Shown: positions 1 through 64,000 of the stretch, one piece after another
Layout: each line of letters opens with the position of its first letter
How positions within the stretch are numbered: the stretch's first letter is position 1
Source of the DNA: Staphylococcus sp. 17KM0847
GTDB taxonomy: Bacteria > Bacillota > Bacilli > Staphylococcales > Staphylococcaceae
DNA: 64,000 bases
Direction of reading: 5' to 3'
Assembly (NCBI RefSeq): GCF_013463155.1
Contig: NZ_CP040781.1
Span: forward strand, 682,001-746,000
Position numbers and translations under genes: made by a program
The notes under the pieces: generated by a model
Told to the model about the DNA's origin: nothing
What the model saw: only the letters and a program-made list of their open reading frames with translations
The model's database searches: none

Positions 1-65
1 ACACTTTTGAACAACGAGGTGAAATGTTTGTGTCGGCGTTTAAAGCTCATTTGCCGTCACATTAA
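1..65 (+). CDS. murD: UDP-N-acetylmuramoylalanine--D-glutamate ligase, C-terminal end only (partial)
   Basis: Only the last 20 codons are inside the window, in the frame that starts at base 3, ending with TAA at 63-65. The peptide reads TFEQRGEMFVSAFKAHLPSH, which fits the end of MurD (a conserved phenylalanine-glutamate, arginine-glycine-aspartate/glutamate stretch close to the C-terminus). MurD adds D-glutamate to UDP-MurNAc-L-Ala in the cytoplasm during peptidoglycan precursor synthesis. The call rests mainly on position: in staphylococci murD directly precedes divIB, and the next gene starts 13 bases downstream. Confidence 0.75.
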   Translation, partial: TFEQRGEMFVSAFKAHLPSH

Positions 66-78
66 GGATGTGGAATAA

Positions 79-972
79 ATGACAGAGCATATCCCAAAGA
101 TAGATAATGTGATGCTTAAAGAACAAAGACGACGTCAACTGTTAAAAAGACGACGCATACAACGTGCAGTGGTTTCAATATTATTACTCATCGTTGTGCT
201 TATTGTAATTTATATGTTTACGCCGATCAGTTATATTAAACATGTGTCGATTGAAGGGAATCATTATATAGCGGATAAGACAATCGAAAAACAACTTAAA
301 ATAAAAAAAGATACACGCATTTATTCTTACAATGGTGGGAAAGCAGAAGATCGCATTAATAAACATCCGCTAGTTAAAGAAGTTAATGTACATAAAGGGT
401 TATTCAATCGTATCACTGTAACAGTTAAAGAATATGACATCGTAGGTATTGTGACGGTCAAAGATCGAGAAGTCCCAGTTATTGAAAGTGGACGTATACT
501 GCAAGATTATAAAGGGAACGTGCCGAATGAAGTTCCGTATTTGCAAGGGTTTAAAGGTACAGATAAACAAAATCTTGTGGAGGCACTCAATAAAGTTGAT
601 CGTACAACGCGTGCGCAAATTTCTGAAGTGGTGTATGCTGCTAAAAAGGCACAGCCTAATTTAATCAAACTCTATATGCGAGATGGTATAGAGGTACTGG
701 GAAACACCAAAACAATTGCTAAGAAACTGAAATATTATCCGAGTATGTCTCAAGCGCTAGATAAAGATGATTCTGGACGATTAAAAGAGGCAGGTTATAT
801 TGATTTATCAGTCGGTGCAAGCTTTATTCCATATAATGATTCAGAAGATAGTAGTAGTGATTCAGCAAGTGCACAACAGGTTGAAACAAGTACACAGTCA
901 AGAGATGAAGCAAAAGATGAACTACAAAAAGCATTAAATAAAATTAAAGAGAGTGAAAAGGAAGCGGAGTGA
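79..972 (+). CDS. divIB: Cell division protein DivIB/FtsQ
   Basis: Bitopic divisome protein of 297 residues that works with FtsL and DivIC at the septum. Residues 1-28 are a very basic cytoplasmic segment (many Arg/Lys), residues 29-47 are a single membrane helix rich in Ile, Leu and Val, and a POTRA-type domain follows at about 52-120 with the typical HVSIEGNHYIADKTIEK opening. The extracellular beta domain runs to about 250. The C-terminal 45 residues are a Ser/Glu/Lys-rich tail likely to be disordered. The start follows an AAGGATG ribosome site. The protein is clearly shorter than the S. aureus one I recall (about 440 residues), mostly because the cytoplasmic segment is short. Identification is firm from position between murD and ftsA and from the domain layout. 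Confidence 0.92.
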   Translation: MTEHIPKIDNVMLKEQRRRQLLKRRRIQRAVVSILLLIVVLIVIYMFTPISYIKHVSIEGNHYIADKTIEKQLKIKKDTRIYSYNGGKAEDRINKHPLVKEVNVHKGLFNRITVTVKEYDIVGIVTVKDREVPVIESGRILQDYKGNVPNEVPYLQGFKGTDKQNLVEALNKVDRTTRAQISEVVYAAKKAQPNLIKLYMRDGIEVLGNTKTIAKKLKYYPSMSQALDKDDSGRLKEAGYIDLSVGASFIPYNDSEDSSSDSASAQQVETSTQSRDEAKDELQKALNKIKESEKEAE

Positions 973-1121
973 GAAGGTGAGGTACTAGGATAACAGAGAT
1001 TTTACACCCTATACCTATCCTTCGTTTGCTTTTGTATATTCGAAATGTCTTTTTCACATTCAAGTTAGTGATTACATAAAATGAACAAAAAGTTAGAAAT
1101 TAAACAGGTTTATAGTTCACA

Positions 1122-1150
1122 TTGGTACAGTGTTATTGTAAACTTATAAT
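1122..1150 (+). promoter_or_regulatory. Candidate sigma-A promoter for ftsA-ftsZ
   Basis: TTGGTA (1122-1127) and TATAAT (1145-1150) are separated by 17 bases and lie 39 bases before the ftsA start. The -10 box is perfect and the -35 box matches four of six positions. It sits in the 217-base gap between divIB and ftsA and would allow ftsAZ to be transcribed separately from the upstream mur genes. Confidence 0.6.
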
Positions 1151-1165
1151 AGTGTGAATATGTAA

Positions 1166-2587
<1,422 letters not shown>

Positions 2588-2616
2588 TTGGCTACAAAGA
2601 TTAGGAGGAAAAGTAA

Positions 2617-3783
2617 ATGTTAGAATTTGAACAAGGATTTAATCATTTAGCGACACTGAAAGTCATCGGTGTCGGTGGTGGCGGTAATAACGCTGTTAAC
2701 CGTATGATTGACCACGGTATGAACAATGTAGAATTTATCGCAATTAATACGGATGGACAAGCTTTAAACCTATCTAAAGCTGAGTCAAAGATCCAAATTG
2801 GTGAAAAATTAACACGTGGTTTAGGCGCAGGTGCTAATCCTGAGATTGGTAAAAAAGCAGCTGAAGAATCTCGTGAACAAATTGAAGATGCCATCCAAGG
2901 TGCAGATATGGTATTTGTTACAGCCGGTATGGGTGGAGGTACTGGTACTGGAGCCGCACCTGTTGTAGCCAAAATCGCAAAAGAAATGGGCGCATTAACA
3001 GTAGGTGTTGTCACACGTCCATTTAGTTTTGAAGGTCGTAAACGTCAAACACAAGCAGCTGCTGGTGTAGAGTCAATGAAAGCGGCTGTTGATACATTGA
3101 TTGTTATTCCAAATGATCGTTTATTAGATATTGTTGACAAATCAACACCAATGATGGAAGCATTTAAAGAAGCAGATAATGTTTTACGTCAAGGTGTTCA
3201 AGGTATTTCAGACTTAATTGCAGTTTCAGGTGAAGTAAACTTAGACTTTGCTGACGTTAAAACGATTATGTCCAACCAAGGTTCTGCATTAATGGGTATC
3301 GGTGTGTCTTCAGGTGAGAATCGTGCCGTTGAAGCTGCGAAAAAAGCTATCTCATCCCCATTACTTGAAACATCAATTGTTGGTGCACAAGGTGTTTTAA
3401 TGAACATTACAGGTGGAGAGTCTTTATCACTATTTGAAGCACAAGAAGCGGCTGATATTGTACAAGATGCTGCTGACGAAGATGTAAATATGATTTTTGG
3501 TACCGTGATTAATCCGGAGCTTCAAGACGAGATTGTAGTTACAGTTATCGCAACTGGTTTTGAAGATAAACCTGCATCACAAGCACGTAAGCAAGGTCAT
3601 TCTGGATTTGGTGCAAGTGCATCACAATCAACAGCTAAAGAGTCAAGTTTTAATACGGGTAACACTTCATCAGTAAGTCAAGATAAAGAAACAGAAGTTC
3701 GTGGTCATAGTACAGCTGATGACGATATTCCAAGCTTTATCCGTAACAGAGAAGAAAGACGCTCAAGAAGAACACGTCGTTAA
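2617..3783 (+). CDS. ftsZ: Cell division protein FtsZ
   Basis: Tubulin-like GTPase of 388 residues that forms the Z ring. The tubulin signature [10 protein letters not shown] is at 106-115, preceded by the nucleotide-binding [13 protein letters not shown] at 18-30. The synergy-loop residues NLDFADV are near 208. A Ser/Gln-rich linker (about 318-365) leads to the conserved C-terminal peptide [15 protein letters not shown], the docking site for FtsA, SepF and EzrA, and an Arg-rich end. The ribosome site TAGGAGGAAAA precedes the ATG. Codon use and conservation are ordinary. Confidence 0.99.
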
Positions 3784-3808
3784 ACTTTAGCGTTATTATA
3801 AATAGAGG

Positions 3809-3919
3809 CAAAGTTAAGTGTGCTACATTTTTCGTATAATGATGTAGCTGCTACTTTGTAACAACTTATGAATTAAAATGCTAGGGCAAATGTCATTACT
3901 TCATTGTCCTAGCTTTTTC
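3809..3919 (+). terminator. Stem-loop and rho-independent terminator after ftsZ
   Basis: The 171-base gap after ftsZ holds two hairpins. The first pairs CAAAGT (3809-3814) with ACTTTG (3853-3858) and GCTACAT (3822-3828) with ATGTAGC (3842-3848). The second is the terminator: GCTAGGGCAA (3880-3889) pairs with TTGTCCTAGC (3904-3913) with one G-U pair and is followed by a T run. The second ends the dcw transcript or attenuates read-through into pgeF. Confidence 0.8.
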
Positions 3920-3954
3920 TCATTCTGTACCAATAATGTAGTCGGGGGTGCAAT

Positions 3955-4764
3955 ATGGAAAAATTTGTACAGTACAGCCATCATTTAGCGTACACACCTG
4001 CACGTAAAAATGGTGTGACGCTAGGATTTACAACACGTAAAGGTGGTATAAGTGCATATCCTAAAAATGCGTTCAACATGGCACGATATATTGATGATTT
4101 GCCTGAAAATGTGACATATCATCAAGAGATTCTTGCTTCAGAGATTGGAGTAATGAGACAGAACTGGGTTTTTCCAATTCAAACACACGAAGCAAAAGTA
4201 GTCGAAGTTACAGCAGCAGACAGAGGTAAAAACATCGAAATGCTTTCTAAAGATATATTATATGGTGTTGATGGAATGTACACATATGATCATGATACGA
4301 TGTTGACAATGTGCTATGCAGATTGTGTGCCGATTTACTTTTATAGTCCGAAACATCATTTTATCGCATTAGCACATGCAGGTTGGCGTGGTACAGTGAA
4401 ACAAATCGTACGGGAAGTCCTACAACATTATCCTCATCATCTAAATGACTTATTTGTTGTTATTGGACCTGCAACTTCTCAATCCTATGAAATCAACGAT
4501 CAGATATTAGAACAGTTTAAACAGTTGCCTATTGAAATTAAACAATATATTGATACACGTGGTAAGAATCGCCATGGTATTGATTTAAAATTGGCCAATG
4601 CTTTATTATGTGAACATTATGGTGTGCCAAATGCTAATATTTATCGTACAACATATGCGACCTCTGAAGATTTAGAACGCTTTTTTTCATATCGTGTTGA
4701 AAAAGGACAAACTGGAAGAATGTTAGCATTTATTTCACAATCTAATGAAAGAGAGATGACGTAA
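3955..4764 (+). CDS. pgeF: Purine nucleoside phosphorylase / laccase-domain protein YlmD (YfiH/LACC1 family)
   Basis: A 269-residue member of the DUF152 family, formerly called multicopper polyphenol oxidase. Family members act as purine nucleoside phosphorylase/adenosine deaminase (LACC1), and the E. coli member also trims mis-incorporated L-Ser from peptidoglycan precursors. The metal-binding residues are visible: the QTHEAKVV histidine, [10 protein letters not shown] near 118-127 and LAHAGWRGT near 139-147. It starts 35 bases after the terminator, with a GGGGGTG ribosome site, and its stop codon abuts the ylmE start. Location between ftsZ and ylmE is the usual one in Firmicutes. Family is secure; substrate is inferred from the family. 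Confidence 0.88.
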
Positions 4765-5439
4765 ATGTCAGTTAGAGCAAACTTAGAAGAGATTAAATCG
4801 ACGTTACAAGCAAATATGTCAAGTGGTGACAATCCTTCGTTGCCAAACGTGATTGCTGTGACGAAATATGTTACAATAGAGCGAGCTAAAGAAGCTTATG
4901 AGGCAGGAGTGCGTCATTTTGGAGAAAATCGTATAGAAGGATTTTTAGCCAAAAAAGAAGCACTTCCCGATGATGTAACGATGCATTTCATTGGTTCATT
5001 GCAATCACGTAAAGTTAAAGAAGTGATTAATGATGTCGATTATTTGCATGCTTTAGATCGTAAAAGTTTAGCGAAAGAAATTGATAAACGTGCAGACCAT
5101 ACCATTAACTGTTTTGTACAAGTCAATGTATCAGGTGAAGAAACGAAGCACGGTGTAACATTAGATGAGGTTATGCCTTTTATTGAGATGTTACAACAGT
5201 ATGAACATATTCGTGTAGTAGGTTTGATGACGATGGCACCTTATACAGATGATCAACCTTATTTAAAATCGATCTTTGAACAACTCAAACATAAACGTGA
5301 TGAAATCCAAGCCCACAAGTTAGCGCATGCGCCATGTACTGAGTTATCTATGGGTATGAGCAATGACTATGCAATAGCAGCTGAAGCAGGTGCAACATTT
5401 GTAAGGATTGGTACGCGTCTAGTAGGAAAAGAGGAGTGA
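4765..5439 (+). CDS. ylmE: YggS-family pyridoxal 5'-phosphate homeostasis protein YlmE
   Basis: A 224-residue single-domain TIM-barrel PLP carrier that keeps free PLP and amino acid pools balanced. The PLP lysine is in IAVTKYV (about residue 33), the [10 protein letters not shown] motif is near 51-60, and the C-terminal phosphate-binding [27 protein letters not shown] is intact across about 195-220. The start directly follows the pgeF stop (TAA then ATG), so it is translationally coupled. The four-base gap to sepF continues the ylm operon. Confidence 0.93.
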
Positions 5440-5443
5440 ACAA

Positions 5444-6019
5444 ATGGCTATTAAAGACCTATTTAGTGGTTTTTTTACTATTGAAGAAGAAGAGGATAAC
5501 TTTGCTGAAGAAGCACGCCAACAAGAGCGTTCACAGCGTACAGAAACGACACAAGCAACAAGTCAATCAACCTCAGAGCGAGAGCGTCCACGTGCGATAC
5601 AGTCTGTACCGAAAAAACAATCAACACGTACAAAGTCACCTCATAGTGAACGTAAATATCAAGTAACACAACAGCAAACTAGCTATCAAGGACAAGGGAA
5701 TGTGGTAAGTATGAATCAGACTCAAGAGATTGACCATAATGGTAGCTCAAAAATGTGTTTATTTGAGCCGCGTGTTTTTTCAGATACACAAGATATTGCA
5801 GATGAGTTGAAAAACCGACGTGCTACACTTGTAAATTTACAGCGTATTGATCAAGTATCTGCCAAACGTATTGTTGACTTTTTAAGTGGTACGGTTTATG
5901 CGATTGGTGGCGATATTCAGCGTGTAGGTGCAGATATCTTTCTTTGTACACCAGATAACGTAGAAGTCGCAGGTAGTATTACGGATCATATTGAAACGAT
6001 GGAAAACCAATACGAATAA
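5444..6019 (+). CDS. sepF: Cell division protein SepF
   Basis: A 191-residue membrane-associated FtsZ-bundling protein. The short N-terminal amphipathic helix ([14 protein letters not shown]) is the membrane anchor. Residues about 20-95 are a polar linker rich in Gln, Ser, Thr and Arg, and the conserved SepF core starts at about 105 ([19 protein letters not shown]) and includes the dimer region [20 protein letters not shown]. The start follows GAGGAGTG by a few bases. A different frame over its first part is also open but has no support. Confidence 0.95.
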
Positions 6020-6029
6020 GGAGAATGTT

Positions 6030-6320
6030 ATGAGTGTAGAGTTACTAGCTGAAATTGTACAATTTATTCTATTCGTTGTACGTATTTACACAATTGGGAT
6101 GATTGTATATATCTTTATGTCTTGGCTACCCGGTGCAAGAGAAAGTGCGGTAGGACGATTTATGGCAAAGTTATATGAACCATTTTTGGAGCCATTTCGT
6201 CGTTTTATTCCACCACTTGGAATGATTGACTTATCACCAATTGTCGCATTTATTGTATTAAACCTTTTTTCTCAAGGAATTGTTGCAATTTTTAACCTCA
6301 TTGTTAAACATTTTTATTAA
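6030..6320 (+). CDS. ylmG: YggT-family membrane protein YlmG
   Basis: A 96-residue integral membrane protein with two predicted membrane segments, at about 4-28 (LLAEIVQFILFVVRIYTIGMIVYIF region) and 70-92, and the conserved family stretch SWLPGARESAVGRFMAKLYEPFLEPFRRFIPP between them. YggT proteins are linked to division and osmotic response but have no defined biochemical role. The start chosen is the ATG preceded by AAGGAGAATGTT; upstream in-frame codons overlap sepF and lack a ribosome site. It lies between sepF and ylmH as in Bacillus and staphylococci. Confidence 0.9.
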   Translation: MSVELLAEIVQFILFVVRIYTIGMIVYIFMSWLPGARESAVGRFMAKLYEPFLEPFRRFIPPLGMIDLSPIVAFIVLNLFSQGIVAIFNLIVKHFY

Positions 6321-6377
6321 AATATGGCGATGAGACATGATGAACTATATGAGATTTGTAGTATGATATCTGTTAAA

Positions 6378-6409
6378 GGGGCTAAGACGCGTGAGGTGTC
6401 TTAAGCCCC
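6378..6409 (+). terminator. Strong intercistronic hairpin between ylmG and ylmH
   Basis: GGGGCTAAGAC (6378-6388) pairs with GTCTTAAGCCCC (6398-6409), leaving one bulged T, with a nine-base loop. The sequence after it (TCAATGTTTT) is only a partial T run, so it may act as a weak terminator, a processing site or an mRNA stabiliser rather than a full stop. Confidence 0.6.
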
Positions 6410-6447
6410 TCAATGTTTTCAAAAGGCATATGGAGGAGGTGTATCTT

Positions 6448-7218
6448 ATCGATATTTATCAACATTTCAGACGTGAGGAACAGCCATTGATCGATGCATT
6501 ACTTGATAAAGTACGTATTGCATCCACGCAATATGCGCCCGTTCTTACACACTTTTTAGACCCACGCGGACAATATATTTTAGAGGTTATTGCGGGTAGT
6601 TTTACAGATATCGTTGTACATTTTAATGGTGGACCTCAAGCTGAGCGATGTCGAGCAATTATTGCACCAGATTATTATGTCCCAACTGAAACAGATTTTG
6701 AACTTTGTGTAGTAGAGATTGATTACCCAGAAAAGTTTGTAACCATTCAACATCAACACGTATTAGGTACATTGATGTCATTAGGTATTGAACGCGAGCA
6801 AGTGGGTGACATTATTATTGGAGAACGCATACAGTTTGTTTTGACAAATCAATTGGAATCCTATATCATGATGGAATTAACAAAAATTAAAGGTGCCACA
6901 GTCAAACTCAATGTCGTTTCTGTACAAGATATGGTACAATCAAAAGCATACTGGGAGACTGTGGATACAACAGTTACTGCGTTAAGACTAGATGTTGTAC
7001 TGAAAGATATGATACATAAGTCACGCAGTATAGCTCAAGCGTTAATCAAGAGAAAGCGTGTAAAAGTCAATCACACGGTTATCGAATCTGTTGATTATCA
7101 GCTGGAGCAAGGTGACTTGTTGTCGATTCAAGGTTTTGGACGTGCACGTATTGTAACGATTGGAGAACGTACAAAAAAAGATAAATTAAGAATAACCTAT
7201 CAAACATTATTCAAATAG
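6448..7218 (+). CDS. ylmH: YlmH, S4-domain RNA-binding protein
   Basis: About 256 residues in the YlmH/RqcP family, which binds 50S ribosomes with stalled peptidyl-tRNA and works with RqcH in alanine tailing of stuck chains. The C-terminal S4 domain (about 180-250) shows LDVVLKDMIHKSRSIAQALI and the KRVKVNH turn. The start is unusual. AGGAGGTG at 6434-6441 is a near-perfect ribosome site, and the codon at the right distance is ATC (6448). That codon aligns with the Met of family members that begin M-x-IYQHF; here the next residues are DIYQHF. The in-frame ATG at 6430 lies before the ribosome site and the GTG at 6439 lies inside it. If ATC is not used, translation would begin at 6430 with a weak AAAAGG site. 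The partner rqcH is at 25061-26761. Confidence 0.85.
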   Translation: MDIYQHFRREEQPLIDALLDKVRIASTQYAPVLTHFLDPRGQYILEVIAGSFTDIVVHFNGGPQAERCRAIIAPDYYVPTETDFELCVVEIDYPEKFVTIQHQHVLGTLMSLGIEREQVGDIIIGERIQFVLTNQLESYIMMELTKIKGATVKLNVVSVQDMVQSKAYWETVDTTVTALRLDVVLKDMIHKSRSIAQALIKRKRVKVNHTVIESVDYQLEQGDLLSIQGFGRARIVTIGERTKKDKLRITYQTLFK

Positions 7219-7242
7219 TGTATGATGGAGGAGGACAGATCA

Positions 7243-7836
7243 ATGGCTTATACACCAAGTGAAATTAAAAATAAATCATTTACGCGTATCAAAAATGGTT
7301 TTGAGCCAACTGAGGTTGAATCTTATTTGAGTGAATTATCGAGAGAGATTGAGCGCTTAAAAGAGGACAAAAAACAGTTGCAACAAGTTTTAGCTGAACG
7401 AGATGCGCACATTCAGTCGTTTAAAGAAGTAGAAAAATCCGTCGGTGAAGCGATTGTAAGTGCGCAACGTGCTGCAGATGAAACGAAGGCAGCTGCACAA
7501 AAAGAACACGATGCTATTATTGCCAAAGCACAAACAGAAGGTAATCGTATTGTCAACGATAGCATTGAAAAAGCACGACGTATTTCATTCCAAACTGAAG
7601 ATATGAAACGTCAATCTAAAGTTTTCCGTTCACGCTTCAGAATGTTAGTCGAAGCACAATTAGATTTACTCAAAAATGATGATTGGGATTACTTACTCAA
7701 TTATGATTTAGATGCACAGCAAGTATCTGAAGAAAACTTTAAACATCTTGATGAAAAAGAGCTAACTCATCAAGATAAGCAACAAAAGCAGGGTGAAAAA
7801 ACAGAAGAACCGAAGACAGACAAGCAAGAAAAATAA
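7243..7836 (+). CDS. divIVA: Cell division/polarity protein DivIVA
   Basis: A 197-residue coiled-coil protein that senses curved membrane and organises division and chromosome segregation factors. The N-terminal membrane-binding motif MAYTPSEIKNKSFTRIKNGF and the following EVESYLSELSREIERLK coiled coil are typical, and a second long coiled coil covers about 65-150. The C-terminal 40 residues are a Lys/Gln/Glu tail. The start is the ATG 8 bases after GGAGGAGGA; in-frame upstream codons cover that ribosome site and are rejected. Confidence 0.96.
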   Translation: MAYTPSEIKNKSFTRIKNGFEPTEVESYLSELSREIERLKEDKKQLQQVLAERDAHIQSFKEVEKSVGEAIVSAQRAADETKAAAQKEHDAIIAKAQTEGNRIVNDSIEKARRISFQTEDMKRQSKVFRSRFRMLVEAQLDLLKNDDWDYLLNYDLDAQQVSEENFKHLDEKELTHQDKQQKQGEKTEEPKTDKQEK

Positions 7837-7839
7837 GTG

Positions 7840-8009
7840 ATGATTACAGCGAGCTAGGGAAGGTGAGAGCCTAGCGGATGACCTTTTCTTGTATCACTGA
7901 CTTTATGATTAATCAATATGAATGGAGAGAACTCTAAGCTGAGTTAATAAGGGTGGTACCGCGGCATAGCCGTCCCTGTTAGTTGAGCTTAGAGTTCTTT
8001 TTTAAGTTA
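7840..8009 (+). promoter_or_regulatory. T-box leader of ileS (tRNA-Ile sensing attenuator)
   Basis: The T-box core GGGTGGTACCGCGG is at 7951-7964, and its bulge TGGT (7954-7957) would pair with the ACCA end of uncharged tRNA, which suits a tRNA with A as discriminator base. The terminator is AACTCTAAGCT (7930-7940) with AGCTTAGAGTT (7986-7996) followed by a long T run; in the antiterminator the 5' arm pairs with the T-box region instead. Stem I begins just after divIVA (GTGAT near 7838 pairs with ATCAC at 7893-7897). The ATC at 7893-7895 is a candidate isoleucine specifier, but I have not folded the stem and this assignment is tentative. Downstream gene and bulge both fit isoleucine. Confidence 0.92.
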
Positions 8010-8025
8010 AAGGAGTGTAATGGAT

Positions 8026-10776
8026 ATGGAGTACAAAGATACGTTATTAATGCCTAAAACAAAATTTCCAATGCGTGGAGGTCTCCCTAACAAGGAACCA
8101 CAAATTCAACAAAAGTGGCGTGAACAAGATTTATACCATAAGCTATTAGCTAAAAATGAAGGACAACCACATTTTATTTTACATGATGGCCCACCCTATG
8201 CGAATGGGAACTTACATATGGGACATGCTTTGAATAAAATATTGAAAGATTTTATTGTACGTTATAAAACAATGCAAGGTTTTTATGCACCTTATGTTCC
8301 GGGATGGGATACGCACGGTTTACCGATTGAGCAGGCACTGACGAAAAAAGGTGTAAAACGTAAAGAAATGTCTACGGCGGAATTTCGTAAAAAATGTGAA
8401 GCTTTTGCAATGGAACAAATTGAAAACCAAAAAGCAGACTTTCAACGCTTAGGTGTCAATGGAGATTTTGACAATCCTTACATCACGTTGAAGCCGGAAT
8501 ATGAAGCTGCACAAATTCGTTTATTTGGTGAGATGGCGGATAAAGGATTAATTTATAAAGGGAAGAAACCTGTATATTGGTCACCTTCTAGCGAGTCTTC
8601 ATTAGCTGAAGCAGAAATTGAATATCATGATAAACGTTCAGCTTCAATTTACGTTTCATTTGATATAAAGGATACCAAAGGTGTAGTTGATGAAGATGCT
8701 AAATTTATTATTTGGACAACAACGCCATGGACATTACCAGCTAACGTTGCAATTTCAGTGCATCCTGAACTGACATACGTACAAATGAATGTCAAAGGTA
8801 CGAAATATATTGTAGCTGCGGCATTGGTAGATGAAGTAGCGGAGCAACTAGGTTGGGACAAAGAAACATTGGTACGTGAAAAAGAAGTAAAAGGATCAGA
8901 TCTTGAATATATTGAGGCTTATCACCCATTTATCGCCGAGCGACGTGTGCTTGTAATCAATGGTGAGCATGTTACAACAGATGCCGGAACAGGCTGTGTT
9001 CATACAGCACCCGGTCATGGGGAAGATGACTATATTGTAGGTCAAAAATATGACTTAGAAGTGATTAGCCCTGTTGATGATAAAGGTGTATTTACAGAAG
9101 AAGCAGGTCAGTTTGCAGGTATGTTTTATGATAAAGCAAACAAAGCGATTACAGAATTGTTAGAAGATAAAGGTGCCCTGCTCAAACTTGATTTTATTAC
9201 ACACAGTTATCCACATGATTGGCGTACAAAAAAACCTGTTATTTTCCGTGCAACGCCACAATGGTTTGCATCAATCTCAAAAGTACGTCAAGACATTTTA
9301 GATGCTATTGAAGAGACAAAGTTCAAGGTAGAATGGGGTAAAACACGAATTTACAATATGATTCGTGATCGTGGTGAATGGGTCATTTCACGTCAACGTG
9401 TGTGGGGCGTGCCATTACCAGTCTTTTATGCAGAAAATGGTGACATTATCATGACAAAAGAGACTGTTTATCATGTGGCAGACTTATTTGAGGAACATGG
9501 ATCGAACATATGGTTTGAGCGTGAAGCAAAAGATTTATTGCCAGAAGGCTTTACACATCCTGGAAGCCCAAATGGTACCTTTACAAAAGAAGAAGATATT
9601 ATGGACGTATGGTTTGATTCGGGTTCTTCTCATCGTGGTGTACTTGAAACACGTCCAGAGCTCAGTTACCCAGCTGATATGTATTTAGAAGGTAGTGACC
9701 AATATCGTGGTTGGTTTAACTCATCTATTACAACATCAGTCGCAACACGTCAGGTATCACCATACAAAATGCTATTGTCACATGGCTTTGTTATGGATGG
9801 TGAAGGTAAAAAGATGAGTAAATCGTTGGGTAATGTGATCGTACCTGAAACAATCGTAAAACAAAAAGGTGCAGATATTGCACGTCTTTGGGTAAGTTCT
9901 GTTGACTATCTTGCAGATGTACGTATTTCAGATGAGATTTTAAAACAAGTGGCAGATGTATATCGTAAAATTCGTAATACATTACGTTTCTTATTAGGAA
10001 ATATCAATGATTATAACCCTGAAACAGATAAAGTTTCAGAAGAGAACTTATTAGAAGTTGATCGCTATATTTTAAATCGTCTACGTGAATTTACAAATCA
10101 AGCACTCGATCATTTCGATAAATATGATTACTTAGATATTTATCAAGAAGTACAAAATTTTATCAATGTAGAGTTAAGTAACTTCTATCTTGATTACGGT
10201 AAAGACATTTTATATATTGAAGAGCAATCATCGCATAAACGTCGCAGTATGCAAACAGTGATATATGAAATTTTAGTGAATATGACCAAATTATTAGCAC
10301 CAATTATTCCACATACTGCAGACGAAGTATGGTCACATATCGAACAAGAAACAGTTGAAAGTGTACATCTTACAAATATGCCAGAACGTAAAACAGTAGA
10401 CCAAGCATTGATTGAAAAATGGTCACAATTTATGGCATTACGTGATGATGTCAACCGTGCGCTTGAAGCAGCACGTAATGAAAAAGTAATTGGTAAATCA
10501 TTAGAAGCAAAAGTATGTATTGGAAATAGTGAGTCTTTCAATACGGTGTCATTCTTAAAAGACTTTGATGATTTACATCAATTATTTATTGTGTCACAAG
10601 TTGAAGTAGTTGATAAGCCAGTAGGTCATGCATATCATTATGCAACAATTGATATTGCGCCGGCAGATGGCGAAAAATGTGAGCGTTGTTGGAATTATAG
10701 TGATAGCCTAGGTACAGTAGGCGAGTTATCAAATCTTTGTCCGAGATGTCAACAAGTTGTCAAAACACTTGTGTAA
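8026..10776 (+). CDS. ileS: Isoleucyl-tRNA synthetase
   Basis: Class I synthetase of about 916 residues that charges tRNA-Ile and edits mischarged valine. HMGH (the HIGH motif) is at about 64-67 and KMSKS at about 596-600. The CP1 editing domain sits between ([12 protein letters not shown] and the [16 protein letters not shown] motif near 325). The C-terminal zinc finger has CERCWNY and CPRCQQV. This is the short bacterial type rather than the mupirocin-resistant eukaryote-like MupA type. Two starts are possible: ATG at 8020, four bases after AAGGAG, and ATG at 8026, ten bases after it. I chose 8026 because staphylococcal homologues as I recall them begin M-[DE]-Y-K. Controlled by the T-box upstream. 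Confidence 0.97.
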
Positions 10777-10779
10777 CGG

Positions 10780-10880
10780 ACACCCAGCCCCCTTATTGTA
10801 TAGGTGTTAGAACTGAGATCTTGATGGTTATAAAAGATTTTTAAAGTTCTATCCCCCTGCACAAGGGGGGCTTTTTGGGT
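10780..10880 (+). ncRNA. Structured RNA region behind ileS with two mutually exclusive G-C rich pairings, ending in a T run
   Basis: Starts four bases after the ileS stop. Pairing 1 joins AGCCCCCTT..TGT (10786-10799) to ACAAGGGGGGCT (10861-10872). It encloses a hairpin of AGAACT (10809-10814) with AGTTCT (10845-10850), capped by AGATCTT (10816-10822) with AAGATTT (10834-10840). Pairing 2 joins CCCCCT (10853-10858) to AGGGGG (10864-10869) in a small hairpin. Both use the same G run and both end just before CTTTTT. It may simply terminate ileS, or be a small RNA or switch. The next 260 bases to lspA hold no gene that I can see. Confidence 0.45.
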
Positions 10881-11098
10881 TGAACGTCGTTGTACTGAAG
10901 ACTGAGATATAGAAAACGTGCTTAAACAAGTGAGAAAATATTTACAAATCAAAGTAGTTATCTGAAATCAAAGTAAGACTATGAATGTTAATTCTATCTC
11001 TCATGCATGAAAGCAATTATAAGCATGATAGTGGAAAAGTGTTGAAATTTCACTGAATTAGGCGCTGAGACTTACTCCCTTTCTCACCGAACAGATGT

Positions 11099-11104
11099 TA
11101 TAAT
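11099..11104 (+). promoter_or_regulatory. Candidate -10 element for lspA
   Basis: A perfect TATAAT lies 36 bases before the lspA ATG. No convincing -35 box is found 16-18 bases upstream, so the promoter is only partly supported. The rest of the 363-base ileS-lspA gap is AT-rich without an ORF. Confidence 0.4.
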
Positions 11105-11139
11105 AAAGCAGTGCATCCATATAGAAAGGATTAAATAAA

Positions 11140-11622
11140 ATGAAACGACATTACTATATCGGGTTATCATTATTTATAATATTTGTCATATTAATTGGGG
11201 ATCAGCTTACAAAATGGCTGATTGCGACACAGATGAAAGTAGGCGAATCATTTGTTGTTATTCCTCATTTTTTATCTATTACATCTCATCGTAATGACGG
11301 CGCAGCTTGGGGGATTTTAAGTGGACAGATGTTTTTTTTCTATATTGTTACTGTGGTGATCATTGTTGCATTAATCATGTTTTATGTTAAAGAAACCAAA
11401 GGAAATATGTTGATGCAGGTTGCGATAAGTTTGCTTCTTGCAGGCGCAGTTGGAAATTTTATTGACCGTGTTCGTCATGGTGAAGTCGTTGATTTTATTG
11501 ATACGGTATTTTTTAGTTATGACTTTCCAATATTTAATATTGCTGATGCAAGTTTAACGATTGGTGTGGTTTTACTCGTGATTATCTTATTAAAAGATCA
11601 ACAAACTAAAGGTAGGGTATAA
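11140..11622 (+). CDS. lspA: Lipoprotein signal peptidase (signal peptidase II)
   Basis: Membrane aspartyl protease of 160 residues that removes signal peptides from prolipoproteins after Lgt has added diacylglycerol. Four hydrophobic segments are visible (about 5-27, 60-82, 88-108, 130-154). The catalytic aspartates are in GNFIDRVRHGEVVDFID and FNIADASLTIG, and the conserved SITSHRNDGAAWGIL stretch is at about 47-61. The start has an AAAGGA ribosome site. The three-base gap to the rluD-like gene shows co-transcription, the usual pairing in Firmicutes. Confidence 0.96.
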   Translation: MKRHYYIGLSLFIIFVILIGDQLTKWLIATQMKVGESFVVIPHFLSITSHRNDGAAWGILSGQMFFFYIVTVVIIVALIMFYVKETKGNMLMQVAISLLLAGAVGNFIDRVRHGEVVDFIDTVFFSYDFPIFNIADASLTIGVVLLVIILLKDQQTKGRV

Positions 11623-11625
11623 AAT

Positions 11626-12543
11626 ATGGAAAAATTTAAGTTTACAATAGAGGATACAGCATATCATTTACAGCGCATTGATAAAGTGTTACCAGCATTC
11701 AATTCGGAGTGGTCGCGTAGTCAGTTACAAGATTGGATAAAAGAAAGATTAATTGAGGTCAATGGTAAAGCTGTGAAATCTAACTATAAATTGAAGTTAG
11801 GTGATCAAATTGTTGTCACTGAAAAAGAAGTTGTAGAAGCAGACATTCAGCCTGAAAATTTAAATCTTGATATTTATTATGAAGATGAAGATGTTGCGAT
11901 TGTATATAAACCTAAAGGAATGGTAGTACATCCTTCAGCAGGACATTATTCGGGAACATTAGTGAACGGTTTAATGTATCAAGTTAAAGACTTGTCAGGA
12001 ATTAATGGAGAGATACGACCGGGTATTGTGCATCGTATAGATAAAGATACATCAGGCTTATTAATGGTTGCCAAAAATGATGTTGCACATCGTGCGCTCG
12101 TTGAGCAATTGATGGCTAAAACAGTGACGCGTAAATATACAGCACTCGTACATGGGCATATTCCACATGAATTTGGTACGATTGATGCACCGATTGGTCG
12201 CAATAAAAATGATCGTCAATCTATGGCGGTAGAGGACGACGGTAAACCAGCTGTAACCCATTTTAATGTTTTAGAAAACTTTAAGAAATATACATTAGTA
12301 TCATGTGAATTAGAAACAGGACGTACACATCAAATTCGTGTACATATGAAATATATCGGCTATCCATTAGTTGGAGATCCCAAATATGGTCCCAAAAAAA
12401 CACTCGATATAGGTGGACAAGCACTCCATGCAGGCGTGATTGGTTTTGAACATCCAAGAACAGGTGAATATATTGAACGTACAGCACCATTACCACAAGT
12501 ATTTGAATCTATTATTGAACAGGCACGTCGTGAAGAAATATAA
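11626..12543 (+). CDS. rluD: RluD/RluA-family 23S rRNA pseudouridine synthase
   Basis: A 305-residue protein with an N-terminal S4 RNA-binding domain (about 14-75, SRSQLQDWIKERLIEVNGK) and a RluA-type catalytic domain. The catalytic Asp is in HRIDKDTSGLLMVAKN (about 137-152). The ETGRTHQIRVHMKYIGYPLVGDP stretch near 230-250 is also diagnostic. It isomerises uridines in 23S rRNA; the exact positions cannot be read from the sequence. Bacillus calls the orthologue next to lspA ylyB. Family is certain, the symbol rluD less so. Confidence 0.88.
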   Translation: MEKFKFTIEDTAYHLQRIDKVLPAFNSEWSRSQLQDWIKERLIEVNGKAVKSNYKLKLGDQIVVTEKEVVEADIQPENLNLDIYYEDEDVAIVYKPKGMVVHPSAGHYSGTLVNGLMYQVKDLSGINGEIRPGIVHRIDKDTSGLLMVAKNDVAHRALVEQLMAKTVTRKYTALVHGHIPHEFGTIDAPIGRNKNDRQSMAVEDDGKPAVTHFNVLENFKKYTLVSCELETGRTHQIRVHMKYIGYPLVGDPKYGPKKTLDIGGQALHAGVIGFEHPRTGEYIERTAPLPQVFESIIEQARREEI

Positions 12544-12582
12544 AAATATGCCGATATTTCCCATTAAAAGTACGAAATCATT

Positions 12583-12611
12583 TTGACAAGTGATATAAAA
12601 AAGAGTAACAT
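12583..12611 (+). promoter_or_regulatory. Promoter of the pyr operon
   Basis: A perfect -35 TTGACA (12583-12588) and a -10 TAACAT (12606-12611, four of six) are 17 bases apart. Transcription would begin near 12618 and give a leader of about 200 bases before pyrR. This also shows that the open frame which reaches back to 12583 cannot be translated from its upstream start. Confidence 0.75.
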
Positions 12612-12641
12612 ATATAGCAGTAAAGCAAACAAAAATAAAGC

Positions 12642-12799
12642 GTCTTTAAATATAAGTCCCGTGAGGCTTAAAAGACATGATATATACGATAATGAAATAA
12701 GACATGTAACAAGATCAAAACATACGAGATATGTATCTTCTAAGCATGAATTATTTCAATTCTTATTGAACTCATGTCTATCAAGATGTGAGTTTTTTT
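12642..12799 (+). promoter_or_regulatory. PyrR-dependent attenuator in the pyrR leader
   Basis: The PyrR-binding loop AGTCCCGTGAGGCT at 12655-12668 fits the known Bacillus consensus ARUCCNGNGAGGYU at every position. It sits at the tip of an anti-antiterminator stem in which GTCTTTAA (12642 on) pairs with TTAAAAGAC (up to 12676) and TAAG pairs with CTTA. The terminator is AACTCATGTC (12769-12778) with GATGTGAGTT (12785-12794), including two G-U pairs, and a seven-T run to 12799. When UMP is high, PyrR binding should hold the first stem and let the terminator form. Confidence 0.88.
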
Positions 12800-12819
12800 G
12801 TTGCATAGGAGGGTTTGTG

Positions 12820-13344
12820 TTGGCAGAGCGTATCATTTTAGATGAATCAGCAATTAATCGTACAGTGACACGTATTGCACATGAAATTTTAGAGTACAAT
12901 AAAGGATCAGAAAACCTTGTATTATTAGGTGTGAAAACACGTGGTGAGTTTTTGGCACAGCGTATTCAACAAAAAATCCAACAAATTGAATCAGTCAATG
13001 TACCAACAGGAACATTAGATATTACAAGTTTTCGTGATGATGTGGCATCGCGTCATACAGTCAATGATAAGACATATATGATTGATGCAGATATTAACAA
13101 TCGTGTTGTGATTATTGTCGATGATGTGCTTTATACAGGACGTACAGTACGTGCATCATTAGACGCTATTTTATTGCATAGCCGTCCTAAAAAAATTGGT
13201 CTTGCTACACTCGTTGATCGAGGGCATCGTGAGTTACCTATTCGAGCAGATTTTGTTGGTAAAAACATCCCAACGGCACATGAAGAATCTGTTAACGTAT
13301 ATTTATCAGAAATAGACGATCGCAATGCGGTTGTAATTACATAA
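12820..13344 (+). CDS. pyrR: Pyrimidine operon attenuation protein / uracil phosphoribosyltransferase PyrR
   Basis: A 174-residue RNA-binding regulator related to phosphoribosyltransferases. It binds the leader loops when loaded with UMP and promotes termination. The PRPP loop [17 protein letters not shown] (about 90-106) is intact. The start is a TTG (12820) seven bases after AGGAGG (12807-12812), giving [24 protein letters not shown], which fits PyrR N-termini. A longer open frame runs up through the attenuator to the -35 box, but it covers the leader hairpins and is not believed. First gene of the pyr operon. Confidence 0.95.
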
Positions 13345-13526
13345 AAAACCTTTTAATTCAGTACGAGAGACTGGCAAAGGTAAGTTGTAATAATAGACAA
13401 AAAGTGATACATCATACCATACATAGCACAGCATAACCGCTTGATTATGTAAATGTATGATACTACATGATGTCTATATTGTTGCATACCTCAGTCTCTT
13501 AACAAAATGGTTAAGGGACTTTTTTT
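13345..13526 (+). promoter_or_regulatory. Second pyr attenuator, between pyrR and uraA
   Basis: The 201-base gap holds a PyrR-loop-like sequence CAGTACGAGAGACTGG starting at 13360, which keeps the GAGAG core but departs from the consensus CC. The terminator is GTCTCTTAAC (13494-13503) with GTTAAGGGAC (13510-13519) and a T run. Between them are partly complementary arms (ACATCATACCATACAT near 13412 and ATGTATGATACTACATGATG near 13453) that could form the antiterminator. Terminator and position are clear; PyrR binding here is inferred. Confidence 0.75.
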
Positions 13527-13545
13527 ATACGAAAGGAAGAACAAC

Positions 13546-14838
13546 ATGGAAAATGAACAAATGTTTAAAAGAACGGTAACACCGGTACTCGATGTACATG
13601 AAAAGCCTAAGGTAGGGCAATGGGCATTTTTAAGTGTACAACATTTATTTGCAATGTTTGGTGCCACAGTACTTGTTCCATTTTTGACGGGTTTGCCTGT
13701 ATCATCTGCACTTTTAGCTTCAGGAATTGGAACACTCCTTTATATTTTGATTACTAAAGGTAAAATACCTGCATACTTGGGATCAAGTTTTGCGTTTATT
13801 ACACCGATAATTACAGGACTCAGTACAAACAGTCTTGGAGATATGCTTGTAGCACTTTTTATGAGCGGCGTGATGTACGTTGTCATCGGTATTGCAATTC
13901 GAATAAGTGGTACAAATTGGTTAATGCATTTATTACCACCAGTAGTAGTCGGTCCCGTGATTATGGTTATTGGTTTGAGTTTGGCACCGACAGCCGTGAA
14001 TATGGCAATGTTTGAAAATTCAAGTGCAATGGAAGGCTATAATTTAAGTTATGTTGCTGTTGCTGCAGTGACATTACTCGTTACATTAATTGTACAAGGC
14101 TTTGCTAAGGGATTCTTTTCATTAATTCCTGTATTAGTGGGGATTATTGTTGGTTATATTACAGCAATTTGTTTTGGTATTGTAGATTTTAAGCCGGTTG
14201 CACAAGCGGGATGGCTTCAATTTCCAGATATTTATATTCCGTATGTTGATTACCATCCGTCATTACATATTGGTCTTGTAGCAGTGATGTTACCCATTGT
14301 TTTTGTGACAGTGAGTGAACATATTGGGCATCAAATGGTTATCAACAAGATTGTAGGACGTAACTTCTTTAAAGATCCTGGCTTGCATCGTTCGATTATT
14401 GGTGACGGTGTATCAACGATGTTTTCAAGTATTATTGGTGGTCCACCGAGTACAACATATGGTGAGAATATTGGTGTTTTAGCAATTACTAAGATTTATA
14501 GTATCTACGTTATTGGTGGCGCAGCAGTGATTGCAATTATACTCGGATTTGTTGGGAAATTTACAGCACTTATATCATCCATTCCAACCCCTGTAATGGG
14601 CGGTGTGTCAATTCTATTATTCGGTACGATTGCAGCGAGTGGATTACGTATGATCGTTGAAAGCCAAGTTGACTTTGCGCAAAACCGTAACTTAGTGATT
14701 GCATCTGTTATACTCGTCATCGGTATTGGCAATATGATGCTGAACTTATCAAATCTTGGTGTGAATTTAACGATTGAAGGTATGGCATTATCAGCAACAG
14801 CAGGTATCATCTTAAACTTGTTATTACCCAAAAGATAA
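13546..14838 (+). CDS. uraA: Uracil permease (NCS2 family)
   Basis: A 430-residue proton-uracil symporter with about 14 hydrophobic segments. Family features include QHLFAMFGATVLVPFLTGLP near 33-52, the substrate-site region TVSEHIGHQMV near 258 and GDGVSTMFSSIIGGPPSTTYGENIG near 287-311. The start is the ATG after GAAAGGAAG; the in-frame upstream GTG/ATG codons overlap the attenuator terminator. Called pyrP in Bacillus. It lies inside the pyr operon, so uptake is regulated together with synthesis. Confidence 0.96.
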   Translation: MENEQMFKRTVTPVLDVHEKPKVGQWAFLSVQHLFAMFGATVLVPFLTGLPVSSALLASGIGTLLYILITKGKIPAYLGSSFAFITPIITGLSTNSLGDMLVALFMSGVMYVVIGIAIRISGTNWLMHLLPPVVVGPVIMVIGLSLAPTAVNMAMFENSSAMEGYNLSYVAVAAVTLLVTLIVQGFAKGFFSLIPVLVGIIVGYITAICFGIVDFKPVAQAGWLQFPDIYIPYVDYHPSLHIGLVAVMLPIVFVTVSEHIGHQMVINKIVGRNFFKDPGLHRSIIGDGVSTMFSSIIGGPPSTTYGENIGVLAITKIYSIYVIGGAAVIAIILGFVGKFTALISSIPTPVMGGVSILLFGTIAASGLRMIVESQVDFAQNRNLVIASVILVIGIGNMMLNLSNLGVNLTIEGMALSATAGIILNLLLPKR

Positions 14839-14845
14839 CATATGA

Positions 14846-15733
<888 letters not shown>

Positions 15734-15751
15734 TAAAAGGAGCGAAACAAG

Positions 15752-17029
15752 ATGAAATTAATTCAAAATGCAAAAATGTTAGCAGCAGATTCATTGAAAA
15801 AAGTAGATGTATTGATAGACGGTAAAATCGTAAAGCAAATTGCCCCAGCTATTACACCAACATCAGATATGACAATTATCGATGCAAAAGGACATTTTTT
15901 AGCACCTGGTTTTATAGATGTACATGTTCATTTAAGAGAACCGGGTGGCGCGCATAAAGAAACGATTGAGTCAGGGACAAAAGCAGCTGCACGTGGCGGT
16001 TTTACAACAGTATGTCCAATGCCTAATACAAAGCCTGTTCCAGATTCAGTTGAGCATCTTGCAAACTTAAATCAATTGATCCGAGACAACGCACACGTTC
16101 GGGTTTTACCATATGCGTCAATAACAGAACGCCAAGCAGGTAAACAACATGTGGATTTTGCAGCACTAACAACAGAAGGTGCTTTCGCTTTTACAGATGA
16201 TGGTGTAGGTGTACAAGAAGCTGCAATGATGTATGAGGCAATGCAAGCAGCTAAAGCACAAAATAGAGCGATTGTGGCACATTGTGAAGATAATAGTTTG
16301 ATTTATGGTGGAGCAATGCACGAAGGAAAACGAAGTGCGGAGTTAGGTATTCCAGGCATTCCTAATATTTGTGAATCGGTACAAATTGCACGCGATGTAT
16401 TATTGAGTGAGGCAACGGGTTGTCATTATCATGTATGCCATGTATCAACTAAAGAAAGCGTACGTGTTATCCGAGATGCTAAAAGAGCTGGTATTCCTGT
16501 CACAGCAGAAGTTACACCACATCATTTGTTATTAACAGAAGATGATGTACCAGGAGATAATGCGATTTATAAGATGAACCCACCTTTACGCAGTCAAGAG
16601 GATAAAGCAGCATTAATCGAGGGCTTACTAGATGGTACGATTGATTGTATTGCAACAGATCATGCACCTCATGCGGCAGATGAAAAAAATCAACCGATGA
16701 CACGTGCACCATTCGGTATTGTAGGAAGTGAGACAGCATTCCCACTACTTTATACACATTTTGTAAAAAATGGGGAGTGGTCATTGCAACAACTTATTGA
16801 CTATTTAACAGTAAAACCAGCAGATACATTTGATTTACCATATGGCCGCTTAGTAGAGGGAGCGTTAGCGGATCTAACACTGATTAATCTTGATGATGAA
16901 TACGAGATTAAAGCAGAAGACTTTTTATCTAAAGCAACAAACACACCATTTATTGGGGAAAAAGTGTTTGGTAATCCAATTTTAACAATGGTTGAAGGCG
17001 ATATTCGTTATGAGGGGGCACAATACTAA
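15752..17029 (+). CDS. pyrC: Dihydroorotase
   Basis: A 425-residue zinc amidohydrolase that closes carbamoyl-aspartate to dihydroorotate. The metal-binding [10 protein letters not shown] is near 57-66, further His residues are in AHCEDN and TPHHLLL, and the catalytic Asp is in ATDHAPHA near 304. Ribosome site AAAGGAGCG. Its TAA overlaps the carA ATG by one base (TAATG), which implies translational coupling. Confidence 0.97.
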
Positions 17030-18129
17030 TGTTTGAAAAGCGTTATATTGTTTTAGAGGATGGTTCATATTATGCAGGGTTTAAGCTTGGTTCAGATCAT
17101 CTAACAAAAGGGGAAATTGTATTTAATACAGCAATGACGGGGTATCAAGAGACAATTTCAGATCCATCATATACGGGTCAAATTATTACTTTCACATATC
17201 CTTTGATTGGAAATTATGGTATTAACTATGATGATTTTGAATCTCTTACACCAACATTAAATGGGGTTGTTGTCAAAGAGGCTTGTGATTATCCAAGTAA
17301 CTATCGCGCACAAAAATCGTTCGATGATGTATTAAAAGAATATAATATTCCCGGAATCCGTGGTGTAGATACACGCAGTATTACAAAAAAGATTCGTGAA
17401 CATGGTGTATTAAAAGCAGCGTTTGTTGATGATGAACAAGAGATTGACACAACAATTGAAACATTAAAAAACCTAGAACTCCCACGTACAGAAGTACCTA
17501 CTGTCTCAACAAAAACACCGTATGTTTCCACGGGATTTGATTTACGTGTTGTACTTGTTGACTTTGGGAAAAAGCAAAATATTGTACGCGAACTTAATGC
17601 ACGTGGATGTGAAGTTACAGTTGTCCCATACGATACAACGGCAGAAACAATCCTTAAAATGAATCCAGACGGTGTGATGCTATCGAATGGCCCCGGAGAT
17701 CCAGATGATGTAAAAGTAGCATTAGATATGATTAAGGGTATTTTGGGCAAAATTCCTTTCTTTGGTATTTGCTTAGGCCATCAATTATTCGCTTTATCAC
17801 AAGGTGCAACTTCTTTCAAAATGAAATTTGGTCATCGTGGAGCGAATCATCCTGTTAAAGATTTAGCAACAGGTCAAATCGCTTTAACGAGCCAAAATCA
17901 TGGTTATGCGATTGATGCGGCATCTATCGATCATACGGATCTTGAAATTACACACATTGCATTAAATGATGGCACGGTCGAAGGATTAAAACATAAAACT
18001 TTGCCAGCTTTTTCAGTACAGTATCACCCAGAAGCATGTCCGGGACCGACAGATTCTAACTATTTATTTGACCAATTTATTGATTTAATGCAAGAAAATA
18101 AACAAAAGGAGCGCGTTCACAATGCCTAA
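17029..18129 (+). CDS. carA: Carbamoyl-phosphate synthase small (glutaminase) subunit
   Basis: A 366-residue class I glutamine amidotransferase subunit that passes ammonia to CarB. The nucleophile Cys is in [10 protein letters not shown] (about 243-252), and the triad His/Glu are in [11 protein letters not shown] near 333. The N-terminal CarA-specific domain starts [13 protein letters not shown]. There is one carAB pair in the window, serving the pyr operon; an arginine-specific set, if any, would be elsewhere. Overlaps carB by eight bases. Confidence 0.97.
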
Positions 18130-21100
18130 AAGAAAAGATATTCAAACTATTCTTGTTATCGGTTCAGGTCCGATCATTATTGGGCAAGCAGCAGAGTTTG
18201 ATTATGCAGGAACACAAGCTTGTTTAGCTTTGAAAGAAGAGGGATATCGTGTAATTCTTGTTAACTCCAACCCAGCTACGATTATGACAGATAAAGAGAT
18301 TGCAGATAAAGTGTATATCGAACCTTTAACGCATGATTTTATTGCGCGTATTATTCGTAAAGAACAGCCAGATGCCTTGTTGCCAACACTTGGTGGACAA
18401 ACAGGTTTAAACATGGCGATTGAATTATATGAAAGTGGCGTTCTTGCATCAAATAACGTAAAACTGTTGGGGACGGAGCTTGCATCGATTAATCAAGCAG
18501 AAGATCGTGAGCAATTCAGAGCTTTGATGAACGAATTAGAGGTGCCTGTGCCTGAGAGTGATATTGTTAATACACTAGAACAAGCATTTGACTTTAAAGA
18601 AAAAGTGGGTTATCCATTGATTGTTCGACCTGCCTTCACAATGGGAGGAACAGGTGGCGGTATTTGTCACAATGATGAAGAGTTGCGAGAAGTTGTATTA
18701 AATGGCTTAAAATATAGTCCAGCAACTCAATGTTTAATTGAAAAGTCGATTGCAGGTTATAAAGAGATTGAGTATGAAGTGATGCGTGACAAGAATGACA
18801 ATGCAATCGTGGTATGTAACATGGAGAATATCGATCCAGTGGGTATTCATACAGGTGATTCAGTTGTTGTTGCACCAAGTCAAACATTATCTGATGTAGA
18901 ATACCAAATGTTGCGTGATGTTTCGTTAAAAGTTATTCGTGCTTTAGGTATTGAAGGAGGCTGTAACGTTCAGTTAGCTTTGGATCCACATTCAATGAAT
19001 TATTATATTATCGAAGTGAATCCACGAGTATCGCGTTCGTCCGCGCTAGCCTCTAAAGCAACGGGCTACCCGATTGCCAAACTTGCTGCCAAGATTGCTG
19101 TGGGGATGACATTAGATGAAATGAAAAACCCTGTCACAGGAACATCTTATGCTGCGTTTGAACCGAGCCTAGATTATATTGTTTCGAAAATTCCACGCTT
19201 CCCATTTGATAAATTTGAAAAAGGAGAGCGTGAACTTGGAACACAAATGAAAGCAACCGGCGAAGTGATGTCTATGGGACGTACATATGAAGAGTCTTTA
19301 TTGAAAGCCATTCGTTCATTAGAATATGGTGTACATCACTTAGGCTTACCGAATGGTGAATCATTTGACTTAGACTACATTAAACAACGTATTCAAGCAC
19401 AAGATGATGAACGACTATTCTTTATTGGTGAAGCGATTCGACGTGGTACAACATTAGAAGAGTTACATGAGATGACCAAGATTGATTACTTCTTCTTGCA
19501 TAAATTTAAAAATATTATCGATATTGAGCATACTTTAAAAGCAAATAAAGGGGATATCGATTATTTAAAATTAGCGAAACATTATGGATTTAGTGATCGC
19601 ACGATTGCGCATCGTTTTGAAATGACAGAAGAAGAAGTTTATGCGTTACGTCAAGCGCATGACATTAAACCAGTGTATAAGATGGTAGATACATGTGCGG
19701 CAGAATTCGAGTCAGCAACACCATACTACTATGGTACATATGAAGAAGAGAATGAGTCGATTGTGACGGAGAAGGAGAAAATTATTGTTCTCGGTTCGGG
19801 ACCGATTCGTATCGGTCAAGGTGTAGAGTTTGATTATGCCACAGTTCATGCTGTATGGGCAATTCAAAATGCAGGTTATGAAGCAATCATCATCAATAAT
19901 AATCCTGAAACAGTATCAACAGACTTCTCCATCTCTGATAAGTTATACTTCGAGCCACTGACCGAAGAAGATGTGATGAATATTATTAATCTTGAACAAC
20001 CCAAAGGTGTCGTCGTACAGTTTGGTGGTCAAACTGCTATAAACTTAGCAGACAAATTAGCAAAACACGGTGTCCAAATTTTGGGAACATCACTCGAAGA
20101 CGTCAATCGTGCTGAAGATCGTAAAGAGTTTGAAGCGTTATTGCGAGCTATTGATGTGCCACAACCTAAAGGTAAAACAGCAACATCAGCACAAGAAGCA
20201 CTTGATAATGCACGAGAAATTGGTTATCCAGTTGTTGTACGTCCATCTTATGTTCTAGGTGGACGAGCTATGGAGATCGTTTATAATGATGATGAATTGC
20301 GCAATTATATGACGGAAGCCGTTAAAGCAAGTCCAGATCATCCAGTTCTTGTTGATCGCTACTTAACAGGTAAAGAGATAGAAGTTGATGCGATTAGTGA
20401 TGGTGAGACGGTCGTTATTCCAGGTATTATGGAACATATTGAACGTGCAGGTGTTCACTCAGGTGACTCCATTGCGGTTTATCCACCACAAACGTTATCA
20501 AATGAGGACATTACAACGCTAGAAGCATATACCATCAAATTAGCAAAAGGCTTAAATATTGTCGGTTTAATTAATATTCAATTCGTAATTGCACATGATG
20601 GAATTTATGTACTTGAAGTGAATCCACGTGCGAGTCGTACTGTGCCATTTTTAAGTAAAATTACGGAAATTCAAATGGCACAATTGGCAATGCGCACAAT
20701 CATTGGTGATCGGTTGGCAGACCTAGGTTATCAACAAGGTGTACAACCTTATCGTGAGGGTGTTTACGTTAAGGCACCTGTTTTCAGCTTTAATAAGCTC
20801 AAAAATGTTGATATTACATTAGGACCAGAGATGAAATCGACAGGAGAGGTTATGGGACGTGACTTAACACTCGAAAAAGCGCTATTCAAAGGGTTAACTG
20901 CTGCCGGTATGACTGTAAAAGATTATGGGACAGCGCTTATTACTGTGAGTGATAAAGATAAAGAAGAAATGGTAAAAATTGCACAACGTCTCAATGCAGT
21001 AGGATATAAAATAATTGCAACGTCAGGTACAGCTCAAAAACTAGCAGAGCATCATATCAAAGTTGAAACAGTAGGTAAAATTGGAGGACAAGATGATTTA

Positions 21101-21295
21101 ATCACAAAAATTCAAGAAGGTGACGTTCAAATAGTCATCAATACGATGACGAAAGGAAAAACAATCGAACGCGATGGTTTCCAAATTCGTCGCACATCAG
21201 TTGAAAATGGAGTACCTTGTTTGACGTCATTAGATACGGCAAATGCATTAACAAATGTTATTGAAAGTATGACATTTTCAATGCGTAATATGTAG
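18122..21295 (+). CDS. carB: Carbamoyl-phosphate synthase large subunit
   Basis: A 1057-residue enzyme with two homologous ATP-grasp halves. Both copies of the start motif are visible ([19 protein letters not shown] near 13-31 and [19 protein letters not shown] near 557-575), as are the paired [20 protein letters not shown] and [15 protein letters not shown] metal/ATP motifs. The C-terminal MGS-like allosteric domain (about 930-1057) binds regulators such as UMP and ornithine. Length is normal and no frameshift is seen. Confidence 0.98.
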
Positions 21296-21308
21296 GAGGA
21301 CGATAGCG

Positions 21309-22990
<1,682 letters not shown>

Positions 22991-22991
22991 C

Positions 22992-23684
22992 TTGAAACAG
23001 ACACCGATTATTGCCTTAGATTTTGCAACTAAAGCAGAAGTGATGACGTTTTTAGCGCGATTTGATACGCCATTGTTTGTTAAGATAGGGATGGAGTTAT
23101 TTTATCAAACGGGTCCTTCACTTATAGAAGAGATTAAAACCCAAGGACATGATATCTTTTTGGATTTGAAGCTACACGATATACCCAATACAGTTGGCAA
23201 AGCGATGGAAGGATTGGGACGATTGAATGTAGACCTCGTCAACGTCCACGCAGCTGGTGGATCAGAGATGATGCGCAGGGCAGTTGAAGGATTACGCCAA
23301 ACGAACCCAGACACGAAAATTATTGCTGTGACACAGTTGACTTCGACTACGGAAGAACAGTTACATCAAGAACAGCAGATTCAAATGACGATGAAAGAAG
23401 CGGTTTGTCACTATGCACGATTAGCACAAATATCTGGTTTAGATGGTGTAGTATGCTCACCACTGGAAGCCGCTGAAATTACCAAAAAATGTGGGGGTTC
23501 ATTTTTGAAAGTGACGCCGGGGGTACGTCCAGCTCATACTGCAATGAATGATCAAAAACGTGTGACAACACCAGAGGAAGCGCGACAGCTCGGTGCAACG
23601 CATATTGTTGTAGGACGTCCAATTACACAAAGTGACGATCCAGTCGCAAGTTATCATCAAATAACAGAAAGTTGGTTAGGTTAA
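22992..23684 (+). CDS. pyrF: Orotidine 5'-phosphate decarboxylase
   Basis: A 230-residue TIM barrel that converts OMP to UMP. The catalytic Lys/Asp cluster is in [19 protein letters not shown] (about 56-74), and the phosphate site is in VTPGVRP and [11 protein letters not shown] near the end. The start chosen is the TTG at 22992, ten bases after a GGGGG ribosome site and one base after the pyrD stop, because it gives a normal family length. The longer open frame starts inside pyrD and adds 28 residues with no family similarity. Confidence 0.94.
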
Positions 23685-24292
23685 TGGTAAAAGCAATCGC
23701 AAAATCTTTATTGGATATTGAAGCCGTTTCATTATCACCACAGGATATGTTTACATGGAGCTCAGGGATTCAGTCACCGATTTATTGTGACAACCGTATT
23801 ACATTGGGCTTTCCAGAAGTTCGCGAGGCGATACGTGACGGTTTAATTGATTTAATTAAGAAAAATTTTTCAGATGTAGAAGTTGTTTCTGGTACAGCCA
23901 CAGCAGGGATTCCTCATGCTGCGTATGTCTCAGATAAGTTGAACTTACCCATGAACTATGTGCGTTCTAAAAGTAAAAGTCATGGTAAGCAAAATCAAAT
24001 TGAAGGTGCTGAGAGTAAAGGCAAAAAAGTAGTTGTTATCGAAGATTTGATTTCGACAGGGGGATCATCCATTACAGCTGTTGAAGCATTGCGTACAGCA
24101 GGCGCAGAAGTTATTGGAGTTGTAGCCATCTTTACTTATGGTCTACAAAAAGCAGATGAGATGTTTGCGCAGGCAGAAGTTCCCTTTATGACATTGAGCA
24201 ACTATGATGAGCTTATAGAAGTTGCTGAAACAGAAGGCAAAATTACAACAAATGATATTGAAACATTAATGGCATGGCGTAATCAACTGTAA
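23684..24292 (+). CDS. pyrE: Orotate phosphoribosyltransferase
   Basis: A 202-residue enzyme joining orotate and PRPP to form OMP. The PRPP loop [21 protein letters not shown] (about 115-135) and the N-terminal [14 protein letters not shown] substrate region are intact. The start is the ATG that overlaps the pyrF stop by one base (TAATG). An in-frame start 12 bases earlier is less likely on family length. Last gene of the pyr operon. Confidence 0.96.
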
Positions 24293-24304
24293 AATAGTAA
24301 GAAA

Positions 24305-24348
24305 AAACGAGAGCAGTTATCATTGAAATGACGACTGCTCTTGTTTTT
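24305..24348. terminator. Bidirectional terminator between pyrE and the VOC-fold gene
   Basis: GAGCAGT (24311-24317) pairs with ACTGCTC (24334-24340), with an inner TCATT/AATGA stem. It is flanked by AAAAAA on the left and TTGTTTTTT on the right, so it can stop transcription from both convergent genes. Confidence 0.9.
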
Positions 24349-24353
24349 TATAT

Positions 24354-24767
24354 TTATTTCATTGTTTCAGGTAATGCGAGTTGAAAGTTTACACCAAATC
24401 GATCTTGAACCCAAGCGAATTCACGATATTGAGGTGGCATGGCAGTTTTTGGCATTAAGATAGCACCGCCATCTTTAAGTCCGTTAAATAAAGTATCCAT
24501 CTCTAACTGACTTTTGACTGTAACGTAGAGTGAGATTGCAGGCGTCATTTCAATAGAGGCACCATTAACATTATCAATAGCCATAAAAACCTGTCCGTTT
24601 AACGTGAAAATAGCATGTTGTACTTTTCCAGCTTGTTCAGGAATGGTCTCATCATATTTCACCATAGTGATGATCTCACTGTCTTCAAATAGTGATGTAT
24701 AGTGCTGAATAGCCGCTTCAGCCTCACCATTAAACATTAAAAACGTAGTGATTTTAGGGATTTTCAT
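24354..24767 (-). CDS. VOC-fold (glyoxalase/PhnB-like) protein
   Basis: A 137-residue PhnB-like/3-demethylubiquinone-methyltransferase-like VOC domain protein. Family hallmarks are the opening KITTFLMFNGEAEAAIQHYTS, the repeated beta-alpha-beta-beta-beta pattern and the closing AWVQDRFGVNFQLALPE. The ribosome site AAGGAGTG precedes the ATG on the minus strand. No substrate is known for this group; a ubiquinone role is not expected since staphylococci use menaquinone. Convergent to pyrE and not part of that operon. Confidence 0.8.
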   Translation of the reverse strand: MKIPKITTFLMFNGEAEAAIQHYTSLFEDSEIITMVKYDETIPEQAGKVQHAIFTLNGQVFMAIDNVNGASIEMTPAISLYVTVKSQLEMDTLFNGLKDGGAILMPKTAMPPQYREFAWVQDRFGVNFQLALPETMK

Positions 24768-24863
24768 AAACTAGCACTCCTTTATTCATTTTTATACTTT
24801 GTTGTACTGTTTTTTGAGCTATGCGGTCAAATATTACTTGTATTCGTCATATATTCATAGTAT

Positions 24864-24892
24864 TTGTTCACATTACTTTCACTTATTATAAT
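24864..24892 (+). promoter_or_regulatory. Weak promoter candidate before the 29-codon membrane ORF
   Basis: TATAAT occurs within TTATTATAATAACC about 45-50 bases before the miniprotein start. A poor -35 box, TTGTTC, lies about 17 bases upstream. Only the -10 is good. Confidence 0.35.
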
Positions 24893-24936
24893 AACCCGTT
24901 ACAATAAAGCTAAATCATAAGTGGAGGTTATATTGT

Positions 24937-25026
24937 ATGATTAGTATGCATTTGCTTATTCCAATCTTAGTTATGTTACTTATCATTGTTGTAGGCTGGT
25001 TATTTTTACGTTGGTACTTGAGATAG
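24937..25026 (+). CDS. Small single-span membrane protein, 29 residues
   Basis: ATG at 24937 and TAG at 25024 enclose a frame encoding MISMHLLIPILVMLLIIVVG then WLFLRWYLR. About 20 hydrophobic residues form a plausible single membrane helix and the C-terminal end carries two Arg plus aromatic residues. GTGGAGG lies at 24921-24927, ten bases before the ATG, a good ribosome site. It stands alone between the divergent VOC gene and the convergent rqcH. I do not recognise it. The ribosome site, hydrophobic pattern and upstream -10 box support translation, but its shortness leaves real doubt. Confidence 0.5.
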   Translation: MISMHLLIPILVMLLIIVVGWLFLRWYLR

Positions 25027-25060
25027 CCATAGTTAAAAGTCATGAAGTGATGACAGCTGA

Positions 25061-26761
25061 TTATGTTTCTGATTTCAGTGCTTGTATTTTGTCGTAATCA
25101 GGTGTAGCATAGCGTGTTTTTTGGTTGTCATATGTTACAAATCCGGGTTTGGCACCACTAGGTTTATGTACGTTTCGTATCTGTGTATAATCGACCGGAA
25201 TTTGTCCAGATTGTCCAGCTTTTGAGAAGTAAGCTGCAATCATAGCTGCTTCATCAATCGTCTGTTCGCTCGGTGTATCGTTTAATATTACAACGTGACT
25301 CCCTGGAAAATCTTTTGTATGAAACCAATAATGTGATTTTTGAGCACGTTTATTTGTTAAATAATCATTTTGTTTATTATTTTTACCTACAAGAATAGTG
25401 TCACCATCCGTAGAAAGATATGTTTGTAAACGGATTGTTGATGCTTTTTTCTTTTTATGTTGTTTACGTTGTTTAATATAACCTTGTTCTGCTAATTCTT
25501 CACGAATGTCATCGATATCATCTACACTAATATGAGACAGTTGTTGTTCAATATTTTCAAAGTAATGGATGTTCTCTTTGGTCAGCTGAATTTGGTGTTT
25601 GAGTTCGTGTTCTCGTGTTTTAAGGCGATTATATTGTTTATAGTAGTATTGTGCATTATCAGCAGGAGATTTTATTGGATTTAAAGGAATAGATATATTT
25701 TCTCCAGTATAATAGTTTACAGTGTTTAGCGTTTTATCTCCTTGTTTAAGTTGATAAATATTTGCTGTAATTAATTCACCATAAAGTTGTTGCACCTCTT
25801 TATCTTGAGTGCCTTGTTGCTCATCGACAAGTTTACTTAATTTATTGCGATACTTTTGTAAATGCTGCTGTACGAGCTTCACTAAGTCATTTGCGCGTTG
25901 TTTAACACGTTCACGTTCGCCACGCGCATCGTAAAAGCGATCGAGCAGCTCATGTAGTGAATCATATTGCACAACATCATCATAAAACTGATGGAGTCGC
26001 ATAAAATAAAAATCTTCTTTCCCAGTTTCATGGTTCTTGTGGAATAGAGGCGTTGTTTCTCCCAGTGTTTCCGCCATTACCTCATCGAATGCTTGAGGTA
26101 ACGTATGTTGTGTCATAAAATGTTGACGTGATGTGATTTCTTTTGTGATAAGTGGAGAAAAACCTTCAAAAGTTTGTAAAAGTTGACGGTCGATACGTCC
26201 AGCATTAAAATCTATAAACTGTAAAACATCTTTACCTTTAAAATGATAAGGATTGTGCTTGTTTTGTGCAGGAGGCGCTTCATATTGAAAGCCCGGCATT
26301 ACAGTACGATATTGATTCGTGTTAGGTGTGAGATGTTTAAATCCTTCAATAATTTTATAATCTTCATTGACAAGGATTAAGTTACTATGTTTGCCCATAA
26401 TTTCTAAAATAACTGTACGAAAAATAGTGTCACCAATTTCATCTTTACTTTCAACGTCAATTTCTACACGTCGATCGTTATGGATTTGTCGAATTGAGCG
26501 GATAACGCCACCTTCGAGGTGTTTACGGAAAACCCGTGCAAACATAGGAGGTTCAAATGGATTATTATATTTTTTCGTTGTGAGGTGAATACGTGCAAAG
26601 TTTGGATGAATCGACAGCAACAAATGATGGTTTTTGCGATGTTGTCGAACGACCATAATCACAGTATCATTTTCAGGTTGATTAATTTTATGAATACGTC
26701 CACCGACTATCGTTTGTAGTGTGCTCACCATTTTTTTAGTAAAGAGACCATCAAATGCCAT
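25061..26761 (-). CDS. rqcH: RqcH / NFACT-family (FbpA) ribosome quality control protein
   Basis: A 566-residue NEMF/Tae2/FbpA homologue. In Bacillus RqcH binds split 50S subunits with stuck peptidyl-tRNA and recruits tRNA-Ala to add alanine tails as degrons. The N-terminal NFACT-N domain begins MAFDGLFTKKMVSTLQTIVGGRIHKINQP and includes the conserved basic residues. A long coiled coil covers about 275-420, and the C-terminal NFACT-R domain has the TDGDTILVGKNNKQNDYLT and WFHTKDFPGSHVVI motifs. Older annotations call it fibronectin-binding protein; surface binding has been claimed for homologues but there is no signal peptide or anchor. Its likely partner YlmH is at 6448-7218. A TATAAT-like -10 lies at 26798-26803 on the minus strand. 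Confidence 0.92.
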   Translation of the reverse strand: MAFDGLFTKKMVSTLQTIVGGRIHKINQPENDTVIMVVRQHRKNHHLLLSIHPNFARIHLTTKKYNNPFEPPMFARVFRKHLEGGVIRSIRQIHNDRRVEIDVESKDEIGDTIFRTVILEIMGKHSNLILVNEDYKIIEGFKHLTPNTNQYRTVMPGFQYEAPPAQNKHNPYHFKGKDVLQFIDFNAGRIDRQLLQTFEGFSPLITKEITSRQHFMTQHTLPQAFDEVMAETLGETTPLFHKNHETGKEDFYFMRLHQFYDDVVQYDSLHELLDRFYDARGERERVKQRANDLVKLVQQHLQKYRNKLSKLVDEQQGTQDKEVQQLYGELITANIYQLKQGDKTLNTVNYYTGENISIPLNPIKSPADNAQYYYKQYNRLKTREHELKHQIQLTKENIHYFENIEQQLSHISVDDIDDIREELAEQGYIKQRKQHKKKKASTIRLQTYLSTDGDTILVGKNNKQNDYLTNKRAQKSHYWFHTKDFPGSHVVILNDTPSEQTIDEAAMIAAYFSKAGQSGQIPVDYTQIRNVHKPSGAKPGFVTYDNQKTRYATPDYDKIQALKSET

Positions 26762-27024
26762 AAATATCTGCCACCTTTAAAGTATTTTCATTTCACGATT
26801 ATATCATATTCTATACGTATTCACGTGTTGTAGCGTCATACTTGTATAAAATAAATCCATTTTGAACAGAGTGGAATAAGTTGCATATTGAGGGATGATC
26901 AAAGTTTTACAGATGTTAAAGTTATCTCTTGTACTTTACGATCTATTTTGAAAAGCGGGATGTGATGTAATACTCGCTCTATACAAGTGAAATCAAACTA
27001 TGGTAAGATATGTAAATAACATAG

Positions 27025-27674
<650 letters not shown>

Positions 27675-27675
<1 letters not shown>

Positions 27676-27884
27676 TGTTATATCCACCGTTACATCAATT
27701 ACAAGATAAAATTAATTCCAAATATTTAATTGCGACAACAGCAGCAAAACGTGCAAGAGAAATTCAAGCCAATCCAGATGCACTATTGTTAGACGGCTAC
27801 ACGAGTGAAAAAACAGTAGGCCGTGCACTTGAAGAGATTGCTGCAAGTAAAGTCGTACCTAACGTAGACCTTAAAAACTACTAA
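27675..27884 (+). CDS. rpoZ: RNA polymerase omega subunit
   Basis: A 69-residue small subunit that helps assemble the beta' subunit and affects sigma use. Typical features are the N-terminal MLYPPLHQLQDKINSKYLIA, the KRAREIQ helix and VGRALEEIAASKV. Coupled to gmk through TAATG. Followed by a terminator. Confidence 0.94.
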
Positions 27885-27935
27885 AATAAGACATGGAAAT
27901 GGGACCCTCCATTAAGAGGCGATATGTATAACAAA

Positions 27936-27968
27936 AGCTATCAAAATCATTTTGGTGGCTTTTTTATT
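27936..27968 (+). terminator. Terminator after rpoZ
   Basis: AGCTATCAAAA (27936-27946) pairs with TTTTGGTGGCT (27950-27960), using G-U pairs in the lower stem, followed by TTTTTATTATAT. The remaining gap to coaBC is about 95 bases. Confidence 0.75.
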
Positions 27969-28063
27969 ATATATTTTTTAATAATTATGGATTGATGGGA
28001 GGTGTCTCCCTTTATGAAATATATTATAATGCACATAAGAGTGAATAAATCAGGAGTGAAATT

Positions 28064-29275
28064 ATGAAAAATATTTTATTAGCAGTAACAGGCGGTATTG
28101 CGGCATATAAAGCGATTGATTTAACGAGTAAACTTACACAGTCAGGCTATAATGTGCGTGTGATGTTAACAGCTCACGCACAAAAGTTTGTAACACCATT
28201 ATCTTTTCAAGCTATTAGCCGTCAAGCTGTTTATACAGATATATTTGTTGAAGAAAATCCATCCGAAATTCAACATATCGCATTGGGGGATTGGGCAGAC
28301 GCGGTAGTTATTGCACCTGCAACAGCAAATATTATTGCTAAATTAAGTCATGGTATGGCAGATGATATGGTGACGACAACACTCCTTGCTACCGAAAAAC
28401 CTAAATTTCTTGCACCTGCTATGAATGTACATATGTATGAGAACCCAAGAGTACAAGCAAATATGAAAATACTAGAACAAGATGGTTATCATTTTATTGA
28501 GCCGGGTGAAGGGTTCCTTGCTTGTGGTTATATCGCCAAGGGACGTATGGCAGAACCACTAGAAATTCAAGCTGTTTTAGAGCGTGAAACAACTGATAAA
28601 AAGAGTCAAAATAAGCATTTAGCATCTTATTTTAAAGGACAACGCGTACTTATTACTGCAGGTCCAACGGTAGAAGTCATTGACCCCGTACGTTATGTAT
28701 CCAATCGTGCTTCAGGTAAAATGGGATATGCATTAGCCCACGCACTTGTAGATTTGGGGGCAGAAGTAACACTTATTTCAGGACCGACACATTTGACACC
28801 ACCAGACGATGTAATATTTGTACCTGTAACTAGTGCTGAAGAGATGTTTCAAGCTGTGATCAAACGTTATGAAAGTCAGGACATTGTATTTAAAACGGCT
28901 GCAGTCTCTGATTATACGCCTGTAAACAAGTTAGAAAATAAAATGAAAAAGCAAGAAGGTGCTTTATATATCGAGTTTGAGCGCACAAAAGATATCCTAA
29001 AATACTTAGGGGCACATAAGCAACATCAAAAATTAGTAGGATTTGCTGCTGAAACACAAGATGTCGAATATTATGCACAACAAAAACTGACACGTAAAAA
29101 TGCAGATGTTGTAATCGCAAATAATGTAGGAGATCGTTCTATCGGATTTAATTCTGATGATAATGAAGTGACATTGTATTTTAAAGATGGTTTTAAAGTG
29201 CCTATTGCTAAAGTATCTAAAGCGGAGTTAGCTTATAAAATCTTAACAGCATTAGAAAGTAGATGGCGTATATGA
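28064..29275 (+). CDS. coaBC: Bifunctional phosphopantothenoylcysteine decarboxylase / phosphopantothenate-cysteine ligase
   Basis: A 403-residue fusion catalysing two steps of coenzyme A synthesis. The N-terminal flavin-dependent decarboxylase (CoaC, about 1-185) has VTGGIAAYKAIDL, active-site H71, the PAMNVHMYENP loop and the flap with the catalytic Cys in FLACGYIAKGRMAEP. The C-terminal ligase (CoaB, about 192-400) has the NRASGKMGYALAHAL nucleotide site and a conserved Lys in ENKMKKQ. It overlaps priA, whose ATG shares bases with its stop. Confidence 0.96.
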   Translation: MKNILLAVTGGIAAYKAIDLTSKLTQSGYNVRVMLTAHAQKFVTPLSFQAISRQAVYTDIFVEENPSEIQHIALGDWADAVVIAPATANIIAKLSHGMADDMVTTTLLATEKPKFLAPAMNVHMYENPRVQANMKILEQDGYHFIEPGEGFLACGYIAKGRMAEPLEIQAVLERETTDKKSQNKHLASYFKGQRVLITAGPTVEVIDPVRYVSNRASGKMGYALAHALVDLGAEVTLISGPTHLTPPDDVIFVPVTSAEEMFQAVIKRYESQDIVFKTAAVSDYTPVNKLENKMKKQEGALYIEFERTKDILKYLGAHKQHQKLVGFAAETQDVEYYAQQKLTRKNADVVIANNVGDRSIGFNSDDNEVTLYFKDGFKVPIAKVSKAELAYKILTALESRWRI

Positions 29276-31680
29276 TTGCGCAAGTGATTGTAGATATAGC
29301 CGCAAAAAGCGTAGATAAAACATTTGATTATCTTGTACCAGAAGATTTAACAAATGTCGTAAAACCGGGTGTTCGTGTGATCGTCCCTTTTGGGTCTCGT
29401 AAAATTCAAGGCTATGTCATGAACCTCGTACCTGATAGAGATTCAGATATTGAAATATCAAGACTCAAACCGATTTATGAAGTTAAAGATATTCAGCCTG
29501 AATTGACAGAAGAACTTGTGGAATTAAGTGAATGGTATAGTCGTTATTTCATTGCTAAACGTATTTCAATATTAGAAGCAATGTTACCCAGCGCCCTCAA
29601 AGCAAAATATACGAAAGCATTTCAACTTATTGATAAAACATTATTGCCAGAAGCGTTGCTAGCACGCTTTAATCAAGAAGGGATCTATAAATATAAAGAA
29701 GCACAAACCCATGAAGATGTGAGCACGTTATTAAAGTATATGAAACAAAAAGCGGTTAAAGAAATTACTATTTTATCGCAACACACATCTAAGAAAAAAC
29801 AACGTGCTGTAAGAATCATTAAGACGCATGCCAGTGATGAAGTTTTAGAGGCGCTAGAAAAACGACCGAAACAATATGAGGTTTATGCGTTTTTACTAGA
29901 TGAGCAACATCGTGATGTATTGTTACGAGAACTTCATAATATGAATTTTTCCACTTCTGCTATTAATACATTAGTGCGACATGGATTTATTGAAAAATAT
30001 GATGTCATTGTAGAACGTGATCCGTATGAAGGACGCATATTTGAACAGGAACCGAAACGTCAATTGACAACAGAACAACAAATAGCATTTGATAAGATGA
30101 AAGAAGCTGTTGATGATTCGCGAGATCAAACGTTTCTATTACATGGTGTTACGGGATCAGGAAAAACAGAAGTGTATTTACAAATTATCGAAGAAGTGTT
30201 AAATCATCAAAGAGAGGCAATGATGCTCGTACCAGAAATTGCATTAACACCTCAAATGGTCAATCGTTTTAAGCGACGTTTTGGTGATGAAGTTGCAGTA
30301 TTACACTCAGGTTTATCACATGGGGAGCGTTATGATGAGTGGCAGAAAATACGAGATGGTCGTGCCAAAGTAAGTGTAGGTGCACGTTCTAGTATATTTG
30401 CACCTTTTAAAAAATTGGGCATCATTATTATTGATGAAGAACACGAAGCAACGTATAAACAAGAAGACTATCCGCGCTATCATGCCAGAGACATTGCAGC
30501 ATGGCGTTGTCAATACCATCATTGTCCACTTGTGTTGGGGAGTGCAACACCTAGTTTAGAAAGTTATGCGAGAGCAACAAAAAAAGTATATCAGCTATTG
30601 TCAATGCCAACACGTGTAAATCAGCAGCCTTTACCAGATATTATCATTCGAGATATGCGAGAAGAGCTAGCCAATGGTAATCGCTCTATTTTTTCTAATG
30701 ATTTAGCCAAGGCAATAGAAGAGAGATTAGAAAAAAAGGAACAAGTGGTATTATTTTTAAATCGTCGTGGCTATGCATCATTTATGTTGTGTCGAGATTG
30801 TGGTCATGTACCACAATGTCCAAATTGTGATATTTCTATGACTTATCATAAAACATCCGATGAACTTAAATGTCATTATTGCGGTCATCATGAGCCTGTA
30901 CCATTTAAATGTCCAAACTGTGAAAGTGAACATATTCGTCAAATGGGAACAGGTACACAGCGTGTAGAAGAATTAATACAAGAACGTTTTCCATCTGCCC
31001 GTATTATTCGTATGGATGTAGATACAACGAGTAAAAAAGGAAGCCATGAACAATTGCTAAAAGCATTCGGTGAGGGGCAAGGAGATATTCTATTAGGCAC
31101 ACAAATGATTGCGAAAGGACTTGATTTTCCTAATATTACATTAGTAGGCGTCTTAAATGCGGATACAATGTTAAACTTACCGGACTTTCGTTCAAGTGAG
31201 CGAACATATCAATTGTTAACACAAGTTGCAGGGAGAGCCGGTAGACACCAGAAAAAAGGTGACGTTATTATTCAAACATATAATCCAGATCATTATGCGA
31301 TACAAGATGTTCAAGCGAATGATTATTTAGCATTTTATGAAAAAGAAATGAAGTTTAGACAAATCGGTAAATATCCACCATATTATTATTTAATTAATTT
31401 TACAATTTCACATGAAAATATGAAAAAAGTATTACAAGCAGCAACGCATATTCATCAAATTTTATTGCAACATTTAACAGGTAAAGCATTCGTTTTAGGT
31501 CCAGCGCCTGCTGCATTAACGCGAATCAATAATGCATTTCGCTTTCAAATATTAGTGAAATATAAAAGTGAACCATCATTAGCACATGCATTGCGATATT
31601 TAGATGACTACTATCATGAACAATATGAGCAAGATCATCTCGTCTTACGTATTGATATAGGACCTTATATGCTAATGTAA
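29272..31680 (+). CDS. priA: Primosomal protein N' (replication restart helicase PriA)
   Basis: An 802-residue SF2 helicase that reloads the replisome at stalled forks. The N-terminal 3'-DNA-binding domain starts MIAQVIVDIAAKSVDKTFDY. Walker A GVTGSGKT is near 293-300 and the DEEH box near 388. Eight cysteines form two zinc sites across about 506-550 (CRDCGHVPQCPNC, CHYCGHH, CPNCES). I chose the ATG at 29272, which overlaps the coaBC TGA in an ATGA junction; another in-frame ATG three codons earlier is possible. Confidence 0.96.
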   Translation: MIAQVIVDIAAKSVDKTFDYLVPEDLTNVVKPGVRVIVPFGSRKIQGYVMNLVPDRDSDIEISRLKPIYEVKDIQPELTEELVELSEWYSRYFIAKRISILEAMLPSALKAKYTKAFQLIDKTLLPEALLARFNQEGIYKYKEAQTHEDVSTLLKYMKQKAVKEITILSQHTSKKKQRAVRIIKTHASDEVLEALEKRPKQYEVYAFLLDEQHRDVLLRELHNMNFSTSAINTLVRHGFIEKYDVIVERDPYEGRIFEQEPKRQLTTEQQIAFDKMKEAVDDSRDQTFLLHGVTGSGKTEVYLQIIEEVLNHQREAMMLVPEIALTPQMVNRFKRRFGDEVAVLHSGLSHGERYDEWQKIRDGRAKVSVGARSSIFAPFKKLGIIIIDEEHEATYKQEDYPRYHARDIAAWRCQYHHCPLVLGSATPSLESYARATKKVYQLLSMPTRVNQQPLPDIIIRDMREELANGNRSIFSNDLAKAIEERLEKKEQVVLFLNRRGYASFMLCRDCGHVPQCPNCDISMTYHKTSDELKCHYCGHHEPVPFKCPNCESEHIRQMGTGTQRVEELIQERFPSARIIRMDVDTTSKKGSHEQLLKAFGEGQGDILLGTQMIAKGLDFPNITLVGVLNADTMLNLPDFRSSERTYQLLTQVAGRAGRHQKKGDVIIQTYNPDHYAIQDVQANDYLAFYEKEMKFRQIGKYPPYYYLINFTISHENMKKVLQAATHIHQILLQHLTGKAFVLGPAPAALTRINNAFRFQILVKYKSEPSLAHALRYLDDYYHEQYEQDHLVLRIDIGPYMLM

Positions 31681-31690
31681 CAAATAAGAG

Positions 31691-31735
31691 AAACCCCAGT
31701 GCCGTACAAAATGTACAGCTTCTGGGGTTTTTATA
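31691..31735. terminator. Terminator between convergent priA and the Sdr-like gene
   Basis: AACCCCAG (31692-31699) pairs with CTGGGGTT (31722-31729), with an inner GTAC/GTAC stem, followed by a T-rich run. It clearly serves priA. On the minus strand the run after the stem is TTTCTCTT, so it may also slow read-through from the adhesin gene. Confidence 0.85.
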
Positions 31736-31770
31736 TACACAAGAAAGGCATATCCTCTTTTTATAACAGA

Positions 31771-34700
31771 TTATTCTTGTTCATGTCTTTTCTTTTTACG
31801 CCCAAAGAGAATCAATGAACCAAGACCAGCAAATAATGTACCGAATAAGGTTGGATTTGTTGAACTTTGACCTGTATTTGGCAATCCTAAGCTATCAGAG
31901 TCCGAATTGCTGTCCGAATCACTGTCGGAATCCGAGTCGCTATCCGAATCAGAGTCACTATCTGAGTCAGAATCGCTGTCGGAATCTGAGTCGCTATCCG
32001 AATCCGAGTCACTATCTGAGTCAGAATCGCTGTCGGAATCCGAGTCGCTATCCGAGTCAGAGTCGCTGTCGGAGTCAGAATCACTGTCAGAGTCCGAATC
32101 GCTATCAGAGTCCGAATCGCTATCGGAGTCAGAGTCACTGTCAGAATCTGAGTCACTGTCGGAATCCGAATCGCTGTCCGAGTCGGAGTCACTATCAGAA
32201 TCCGAGTCGCTGTCGGAGTCAGAGTCACTGTCAGAATCTGAGTCACTGTCGGAATCACTGTCAGAATCCGAGTCGCTATCCGAGTCAGAGTCGCTGTCGG
32301 AGTCAGAATCACTGTCCGAGTCAGAATCGCTGTCGGAATCTGAGTCGCTATCCGAATCCGAGTCACTATCTGAGTCAGAATCGCTGTCGGAATCCGAATC
32401 GCTGTCCGAGTCGGAGTCGCTATCCGAGTCAGAATCGCTGTCGGCATCTGAGTCACTGTCGGAATCGCTGTCCGAGTCGGAGTCACTGTCGGAATCTGAG
32501 TCACTGTCTGAATCCGAATCGCTGTCCGAGTCGGAGTCGCTATCAGAATCCGAGTCGCTGTCGGAGTCAGAGTCGCTGTCCGAGTCACTGTCTGAATCAG
32601 AATCGCTATCCGAGTCAGAATCGCTGTCGGAGTCAGAGTCGCTGTCCGAGTCACTGTCGGAATCCGAATCGCTATCCGAGTCAGAATCACTGTCTGAATC
32701 CGAGTCACTATCGGAATCAGAATCGCTGTCCGAGTCGGAGTCGCTATCAGAATCCGAATCGCTATCCGAGTCAGAGTCACTGTCTGAATCAGAGTCACTG
32801 TCGGAATCACTGTCGGCATCTGAGTCGCTATCAGAGTCGGAGTCGCTGTCTGAATCCGAGTCACTGTCGGAATCCGAGTCGCTATCAGAATCCGAGTCAC
32901 TATCTGAGTCAGAATCGCTGTCCGAGTCGGAGTCACTATCAGAATCCGAGTCGCTGTCGGAGTCAGAATCACTGTCAGAGTCCGAATCGCTATCAGAGTC
33001 GGAGTCGCTATCGGAGTCAGAGTCACTGTCAGAATCTGAGTCACTGTCGGAATCACTGTCAGAATCCGAGTCGCTATCCGAGTCAGAGTCGCTGTCGGAG
33101 TCAGAATCACTGTCAGAGTCCGAATCGCTATCAGAGTCCGAATCGCTATCGGAGTCAGAGTCACTGTCAGAATCTGAGTCACTGTCAGAATCTGAGTCAC
33201 TGTCGGAATCAGAATCGCTGTCCGAGTCGGAGTCACTATCAGAATCCGAGTCGCTGTCGGAGTCAGAGTCACTGTCAGAATCCGAGTCGCTATCCGAGTC
33301 AGAGTCGCTATCCGAATCCGAGTCACTATCTGAGTCAGAATCGCTGTCAGAATCCGAGTCACTGTCAGAGTCCGAATCACTGTCCGAATCCGAGTCACTG
33401 TCCGAATCCGAATCGCTGTCAGAGTCGGAGTCGCTATCAGAATCCGAGTCGCTGTCGGAGTCAGAGTTGCTGTCCGAGTCACTGTCGGAATCAGAATCGC
33501 TATCCGAGTCAGAATCACTGTCCGAATCCGAGTCACTATCGGAATCAGAATCGCTGTCAGAGTCGGAGTCGCTATCCGAGTCGGAGTCGCTGTCAGAATC
33601 CGAGTCACTGTCAGAATCCGAGTCGCTGTCTGAATCTGCGTCGCTGTCAGAATCCGAGTCGCTGTCAGAATCCGAGTCGCTATCAGAATCCGAGTCACTA
33701 TCTGAGTCAGAATCGCTGTCGGAATCTGAGTCACTGTCTGAATCCGAGTCGCTATCCGAGTCACTGTCTGAATCAGAATCACTGTCTGAATCAGAATCAC
33801 TGTCAGAATCCGAGTCACTGTCTGAATCCGAGTCGCTATCGGAGTCAGAGTCACTATCAGAGTCCGAATCGCTGTCGGAATCTGAGTCACTGTCTGAATC
33901 AGAATCGCTGTCAGAGTCCGAATCGCTATCCGAGTCGGAGTCACTATCCGAGTCGGAATCAGAATCACTGTCAGAATCAGAATCGCTGTCAGAGTCAGAA
34001 TCACTATCTGAGTCAGAGTCGCTGTCGGAATCAGAATCAGAGTCGCTATCAGAATCCGAGTCACTATCTGAGTCAGAATCGCTGTCAGAGTCGGAGTCAC
34101 TATCAGAATCCGAGTCGCTGTCCGAGTCAGAGTCACTGTCGGAATCACTGTCCGAATCAGAGTCGCTATCCGAATCAGAGTCGCTATCCGAATCCGAGTC
34201 ACTATCCGAATCCGAGTCACTATCAGAGTCAGAATCGCTGTCAGAATCAGAGTCACTGTCAGAGTCCGAATCACTGTCAGAATCAGAGTCACTGTCTGAA
34301 TCCGAATCGCTGTCAGAGTCGGAGTCGCTATCAGAATCCGAGTCGCTGTCGGAGTCAGAGTCGCTGTCCGAGTCACTGTCGGAATCAGAATCGCTATCCG
34401 AGTCGCTATCAGAATCAGAGTCACTATCGGAATCAGAATCGCTGTCAGAGTCGGAGTCGCTATCCGAGTCGGAGTCGCTGTCTGAATCCGAGTCACTGTC
34501 AGAATCCGAGTCGCTGTCTGAATCTGCGTCGCTGTCAGAATCAGAGTCGCTGTCAGAATCAGAGTCGCTATCAGAATCCGAGTCACTATCTGAGTCGGAG
34601 TCGCTATCCGAGTCAGAGTCACTGTCTGAATCCGAATCGCTGTCCGAGTCCGAATCGCTATCCGAGTCGGAGTCGCTATCCGAGTCACTGTCTGAATCAG

Positions 34701-37700
34701 AATCACTGTCCGAATCAGAGTCACTGTCTGAATCCGAATCGCTGTCGGAATCTGAGTCACTATCAGAATCACTGTCGCTGTCAGAATCAGAGTCACTGTC
34801 GGAATCCGAATCACTGTCAGAATCCGAGTCGCTGTCAGAATCCGAGTCGCTATCAGAGTCCGAATCGCTGTCAGAATCAGAGTCGCTGTCGGAATCTGAG
34901 TCACTGTCTGAATCCGAATCGCTGTCCGAGTCTGAGTCGCTATCGGAATCAGAGTCGCTGTCAGAATCCGAGTCACTGTCAGAATCCGAGTCGCTATCGG
35001 AGTCCGAATCGCTATCAGAATCCGAATCGCTATCCGAGTCCGAATCGCTGTCGGAATCCGAGTCGCTATCGGAATCCGAATCACTGTCTGAATCCGAATC
35101 GCTGTCAGAGTCAGAATCACTATCTGAGTCAGAGTCGCTGTCGGAATCTGAGTCACTGTCTGAATCAGAATCGCTGTCAGAATCCGAGTCGCTATCAGAG
35201 TCGGAGTCGCTATCCGAGTCAGAGTCACTGTCTGAATCCGAATCGCTGTCAGAATCAGAATCACTATCTGAGTCAGAGTCGCTGTCGGAATCTGAGTCAC
35301 TGTCTGAATCAGAATCGCTGTCCGAGTCAGAGTCGCTATCCGAATCAGAGTCGCTGTCAGAATCAGAGTCACTGTCTGAATCCGAATCGCTATCGGAATC
35401 CGAGTCAGAATCATCTTCTATTTTATTTTCATAGAAACCTGAATCAATTGTTTCGTCGTTTTCTGTAAGGTTAACTTGAACAATTAGACCATTAGAATCT
35501 TTTTCCATATCATCACCTTGGTGTGAATCTGTTGGAATATAATTTTCAGGTGTTTCAAATTCAATAATATATTGATTTGGGTCTAGATTTTTAAATGAGT
35601 ATTCACCATTTTCATCAGTAGTAGTTCTTGAAATTTCATTACCATCTTTATCTTTTAAGATAACGGTAACATCTGGAATACCTTTTTCATCATCATTTTG
35701 AATCCCATCTTTATTATCATCTTTCCATACTAAATGACCTAATTTAAACTTTGGTTTTTTATGGAAACCAGAGTCGATCGTTAGATCGTCACCATCAAGG
35801 AGATCAACATCGATACGAAGGCCATCAGAATCGAGTTCATCATCATTGCCTTGTTCAGCTTGAGTAGGAACAAAGCCATCAGGTGTAGTAAATTCAACAG
35901 TGTAGTGACCTGAGTCTAAGTTGTCGAAAAGATATTGACCATTTTGGTCAGTCAAAGAACGAGCAATTTCGTTACCGTCAGAATCTTTAAGGATCACGGT
36001 TACGTTAGGAATGCCAGATTCATCATGACCTTGAATGCCATCTTTATTTGTATCTTCCCAAACAAAGTTACCTAATTTAAACTTTGGTTTTTTGTGGAAA
36101 CCAGAGTCGATCGTTAGATCGTCACCATCAAGGAGATCAACATCAATACGAAGACCATCAGAATCGAGTTCATCATCATTGCCTTGTTCAGCTTGAGTAG
36201 GAACAAAGCCATCAGGTGTAGTAAATTCAATAGTGTAGTGACCTGGGTCTAAGTTGTCGAAAAGGTATTGACCATTTTGGTCAGTCAAAGAACGAGCAAT
36301 TTCGTTACCGTCAGAATCTTTAAGGATCACGGTTACGTTAGGAATGCCAAATTCATCATGACCTTGAATGCCATCTTTATTTGTATCTTCCCAAACAAAG
36401 TTACCTAATTTAAATTTTGGTTTTTTATGGAAGCCTGAGTCAATTGTTAAATCGTCACCATCAAGGAGATCAACATCAATACGAAGACCATCAGAATCAA
36501 GTTCATCATCATTGCCTTGTTCAGCTTGAGTAGGAACAAAGCCATCAGGTGTAGTAAATTCAACAGTGTAGTGACCTGGGTCTAAGTTATCGAAAAGATA
36601 TTGACCATTTTGGTCAGTCAAAGAACGAGCAATTTCGTTACCGTCAGAATCTTTAAGGATCACGGTTACGTTAGGAATGCCAAATTCATCATGACCTTGA
36701 ATGCCATCTTTATTTGTATCTTCCCAAACAAAGTTACCTAATTTAAATTTTGGTTTTTTATGGAAGCCCGAGTCAATTGTTAAATCGTCACCATCAAGGA
36801 GATCAACATCAATACGAAGACCATCAGAATCAAGTTCATCATCATTGCCTTGTTCAGCTTGAGTAGGAACAAAGCCATCAGGTGTAGTAAATTCAACAGT
36901 GTAGTGACCTGGGTCTAAGTTATCGAAAAGATATTGACCATTTTGGTCAGTCAAAGAACGAGCAATTTCGTTACCGTCAGAATCTTTAAGGATCACGGTT
37001 ACGTTAGGAATGCCAAATTCATCATGACCTTGAATGCCATCTTTATTTGTATCTTCCCAAACAAAGTTACCTAATTTAAACTTTGGTTTTTTATGGAAAC
37101 CAGAGTCGATCGTTAAGTCATCGTGTTGAAGATCAACTTGAACTGAAAAGCCGTCCGAGTCATTCGCATCATTATGACCTTGATTTGTAGCAGTAGGGAC
37201 AAAACCATCAGGTGTAGTAAATTCAACAGTGTAGTGACCTGGGTCTAAGTTATCGAAAAGATATTGACCATTTTGGTCAGTCAAAGAACGAGCGATTTCG
37301 TTACCGTCAGAATCTTTAAGGATCACGGTTACGTTAGGAATGCCAGATTCATCATGACCTTGAATGCCATCTTTATTTGTATCTTCCCAAACAAAGTTAC
37401 CTAATTTAAATTTTGGTTCTCGATAGAAACCGGAATCAATCGTTAAGTCATCGTGTTGAAGGTCAACTTGAACTGAAAAGCCGTCCGAGTCATTCGCATC
37501 ATTATGACCTTGATTTGTAGCAGTAGGCATAAAGCCATCAGGTGTAGTAAATTCAACAGTATAATGACCGGGATCTAAGTTTTCAAAAAGATAATGACCA
37601 TTATTGTCAGTGGTTGTGTTTGCGACTTCTTGTCCTTGGTCATTTAATAAAACAACCGTAACGTTAGGAATACCAAGTTCATCAGTATCTTGAACCCCAT

Positions 37701-40488
37701 TTTTATTGGTATCTTCCCAGACAAAGTCACCTAGAACGAGTTTAGCTTCACGATGAAAGCCAGCGTCAATTGTCAAGTTATCAGAATCAGTGAGATCTAC
37801 ACTAACAATAGTACCATCAGAATCTTTATCACTATTATTGCCTTGATGAGTAGGCGAAGGAATAAAGCCATCAGGTGTGATGAATTCAACGATATAATGT
37901 CCCTTTACAAGTTTCTCGAAAAGATAGTGACCTGTATTATCGGTAGTCGTACGTGCAATTTCTTCACCGTTGTTATCTTTTAAAATAACAGTAACACCTG
38001 GAAGAGGATTTTCATTTACATCTTGAATCCCATTTTTATTCGTATCTTCCCAAACGTAATCACCTATCTTGAGTGTAGAGCCTTTATAGTAACCGGAATC
38101 AATGGTCATATTATCTTGTGTTAAGTTGACCTTAACGATAACACCATCAGAGTCTTTATCGTCGTTTGTACCTTGATTACTATCTGTTGGAATGTAACCT
38201 TTAGGGGCGAAGAATTCAACAGTGTAATGACCTTTTTTAAGATTTTCAAAGAGATATTGACCATTCTCATTTGTCGTTGTACGTGCAATCTCTTTTTCGT
38301 TTTCATCTTTAAGGATAACAGTCACATCGGCAATACCTGGTTCATTTGCATCTTGAATTCCATTTTTATTGGTATCTTCCCAAACAAAGTTCCCAAGTTT
38401 ATAAGAAAAGTTTGTTCTGTAAAAACCAGAATCGATTGTGAGGTCATCAGCTTCAATGTCAACATCGATAACTAAGCCATCCGAATCATTATCATCGGCA
38501 TCATCTTGTTCGGCTAATGTTGGTTTATAACCTTCAGGTGTGATGAATTCGACAGTATAATGACCAGCATCTAAGTTGTTAAACAAGTAGTGACCTGTTT
38601 CATCTGTTTTTGTGCGTTTAATAATACGACCATTAGAGTTTTTCAATAAGACGGCAACACCTTCGATACCGTGTTCATTGTCGTCTTGAATACCGTTTTT
38701 ATTTGTGTCTTCCCAAACGTAATCTCCGATAAGAAGTTTTGAACTATTTTTATAGAAGCCAGAATCAATTGTAAAATCATCATCTTGTAGCGAAACTTCT
38801 ACCTCTAAACCGTTTGAATCTGTACTTTCATCGCCACCTTGTTCAGTGTCTGTTGGATAGTAATCGGCTGGTGGAATAAATTGTACGATATAGTCATTTG
38901 GTTTTAAGTCTTCAAAGACATAATGACCCGTTTTATCAGTCGTTGTGCGTTTTAATTCTTTACCTGACGCATTTTTTAAAATAACAGTGACGTTTGCCAA
39001 TCCATCTTCACTATCGTCTTGGATACCATCTTGGTTTTTATCGATCCAAACATAGTCCCCTAAACGAAATGTTGATTTTTCTTTATAAAAACCAGAGTCA
39101 ATGGATACGTCATCGTTCGTGAGGTTAACATTGACTACTGTACCATCAGAGTCGACATCTTCATAACCTGGATTTTGGAAATTAGCTTTTGTTGGTTTGT
39201 AACCTGGTGGCGTAACAAATTCCACGATGTATTGATTAGGTTCTAAATTTTCAAAAGCGTATTGACCTGTTTCATCTGTTAAGGTACGTTTGATTTCTTT
39301 ACCTTGATGATCCTTTAAGATGACGGTGATATTTGGGATACCTGATTCATCAGAGTCTTGAACACCATCTCTATTTTCATCAAGCCAAACCGTATCTCCA
39401 ATTTTATATTTAGGTTTAAGCTGATAGAAACCAGAATCAATAGTCATATCATCATGAGTTAAATAAACATCAACTTCTAAACCATCTGAATCAGCAGTAT
39501 CATCATTGCCTTGTTCAGCTAATGTTGTATGGTAACCATCCGGTGTTTCAAACTTAACAATATATCTACCGGCATCAAGGTTATTAAATTCATAGTAACC
39601 GGATTGATCTGTTGTTGTTTGTTTCAAAAATCTGCCCGATGATGTATGCAGTGTAACGGATACATTAGATATACCGTTTTCGCTTAAATCTTGAATACCA
39701 TTTTTATTCGCATCATCCCAAACATAGTTACCTAAACGATATTTTGTATATACAGGTCTTGGAGGAGGAGGCGGTGGTGCGCCACAACCACATGGTGTTT
39801 TATAACGTAAAGCATTATAGCCACCATAATAACCAGCTGAACGGAACATCACATAGTTATTACGTGCAAAAGCTAACTGTCGTTCTTCTGTTGGAATATC
39901 TTGTGTTGGTAAAGTTGTAGCTTTATCAATAACAGATGCACTCAAATGTTGTTCTTCTTCTGGTAACGCAAAGGATGTTGGCAATGTACTTGGTGGTTGT
40001 TCGTTTTGTTGGACATCTTGTTCGGTATTCAATGGTGTAGTACGAGGTGGTGTCTCGAGGTTTGTGAAAAATTTCGCTTCGTCTTCAGAAATTTCATCGT
40101 CTTGCTCAAGTGATTCCGTGTTGTTCGTGTTTGCTGTGTCTTCAGATGTGTGAATAACATCTTTGGTTGGTGTAGTGTCTTGCTCGTCTGCTGTGCTATT
40201 GGTTTGAGTTGTTGCTTCATTATCAGCGATTATTACTTCTTTGACTTCTGATGAGTTGTCGGTAGCTGATTGTTCAATATTGTCTGATGCAATGTCATTT
40301 AAATCATCAGTGGTGTCATCAATCAGAGATTCAGAAGTTTGCTGATTGTCAATTTCATTCGCTTTGGCATCATTACTTAATCCGAATAATAATGTTGTTC
40401 CGACTAAAATAGATGCCGTTCCAACGGTGAATTTTCGAATAGAGTATTTATTTAGCCTATTCGGAATAAAATCATACTTCTTATTCAT
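31771..40488 (-). CDS. Giant LPXTG-anchored Sdr-like surface protein: 13 B repeats and a very long Ser-Asp stalk, no A domain
   Basis: A 2905-residue wall protein. Residues 1-43 are a YSIRK-type signal peptide ([18 protein letters not shown]) that directs septal secretion. Residues 44-248 are acidic, Thr/Gln/Asn-rich and probably disordered, ending in a Tyr/Gly patch, CGCG (Cys 233 and 235) and six Pro. Thirteen SdrD/Cna-type B repeats of 110-113 residues follow (about 249-1688). Each opens with a G-[DN]-[FYT]-VW-[EDLI]-D motif and an Asp/Asn loop of the calcium-binding kind, and ends TIDSGFY/H. Residues about 1692-2866 are Ser-Asp repeats, then LPNTG at 2869-2873, a hydrophobic segment and RKKKRHEQE for sortase A anchoring. 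SdrC/D/E have a ligand-binding N2-N3 region of several hundred residues; here there is no room for one. Binding partner unknown. The gene lies alone between priA and def-like, where I recall no such gene in S. aureus. Confidence 0.95.
31870..31884 (-). other. Sortase A sorting signal LPNTG
   Basis: Codons for LPNTG, 37 residues before the C-terminus, followed by a hydrophobic stretch ([16 protein letters not shown]) and a basic tail. This is the complete cell wall sorting signal of the Sdr-like protein; sortase would cut between Thr and Gly. Confidence 0.95.
31891..35414 (-). repeat. Ser-Asp repeat region (about 3.5 kb of GAY-TCN/AGY hexamers)
   Basis: About 1170 codons alternating Asp and Ser, with only four Ala (near 32443, 32816, 33635, 34523) and two Asn (near 31906 and 33473) substitutions. 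The hexamers are arranged in a dominant 18-base unit in which Ser codons run TCN, AGY, TCN. The register is broken at scattered places where a 12-base unit occurs. The reverse strand is also open over the whole length. Long arrays like this often change length by slipped-strand or recombination events, and assembly errors are common. Confidence 0.97.
35420..39744 (-). repeat. Array of 13 SdrD-type B repeats, including five nearly identical 330-333 bp copies
   Basis: Copies B1 to B7 (C-terminal end near 37415) have diverged from each other. B8 to B12 (37414 down to 35753) are almost identical at the DNA level, with a 333-base period (330 for B8). They differ by a few changes such as DEFG/DESG, PGHYT/SGHYT and VEF/IEF. 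B13 (35752-35420) is divergent again. B8 is a hybrid: its first half matches B9-B12 and its second half ([20 protein letters not shown]) matches B7. Confidence 0.93.
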
Positions 40489-40540
40489 ATTTACACCCCT
40501 ATACAGTTGAGATTAGCGGTATATCAATACTGCTACAATG

Positions 40541-40569
40541 ATTATATGCTAACATTTTTATAAAAACAA
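40541..40569 (-). promoter_or_regulatory. Promoter candidate of the Sdr-like gene
   Basis: On the minus strand, TTGTTT (40569-40564) and a perfect TATAAT (40546-40541) are 17 bases apart, about 52 bases before the ATG. A strong ribosome site AGGGGTG lies just before the start. The rest of the 323-base gap to the deformylase-like gene is very AT-rich and has no ORF. Confidence 0.55.
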
Positions 40570-40751
40570 CATCGAAATTAAGTTTTAAAAATTATATTAT
40601 TGTTATTTTAGAATAGTTAAAATTAGAGTTTGAGACTATTGTTTTTCTTGATTTTTGCAGTTGATTTATAAATAAAGGTAAAATGTGTTGATATATATCA
40701 TCAAATAAGTGTCATATCGCGTTTTTTGTTATGATAAAAGTAAGTGATGCT

Positions 40752-40779
40752 ATCGTTGTACGATGAATTAGTCTATAAT
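40752..40779 (+). promoter_or_regulatory. Candidate -10 element and small palindrome before the deformylase-like gene
   Basis: TATAAT at 40774-40779 lies 33 bases before the ATG. The place where a -35 box should be (40751-40756) is poor but overlaps the palindrome ATCGT-TGT-ACGAT (40752-40764). That could be an operator for an activator or repressor, or chance. Confidence 0.35.
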
Positions 40780-40811
40780 GAAATGATGAATTTTGATGAG
40801 GAGTGTGCTGT

Positions 40812-41300
40812 ATGGCGGTGAGAAAAATATTAAATTATACAATGACAAATTTAAGAAAAAAAACATCAAATGTTACAGTGTTTGATCAAAACATAGTATC
40901 GCTCATACAAGATTTGGAAGATACAATGTATGAAGCAGGAGGACAAGCCTTATCAGCACCACAGATTGGTGTGAATCAACAAGTTGCCATTGTGGATATG
41001 GGTGTAGAAGGTTTACTGCAGCTCATCAATCCTGTACTGGTTTCTGCTAGTACAGAGATGACTACTGAAATAGAAGGTTGTTTGAGTATACCTAATCGCT
41101 ATGGAGAGGTAACACGCAGTCGTATGATTGTTGTGAAAAGTTACGATGTAAACGGCAATCAAGTCGAGTTGACGGCATATGACGATATTGCACGTATGAT
41201 TTTACATGAGATAGACACGCTGAATGGCACGTTGTTTATTGACAAAATGGATAAAGAAATCCCATTAGAAGCATTGGAGGCGTATTTGGATTATGAGTAA
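40812..41300 (+). CDS. Peptide deformylase-like protein, probably inactive
   Basis: A 162-residue member of the deformylase family, lying before fmt as in many bacteria. Motif 1 is present as ALSAPQIG (near 37-44) and motif 2 as EGCLS (88-92, with the metal-binding Cys 90). Motif 3, normally HExDH, reads HEIDT (132-136): His 132 and Glu 133 are kept but the second zinc-binding His is Thr 136 (ACG at 41217-41219). The usual N-terminal HP-L segment is also changed. S. aureus carries a deformylase-like paralogue here that, as I recall, has lost other active-site residues, so a genuine def is expected elsewhere. The start is the ATG eight bases after GAGGAG. The reading frame is intact, so it is probably still made. 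Confidence 0.85.
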
Positions 41301-42228
41301 GATTATTTTTATGGGAACACCTGATTTTTCGAAACCTATACTAGAAATGCTAATCAAAACAGAAGAAGTGGTGGCTGTTGTGACACAGCCTGATCGTCCT
41401 GTAGGTAGAAAGCGTAAGCTCACACCACCACCTGTTAAGGAAGTGGCATTGGCACATGATATTCCGGTATATCAACCCGAAAAACTAATAGGTTCAGAGA
41501 CTTTAGAGGAATTGTTAACATTGCCATGTGATTTGATTGTTACAGCTGCATTTGGTCAATTATTACCAGAAGTTTTGTTGAATTATCCAACGCATGGTGC
41601 TGTAAATGTGCATGCCTCTTTACTACCTAAATATCGTGGAGGCGCACCGATCCATCAAGCGATTATTGATGGAGAGGGTGAAACAGGTGTGACTATTATG
41701 TATATGGTCAAAAAACTAGACGCGGGTGATATTATTTCACAGCGTGCTATTCCGATTGAAACTTCCGACAATGTAGGTACAATGCATGATAAATTAAGTG
41801 CACTTGGCACGGAGTTGTTAGAGGAAGTACTACCTAGCCTTTTAAACGGAACGAATACACGTATCCCTCAAGATGATGCTCATGCCACATTTGCTTCAAA
41901 TATTTTGCGTGAAGATGAATTGATTGATTGGGAAAAAGATGCGAAAGCGATTTTTAATCATATTCGAGGATTATCTCCATGGCCTGTGGCATATACAAAA
42001 ATGGATGATAAAGTGATGAAAGTTTATCAGGCAGAAATAGTGCAAAATAAGCAAGGCGAAGCAGGGCGTATTATTGAAGTAACGAAAAAGCACATTATTG
42101 TGGGAACGGGTTCTCAAGATGCAATCGCTTTGACTGAAATTCAGCTTGCTGGTAAGAAACGCATGCCTGTCGCAAACTTTTTAAGTGGTGTGCAAGATGA
42201 ACTTGTTGGAAAGGATTTACAATCATGA
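41293..42228 (+). CDS. fmt: Methionyl-tRNA formyltransferase
   Basis: A 311-residue enzyme that formylates initiator Met-tRNA using 10-formyl-THF. The N-terminal domain begins [17 protein letters not shown], the catalytic and folate-binding stretch [20 protein letters not shown] is near 105-124, and the C-terminal OB-fold tRNA-binding domain covers about 205-311. Overlaps the deformylase-like gene by eight bases and rsmB by four, so expression is coupled. Confidence 0.97.
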
Positions 42229-43526
42229 CTAATGTACGTGAGTTTGCGTTTCAAACGTTAGAAGCTGTGTTAAAAAATGGTGCGTACAGTAATTTAAAAA
42301 TGAATGAAACTTTACAAAAGTATGATTTAAGTGGTGCGGATCGAGGGTTATATACGGCTCTTGTTTATGGAACTTTACAGCGTAAGTTAACACTGGACTT
42401 TTATTTGAAGCCCTTTATCCAAACGAAGATAAAAGGATGGGTAAGACGATTATTATGGATGACGCTTTATCAGTATATTTATATGGATAAGATACCTGTT
42501 CATGCATTGATTAATGAAGCGGTTATAATTGCCAAAAAACGTGGAGGCAAACAAACCGGTAATACTGTTAATGCTATACTGCGTCAATTAACTTCTAAAC
42601 CACTACGTAATATAGATGACATTCAAAATCAAGATGAGCGTTTATCCATTCAATACAGTTTACCCATATGGATCATTCGTCATTGGCGTACACATTATGG
42701 TGATGAGGTTGCAGCCCGTATTGCCGAATATATGCTTCTGCCCTCTACACAATCAGTCCGCGTAAATCGAACGCAATTAACGGTAGATGAAGCAGTTACA
42801 TATTTAGAACAAGAGGGGTACGTTGTTGAACGAGATAAAGAGATTGAACATTGTCTGCATGTTTCTGGTATGGGCGTAATGCAATCAAAATGTTTCCAAC
42901 GCGGTTTTATCAGTATACAAGATAAGAGCTCAATGTTTGTGGCTGAAATGATGGATTTACAATATGGTGATACTGTCCTTGATAGTTGTAGTGCACCAGG
43001 AGGAAAAGCGTGTCATATGGCAGAAATTTTAAATGGAAAAGGCTCGATTTTGGCAACAGATATCCATGCACATAAAATTGACCTGATTCAGCATAATATC
43101 GATAAGCTGAGCCTTTCAGGCATCCAGGCACAACAGCATGATGCGACAGTACCGTATGCTTCAACATTTGATCGTATATTAGTAGATGCACCGTGCAGTG
43201 GGCTCGGTGTATTGCGCCATAAGCCAGAAATTCGCTATACGATAACACCTAAGGATATAGAGGGGCTTGTAGCGTTACAACTCCAAATATTAGAAAATGT
43301 AACACAAAGTTTAAAAACGGGTGGCGAACTCGTCTATTCAACATGTACAATAGAACAAATGGAAAATGAAAATGTAATATATACGTTTTTAAAAGCACAC
43401 TCAGAGTTTGAATTTACAACAATTTCGGATCCGAGAACGGGAGAACAAGTTAAAACATTACAGCTATTACCACAAGACTTTAATACAGATGGCTTTTTTA
43501 TAACAAAGATTAGAAAGAAAGGATAA
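42225..43526 (+). CDS. rsmB: 16S rRNA (cytosine-967-C5) methyltransferase RsmB
   Basis: A 433-residue protein with an N-terminal NusB-like RNA-binding domain (about 1-140) and a SAM-dependent m5C methyltransferase domain. The SAM site is [18 protein letters not shown] near 248-265, and the two catalytic cysteines are in [17 protein letters not shown] and YSTCTIE. Also known as Sun/RrmB. Overlaps fmt by four bases (ATGA). Confidence 0.95.
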
Positions 43527-43531
43527 GTGAG

Positions 43532-44626
43532 ATGATCACTGCAGAAAAGAAACGAAAAAATAAGTTTTTACCTGATTTTGATAAGCAATCGATTTATTCA
43601 TTGCGTTTTGATGAGATGAAAGATTGGTTGAAAGCACATGGACAACAGAGCTTTAGAGCGAAGCAAATTTTTGAATGGCTATACGATAAACGCGTGAATC
43701 ATTTTGAGGAGATGACTAATCTTTCTAAAAGTTTACGCCAGTTATTAGCAGATCATTTTACGATGACAACTTTACAGACAGTCGTGCGTCAAGAAAGTCG
43801 TGATGGTACGATTAAATTTTTGTTTGAACTGCAAGACGGCTATACAATTGAAACGGTTTTGATGCGTCATGATTATGGTAATTCCGTCTGTGTCACGACA
43901 CAAGTTGGATGTAGGATTGGGTGTACATTTTGTGCGTCGACTTTAGGTGGATTGAAACGAAACCTTGAATCGGGTGAAATTGTATCACAAGTATTGACAG
44001 TTCAAAAAGCATTGGATGAAACAGACGAACGTGTATCATCTATTGTGATTATGGGTATTGGTGAGCCGTTTGAAAATTATGATGAGATGATGGATTTCTT
44101 GAAAATTGTAAATGATGATAATGGTTTAAACATCGGTGCACGTCATATTACAGTGTCAACATCAGGGATTATTCCACGTATTTATGATTTTGCGGATGAG
44201 TCATTACAAATTAACTTTGCAATTAGTTTACATGCTGCAAATAATGAAATTCGCTCAAAACTGATGCCGATTAATCGAGCATACGATGTGACGAAGCTGA
44301 TTGAAGCGATTGAATACTATCAACAAAAAACAAATCGTCGTATTACATTTGAATATGGACTATTCGGTGGCGTTAATGATCAAATTGTTCATGCAAGAGA
44401 ATTGGCGGCATTGATTCAACATTTAAATTGCCATGTGAATCTGATTCCAGTGAATCATGTACCAGAGCGTAATTATGTAAAAACACCTAAAGAGGATATT
44501 TTTAAATTTGAACAAGAATTAAAGAGATTAGGGATCAATGCAACGATTCGTCGAGAACAAGGCGCGGATATCGATGCCGCTTGTGGTCAGTTAAGAGCGA
44601 AGGAACGAGAAGCAGAAACGAGGTAG
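43532..44626 (+). CDS. rlmN: Dual-specificity 23S rRNA A2503 / tRNA A37 methyltransferase RlmN
   Basis: A 364-residue radical-SAM enzyme that makes m2A2503 in 23S rRNA and m2A37 in tRNAs. The radical-SAM CxxxCxxC motif is in [12 protein letters not shown] near 126-137. The methyl-carrying catalytic Cys residues are the one in DAACGQLR near the C-terminus and one in the central domain. This is RlmN rather than Cfr judging by its housekeeping location and N-terminal extension. Confidence 0.95.
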
Positions 44627-44632
44627 ATAGTG

Positions 44633-45376
44633 ATGTTAAACGCAGAACTCTATTCAATTGCCGGACATTATCGTGATCAGAACGAAGATGCCGCAGGGGT
44701 GTTTTATAATCAAACAGATCAACAACTATTGGTCATATGTGATGGAATGGGAGGTCATCTTGCTGGAGAAGTTGCTTCTCGTTATGTTGTTGAGGCATTA
44801 CAAGAACGATTTACAGCAGAAAATTTAATAGAGGAACATCAAGCAGAAGCATGGCTGAAACAAACCCTTCAAGATATTAATCGAGAACTCTACATATTTG
44901 CGCACGAAAACCCTAATTATACAGGTATGGGAACGACATGTGTCTGTGCACTCGTATTCGACCATCATATTGTAGTTGCTAATATTGGGGATTCTCGAGC
45001 ATATCTTATGAACAACCGAAATTGTGACCTCATCACAATAGACCATACATTCGTGAACCAACTCGTTATGTTGGGACAAATTACTGAGGAAGAAGCATAT
45101 CATCATCCTAAGCGTAATATTATTACAAAAGTGATGGGGACAGACAAACATGTAACGCCTGATATTTTTACAAAGCGTACGCATTTTTATCGATATTTAT
45201 TGTTGAATACGGATGGATTAACAGACTATGTCACACCGAGTGAAGTACATGAAGTCTTAAATCAACACGACATACTCCAACAAGCGGGCGATGCATTGTT
45301 GGCGCGTGCAGAACATAATGAAGCACGAGATAATGTATCGTTTATTTTAGCGGAGATTGCAGGTGATCCGGTATGA
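44633..45376 (+). CDS. stp: PP2C-family serine/threonine phosphatase Stp
   Basis: A 247-residue metal-dependent phosphatase that reverses PknB phosphorylation. PP2C motifs are seen: RDQNEDAAGVF near 16-26, VICDGMGGH near 36-44, NIGDSRAYL near 116-124 and NTDGLTDYV near 190-198, plus EARDNVSFI near the end. Start is the ATG after AGGTAGATAGTG; a GTG three bases earlier is also in frame. Overlaps pknB by four bases, the usual phosphatase-kinase pair. Confidence 0.95.
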   Translation: MLNAELYSIAGHYRDQNEDAAGVFYNQTDQQLLVICDGMGGHLAGEVASRYVVEALQERFTAENLIEEHQAEAWLKQTLQDINRELYIFAHENPNYTGMGTTCVCALVFDHHIVVANIGDSRAYLMNNRNCDLITIDHTFVNQLVMLGQITEEEAYHHPKRNIITKVMGTDKHVTPDIFTKRTHFYRYLLLNTDGLTDYVTPSEVHEVLNQHDILQQAGDALLARAEHNEARDNVSFILAEIAGDPV

Positions 45377-47442
45377 TTGGTCGTTTAATTGATGAGCGAT
45401 ATGAAGTTCAGCAGCTTCTTGGTGGCGGTGGAATGTCTAATGTTTATGTTGCATGGGATACCATTTTAAAGCGTAAAGTAGCGATTAAATTGATTCATAT
45501 TCCCCCCAATGAAAAGCAAGCAACCATTCGACGTTTTGAACGGGAAGTTCAAAATACGACAACATTGTCGCATCAAAATATTGTGAGTGTCTTAGATGTG
45601 GGTGAAGAAGCAGATTGTTTTTATTTGGTCATGGAGTATATTCAAGGACCTACATTGTCAGAGTATATAAAGGAACACGGCAAAATCGAACCTAAACAGG
45701 CCATTCACTTTATTGAACAAGTATTATTAGGCATTCAGCATGCACATGAACATGGTATTATCCATAGAGACATCAAACCACAAAACATGATGATTGATCA
45801 TGGTGAAACGGTTAAAATTGTGGACTTTGGTATTGCTAAAGCATTAAGCGAGACGACGATGACACAGACGAATCATGTTATAGGGACTGTGCAATATTTA
45901 TCACCTGAACAGGCACGTGGAGATCAAATAGGAGCACGTTCAGATATTTATTCAATAGGTATTGTATTATACGAAATGTTAACGGGAGAAGCACCATTTA
46001 CTGGGGAGACACCTGTGAGCATTGCCATTAAACAAATACAAGAACCAGTTCCTAATATTACAGCGCAGCAAAGTGATATTCCACAAGCTTTGAGCAATGT
46101 AATCTTAAAAGCGACAGAGAAAGAACAAGCTAATCGCTATAAAACGGTATCTGAGATGATTCATGATGTTGCAACGGTTTTAGACCCTAGTCGTGCCAAC
46201 GAAGCAGTATATCGGACGGATGATACAGCGACAAAAACAGTTGCTTTAGATAAAGCGGCATTGAAGCAACAACAAGCACAGCAAGCCATAGATGAAACAG
46301 CACATATTCCAATTGTGCCAACAACCCATAAACAGCAGAGCGCAACAAGTCGGCAAATGAAACATCAACCGCATACTGCCTCAATCTCCCCATCTTCTAA
46401 AGGGAAGTCACGTAAGAAAAAAGTGATGGCAGGTATGATCATATTATTGCTATTTTTAGGGTTGTTTATATTTGTGGCAGCTGCACTAGTTGGGAATAAA
46501 TATAGTCAAGTTCCTGATGTATTGGGGCAAACTGAACAACAAGCAACAGATACATTAGCAGCAGAACGTTTAAAGGTCGGTAAAGTCACTCAATCATATA
46601 GCGAAAAATATGAAGAAGGACATGTTATGGCACTCAATCCAGATAAAGGTCAGAAAGTAAAACAACAGAGTGCAGTTGACCTTGTTATTTCTAAAGGAAC
46701 ACATATAGAAAAAATGCCTAATCTTATTGGTAGACCAAAGGCAGAAGCAGAGAAAATATTGTCGGATTTAGGCTTTAGCAAAGTTTCTTATACAACAGCC
46801 TATACACAGAACGATATTGCAAAAGGGAATATTGAATCACAAAGTATTGCAGCTGGTACTTCTGTTGCGGTGAACAAAGAGCAAGTTGAAATTGTTGAAT
46901 CATTAGGTAAGCGTAAAATAGAAGTTGACGACTACACCGGACAAGATATTGATATTGCTAAAGCAAGTCTTGAATCATTAGGCTTAAAGGTGATCGTTGA
47001 GAAAAAACAAAAAGATGATAAAGTTAAAGAAAATCATATTATTCGCCAAACACCTAAAAATAAAGAGGTAGAAGAAGGTTCTGAAGTACGTTTTGTTGTG
47101 TCAGCGGGTTCGGATGATAAAAAAGATGCATCAGAAGAAAAAGAAAGTGCGTCCTCAAAAAATGATTCTAAAGAGACAGCTGATGACGAAGCAACATATG
47201 ACAAGACTTATACACGCTCAGTATTCATCCCGTATTCGGGTAAAGAGGGGAAACCACAAAAAGTTGAAGTATATCTAAAAGATAAAAACAACGATGGTAA
47301 AAAAGCACAAACTTTTGAGATCACGCGTAATACTCAAAAAAGTTTTAATTTTGATGTGGCTTCAGGCGAAAGTTTAAGTTATCGTGTCGTGGTAGATGGC
47401 AAAGAAGTTGAACAAAATGAGATTGATTATGATGACATTTAA
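45373..47442 (+). CDS. pknB: PASTA-domain serine/threonine protein kinase PknB (Stk1)
   Basis: A 689-residue membrane kinase that senses cell wall precursors (muropeptides/lipid II) and phosphorylates wall and virulence regulators. Kinase features: glycine loop GGGGMSNVY (17-25), Lys 39, HRDIKPQN from 131 and DFG at 151-153. After a Gln/Thr/Ala-rich juxtamembrane segment, a basic KSRKKK precedes the membrane helix at about 354-374. Three PASTA domains follow (about 378-441, 442-510 and 511-577), then a Ser/Lys/Glu linker and a C-terminal beta domain. No frameshift. It precedes rsgA after a 220-base gap. Confidence 0.97.
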   Translation: MIGRLIDERYEVQQLLGGGGMSNVYVAWDTILKRKVAIKLIHIPPNEKQATIRRFEREVQNTTTLSHQNIVSVLDVGEEADCFYLVMEYIQGPTLSEYIKEHGKIEPKQAIHFIEQVLLGIQHAHEHGIIHRDIKPQNMMIDHGETVKIVDFGIAKALSETTMTQTNHVIGTVQYLSPEQARGDQIGARSDIYSIGIVLYEMLTGEAPFTGETPVSIAIKQIQEPVPNITAQQSDIPQALSNVILKATEKEQANRYKTVSEMIHDVATVLDPSRANEAVYRTDDTATKTVALDKAALKQQQAQQAIDETAHIPIVPTTHKQQSATSRQMKHQPHTASISPSSKGKSRKKKVMAGMIILLLFLGLFIFVAAALVGNKYSQVPDVLGQTEQQATDTLAAERLKVGKVTQSYSEKYEEGHVMALNPDKGQKVKQQSAVDLVISKGTHIEKMPNLIGRPKAEAEKILSDLGFSKVSYTTAYTQNDIAKGNIESQSIAAGTSVAVNKEQVEIVESLGKRKIEVDDYTGQDIDIAKASLESLGLKVIVEKKQKDDKVKENHIIRQTPKNKEVEEGSEVRFVVSAGSDDKKDASEEKESASSKNDSKETADDEATYDKTYTRSVFIPYSGKEGKPQKVEVYLKDKNNDGKKAQTFEITRNTQKSFNFDVASGESLSYRVVVDGKEVEQNEIDYDDI

Positions 47443-47599
47443 TGTGGGATATTAGAGTAGAGGATAAAGTGAGAGAATATAAAAGGTATAATAATAGCAA
47501 GTGATTTTAATTTGAGTGACTTGTTTATTGAGTGGGGTGGTGCAGTCTTTTATTAAGATTTCCGTCCCACTTTCTTTCTGTTTGTATGATCGTTTCAAA

Positions 47600-47629
47600 T
47601 TGTTGTTGTATGAAAGAGTTTGGTATAAT
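47600..47629 (+). promoter_or_regulatory. Promoter candidate for rsgA-rpe-thiN
   Basis: TTGTTG (47600-47605) and a perfect TATAAT (47624-47629) are 18 bases apart, about 39 bases before the rsgA start. Upstream, GTGGG near 47533 and CCCAC near 47565 could form a loose stem with a following T-rich stretch that would end the pknB transcript. Confidence 0.5.
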
Positions 47630-47667
47630 AAAAATAATTTGATAAATCAATTGAATGAGGTGTGGAT

Positions 47668-48543
47668 TTGAAAACAGGTCAAATTATAAAGTCATTAAGT
47701 GGAGTATATCGGGTAGATGTAGAAGGTGAAATGTTCGATGCTAAAGCCCGTGGACTCTTTAGAAAAAAACAAATAACACCAATCGTAGGCGATATTGTAG
47801 ATATTGATATCGAGACACACGCATCTGGGTATATTCAACATATACATGAGCGTAAAAACGAACTGAAGCGCCCACCAGTAAGTAATATTGATGTATTAGT
47901 GATTGTTATGAGTGCAGTAGAACCTGACTTTTCAACGCAATTACTGGATCGTTTTTTAGTTATTGCGCATTCTTATGATTTATATCCACGTATTATCATT
48001 ACTAAAAAAGATTTAGCAACAATGGCACAACAAGAAAAAATCACATCAACCTTAGCATTGTATCGTAAGATCGGCTATGAAACACAATTTGTTGGAAAGC
48101 AAGATAATATTCAAACAATATTTAATGCTTGGGAAGCTGGTATTGCAGTGTTGAGTGGTCAATCAGGTGTTGGAAAGTCTACGCTGCTTAATAGTTATCG
48201 ACCTGACTTGGCACTAGAGACAAATACAATTTCACAGTCATTAAATCGGGGGCGTCATACAACAAGGCATGTAGAGCTTTTTCCTAGACACAATGGTTAT
48301 ATTGCTGACACACCGGGGTTCAGTGCTTTAGATTTTAATCACATCGACAAGCAAGATGTACGCGATTATTTTATGGATATTAAGCAAGCAGGGACACACT
48401 GTAAATTTCGTGATTGTTCACATACAAATGAACCTAAGTGTCATGTAAAGACACTTGTTGATCTAGGTGACATTGCAGAATTTAGATATCAACATTATGT
48501 ACAATTATTAACGGAAATCTCAAATCGAAAGGTGAGATACTAA
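47668..48543 (+). CDS. rsgA: Ribosome small subunit-dependent GTPase RsgA
   Basis: A 291-residue circularly permuted GTPase that checks maturation of the 30S subunit. An OB fold (about 1-68) is followed by NTKKD-type ITKKDLA, then Walker [10 protein letters not shown] near 164-172 and [10 protein letters not shown], the permuted order G4-G1-G3. The C-terminal zinc site is in [18 protein letters not shown]. The start is likely the TTG at 47668, six bases after GAGGTG, giving the MKTGQI opening of family members; an in-frame GTG two codons earlier is the alternative. Confidence 0.94.
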
Positions 48544-49193
48544 TGACAAAAATATTTCCTTCTTTACTGTCAGCAGATTTTTTAGCGTTAAAAGATGAAA
48601 TCGATACTTTAGAGCGTGCCGGTGTAGACGCTTTACACTTTGATGTGATGGATGGTACATTCGTTCCTAATATTTCTATTGGCCTACCGATACTTGAAGC
48701 TGTAAGACGTGGAACGACACTGCCTATTGATGTTCATTTGATGATTGATAATCCTGAAATGTATATTGATGTTTTTTGTGAAAAAGGTGCAGATAAGGTA
48801 TCTGTACATGTTGAGTCAACGCCCCATATTCATCGTGCAATTCAAAAAATAAAAAAACACGGTAAAGAAGCAGGTATTGTAGTGAACCCGGGGACAGCTA
48901 TTGATGTGATTCAACCTATGTTAACAGAAGTTGATTTTGTACTTGTCATGTCAGTGAACCCAGGATTTGGTGGGCAGGCGTTTATTGAACAAAGCATTGA
49001 TAAAATTCATACACTTCATCAACTGCGTAAAACACACAACTTAACATTTAATATAGAAGTGGATGGTGGCATTAATGAAAAAACAGGACAACAAGTTATT
49101 GATGCCGGTGCAGATTGGTTAGTTGCAGGTTCATATTTCTTCAAGCATTCTGACTATGCGAAAGCCGTACAAACTTTAAAAGGGCAGGCGTAA
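48543..49193 (+). CDS. rpe: Ribulose-phosphate 3-epimerase
   Basis: A 216-residue TIM barrel linking ribulose-5-P and xylulose-5-P in the pentose phosphate pathway. Metal and active-site motifs are FDVMDGTFVPNISIG near 33-47, DVHLMI near 65, VMSVNPGFGGQAFI near 137-150 and EVDGGI near 172. It shares one base with the rsgA stop (TAATG). Confidence 0.96.
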   Translation: MTKIFPSLLSADFLALKDEIDTLERAGVDALHFDVMDGTFVPNISIGLPILEAVRRGTTLPIDVHLMIDNPEMYIDVFCEKGADKVSVHVESTPHIHRAIQKIKKHGKEAGIVVNPGTAIDVIQPMLTEVDFVLVMSVNPGFGGQAFIEQSIDKIHTLHQLRKTHNLTFNIEVDGGINEKTGQQVIDAGADWLVAGSYFFKHSDYAKAVQTLKGQA

Positions 49194-49196
49194 TAT

Positions 49197-49841
49197 ATGA
49201 GTGTACAAAAGATTCATTTGTTATGTAGCGAACGTCATTTACCTGAACAAGTTTTTGAAAAATATCATGATGCTGTGTGGGCTGGTGTAGATAGAGGTAC
49301 GCTCATATTGCTTGAACATGACATTCAACCCGTATTTGCAGTAGGGGATTTTGATTCGGTATCTGAAGCAGCACGTGAGTGGATTGCAAATAAAATGCCA
49401 ATAGACCCCGTTCCAGCTGAAAAAGCTGATACGGATTTAGCTTTGGCTATTGAACAAGCGATTGATCGTGGCTATCAAGATATATGCATCTATGGTGCAA
49501 CCGGAGGGCGTCTGGATCATTTTATGGGGGCGATGCAATTGTTAAAAACGCCTGCCTATCAAACACATCATGTAAAGCTGATCGATTGTCAAAATGAGAT
49601 TACGTTGCTAACAGCAGGAGAGCATCAAATGAATCATGACAAACAGTACACATATATTTCGTTTATGCCTGCGTCGGATGAAGTCGTCATCTCACTGACA
49701 GGATTTAAATACAATCTTGAACGGAAAGTACTGTCGACAGGAACGACGTTAACCGTTTCTAATGAATTTGTTCAACAAACAGGACATATTCATATCCACA
49801 AAGGTATGGTTTATCAAATGCGTAGTCGAGATTATATATAA
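49197..49841 (+). CDS. thiN: Thiamine pyrophosphokinase
   Basis: A 214-residue enzyme making thiamine diphosphate from thiamine and ATP. Key motifs are GVDRGTLILL (near 24-33), VGDFDSVSEAA (near 44-54), KADTDLALAIE (near 79-89) and YGATGGRLDHFMG (near 96-108). It is the last gene of the rsgA-rpe-thiN run, followed by a terminator. Confidence 0.94.
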   Translation: MSVQKIHLLCSERHLPEQVFEKYHDAVWAGVDRGTLILLEHDIQPVFAVGDFDSVSEAAREWIANKMPIDPVPAEKADTDLALAIEQAIDRGYQDICIYGATGGRLDHFMGAMQLLKTPAYQTHHVKLIDCQNEITLLTAGEHQMNHDKQYTYISFMPASDEVVISLTGFKYNLERKVLSTGTTLTVSNEFVQQTGHIHIHKGMVYQMRSRDYI

Positions 49842-49852
49842 ATAGGCATAAA

Positions 49853-49885
49853 AAAACGAGACTTCCACATATAGTCTCGTTTTTA
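49853..49885. terminator. Bidirectional terminator between thiN and rpmB
   Basis: ACGAGACT (49856-49863) pairs with AGTCTCGT (49873-49880), flanked by A6 on the left and T5 on the right. It serves the convergent thiN and rpmB genes. Confidence 0.93.
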
Positions 49886-49903
49886 TAATTAACTTTAATT
49901 AAA

Positions 49904-50092
49904 TTATACGCGTGTAACTTTACCTGATTTTAAAGCACGAGTAGAAACCCAAACTTTTTTAGGTTTACCATCAACAAGGATTCTCACTTTTTGTAAGTTC
50001 GCATTCCAACGGCGTTTCGTTGAGTTTAATGCATGAGAACGTCTGTTGCCTGTTGAAGCTTTACGTCCTGTTACGAAACATTCTTTACCCAT
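49904..50092 (-). CDS. rpmB: 50S ribosomal protein L28
   Basis: A 62-residue protein of the large subunit: [20 protein letters not shown] and [17 protein letters not shown] are close to other staphylococcal L28 sequences. It has only one Cys (position 5), so it is the zinc-free form. Two ATG codons are adjacent on the minus strand; I chose the second (seven bases after AGGAGG) because L28 begins MGK. Its promoter is at 50146-50174. Confidence 0.97.
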
Positions 50093-50145
50093 CATCGTAC
50101 CTCCTTTAAGAAATACAAATACACTTTGCTACTACATACTAAGGT

Positions 50146-50174
50146 AATATACCATAATCATAGGGTCTGTGCAA
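50146..50174 (-). promoter_or_regulatory. Promoter of rpmB
   Basis: On the minus strand TTGCAC (50174-50169) and TATATT (50151-50146) are 17 bases apart, about 55 bases before the L28 start. Confidence 0.65.
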
Positions 50175-50204
50175 TAAAAAGCATAACATATTTTATAAAT
50201 TACT

Positions 50205-50232
50205 TTGTGCATACGTCAGTTTCTGTTATAAT
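50205..50232 (+). promoter_or_regulatory. Promoter candidate for the long leader before yloU-fakA
   Basis: TTGTGC (50205-50210) and a perfect TATAAT (50227-50232) are 16 bases apart, divergent from the rpmB promoter. Other TATAAT boxes near 50281 and 50512 lack good -35 partners. Confidence 0.5.
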
Positions 50233-50575
50233 TTACTATTGTGATTGATATTTAAAACGCTTTACAAGTTAATATCAGAGTATAATAGCCTTTTAAATAC
50301 AGGATGCTATCATGTAAATCGTACCGAGTGATAGCATACTTTTAAATAAGGATTAAGTGTTTTATGCCATACGTAAAAGCGTATTTGATTTTTAGAGTGA
50401 CTCTATTTTTATAGTTGGATACTCTGATCTGGCTAGCATGCTTGTGCCAATAATAGTAAAATAGAAGTAATGCATGCAGCGATGTAATAATGCAATGGCA
50501 TTTTGGATGATTATAATTTTAAAATACACAGTGTAAATACAAGAGAATCGATATAAGAAGAGGAGGCGTTTGAAG
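50233..50575 (+). other. Untranslated region of about 340 bases before yloU, with hairpins
   Basis: No ORF with a ribosome site is visible. ATGCTATCA (near 50303) pairs perfectly with TGATAGCAT (near 50331) over nine bases with a 19-base loop or less. Farther on, repeated GCATGC-containing segments (near 50437 and 50474) and AATGCAATGGCATT near 50492 are self-complementary. It could be a structured 5' leader or hold a small RNA; no known riboswitch consensus was recognised. Confidence 0.4.
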
Positions 50576-50950
50576 ATGGCATTAGAAATTACAAATGATT
50601 ATGGAAGTATAGACATTTCGAATGAAGTCATCGCATCTGTGGTAGGTGGCAAAGCAGTAGAATGTTACGGCATTGTCGGCATGGCTTCTCGTCAGCAAGT
50701 ACGTGATGGAATTGCTGAAATTTTAGGTCATGAAAACTATGCAAAAGGGATTGTTGTGAGGGAAAGTGACGGTATTTTAGATGTAGATATGTATATTATC
50801 GTCAGCTATGGCGTTAAAATTTCAGAAGTTGCACAGAATGTACAATCAACAGTTAAATACACTTTAGAACATACATTAAAGTTAAAAGTAAACTCAGTTA
50901 ATATATTCGTACAAGGCGTACGCTTTAACAATGACGGGAACGACAAATAG
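50576..50950 (+). CDS. Asp23/Gls24-family envelope stress protein (YloU)
   Basis: A 124-residue Asp23/DUF322 protein beginning MALEITNDYGSIDISNEVIA, with family motifs VVGGKAVECYGIVGMASRQ, VDMYIIVSYGVKI and KVNSVNIFVQGVRF. It sits directly before fakA in Firmicutes generally. Function is unclear; Asp23 proteins are linked to cell envelope homeostasis. The start is the ATG after GAGGAGGCG. A TTG two codons earlier is in frame but too close to the ribosome site. Confidence 0.9.
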   Translation: MALEITNDYGSIDISNEVIASVVGGKAVECYGIVGMASRQQVRDGIAEILGHENYAKGIVVRESDGILDVDMYIIVSYGVKISEVAQNVQSTVKYTLEHTLKLKVNSVNIFVQGVRFNNDGNDK

Positions 50951-50962
50951 GAGGATATTTGC

Positions 50963-52621
50963 ATGGTTACGAAGATTGACGGTAAACTATTTGCCGAAAT
51001 GATTATACAGGGAGCACAAAACTTATCAAATAATGCTGATATGGTTGATGCATTGAACGTCTATCCAGTACCAGATGGTGATACGGGGACAAATATGAAC
51101 TTATCAATGACTTCAGGGAGAGAAGAAGTACAAAATCATCCTTCACTTCATATTGGAGAATTAGGAAAGTCTTTTTCAAAAGGCTTGCTGATGGGGGCAC
51201 GTGGTAATTCGGGCGTTATTTTGTCACAAATCTTTAGAGGTTTTTCTAAAGCACTAGAAGATCAACAAGATATAGACGCAAAACAGTTTGCGAACAGTTT
51301 TGATGCAGGTGTTAAAACAGCATATAAAGCGGTGATGAAGCCAGTAGAAGGTACAATTTTAACTGTTGCAAAAGACGCGGGGCAAGCAGCAATAGATAAA
51401 GCGGCAGAGACAGACGATTGTTTAGAAGTAATGACAGCTGTGTATCAGGCTGCACAACAATCGTTAGAAAATACACCTAACTTATTGCCAGTTTTAAAAG
51501 AAGTTGGCGTTGTTGATAGTGGTGGTAAAGGGTTAACACTGGTGTATGAAGGGTTTTTAAAAGCGATGAAAGGTGAAACGATCACTGCTCAGACACCTAA
51601 ACTTGATAAAGAAGAATTATTTAACGATGAGCATGACTTTCACGGTGTGATTAATACGGAAGATATTGTTTATGGCTATTGTACGGAGATGATGGTTCGT
51701 TTCCAATCGGATAAAGCGCCGTTTGATGAAGCGGCATTTCGAGAAGAGATGAGTCAGTTTGGTGATTCTTTACTCGTTATTAGCGATGATGAGATTGTCA
51801 AAGTTCATGTACATACTGAAACACCGGGTGAGGTATTTACATTCGGTCAAAAATTTGGTGAACTTATTAAAGTTAAGGCTGAAAATATGCGTGAACAGCA
51901 TCGTGAAGTATTGCGTAAAGAAGCAGCAAATGCAGATAAAGCTGCAACTTCAAAACAGGAAACAGTGGAAACAGCGATTATTACAATCTCAATGGGAGAG
52001 GGCATTACAGAGCTGTTTAAATCAATGGGTGCAACACATATCATTAATGGTGGCCAAACGATGAATCCATCAACAGAAGATATTGTGAATGTCATTGAGG
52101 AGAGTGGTTGCAAACGTGCAATCATTTTACCGAACAATAAAAATATCCAGATGGCGAGCAAACAAGCAACGGATATTGTCGATGTAGAAGCAATTGTTGT
52201 ACCGACACGTACCGTACCACAAGGCATTGCAGCGATGTTTAGCTACGATTCGTCTGCAAGTTTGGAAGATAATGCAGAATCTATGACAGCTGCTTTAGAC
52301 GATGTAAAATCAGGTTCAATAACATATGCTGTTCGTGATACGACAATTGATGGCATTAATATTGAAAAAGGTGCTTACATGGGCTTAGTGGAAGATAAAA
52401 TTGTTGTAAGTGATCACAAAGTAGAAACAGCATTAGAACAAACATTGACAGCAATGTTAGACGAAGAAAGTGAAATTTTAACAATTATTGCGGGTGAGGA
52501 AGCAACAGAGGCTCAAACAGCGCATATTGTTAACTATGCTGAATCACACTTTGAAGATGTAGAAATTGAAGTACAACAAGGTCAACAACCTATTTATCCT
52601 TATTTGTTTGCTGTCGAATAA
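50963..52621 (+). CDS. fakA: Fatty acid kinase catalytic subunit FakA (DAK2/YloV)
   Basis: A 552-residue kinase that phosphorylates exogenous fatty acids held on a FakB protein, feeding PlsX/PlsY and phospholipid synthesis; it also affects virulence regulation in S. aureus. The N-terminal DhaL nucleotide domain has [18 protein letters not shown] (about 28-45) and [18 protein letters not shown] (about 76-93). The C-terminal half is the FakB-binding domain. Ribosome site AGGAGG, twelve bases after yloU. The functional partner plsX lies downstream at 57176. Confidence 0.95.
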
Positions 52622-52673
52622 AATTTGATGACTGAATAGTTTGGAGTATATCAATAAGAGATGATCTCTATAA

Positions 52674-52712
52674 AAGGTGAGGGCGTTTTCAATATGCACC
52701 TCATCTTTTTTT
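52674..52712 (+). terminator. Terminator after fakA
   Basis: AAGGTGAGG near 52674 pairs with CCTCATCTT near 52699 (with G-U pairs), with GCGTTTTCAATATGC inside, followed by T7. Confidence 0.75.
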
Positions 52713-52835
52713 ATGGTGAGCAGTAAAGATATCTGTACACATTTTTTATCGCATATTTAGATGAAATATAGTAACAGATGATTGATGAATGCATAGAGAC
52801 AGAATTGTGGATAATTATCATATAATTCTTGATAT

Positions 52836-52863
52836 TTCAATAAAAAAATAGAATTGTTATAAT
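52836..52863 (+). promoter_or_regulatory. Promoter candidate for sdaAB-sdaAA
   Basis: TTCAAT (52836-52841) and TATAAT (52858-52863) are 16 bases apart, 40 bases before the sdaAB start, in a strongly AT-rich stretch. Confidence 0.5.
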
Positions 52864-52903
52864 AGTTTTATATGTTACAAAAGTAAAAACAGGGGGGAGT
52901 CAT

Positions 52904-53569
52904 ATGAAGTTTAAAAGTGTTTTTGATATTATAGGACCTACAATGGTAGGACCATCGTCATCTCATACTGCAGGCGCTGTACGTATAGGGCTAGTTGCAA
53001 GAGCTTTATTTGGAGGACAGCCTACGCATGCTGATATTTATCTTTATGGTTCTTTTATGGAAACATATAAAGGACATGGTACGGATGTTGCGCTTGTAGG
53101 CGGATTGCTGGGTTATGATACAGATGATAGCCGTATTGAATCCAGTTTAGAAACTGCAAAAACGCTTGGTATGAGAGTGAACTTTATTGAAATGGACGAA
53201 GAGCGTAGCCATCCTAATACAGCGATTATTGATATGATGGATGGAGATACACATATTTCAGTGGAAGGTATATCTATTGGTGGAGGGAAGATAGAAATCG
53301 TAGCCATTAATGGTTTTCCTATCACTGTAAGTGGCAATTATCCAACACTTCTCGTCTTTCATAAAGATACATTTGGTACGATTGGTAAAGTGGCTAATAT
53401 TTTAGGTGATCATAGCATTAATGTTGGAAGTATGCATGTTGCACGCAAAGAAAAAGGGGATCAAGCGCTGATGACATGCGAGTTAGATGATCATGTAAGT
53501 GAAGTGGTGATTCATCAAATCCGTCAAGTTCCTGGTGTAGTGACGGTATCATTAATGGGAGACGATTAG
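52904..53569 (+). CDS. sdaAB: L-serine dehydratase, iron-sulfur-dependent, beta subunit
   Basis: A 221-residue subunit of the two-chain [4Fe-4S] enzyme that deaminates L-serine to pyruvate. It opens with FDIIGPTMVGPSSSHTAGAVRIG, the conserved signature, and ends in an ACT domain (about 147-221, TLLVFHKDTFGTIGKVANIL) that probably binds serine. Ribosome site GGGGGG. In Bacillus the same pair lies between yloV and recG as here. Confidence 0.95.
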   Translation: MKFKSVFDIIGPTMVGPSSSHTAGAVRIGLVARALFGGQPTHADIYLYGSFMETYKGHGTDVALVGGLLGYDTDDSRIESSLETAKTLGMRVNFIEMDEERSHPNTAIIDMMDGDTHISVEGISIGGGKIEIVAINGFPITVSGNYPTLLVFHKDTFGTIGKVANILGDHSINVGSMHVARKEKGDQALMTCELDDHVSEVVIHQIRQVPGVVTVSLMGDD

Positions 53570-53582
53570 TTGGAGGGGTATC

Positions 53583-54452
53583 ATGTTTAAAAATGTTAGA
53601 GAACTTATTGCAAAATGTGAAGCAGAAAATAAAGCGATTTATGAAGTGATGTTAGAGCAAGAAATGGCTGTAACAGGCTTAACACAAGAAGAAGTATATC
53701 AGTACATGGATCGCAACTTGACAACAATGGAAAACGCAGTAGAAGAAGGTTTAGCAGGTGTTACCTCTAAAACAGGCTTAACAGGTGGCGATGCGGTACT
53801 GATGAAACAGTATATCGCTAGTGGACGTGCGTTAGCAGGAGATTTAGTACTAGATGCAGTGAGCAAGGCAGTGGCTACGAATGAAGTGAATGCTGCTATG
53901 GGTAAAATTTGTGCGACACCAACAGCAGGTTCTGCCGGTGTGGTCCCGGGTGTACTATTCTCTCTTAAAGAAAGATTGAATTTGACAAGACAGGATATGT
54001 TGCATTTTTTATTAACAGCAGGTGCATTTGGTTTTGTTGTTGCTAACAATGCTTCTATTTCTGGTGCAGCGGGAGGTTGTCAAGCAGAAGTCGGATCTGC
54101 TAGTGCAATGGCTGCTGCTGCAATAGTAGAAGCATCAGGCGGAACACCTCAACAATCGGCAGAAGGCTTTGCGATTTGCTTGAAAAATATGTTAGGTCTT
54201 GTATGTGATCCAGTCGCTGGTTTAGTCGAAGTCCCATGTGTAAAACGCAATGCAGCGGGTGCATCCAATGCCATTGTATCAGCAGACATGGCACTTGCTG
54301 GTATCACATCACGTATACCTACGGATGAAGTGATTGATGCTATGTATCGTATTGGTCAAACAATGCCTTCAGCACTGCGTGAAACGGGTCGTGGCGGTTT
54401 AGCTGGTACAGAAACAGGTCAACGCTTAAAACAACAAATATTTGGTGATTAA
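53583..54452 (+). CDS. sdaAA: L-serine dehydratase, iron-sulfur-dependent, alpha subunit
   Basis: A 289-residue catalytic subunit. Cysteines suitable for the iron-sulfur cluster are in [11 protein letters not shown] (near 117), [14 protein letters not shown] (near 163), [19 protein letters not shown] (near 203-221). Thirteen bases after sdaAB with a GGAGGGG site. Two bases separate it from recG. Confidence 0.95.
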
Positions 54453-54454
54453 CT

Positions 54455-56500
54455 ATGACGAAAATAGCACTTATCGATAACCCTTATGAATTAAAAGACA
54501 TTAAAGGGCTTGGACCTAAGCGGCTAGCTATTTTAAATGAAATGAATATCTATACAGTGCAAGACCTTGTTCTCTATTTGCCATCACGTTATGAAGACAA
54601 TACACTTGTGGATTTAACACAAGCAGATGATGGAGCTGTGGTGACAGTTTGCGGTGAAGTTTATGCAACACCCGTTGTTGCATTTTTAGGGCGTAATCGA
54701 TCGAAACTCACAATGCATATGATGATAGACGGTATTGCAGTCAAAGTCATCTTTTTTAATCAACATTATTTGAAGAACAAGGTACATCTTCATGATACTG
54801 TGGTCATCAAAGGAAAGTGGTCAAGGTCTAAACAAGAAATCAATGGTCAAAAGATGTTGACGGATCCTTCTCAACTTTCTGATGCGCAATTTATACCTAT
54901 TTATCGTGTGAAAGAAGGCTTGAAGCAAAAGCCATTACGAGATATGATTCAACATACATTACAAGATGTTACGATTCATGAATGGTTACCTCAAGATTTA
55001 AGAGATAAATACAAGTTAGAAACACTTCATGATACGATACATGCACTACATGAGGCTCAAAATCGTCAAGCTATTTTAAAAGCACGACGTACGTTTGCGT
55101 TTACAGAATTTTTTATGTTCGAATTACGGATGCAGTGGTTGAATCGGCTAGAGAAAAGTTCAGATGAGGCGGTAGAAGTTGACTATGATATTAAACGAGT
55201 TAAAGCATTTATTGCAGCGTTGCCTTTTGAACTAACAGATGGTCAGAAACAAAGCATCAATGAAATATTTCGAGATTTAAAAGCGCCTATCCGTATGCAT
55301 CGCCTTTTGCAAGGAGATGTAGGATCTGGAAAAACAGTTGTTGCTGCAGTGTGTATGTATGCACTTAAAACAGCAGGATACCAATCTGCTTTGATGGTGC
55401 CGACGGAGATTTTGGCAGAGCAACATGCTGAAAGTTTAGGGAAGCTCTTTGGAGAACGTATGAATATTGCATTGTTGACAGGTTCAGTCAAAGGCAATGC
55501 ACGCAAATATTTACTCGAACAGTTAGCGGCTGGTGAAATTGATTGTTTAGTTGGAACACATGCCTTGATTCAAGATGATGTAACATTTAAAGATGTAGGT
55601 CTCGTAATTACGGATGAACAGCATCGTTTTGGGGTACAGCAACGACAAAAGTTGCGAGAAAAGGGTGCACTAACGAATGTACTTTTTATGACAGCAACAC
55701 CGATTCCGCGTACGTTAGCTATTTCAGTATTTGGTGAGATGGATGTTTCTTCCATCAAAAGTATGCCAAAAGGGCGGAAACCGATTATCACGCATTGGGT
55801 TAAACATGAAGGATATGAACAGGTACTGAAACAGATGGAAGCAGAGTTACACAAAGGGCGTCAAGCTTATGTGATTTCTCCGTTGATTGAGAGTTCAGAG
55901 CATTTGGAAGACGTACAAAATGTCATTGCACTTTATGAAAATTTACAAATGCAGTTGCCTAATTATCGCATAGGTATTTTACACGGTAAGATGCATACTG
56001 ATGAAAAAGATGATGTCATGCAACGTTTCAGTACACATGCGCTTGATGTGCTTGTTTCTACAACTGTGGTTGAGGTAGGGGTCAATGTACCGAATGCGAC
56101 GTTTATGATGATTTATGATGCAGATCGTTTTGGGTTATCGACTTTACATCAATTGCGTGGACGTGTTGGACGAAGCGATCATCAAAGCTACTGTGTTTTA
56201 ATTGCCTCACCTAAAACGGAAACAGGTATTGAGCGCATGACGATTATGACACAAACGACAGATGGTTTTGAGTTGAGTGAGCGAGATCTAGAAATGCGAG
56301 GTCCCGGTGACTTTTTTGGTGTAAAACAAAGTGGTCTGCCAGACTTTTTGGTGGCTAATCTTGTTGAGGATTATCGCATGCTTGAAGTTGCAAGGGATGA
56401 AGCAGCAGAAATGATTCAATCTGGTCGCTTTTTTACAGAGGCGTTTGCACAGCTAAGACATTTTATAGAACGCAATATGTTGCACCAAAGCTTTGATTAG
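54455..56500 (+). CDS. recG: ATP-dependent DNA helicase RecG
   Basis: A 681-residue SF2 helicase that regresses replication forks and branch-migrates Holliday junctions. An N-terminal helix-hairpin-helix-like start ([13 protein letters not shown]) and wedge OB domain (about 50-150) precede Walker A GDVGSGKT (about 287-294) and DEQHRFG (387-393). The C-terminal TRG motif region [14 protein letters not shown] is intact. It follows sdaAA by two bases. Confidence 0.97.
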
Positions 56501-56538
56501 TATTTGGTGCTTTTTTGCGAGTCGTTTATTAAATTGTT

Positions 56539-56566
56539 TTGAAGATGGAATGGAACATGTTAGAAT
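56539..56566 (+). promoter_or_regulatory. Promoter of the fapR-plsX-fabD-fabG operon
   Basis: TTGAAG (56539-56544) and TAGAAT (56561-56566) are 16 bases apart. Transcription would begin near 56573, just before the FapR operator. Confidence 0.6.
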
Positions 56567-56577
56567 ATATGCGAGTC

Positions 56578-56597
56578 AATTAAGACTTGGTACTAAA
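56578..56597 (+). promoter_or_regulatory. FapR operator
   Basis: AATTAAGACTTGGTACTAAA matches the reverse complement of the known FapR site ATTAGTACCTAGTCTTAATT at 18 of 20 bases. It lies right behind the promoter and before fapR, so FapR represses its own operon and malonyl-CoA releases it. Confidence 0.92.
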
Positions 56598-56613
56598 TGA
56601 TGGTGGCGATGAT

Positions 56614-57174
56614 GTGAAAAGGAATAGAGATGAAAGGCGCACATTGATAGCACAAACGATTCAACAAAATCCATTTATCACAGATCAAGCACTGAGTGAA
56701 ATGTATGAAGTGAGTATACAAACGATTCGTCTTGATCGCAGTCAGCTCAATATTCCAGAATTACGTGAACGTGTCAAACGCGTCGCAAAGGAGCAATATC
56801 CACATATTAGTTCATTGGAAAATAAAGACATTATTGGTGATATTGTTGAACTGGAGCCGAATCTTTTTGCGAAATCTTTATTAACAATTACACCTAAAGA
56901 TGTGTTTTCTCGTAACAATATCGCACGAGGACATATTATTTTTGCACAGGCGAATTCACTTTGTGTAGCAATGGTGAAGCATGGATTTGTTTTAACTAAG
57001 GAAAGTCATATTAACTTTGTGAAACCTGTCCGTTCGGGTGATACAGTTGTGGCAGAGGCGAAGGTTGCATATCATGATGATAAATATTATGAGATGACTG
57101 TAAAATCATATGTTGATAAAGAAAAGGTTTTTGAAGGATTGTTCAAAATGTACTATATAAGCGAGGATGAATAA
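56614..57174 (+). CDS. fapR: Transcription factor FapR, malonyl-CoA-responsive repressor of lipid synthesis
   Basis: A 186-residue repressor with an N-terminal helix-turn-helix (about 17-45, [21 protein letters not shown]) and a hot-dog effector domain (about 75-186, [20 protein letters not shown]) that binds malonyl-CoA. The start is the GTG at 56614 giving MKRNRDERR; the longer open frame begins with a TTG inside the operator and is rejected. Two bases from plsX. Confidence 0.94.
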
Positions 57175-57175
57175 G

Positions 57176-58162
57176 ATGGTAAAATTAGCCGTAGATATGA
57201 TGGGCGGAGATGACGCACCTCAAATTGTGCTGGAGGCAGTAGAGCGTGCAGTTAATGATTTTGAAGACTTAGAAATCATTTTATTTGGGGATGAAGCAAA
57301 GTGTACCGTAAAACACCCACGTATTGAGTTTCGTCATACGACAGAAATGATCACAATGGAAGATGAGCCAGTTCGTGCAATTAAGCGAAAAAAAGAGAGC
57401 TCTATGGTTCGTATGGCAAAAGCTGTAAAAGATGGTGAAGCACAAGGATGTGTATCAGCAGGTAACACAGGTGCTTTAATGTCTGCGGGCTTGTTTATTG
57501 TAGGGCGTTTGCCTGGTATTGCAAGACCTGCACTTGTTGTGACATTACCTACAGTAAGTGGTAAAGGTGTTGTTTTCTTAGATGTAGGTGCTAATGCAGA
57601 TGCCAAAGCAGAACATTTATACCAAAATGCGGTATTAGGGCATGTTTATGCGATGAAGTTAAGAGGGATTGATCAACCTAAAGTGGCACTGTTAAATATT
57701 GGAACAGAAGCACAAAAAGGGAACAGTCTCACAAAAGCAACTTATGATTTAATGTCAAAATCAACACAATTTAACTTTGTAGGTAATATTGAAGCAAAGT
57801 CTATCATGGAAGATGAAGCAGATGTCATTGTTACAGATGGTTACACGGGTAATATGATTTTGAAAAACTTAGAAGGTGTGGCAAAATCTTTCGGTAAAAT
57901 TATCAAAAATGACCTGCTTTCTAACTTGAAAAATAAATTGGCATTACTTGTGATGAAAAAAGATATTAAAGGTATTGCCAAGCAATTGGACTATTCTGAG
58001 TACGGAGGTTCAGTGTTACTTGGGTTAGGAGGTATTGTTGTTAAAGCGCACGGTAGCTCTAATGCCAAAGCTTTTTATTCAGCAATACGTCAAGCTAAGA
58101 TTGCATGTGAAACACAAATTGTAGAAAATATGCGCGAGATGGTTGGTGAAGAAAATGAGTAA
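57176..58162 (+). CDS. plsX: Phosphate acyltransferase PlsX
   Basis: A 328-residue enzyme converting acyl-ACP to acyl-phosphate for PlsY. It starts [21 protein letters not shown], with [14 protein letters not shown] near 95 and [13 protein letters not shown] near 135. I chose the ATG at 57176 over the one three codons earlier on family grounds. Overlaps fabD by eight bases. Confidence 0.97.
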
Positions 58163-59081
58163 AACGGTCTTCATGTTTCCCGGTCAAGGTGCACAAAAGG
58201 TAGGAATGGCAGAAGATTTATATCAACATGATAAATCAGCAACAGCCATATTAGATATTGCACAAGATGCTCTAGATTTTGATCTCCTAGGTATGATGTT
58301 TAAAGATCCAGAACAACAATTATCTCAAACTGAAAACACACAACCTGCACTATTGGCACATAGTATGGCGTTATATGCTGCTATGGGTAAACCTCAAGGA
58401 GACTATGTGATAGGACATAGCTTAGGTGAATATTCAAGTCTTGTTGCTAATGGTGTACTACATTTTGAAGATGCTATTAAAATTGTGCGTCGTCGTGGTG
58501 AGTTAATGGCGCAAGCTTTTCCGAGTGGTGTTGGAAGTATGGCAGCAGTACTTGGGCTGACACTTGAGGAAGTGCGTGATATTTGTACGCAAGTTTCAAC
58601 AGAAAGCGTGCAAGTAGAGCCAGCAAATATAAATTGTCCGGGACAGATTGTTGTATCGGGGCATAGTGAAGCGATAGAGCAACTCGTACAACGAGGAAAA
58701 GCGTTGGGGGCTAAGCGTGTGATACCTTTACAAGTTTCTGGACCCTTTCATGCATCAATGATGAGAGTCATTGAGCAAGATTTTTCAACATATATCAATC
58801 AATTTGATTGGCATGATGCACAAGTACCTGTTGTACAAAATTATCATGCACAAGGTGAAACAGATGCAACGATTATTCAGCAAAATATGATTAAGCAACT
58901 TTATTCACCTGTGCAATTTATCGATTCTATCGAGTGGCTTATAGAGCAAGGTGCCACACACTTTGTAGAAATAGGACCAAACAAAGTATTATCTGGTCTT
59001 GTTAAAAAAATCAATAGAGATGTAAAAATAACTTCGATTCAAACACTCGAAGATGTAAAGGAATGGATGGCAAATGACTAA
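58155..59081 (+). CDS. fabD: Malonyl-CoA:ACP transacylase
   Basis: A 308-residue enzyme that loads malonate onto ACP. It begins [20 protein letters not shown], with the catalytic Ser in [10 protein letters not shown] (about Ser 89) and the His in SGPFHASMM near 200. The start is inside the end of plsX, after GGTTGGTGA. Overlaps fabG by eight bases. Confidence 0.97.
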
Positions 59082-59811
59082 AGTAGCACTTGTAACTGGT
59101 GCATCACGTGGTATCGGTCGAAGTATCGCATTGCAATTGGCAGAAGAAGGTTATAATGTTGTAGTGAATTATGCAGGGAACCAAGAGAAGGCAGAAGCAG
59201 TTGTAGCAGAAATTAAAGATAAAGGTGTCGATGCTTTTGCTATTCAAGCCAATGTTGCTAATGGTGACGAAGTTAAATCGATGATTAAAGAAACTGTACA
59301 AACATTTGGTTCTATCGATGTGCTTGTAAATAATGCAGGCATTACACGCGACAACTTATTAATGCGTATGAAAGAGCAAGAATGGGATGATGTGATTGAC
59401 ACCAACTTAAAAGGTGTATTTAATTGTATTCAAAAGGTGACACCACAAATGTTAAGACAGCGCAGTGGTCGTATTATTAACTTAACAAGTGTTGTAGGTG
59501 CAGTAGGGAATCCAGGACAAATCAATTATGTCGCGACCAAAGCAGGTGTTATCGGTATGACGAAAACAGCTGCACGCGAACTGGCATCACGTGGTATTAC
59601 AGTGAATGCAGTAGCGCCCGGTTTTATTGTTTCTGATATGACTGACGCATTGAGTGATGAATTAAAAGAAACAATGAAAGGACAAATTCCATTAGGTCGA
59701 TTTGGTCATGATACGGACATTGCACACACAGTGGCCTTTTTGGCATCTGAAAAAGCCAGCTATATTACAGGTCAAACACTTCATGTTAACGGCGGTATGT
59801 ATATGGAATAA
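59074..59811 (+). CDS. fabG: 3-oxoacyl-ACP reductase FabG
   Basis: A 245-residue short-chain dehydrogenase doing the first reduction in fatty acid elongation with [13 protein letters not shown] is at 8-15, NNAG near 86, and the catalytic Ser/Tyr/Lys in NLTSVVG and NYVATKAG near 137-156. Co-transcribed with fabD. Confidence 0.97.
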
Positions 59812-59996
59812 TACTGCTATCATCGGTGAAGCGTGCTATAATAGATAAAGCCTTTTATAAGTATTCGTAAGGTTGTATCGGGTTGTAATTATGGGCGTAT
59901 CATGGCAAAATATAACAATCGGCTACGACAACTTAGAGATTACATGGCAGTCAACCTAAAGCACGATTTTTGAACTTTTAAAGGAGGTGACAGACT
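59812..59996 (+). other. 185-base gap between fabG and acpP
   Basis: No ORF or clear terminator. A TATAAT at 59837-59842 is the best promoter hint for separate acpP transcription but has no good -35 box. A strong GGAGGTGA ribosome site ends the gap. Confidence 0.4.
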
Positions 59997-60230
59997 ATGG
60001 AAAATTTCGATAAAGTTAAAGACATCATCGTTGACCGTTTAGGCGTAGATGCTGAAAAGGTCACTGAAGGTGCATCATTCAAAGACGACTTAGGTGCGGA
60101 TTCACTTGATATTGCTGAATTAGTAATGGAATTAGAAGATGAATTTGGCACTGAAATTCCGGACGAAGAAGCGGAAAAAATCAATACAGTTGGAGACGCT
60201 GTTAATTACATTAATACACTTGAAAAATAA
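59997..60230 (+). CDS. acpP: Acyl carrier protein
   Basis: A 77-residue acidic carrier. The phosphopantetheine Ser is Ser 36 in [17 protein letters not shown]. Ribosome site AAAGGAGGTGA is almost fully complementary to 16S rRNA, fitting high expression. A terminator follows. Confidence 0.98.
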
Positions 60231-60238
60231 TTGTTTTC

Positions 60239-60272
60239 ATCTGAGTCGATGTTTTCGGCTCAGATTTTTTAC
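60239..60272 (+). terminator. Terminator after acpP
   Basis: ATCTGAGTC pairs with GGCTCAGAT (one G-U pair), loop GATGTTTTC, then TTTTT. Confidence 0.9.
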
Positions 60273-60352
60273 TAAGGCATTCAAAAGTTGATAATCATTT
60301 TGTTTTTTACTTTATACTCAATTTAAGTCAGCATGATAAAGGAGGCAAAAAC

Positions 60353-61084
60353 ATGACGAAAGCAAATAAAAAAATATTAATTGAAGCGTTTGAAAAAAGA
60401 TTTAATGAGAAAATGAGTGAACTCGGATTACCCTATGACAATATTGCTCTATACCAGCAGGCATTTTCTCATTCGAGTTTTATTAATGATTTTAATATGG
60501 AACGTTCTATGCATAATGAACGGTTAGAATTTTTAGGAGACGCGGTATTAGAATTGACGGTATCACGCTATCTGTTTGATGAATATCCTCACTTACCGGA
60601 GGGTGATTTGACTAAAATGCGTGCAACAATTGTGTGTGAGCCCTCACTTGTAATATTTGCGACGAATATTAATTTAAATCCACTGATTTTATTAGGAAAT
60701 GGTGAAGAAAAAACAGGAGGACGGACACGTCCAGCACTGGTGTCAGATGCGTTTGAAGCGTTTGTAGGAGCGCTGTATTTAGACCAAGGATTAGAAGTTG
60801 TACGTCAATTTGCAGAGCAGGTCATTTTTCCACATATTGAAGATGAGCAACTGATGGGTGTTGTGGATTTTAAGACAAAACTCCAAGAATATATTCATCA
60901 AAAATATTTAGGGCAGTTGGCATATCATATTATAAAAGAAGAAGGTCCAGCACATCATAAACAGTTTACATCAGAAGTTTTATTAAATGATGCAAGAATA
61001 GCTACTGGACAGGGAAGAACGAAGAAAGAATCAGAACAAAAGGCAGCAGAACAAGCCTATATGAAGATGTCGCATAAGGAGTAA
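60353..61084 (+). CDS. rnc: Ribonuclease III
   Basis: A 243-residue double-strand-specific endonuclease for rRNA and mRNA processing. The catalytic signature [20 protein letters not shown] is near 57-76, and the C-terminal dsRBD (about 170-240) ends with [19 protein letters not shown]. Ribosome site AAAGGAGG. Three bases before smc. Confidence 0.97.
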
Positions 61085-61087
61085 AGT

Positions 61088-64000
61088 ATGGTGTATTTAA
61101 AGTCTATTGATGCACATGGATTTAAATCATTTGCAGAACCAACACAAATCCAATTTGATAAGGGTGTCACGGCAATTGTTGGTCCTAACGGCAGTGGGAA
61201 AAGTAACATCACTGATGCAATTAAATGGGTACTTGGTGAACAGTCAGCACGTTCATTGCGTGGAAGCAAAATGGAAGATATTATCTTTTCTGGTGCTGAA
61301 CATCGCAATGCACAAAATTATGCCGAAGTACAATTAAAACTTGATAATCATCAACGCTTGTTAAATATTGATACCGATGAAGTCACTGTGACACGTAGGT
61401 TATATCGAAGTGGTGAAAGCGCATTTTACTTAAATAATCATAAGCAGCGTCTCAAAGATATTACAGAACTATTTTTAGACTCGGGTCTAGGTAAAGAGGC
61501 ATTTAGCATTATATCTCAAGGTCGTGTAGATGAAGTTTTAAATGCTAAGCCGATTGAACGTCGTCAAATCATTGAAGAATCAGCGGGTGTTCTGAAGTAT
61601 AAAAAGCGAAAAGCAGCATCTGTTGATAAACTTGCGCAAACGGAGGATAACCTGACACGTGTTGAAGACATTTTGCATGACTTAGAAGAACGTGTCGAAC
61701 CTCTAAGAGAAGAAGCTGCAATTGCGAAAGAGTATTTACAATTATCTAAAGTATTAAAAGAAAGCGACATCCGTGTTACCGTAAATGATATTCAAGGATA
61801 CCGTTCACAAATCGAAGCCTATGATACACAGCTGAATGATTTGAAAAGTGAACAAGCAAATGTGCAAAGTAAAAAAACACAAATTAACAGAACGATAAAA
61901 AAAGCCAAAGGTAGACGTTTTGAAATTGATACACAATTAGAACAGTTGAATGCCAAACTTATTGAAGTGACTGAAAATGTTGAGAAGCTAACGGGTCAAT
62001 ATCATCTTATAGAAGAGCGTCAAAAAAACCAGTCGCAGACAAATGCACGTATTGAAGAAGAGCAAGTGCATTTAGAACAGCAACAAATGATGGTTGAAGA
62101 TGAATTAGCACAAGTGAAAGAGCAGTTGTCAGATTTGAAACAGCAAAAAAAAGCATTAACCACAGCAATTCATAGTTTAGAGGTTCAACTTAAAAAAGCG
62201 CAAAGTGTATCAGAAACAGATGTAGAGCATTTAAAAGATGAATATTATCAATTAATGACAGAGCAGTCGACTATAAATAATGAAATTCGTTTTCTAACAC
62301 GTACAATTGATGAACATAAAGCGAAACAAACACGTATTGATTCGCGATTGACAGAAGCACATGCACAATTGATAGAAGCAAAGCAGCATTTAAAAGATAA
62401 TGAGGCACAACAAAAAGAAAAACAACAACAACTTGATGCTGTAAATATGAGAAATAAAGATGTGGAACAACAGCTTAAAAATGTTCAGAAAGAACAATCA
62501 GAAGCAGAAGAAAAACTGCATCAGGCTTATCGTTACCATGATAAAATAAAAATGCGAATTGATAGTTTGAAAATGCGAGAAGATGATTTAAGTTTCTTTT
62601 ATCAAGGCGTACAAGCTGTATTAAAAGCAACAGATACGTTAAAAGGTATTCATGGAGCAGTTGCACAAAAAATAGACGTTCCATCGCAATATACATCAGC
62701 AATAGAGACAGCACTAGGTGCAAGTATGCAACATATTATTGCGACAGATGAGTCATCAGCACGTCAAGCGATTCACTATCTAAAAGAGAAACGTCTCGGA
62801 AGAGCAACATTCCTACCATTATCCGTTGTACGAGCCAAAAAAATAGATTCGAGAGTCGTTCAGCTCGCACGTCAGCATACAGGATTTATCGCAGTGGCGC
62901 ATGAAGTCGTTGAAACAGACGAGAAGTATCAACCTATTATTGAACATTTACTCGGACGTACACTCATTGTTGAGAACTTAAAACAAGCAAATGAAGTAGC
63001 GAGAAGTATCAACTATAAAGTACGCATTGTGACCTTGGAAGGTGATATTGTAAATCCGGGGGGCTCTATGACAGGTGGTGGTACAGCGCAGCGCCAATCA
63101 CTATTACGTCAAAAAGATGAAGTGCAGCAGTTAGAGCAACAGTTGATAGACTATATGGAAAAAACGAAGCAGCTTGAACAATTTTGTATCGCCAAAAAGC
63201 AAGAGCAAGCCGCTTATAGTGACGATTATGTAAAATTACAGCAACAATATAATCATCTCAAACATACATTGCATGATTTGACGCTATCACATGATCGTTA
63301 TCGTGAAACCATTGAGCGCTTGACACAAGAGTATGATGCTTTTGAATTTGAAAAAAATGATGGCTATGAAAGTGCAAAAGGGGAAGCTACGCTATCCGAA
63401 AAAGAACAGCGTAAAGCTGAAATTGAAATACAGCTACAAGCCATCAATGAACAAATAAAGCAAGCATCGGCACAGAGCAAAGAAGGTAAAGAACAGCTGA
63501 CAGAATATCAGCAAAAACTACATCAAAAGCAATCTGACTTAGCTGTTATCAATGAACGTTTACGCACGCAACAGCAAACAGAAAAGCGCATAGTCAAAAC
63601 ACAGCAACAAGTTTTAGAACAGTACAAAAAGTTAGAAGAACAATTAGCGTTAATTAATTCAGATGAAGTGAATGATGTGTCAGCACTGGATAAGATTGAA
63701 CATCATATTAACGAAAAACAACAAGAAAAAAGTCAATTACTCGATACACAATCACATCTTCGAGAACAACGTCAATCGTCTGAAAGTTTAATTGAGTCTA
63801 ATGAACAAGCACTGGAAACTGCACATCAACAAATATTATCATTAGATCAACAATATCAAGAAATTAAAGGTGCACAGTCCCGCTTGGATGTGCTAATTGG
63901 TCATGCATTACAACACCTTGAAACACGTTACCATATTACATTTGAATGTGCCGTTTCAGCCTATCCGATAACAACAGAGGACATAGAGCAATTGAGACAA
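61088..64000 (+). CDS. smc: Chromosome partition protein SMC (N-terminal 971 codons, runs off the window)
   Basis: Condensin-family ATPase. It begins MVYLKSIDAHGFKSFAEPTQ with Walker A VGPNGSGKSN at 31-40, then a long coiled coil rich in Gln, Glu and Lys (from about 165). The hinge lies about 500-670 and includes IVTLEGDIVNPGGSMTGGG near 640-660, and the second coiled coil continues to the window edge. The frame was spot-checked at several places and stays open to the last base. The C-terminal Walker B/signature head lies outside. Follows rnc as in Bacillus (rnc-smc-ftsY). Confidence 0.96.
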   Translation, partial: MVYLKSIDAHGFKSFAEPTQIQFDKGVTAIVGPNGSGKSNITDAIKWVLGEQSARSLRGSKMEDIIFSGAEHRNAQNYAEVQLKLDNHQRLLNIDTDEVTVTRRLYRSGESAFYLNNHKQRLKDITELFLDSGLGKEAFSIISQGRVDEVLNAKPIERRQIIEESAGVLKYKKRKAASVDKLAQTEDNLTRVEDILHDLEERVEPLREEAAIAKEYLQLSKVLKESDIRVTVNDIQGYRSQIEAYDTQLNDLKSEQANVQSKKTQINRTIKKAKGRRFEIDTQLEQLNAKLIEVTENVEKLTGQYHLIEERQKNQSQTNARIEEEQVHLEQQQMMVEDELAQVKEQLSDLKQQKKALTTAIHSLEVQLKKAQSVSETDVEHLKDEYYQLMTEQSTINNEIRFLTRTIDEHKAKQTRIDSRLTEAHAQLIEAKQHLKDNEAQQKEKQQQLDAVNMRNKDVEQQLKNVQKEQSEAEEKLHQAYRYHDKIKMRIDSLKMREDDLSFFYQGVQAVLKATDTLKGIHGAVAQKIDVPSQYTSAIETALGASMQHIIATDESSARQAIHYLKEKRLGRATFLPLSVVRAKKIDSRVVQLARQHTGFIAVAHEVVETDEKYQPIIEHLLGRTLIVENLKQANEVARSINYKVRIVTLEGDIVNPGGSMTGGGTAQRQSLLRQKDEVQQLEQQLIDYMEKTKQLEQFCIAKKQEQAAYSDDYVKLQQQYNHLKHTLHDLTLSHDRYRETIERLTQEYDAFEFEKNDGYESAKGEATLSEKEQRKAEIEIQLQAINEQIKQASAQSKEGKEQLTEYQQKLHQKQSDLAVINERLRTQQQTEKRIVKTQQQVLEQYKKLEEQLALINSDEVNDVSALDKIEHHINEKQQEKSQLLDTQSHLREQRQSSESLIESNEQALETAHQQILSLDQQYQEIKGAQSRLDVLIGHALQHLETRYHITFECAVSAYPITTEDIEQLRQ

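Follow-up and report, generated by a model that had tools for sequence, protein, structure and literature searches.

A Staphylococcus Sdr-type wall protein without an A domain carries a CGCG–polyproline tip conserved in five of seven orthologues

Staphylococcus sp. 17KM0847 encodes an Sdr-type wall protein of 2905 residues that has no ligand-binding A domain. Since N2–N3, the defining feature of the Clf–Sdr MSCRAMMs of the dock-lock-latch type, was searched for and is absent, we do not assign the protein to this group; it is a novel variant of the Sdr architecture. The region in front of its B repeats ends in a short CGCG–polyproline tip, which five of the seven orthologues share. We tentatively regard the protein as a fibre of B repeats, stiffened by Ca2+ and set on an SD spacer, that may display a reactive thiol tip for disulfide bonding, whereby the thiol function is suggested by analogy.

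Results

Gene and protein architecture

The window, i.e. the whole analysed stretch of 64,000 nucleotides, contains the gene between two genes which we take to be priA and def. The gene is convergent with the former and divergent from the latter. The features are as follows.

29263..31680, plus strand: priA, downstream neighbour (presumed name; translation; match in 84 of 84 genus genomes)
31771..40488, minus strand: A-less Sdr-type wall protein, 2905 aa (ORF and translation; Pfam SdrD_B 13 times and YSIRK; LPXTG model)
31774..31884, minus strand: LPNTG sorting signal, aa 2869–2905 (TIGR01167 above cut-off; PF00746 below cut-off)
31891..35418, minus strand: SD-repeat spacer, aa 1691–2866 (composition; 18-bp tandem array)
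35419..39735, minus strand: 13 SdrD_B repeats, aa 252–1690 (PF17210, 13 stretches)
39754..39792, minus strand: CGCG-A-polyproline tip, aa 233–245, with both cysteines of the protein, C233 and C235 (84% identity, five orthologues)
39793..39840, minus strand: Tyr-rich stretch, aa 217–232 (sequence; variable length among orthologues)
39841..39927, minus strand: short motif PT-x-x-IPT..FRSA, aa 188–216, with a weak predicted helix at aa 202–211 (alignments; helix block-mean pLDDT ~52–63)
39928..40359, minus strand: acidic leader without predicted fold, aa 44–187 (block-mean pLDDT 30–41; 26.8% identity and 14% gaps, five orthologues)
40360..40488, minus strand: YSIRK signal peptide, aa 1–43 (Pfam PF04650; 87.7% mean pairwise identity, five tip-bearing orthologues)
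40803..41300, plus strand: def, peptide deformylase-like, divergent neighbour (presumed name; translation; match in 84 of 84 genus genomes)

The extent of the gene (31771–40488) and the length of its product had been given exactly by the first-pass annotation, as the ORF translation on the minus strand demonstrates, and the YSIRK signal, the 13 B repeats and the giant SD stalk of its Sdr-like protein were all found by Pfam and by composition. The YSIRK signal (residues 10–35) reached 46.4 bits with PF04650 against a cut-off of 20. The LPNTG motif at residue 2869 scored 26.2 bits with TIGR01167 (cut-off 15.9), and the same region stayed just below the PF00746 cut-off of 20 with 18.5 bits.

About 90% of the protein consists of B repeats and SD sequence and the whole is strongly acidic, in agreement with a passive coat, a long acidic fibre that would shield the cell or space its neighbours without specific binding. 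Such a role leaves the conservation of the tip unexplained, and we consider it improbable.

Several further observations concern the annotation of this region. Long alternative-frame ORFs at 31815–35468 (plus strand), 31907–35434 (plus strand) and 31887–35414 (minus strand) cover the SD tract and are most likely by-products of the repeats, not genes. The NCBIfam model MSCRAMM_SdrC gave 2257 bits (cut-off 1700) for the A-less protein with its best stretch in the B and SD repeats; by exceeding its cut-off through repeats, this model can lead automatic annotation to mislabel A-less genes. At gathering thresholds no Rfam family matched positions 28000–42000, and scans for promoters and terminators returned counts no higher than in shuffled sequences. 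Genome G000 comprises 1,986,507 bp, and the other 83 genus genomes, listed at rounded sizes of 2.1–3.2 Mb, are all larger.

Absence of the A domain

The first-pass annotation had denied the protein an A (N2–N3) domain and had proposed a structure prediction of the N-terminal segment, an HMM search against N2–N3 families and a comparison of the priA–def locus; all three analyses agree with its claim. In the N-termini of the seven orthologues, the part of the proteins on which the absence of N2–N3 rests, no N2 or N3 family was listed by Pfam at E≤10, a listing in which the HMMER filters drop most matches above ~0.1, and YSIRK was the sole match over its cut-off in all seven. Paralogues in the same genome served as a positive control: Pfam recovered Big_8 (3.6e-19) and SdrG_C_C (3.5e-30) in a protein of 1401 aa at locus L020 and Big_8 (2e-19) in one of 2389 aa at L021. 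Ten of the genome's 12 further YSIRK proteins entered this paralogue scan, two of them complete and eight as their N-terminal 1000 residues; L023 and L028 3586–5646 were left out.

Structure prediction gave the same picture, with no predicted fold in the 207-residue N-terminus. In the AlphaFold2 model, residues 44–193 had block-mean pLDDT values of 30–41 and nothing before B1 was folded except the weak helix at residues 202–211. In a second run with a seven-row alignment the tip again showed no confident fold, and B1 was modelled less well. A PDB search with residues 44–248 gave a best E value of 0.091. A hidden N2–N3 fold is ruled out by the Pfam scan of the N-termini together with these models. 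Residues 44–248 (205 aa) had been described as acidic and of low complexity. This holds for their charge (40 D+E against 11 K+R), but not for the last ~30 residues, which are Tyr-rich, include CGCG and six prolines and are not acidic.

Orthologues and the priA–def locus

Six other Staphylococcus genomes have an orthologue beside def, namely S. americanisciuri (L012), S. microti (L013), S. rostri (L014) and the genomes G073, G074 and G045, and each of these orthologues lacks an A domain. Since the same absence recurs in six other genomes, an assembly error that removed the A domain is ruled out. The role distinct from Sdr/Clf ligand binding that had been postulated for the protein is supported by the missing Pfam families in seven orthologues, by the control from the same genome and by the structure prediction.

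In six of the seven genomes both priA and def flank the gene; the S. microti contig ends within the SD tract, so that only def is visible. Across the genus the gap between the two flanking genes varies from 138 to 55,718 bp; this range comes from the 79 of 84 genomes in which a single contig carries both matches. In view of this range from 138 bp to 55.7 kb, the priA–def junction is a plastic site at which insertions vary throughout Staphylococcus. The gap measures 6.3–9.9 kb in six of the seven carriers; the remaining one is S. microti, with its split locus. The A-less architecture is probably ancestral at this site in one Staphylococcus clade.

Among the best 120 of 994 matches (7983 candidates scored), a sample ranked by similarity, 51 entries have YSIRK, and 50 of these include PF17961 (N2 type) among their listed Pfam families, from which the counts were read. 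The sole YSIRK entry of this sample with no PF17961 listed is P0033, itself an orthologue.

The locus could also represent the decay of an Sdr gene after loss of its head, or an artefact of the assembly. A frame break within the SD sequence of draft contig L014 (S. rostri) would fit this explanation, whereas the seven genomes have long open frames and the same lack of an A domain, and the tip and the B repeats are conserved. We therefore judge decay or artefact very improbable. The break itself lies at ~16690–16852 of L014 (S. rostri DSM 21968), where the open frame stops in the SD tract and a further long frame follows; it is either an error of the draft assembly or a real change.

The CGCG–polyproline tip

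In five of the seven orthologues (window, S. americanisciuri, S. microti, S. rostri and G073) the end of the leader follows one scheme, in which a Tyr-rich stretch is succeeded by CGCG, A or T, a proline-rich run and then B1. C-G-C-G is invariant in the alignment of the five, and the proline run is broken as PPPVAP in S. americanisciuri. Among these five sequences, which come from one clade, the mean pairwise identity falls from 87.7% in the signal peptide to 26.8% in residues 44–187, where 14% are gaps, rises again to 84.0% in CGCG-Pro and is 63.6% in B1. A recognisable version of the preceding motif (aa 188–216) occurs in all seven orthologues, with 41.7% mean identity. The display of a small N-terminal tip, as suggested by the first-pass annotation, receives indirect support from the conserved CGCG–polyproline sequence.

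A conserved cysteine pair is unusual for a staphylococcal wall protein within the sets counted here. Of the 12 further YSIRK proteins encoded in the genome, nine contain no cysteine, as do 22 of the 28 proteins (some partial) from a region search. The latter were mostly signal-peptide matches and included no orthologue. In four of the five tip-bearing proteins the tip cysteines are the only ones seen, for S. microti in a record that ends within the SD tract. The protein of S. rostri DSM 21968 has one extra cysteine, counted up to the frame break, at a site occupied by R in S. rostri P0033, a sequence whose tip likewise reads CGCG.

At E≤0.001, a profile built from the tip found seven genomes among the 108 of the family and again seven among the 157 of the order, at the identical seven loci with one match each, two of which span only the part ahead of the cysteines. 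No other gene in the 157 genomes of the order was matched, which rules out the tip outside the clade as far as this profile reaches. A protein-database search with the G073 tip returned one protein among 19 candidates, an S. rostri orthologue.

In G045 and G074 the leader motif IPTN...FRSAN runs directly into B1; both proteins lack the tip and any cysteine and have kept the stalk. A tree of six neighbouring housekeeping proteins (2226 columns, six outgroup genomes) placed the window lineage deepest and G074 plus G045 as sister to the tip-bearing G073 with support of 100. All six genes adjoin the locus, so this is a local tree, and support was weak (53 each) for the placement of S. americanisciuri and of the outgroup G077. 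Since one loss explains this tree while a gain needs several events, the tip appears to be ancestral and to have been lost once in the two sister genomes.

The cysteine pair could also be structural or metal-binding. As a metal-dependent tip, the two cysteines would bind a soft metal and join fibres, comparable to Zn2+ and the G5-E repeats of Aap. Two invariant cysteines in C-G-C spacing are consistent with this, and Zn2+-dependent homophilic contacts are known for Aap, according to passages of PMC7403478. Against it stand the mere pair of cysteines, the lack of any invariant histidine in the tip alignment and the lack of a predicted structure for the tip. We hold such a metal site to be rather unlikely.

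Some related sequence features were noticed in other wall proteins. By eye, a short FR[SA]/LR[TA] motif lies near the end of the unfolded leader, ahead of the first folded domain, in YSIRK paralogues at L019, L021, L026 and L027, as it does in the present orthologues. At G000:C1:806500–813500 and 867500–879500 (L027, L028) four YSIRK proteins are encoded, three of them with near-identical signal and leader and differing later regions, as if heads had been swapped behind a common leader. The SdrD_B proteins P0029 and P0030 show a CICKC stretch close to the C-terminus.

B repeats and SD tract

The SdrD_B repeats start at residues 252, 363, 476, 587, 698, 808, 919, 1029, 1139, 1250, 1361, 1472 and 1583 and thus have a period of 110–113 residues. 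In an AlphaFold2 model of residues 44–475 (15-row alignment), B1 and B2 reached block-mean pLDDT values of 81–97. Foldseek found SdrD A2-A3-B1-B2 (10ps) as the best PDB match of the model, with E 2.1e-26 and 231 aligned columns at 40% identity. By sequence, the match to 10ps begins where the leader ends, at residue 249. All 13 repeats contain stretches of the form D-x-N-x-[ND]-G and D-S-[DN]-G, with variants of the first loop in five of the 13 (B8–B12) and in B13. Later in this loop D is replaced by G in B8–B12 and by N in B13. B8–B12 (aa 1029–1582) read IQGHDE, compared to [IV]QD..E in B1–B7, a change of an acidic first-loop residue to glycine.

DNA identity within B8–B12 is 87–100%, with B9 and B10 identical (100%), which indicates a recent amplification of this block, as judged from the sequence. 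B1–B7 and B13 share ~57–68% identity with one another, and B7 and B8 share 81%. Of the 1172 residues counted in the SD tract, 1166 are either D (584) or S (582), and the other six are A (4) or N (2). The exact copy numbers of B8–B12 and of the SD repeats could be affected by the assembly. Numbers of SdrD_B stretches also differ among the orthologues, with 13 in the window, 11 in L012, 12 in L013, 16 in L014, 12 in L029, 14 in L038 and 17 in L039.

The B repeats themselves may be the binding surface, for a ligand or for homophilic contacts, with the N-terminus as an unfolded leader and the tip as a spacer. Excerpts of PMC7403478 report that the B domains of S. epidermidis SdrF bind collagen and promote adhesion to Dacron. 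The 11–17 SdrD_B stretches in seven orthologues, the amplification under way in B8–B12 and the retention of the stalk in the tipless orthologues are in line with such a surface. It leaves unexplained an invariant CGCG beside a drifting leader and a cysteine pair in a protein class mostly without cysteine. We rank a working surface formed by the B repeats as a possible explanation, next after the rod with a thiol tip.

Discussion

The order of elements in the protein suggests how a fibre with a thiol tip might work. Behind the leader, which ends near the short motif, the position expected for N2–N3 is taken by the Tyr-rich stretch, by CGCG and by a spacer of prolines, after which B1 begins. The B repeats would form a calcium-stiffened rod that the SD tract lifts out of the wall. 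At the distal end of this rod the CGC pair may undergo disulfide exchange with a partner, such as a cysteine-rich host protein, a neighbouring fibre or a neighbouring cell, while force-resistant B domains would carry the load. The calcium-stiffened fibre that the first-pass annotation had offered as one role would follow from the B-domain family, and calcium binding and mechanical strength are adopted here from the family literature: passages of PMC6232131 describe B domains of SdrG and SdrD that coordinate three Ca2+ and unfold at forces >2 nN, and call their role in adhesion debatable. We infer the reactivity of the thiols, the existence of a partner and adhesion as the outcome.

Adhesion by thiol chemistry is, by analogy, the most likely function of the protein. 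The CGC pair with its C-x-C spacing is found in five of the seven orthologues, the window included, and the free CGC tripeptide is reported to have a reduction potential of -167 mV, CGC and RKCGC peptides being described as mimics of PDI (passages of PMC3173608, PMC4316792). S. aureus reportedly relies on a single DsbA (excerpt of PMC12453122). All seven orthologue genomes encode a DsbA-like protein that has CPYC and starts with a hydrophobic N-terminal segment; since the tipless genomes G045 and G074 carry it as well, it does not discriminate between the readings. In its most specific form, which is speculative and which we regard as unlikely in all its parts together, the protein would be a sortase-anchored thiol adhesin with C233/C235 as a redox pair on a polyproline spacer, a rod of nanonewton strength, and disulfides to the host or a neighbour that can be switched by redox state and calcium.

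The main evidence against a thiol tip comes from the two tipless orthologues that keep the stalk. Since G045 and G074 have neither tip nor cysteines and yet retain the stalk, the protein can do without its tip. Confidence of AlphaFold2 for the tip was low in both models. The small base of five sequences from one clade and the deviating first loop in five of the 13 B repeats likewise weigh against the proposed reading.

The Clf–Sdr MSCRAMMs (SdrC/D/E, SdrF, SdrG) share YSIRK, SdrD_B repeats, the SD tract and LPXTG with the protein described here, which differs from them by the lack of N2–N3 and by its CGCG–polyproline tip. It also has 13 B repeats, compared to two, three and five in SdrC, SdrD and SdrE of S. 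aureus, as given in the abstract of PMC3775735. SdrH of S. epidermidis is similar in being an Sdr-named protein with a short A region of 60 residues; according to passages of PMC3098876 it has no B repeats and no LPXTG but a C region of 277 residues, unlike the window protein with its 13 B repeats and LPNTG. P0086 of Macrococcoides canis likewise is a wall protein with SdrD_B repeats behind a different N-terminus and without PF17961 among its listed Pfam families. However, ~360 other residues and Thr/Pro/Glu repeats precede its B repeats, and it shows no YSIRK at the start and no CGCG tip.

Stalk repeats with functions of their own are known from SdrF, with its collagen-binding B domains, and from Aap, with its homophilic stalk (passages of PMC7403478). 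Both differ from the present protein by having an A domain, and the stalk of Aap is built of G5-E instead of SdrD_B. CsgC and other CXC redox proteins resemble the tip in their invariant CxC pair (passages of PMC3173608). CsgC is a folded Ig-like domain, whereas the pair described here lies in a tip without predicted fold, and we claim no homology. Among the open-licence papers listed in literature searches, no title, abstract opening or passage described an Sdr protein that lacks the A region and bears a cysteine tip.

At least seven genomes of different Staphylococcus species appear to retain an Sdr stalk that lacks the head for ligand binding, which suggests that the function of the stalk is separable from that of the A domain. 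Since orthologues with and without the tip both occur in nature, the role of the B repeats, called debatable in passages of PMC6232131, can be tested directly. If the thiol-tip reading is true, these staphylococci would have a mode of sticking other than dock-lock-latch, the collagen hug and thioester domains, namely a covalent and redox-controlled adhesion.
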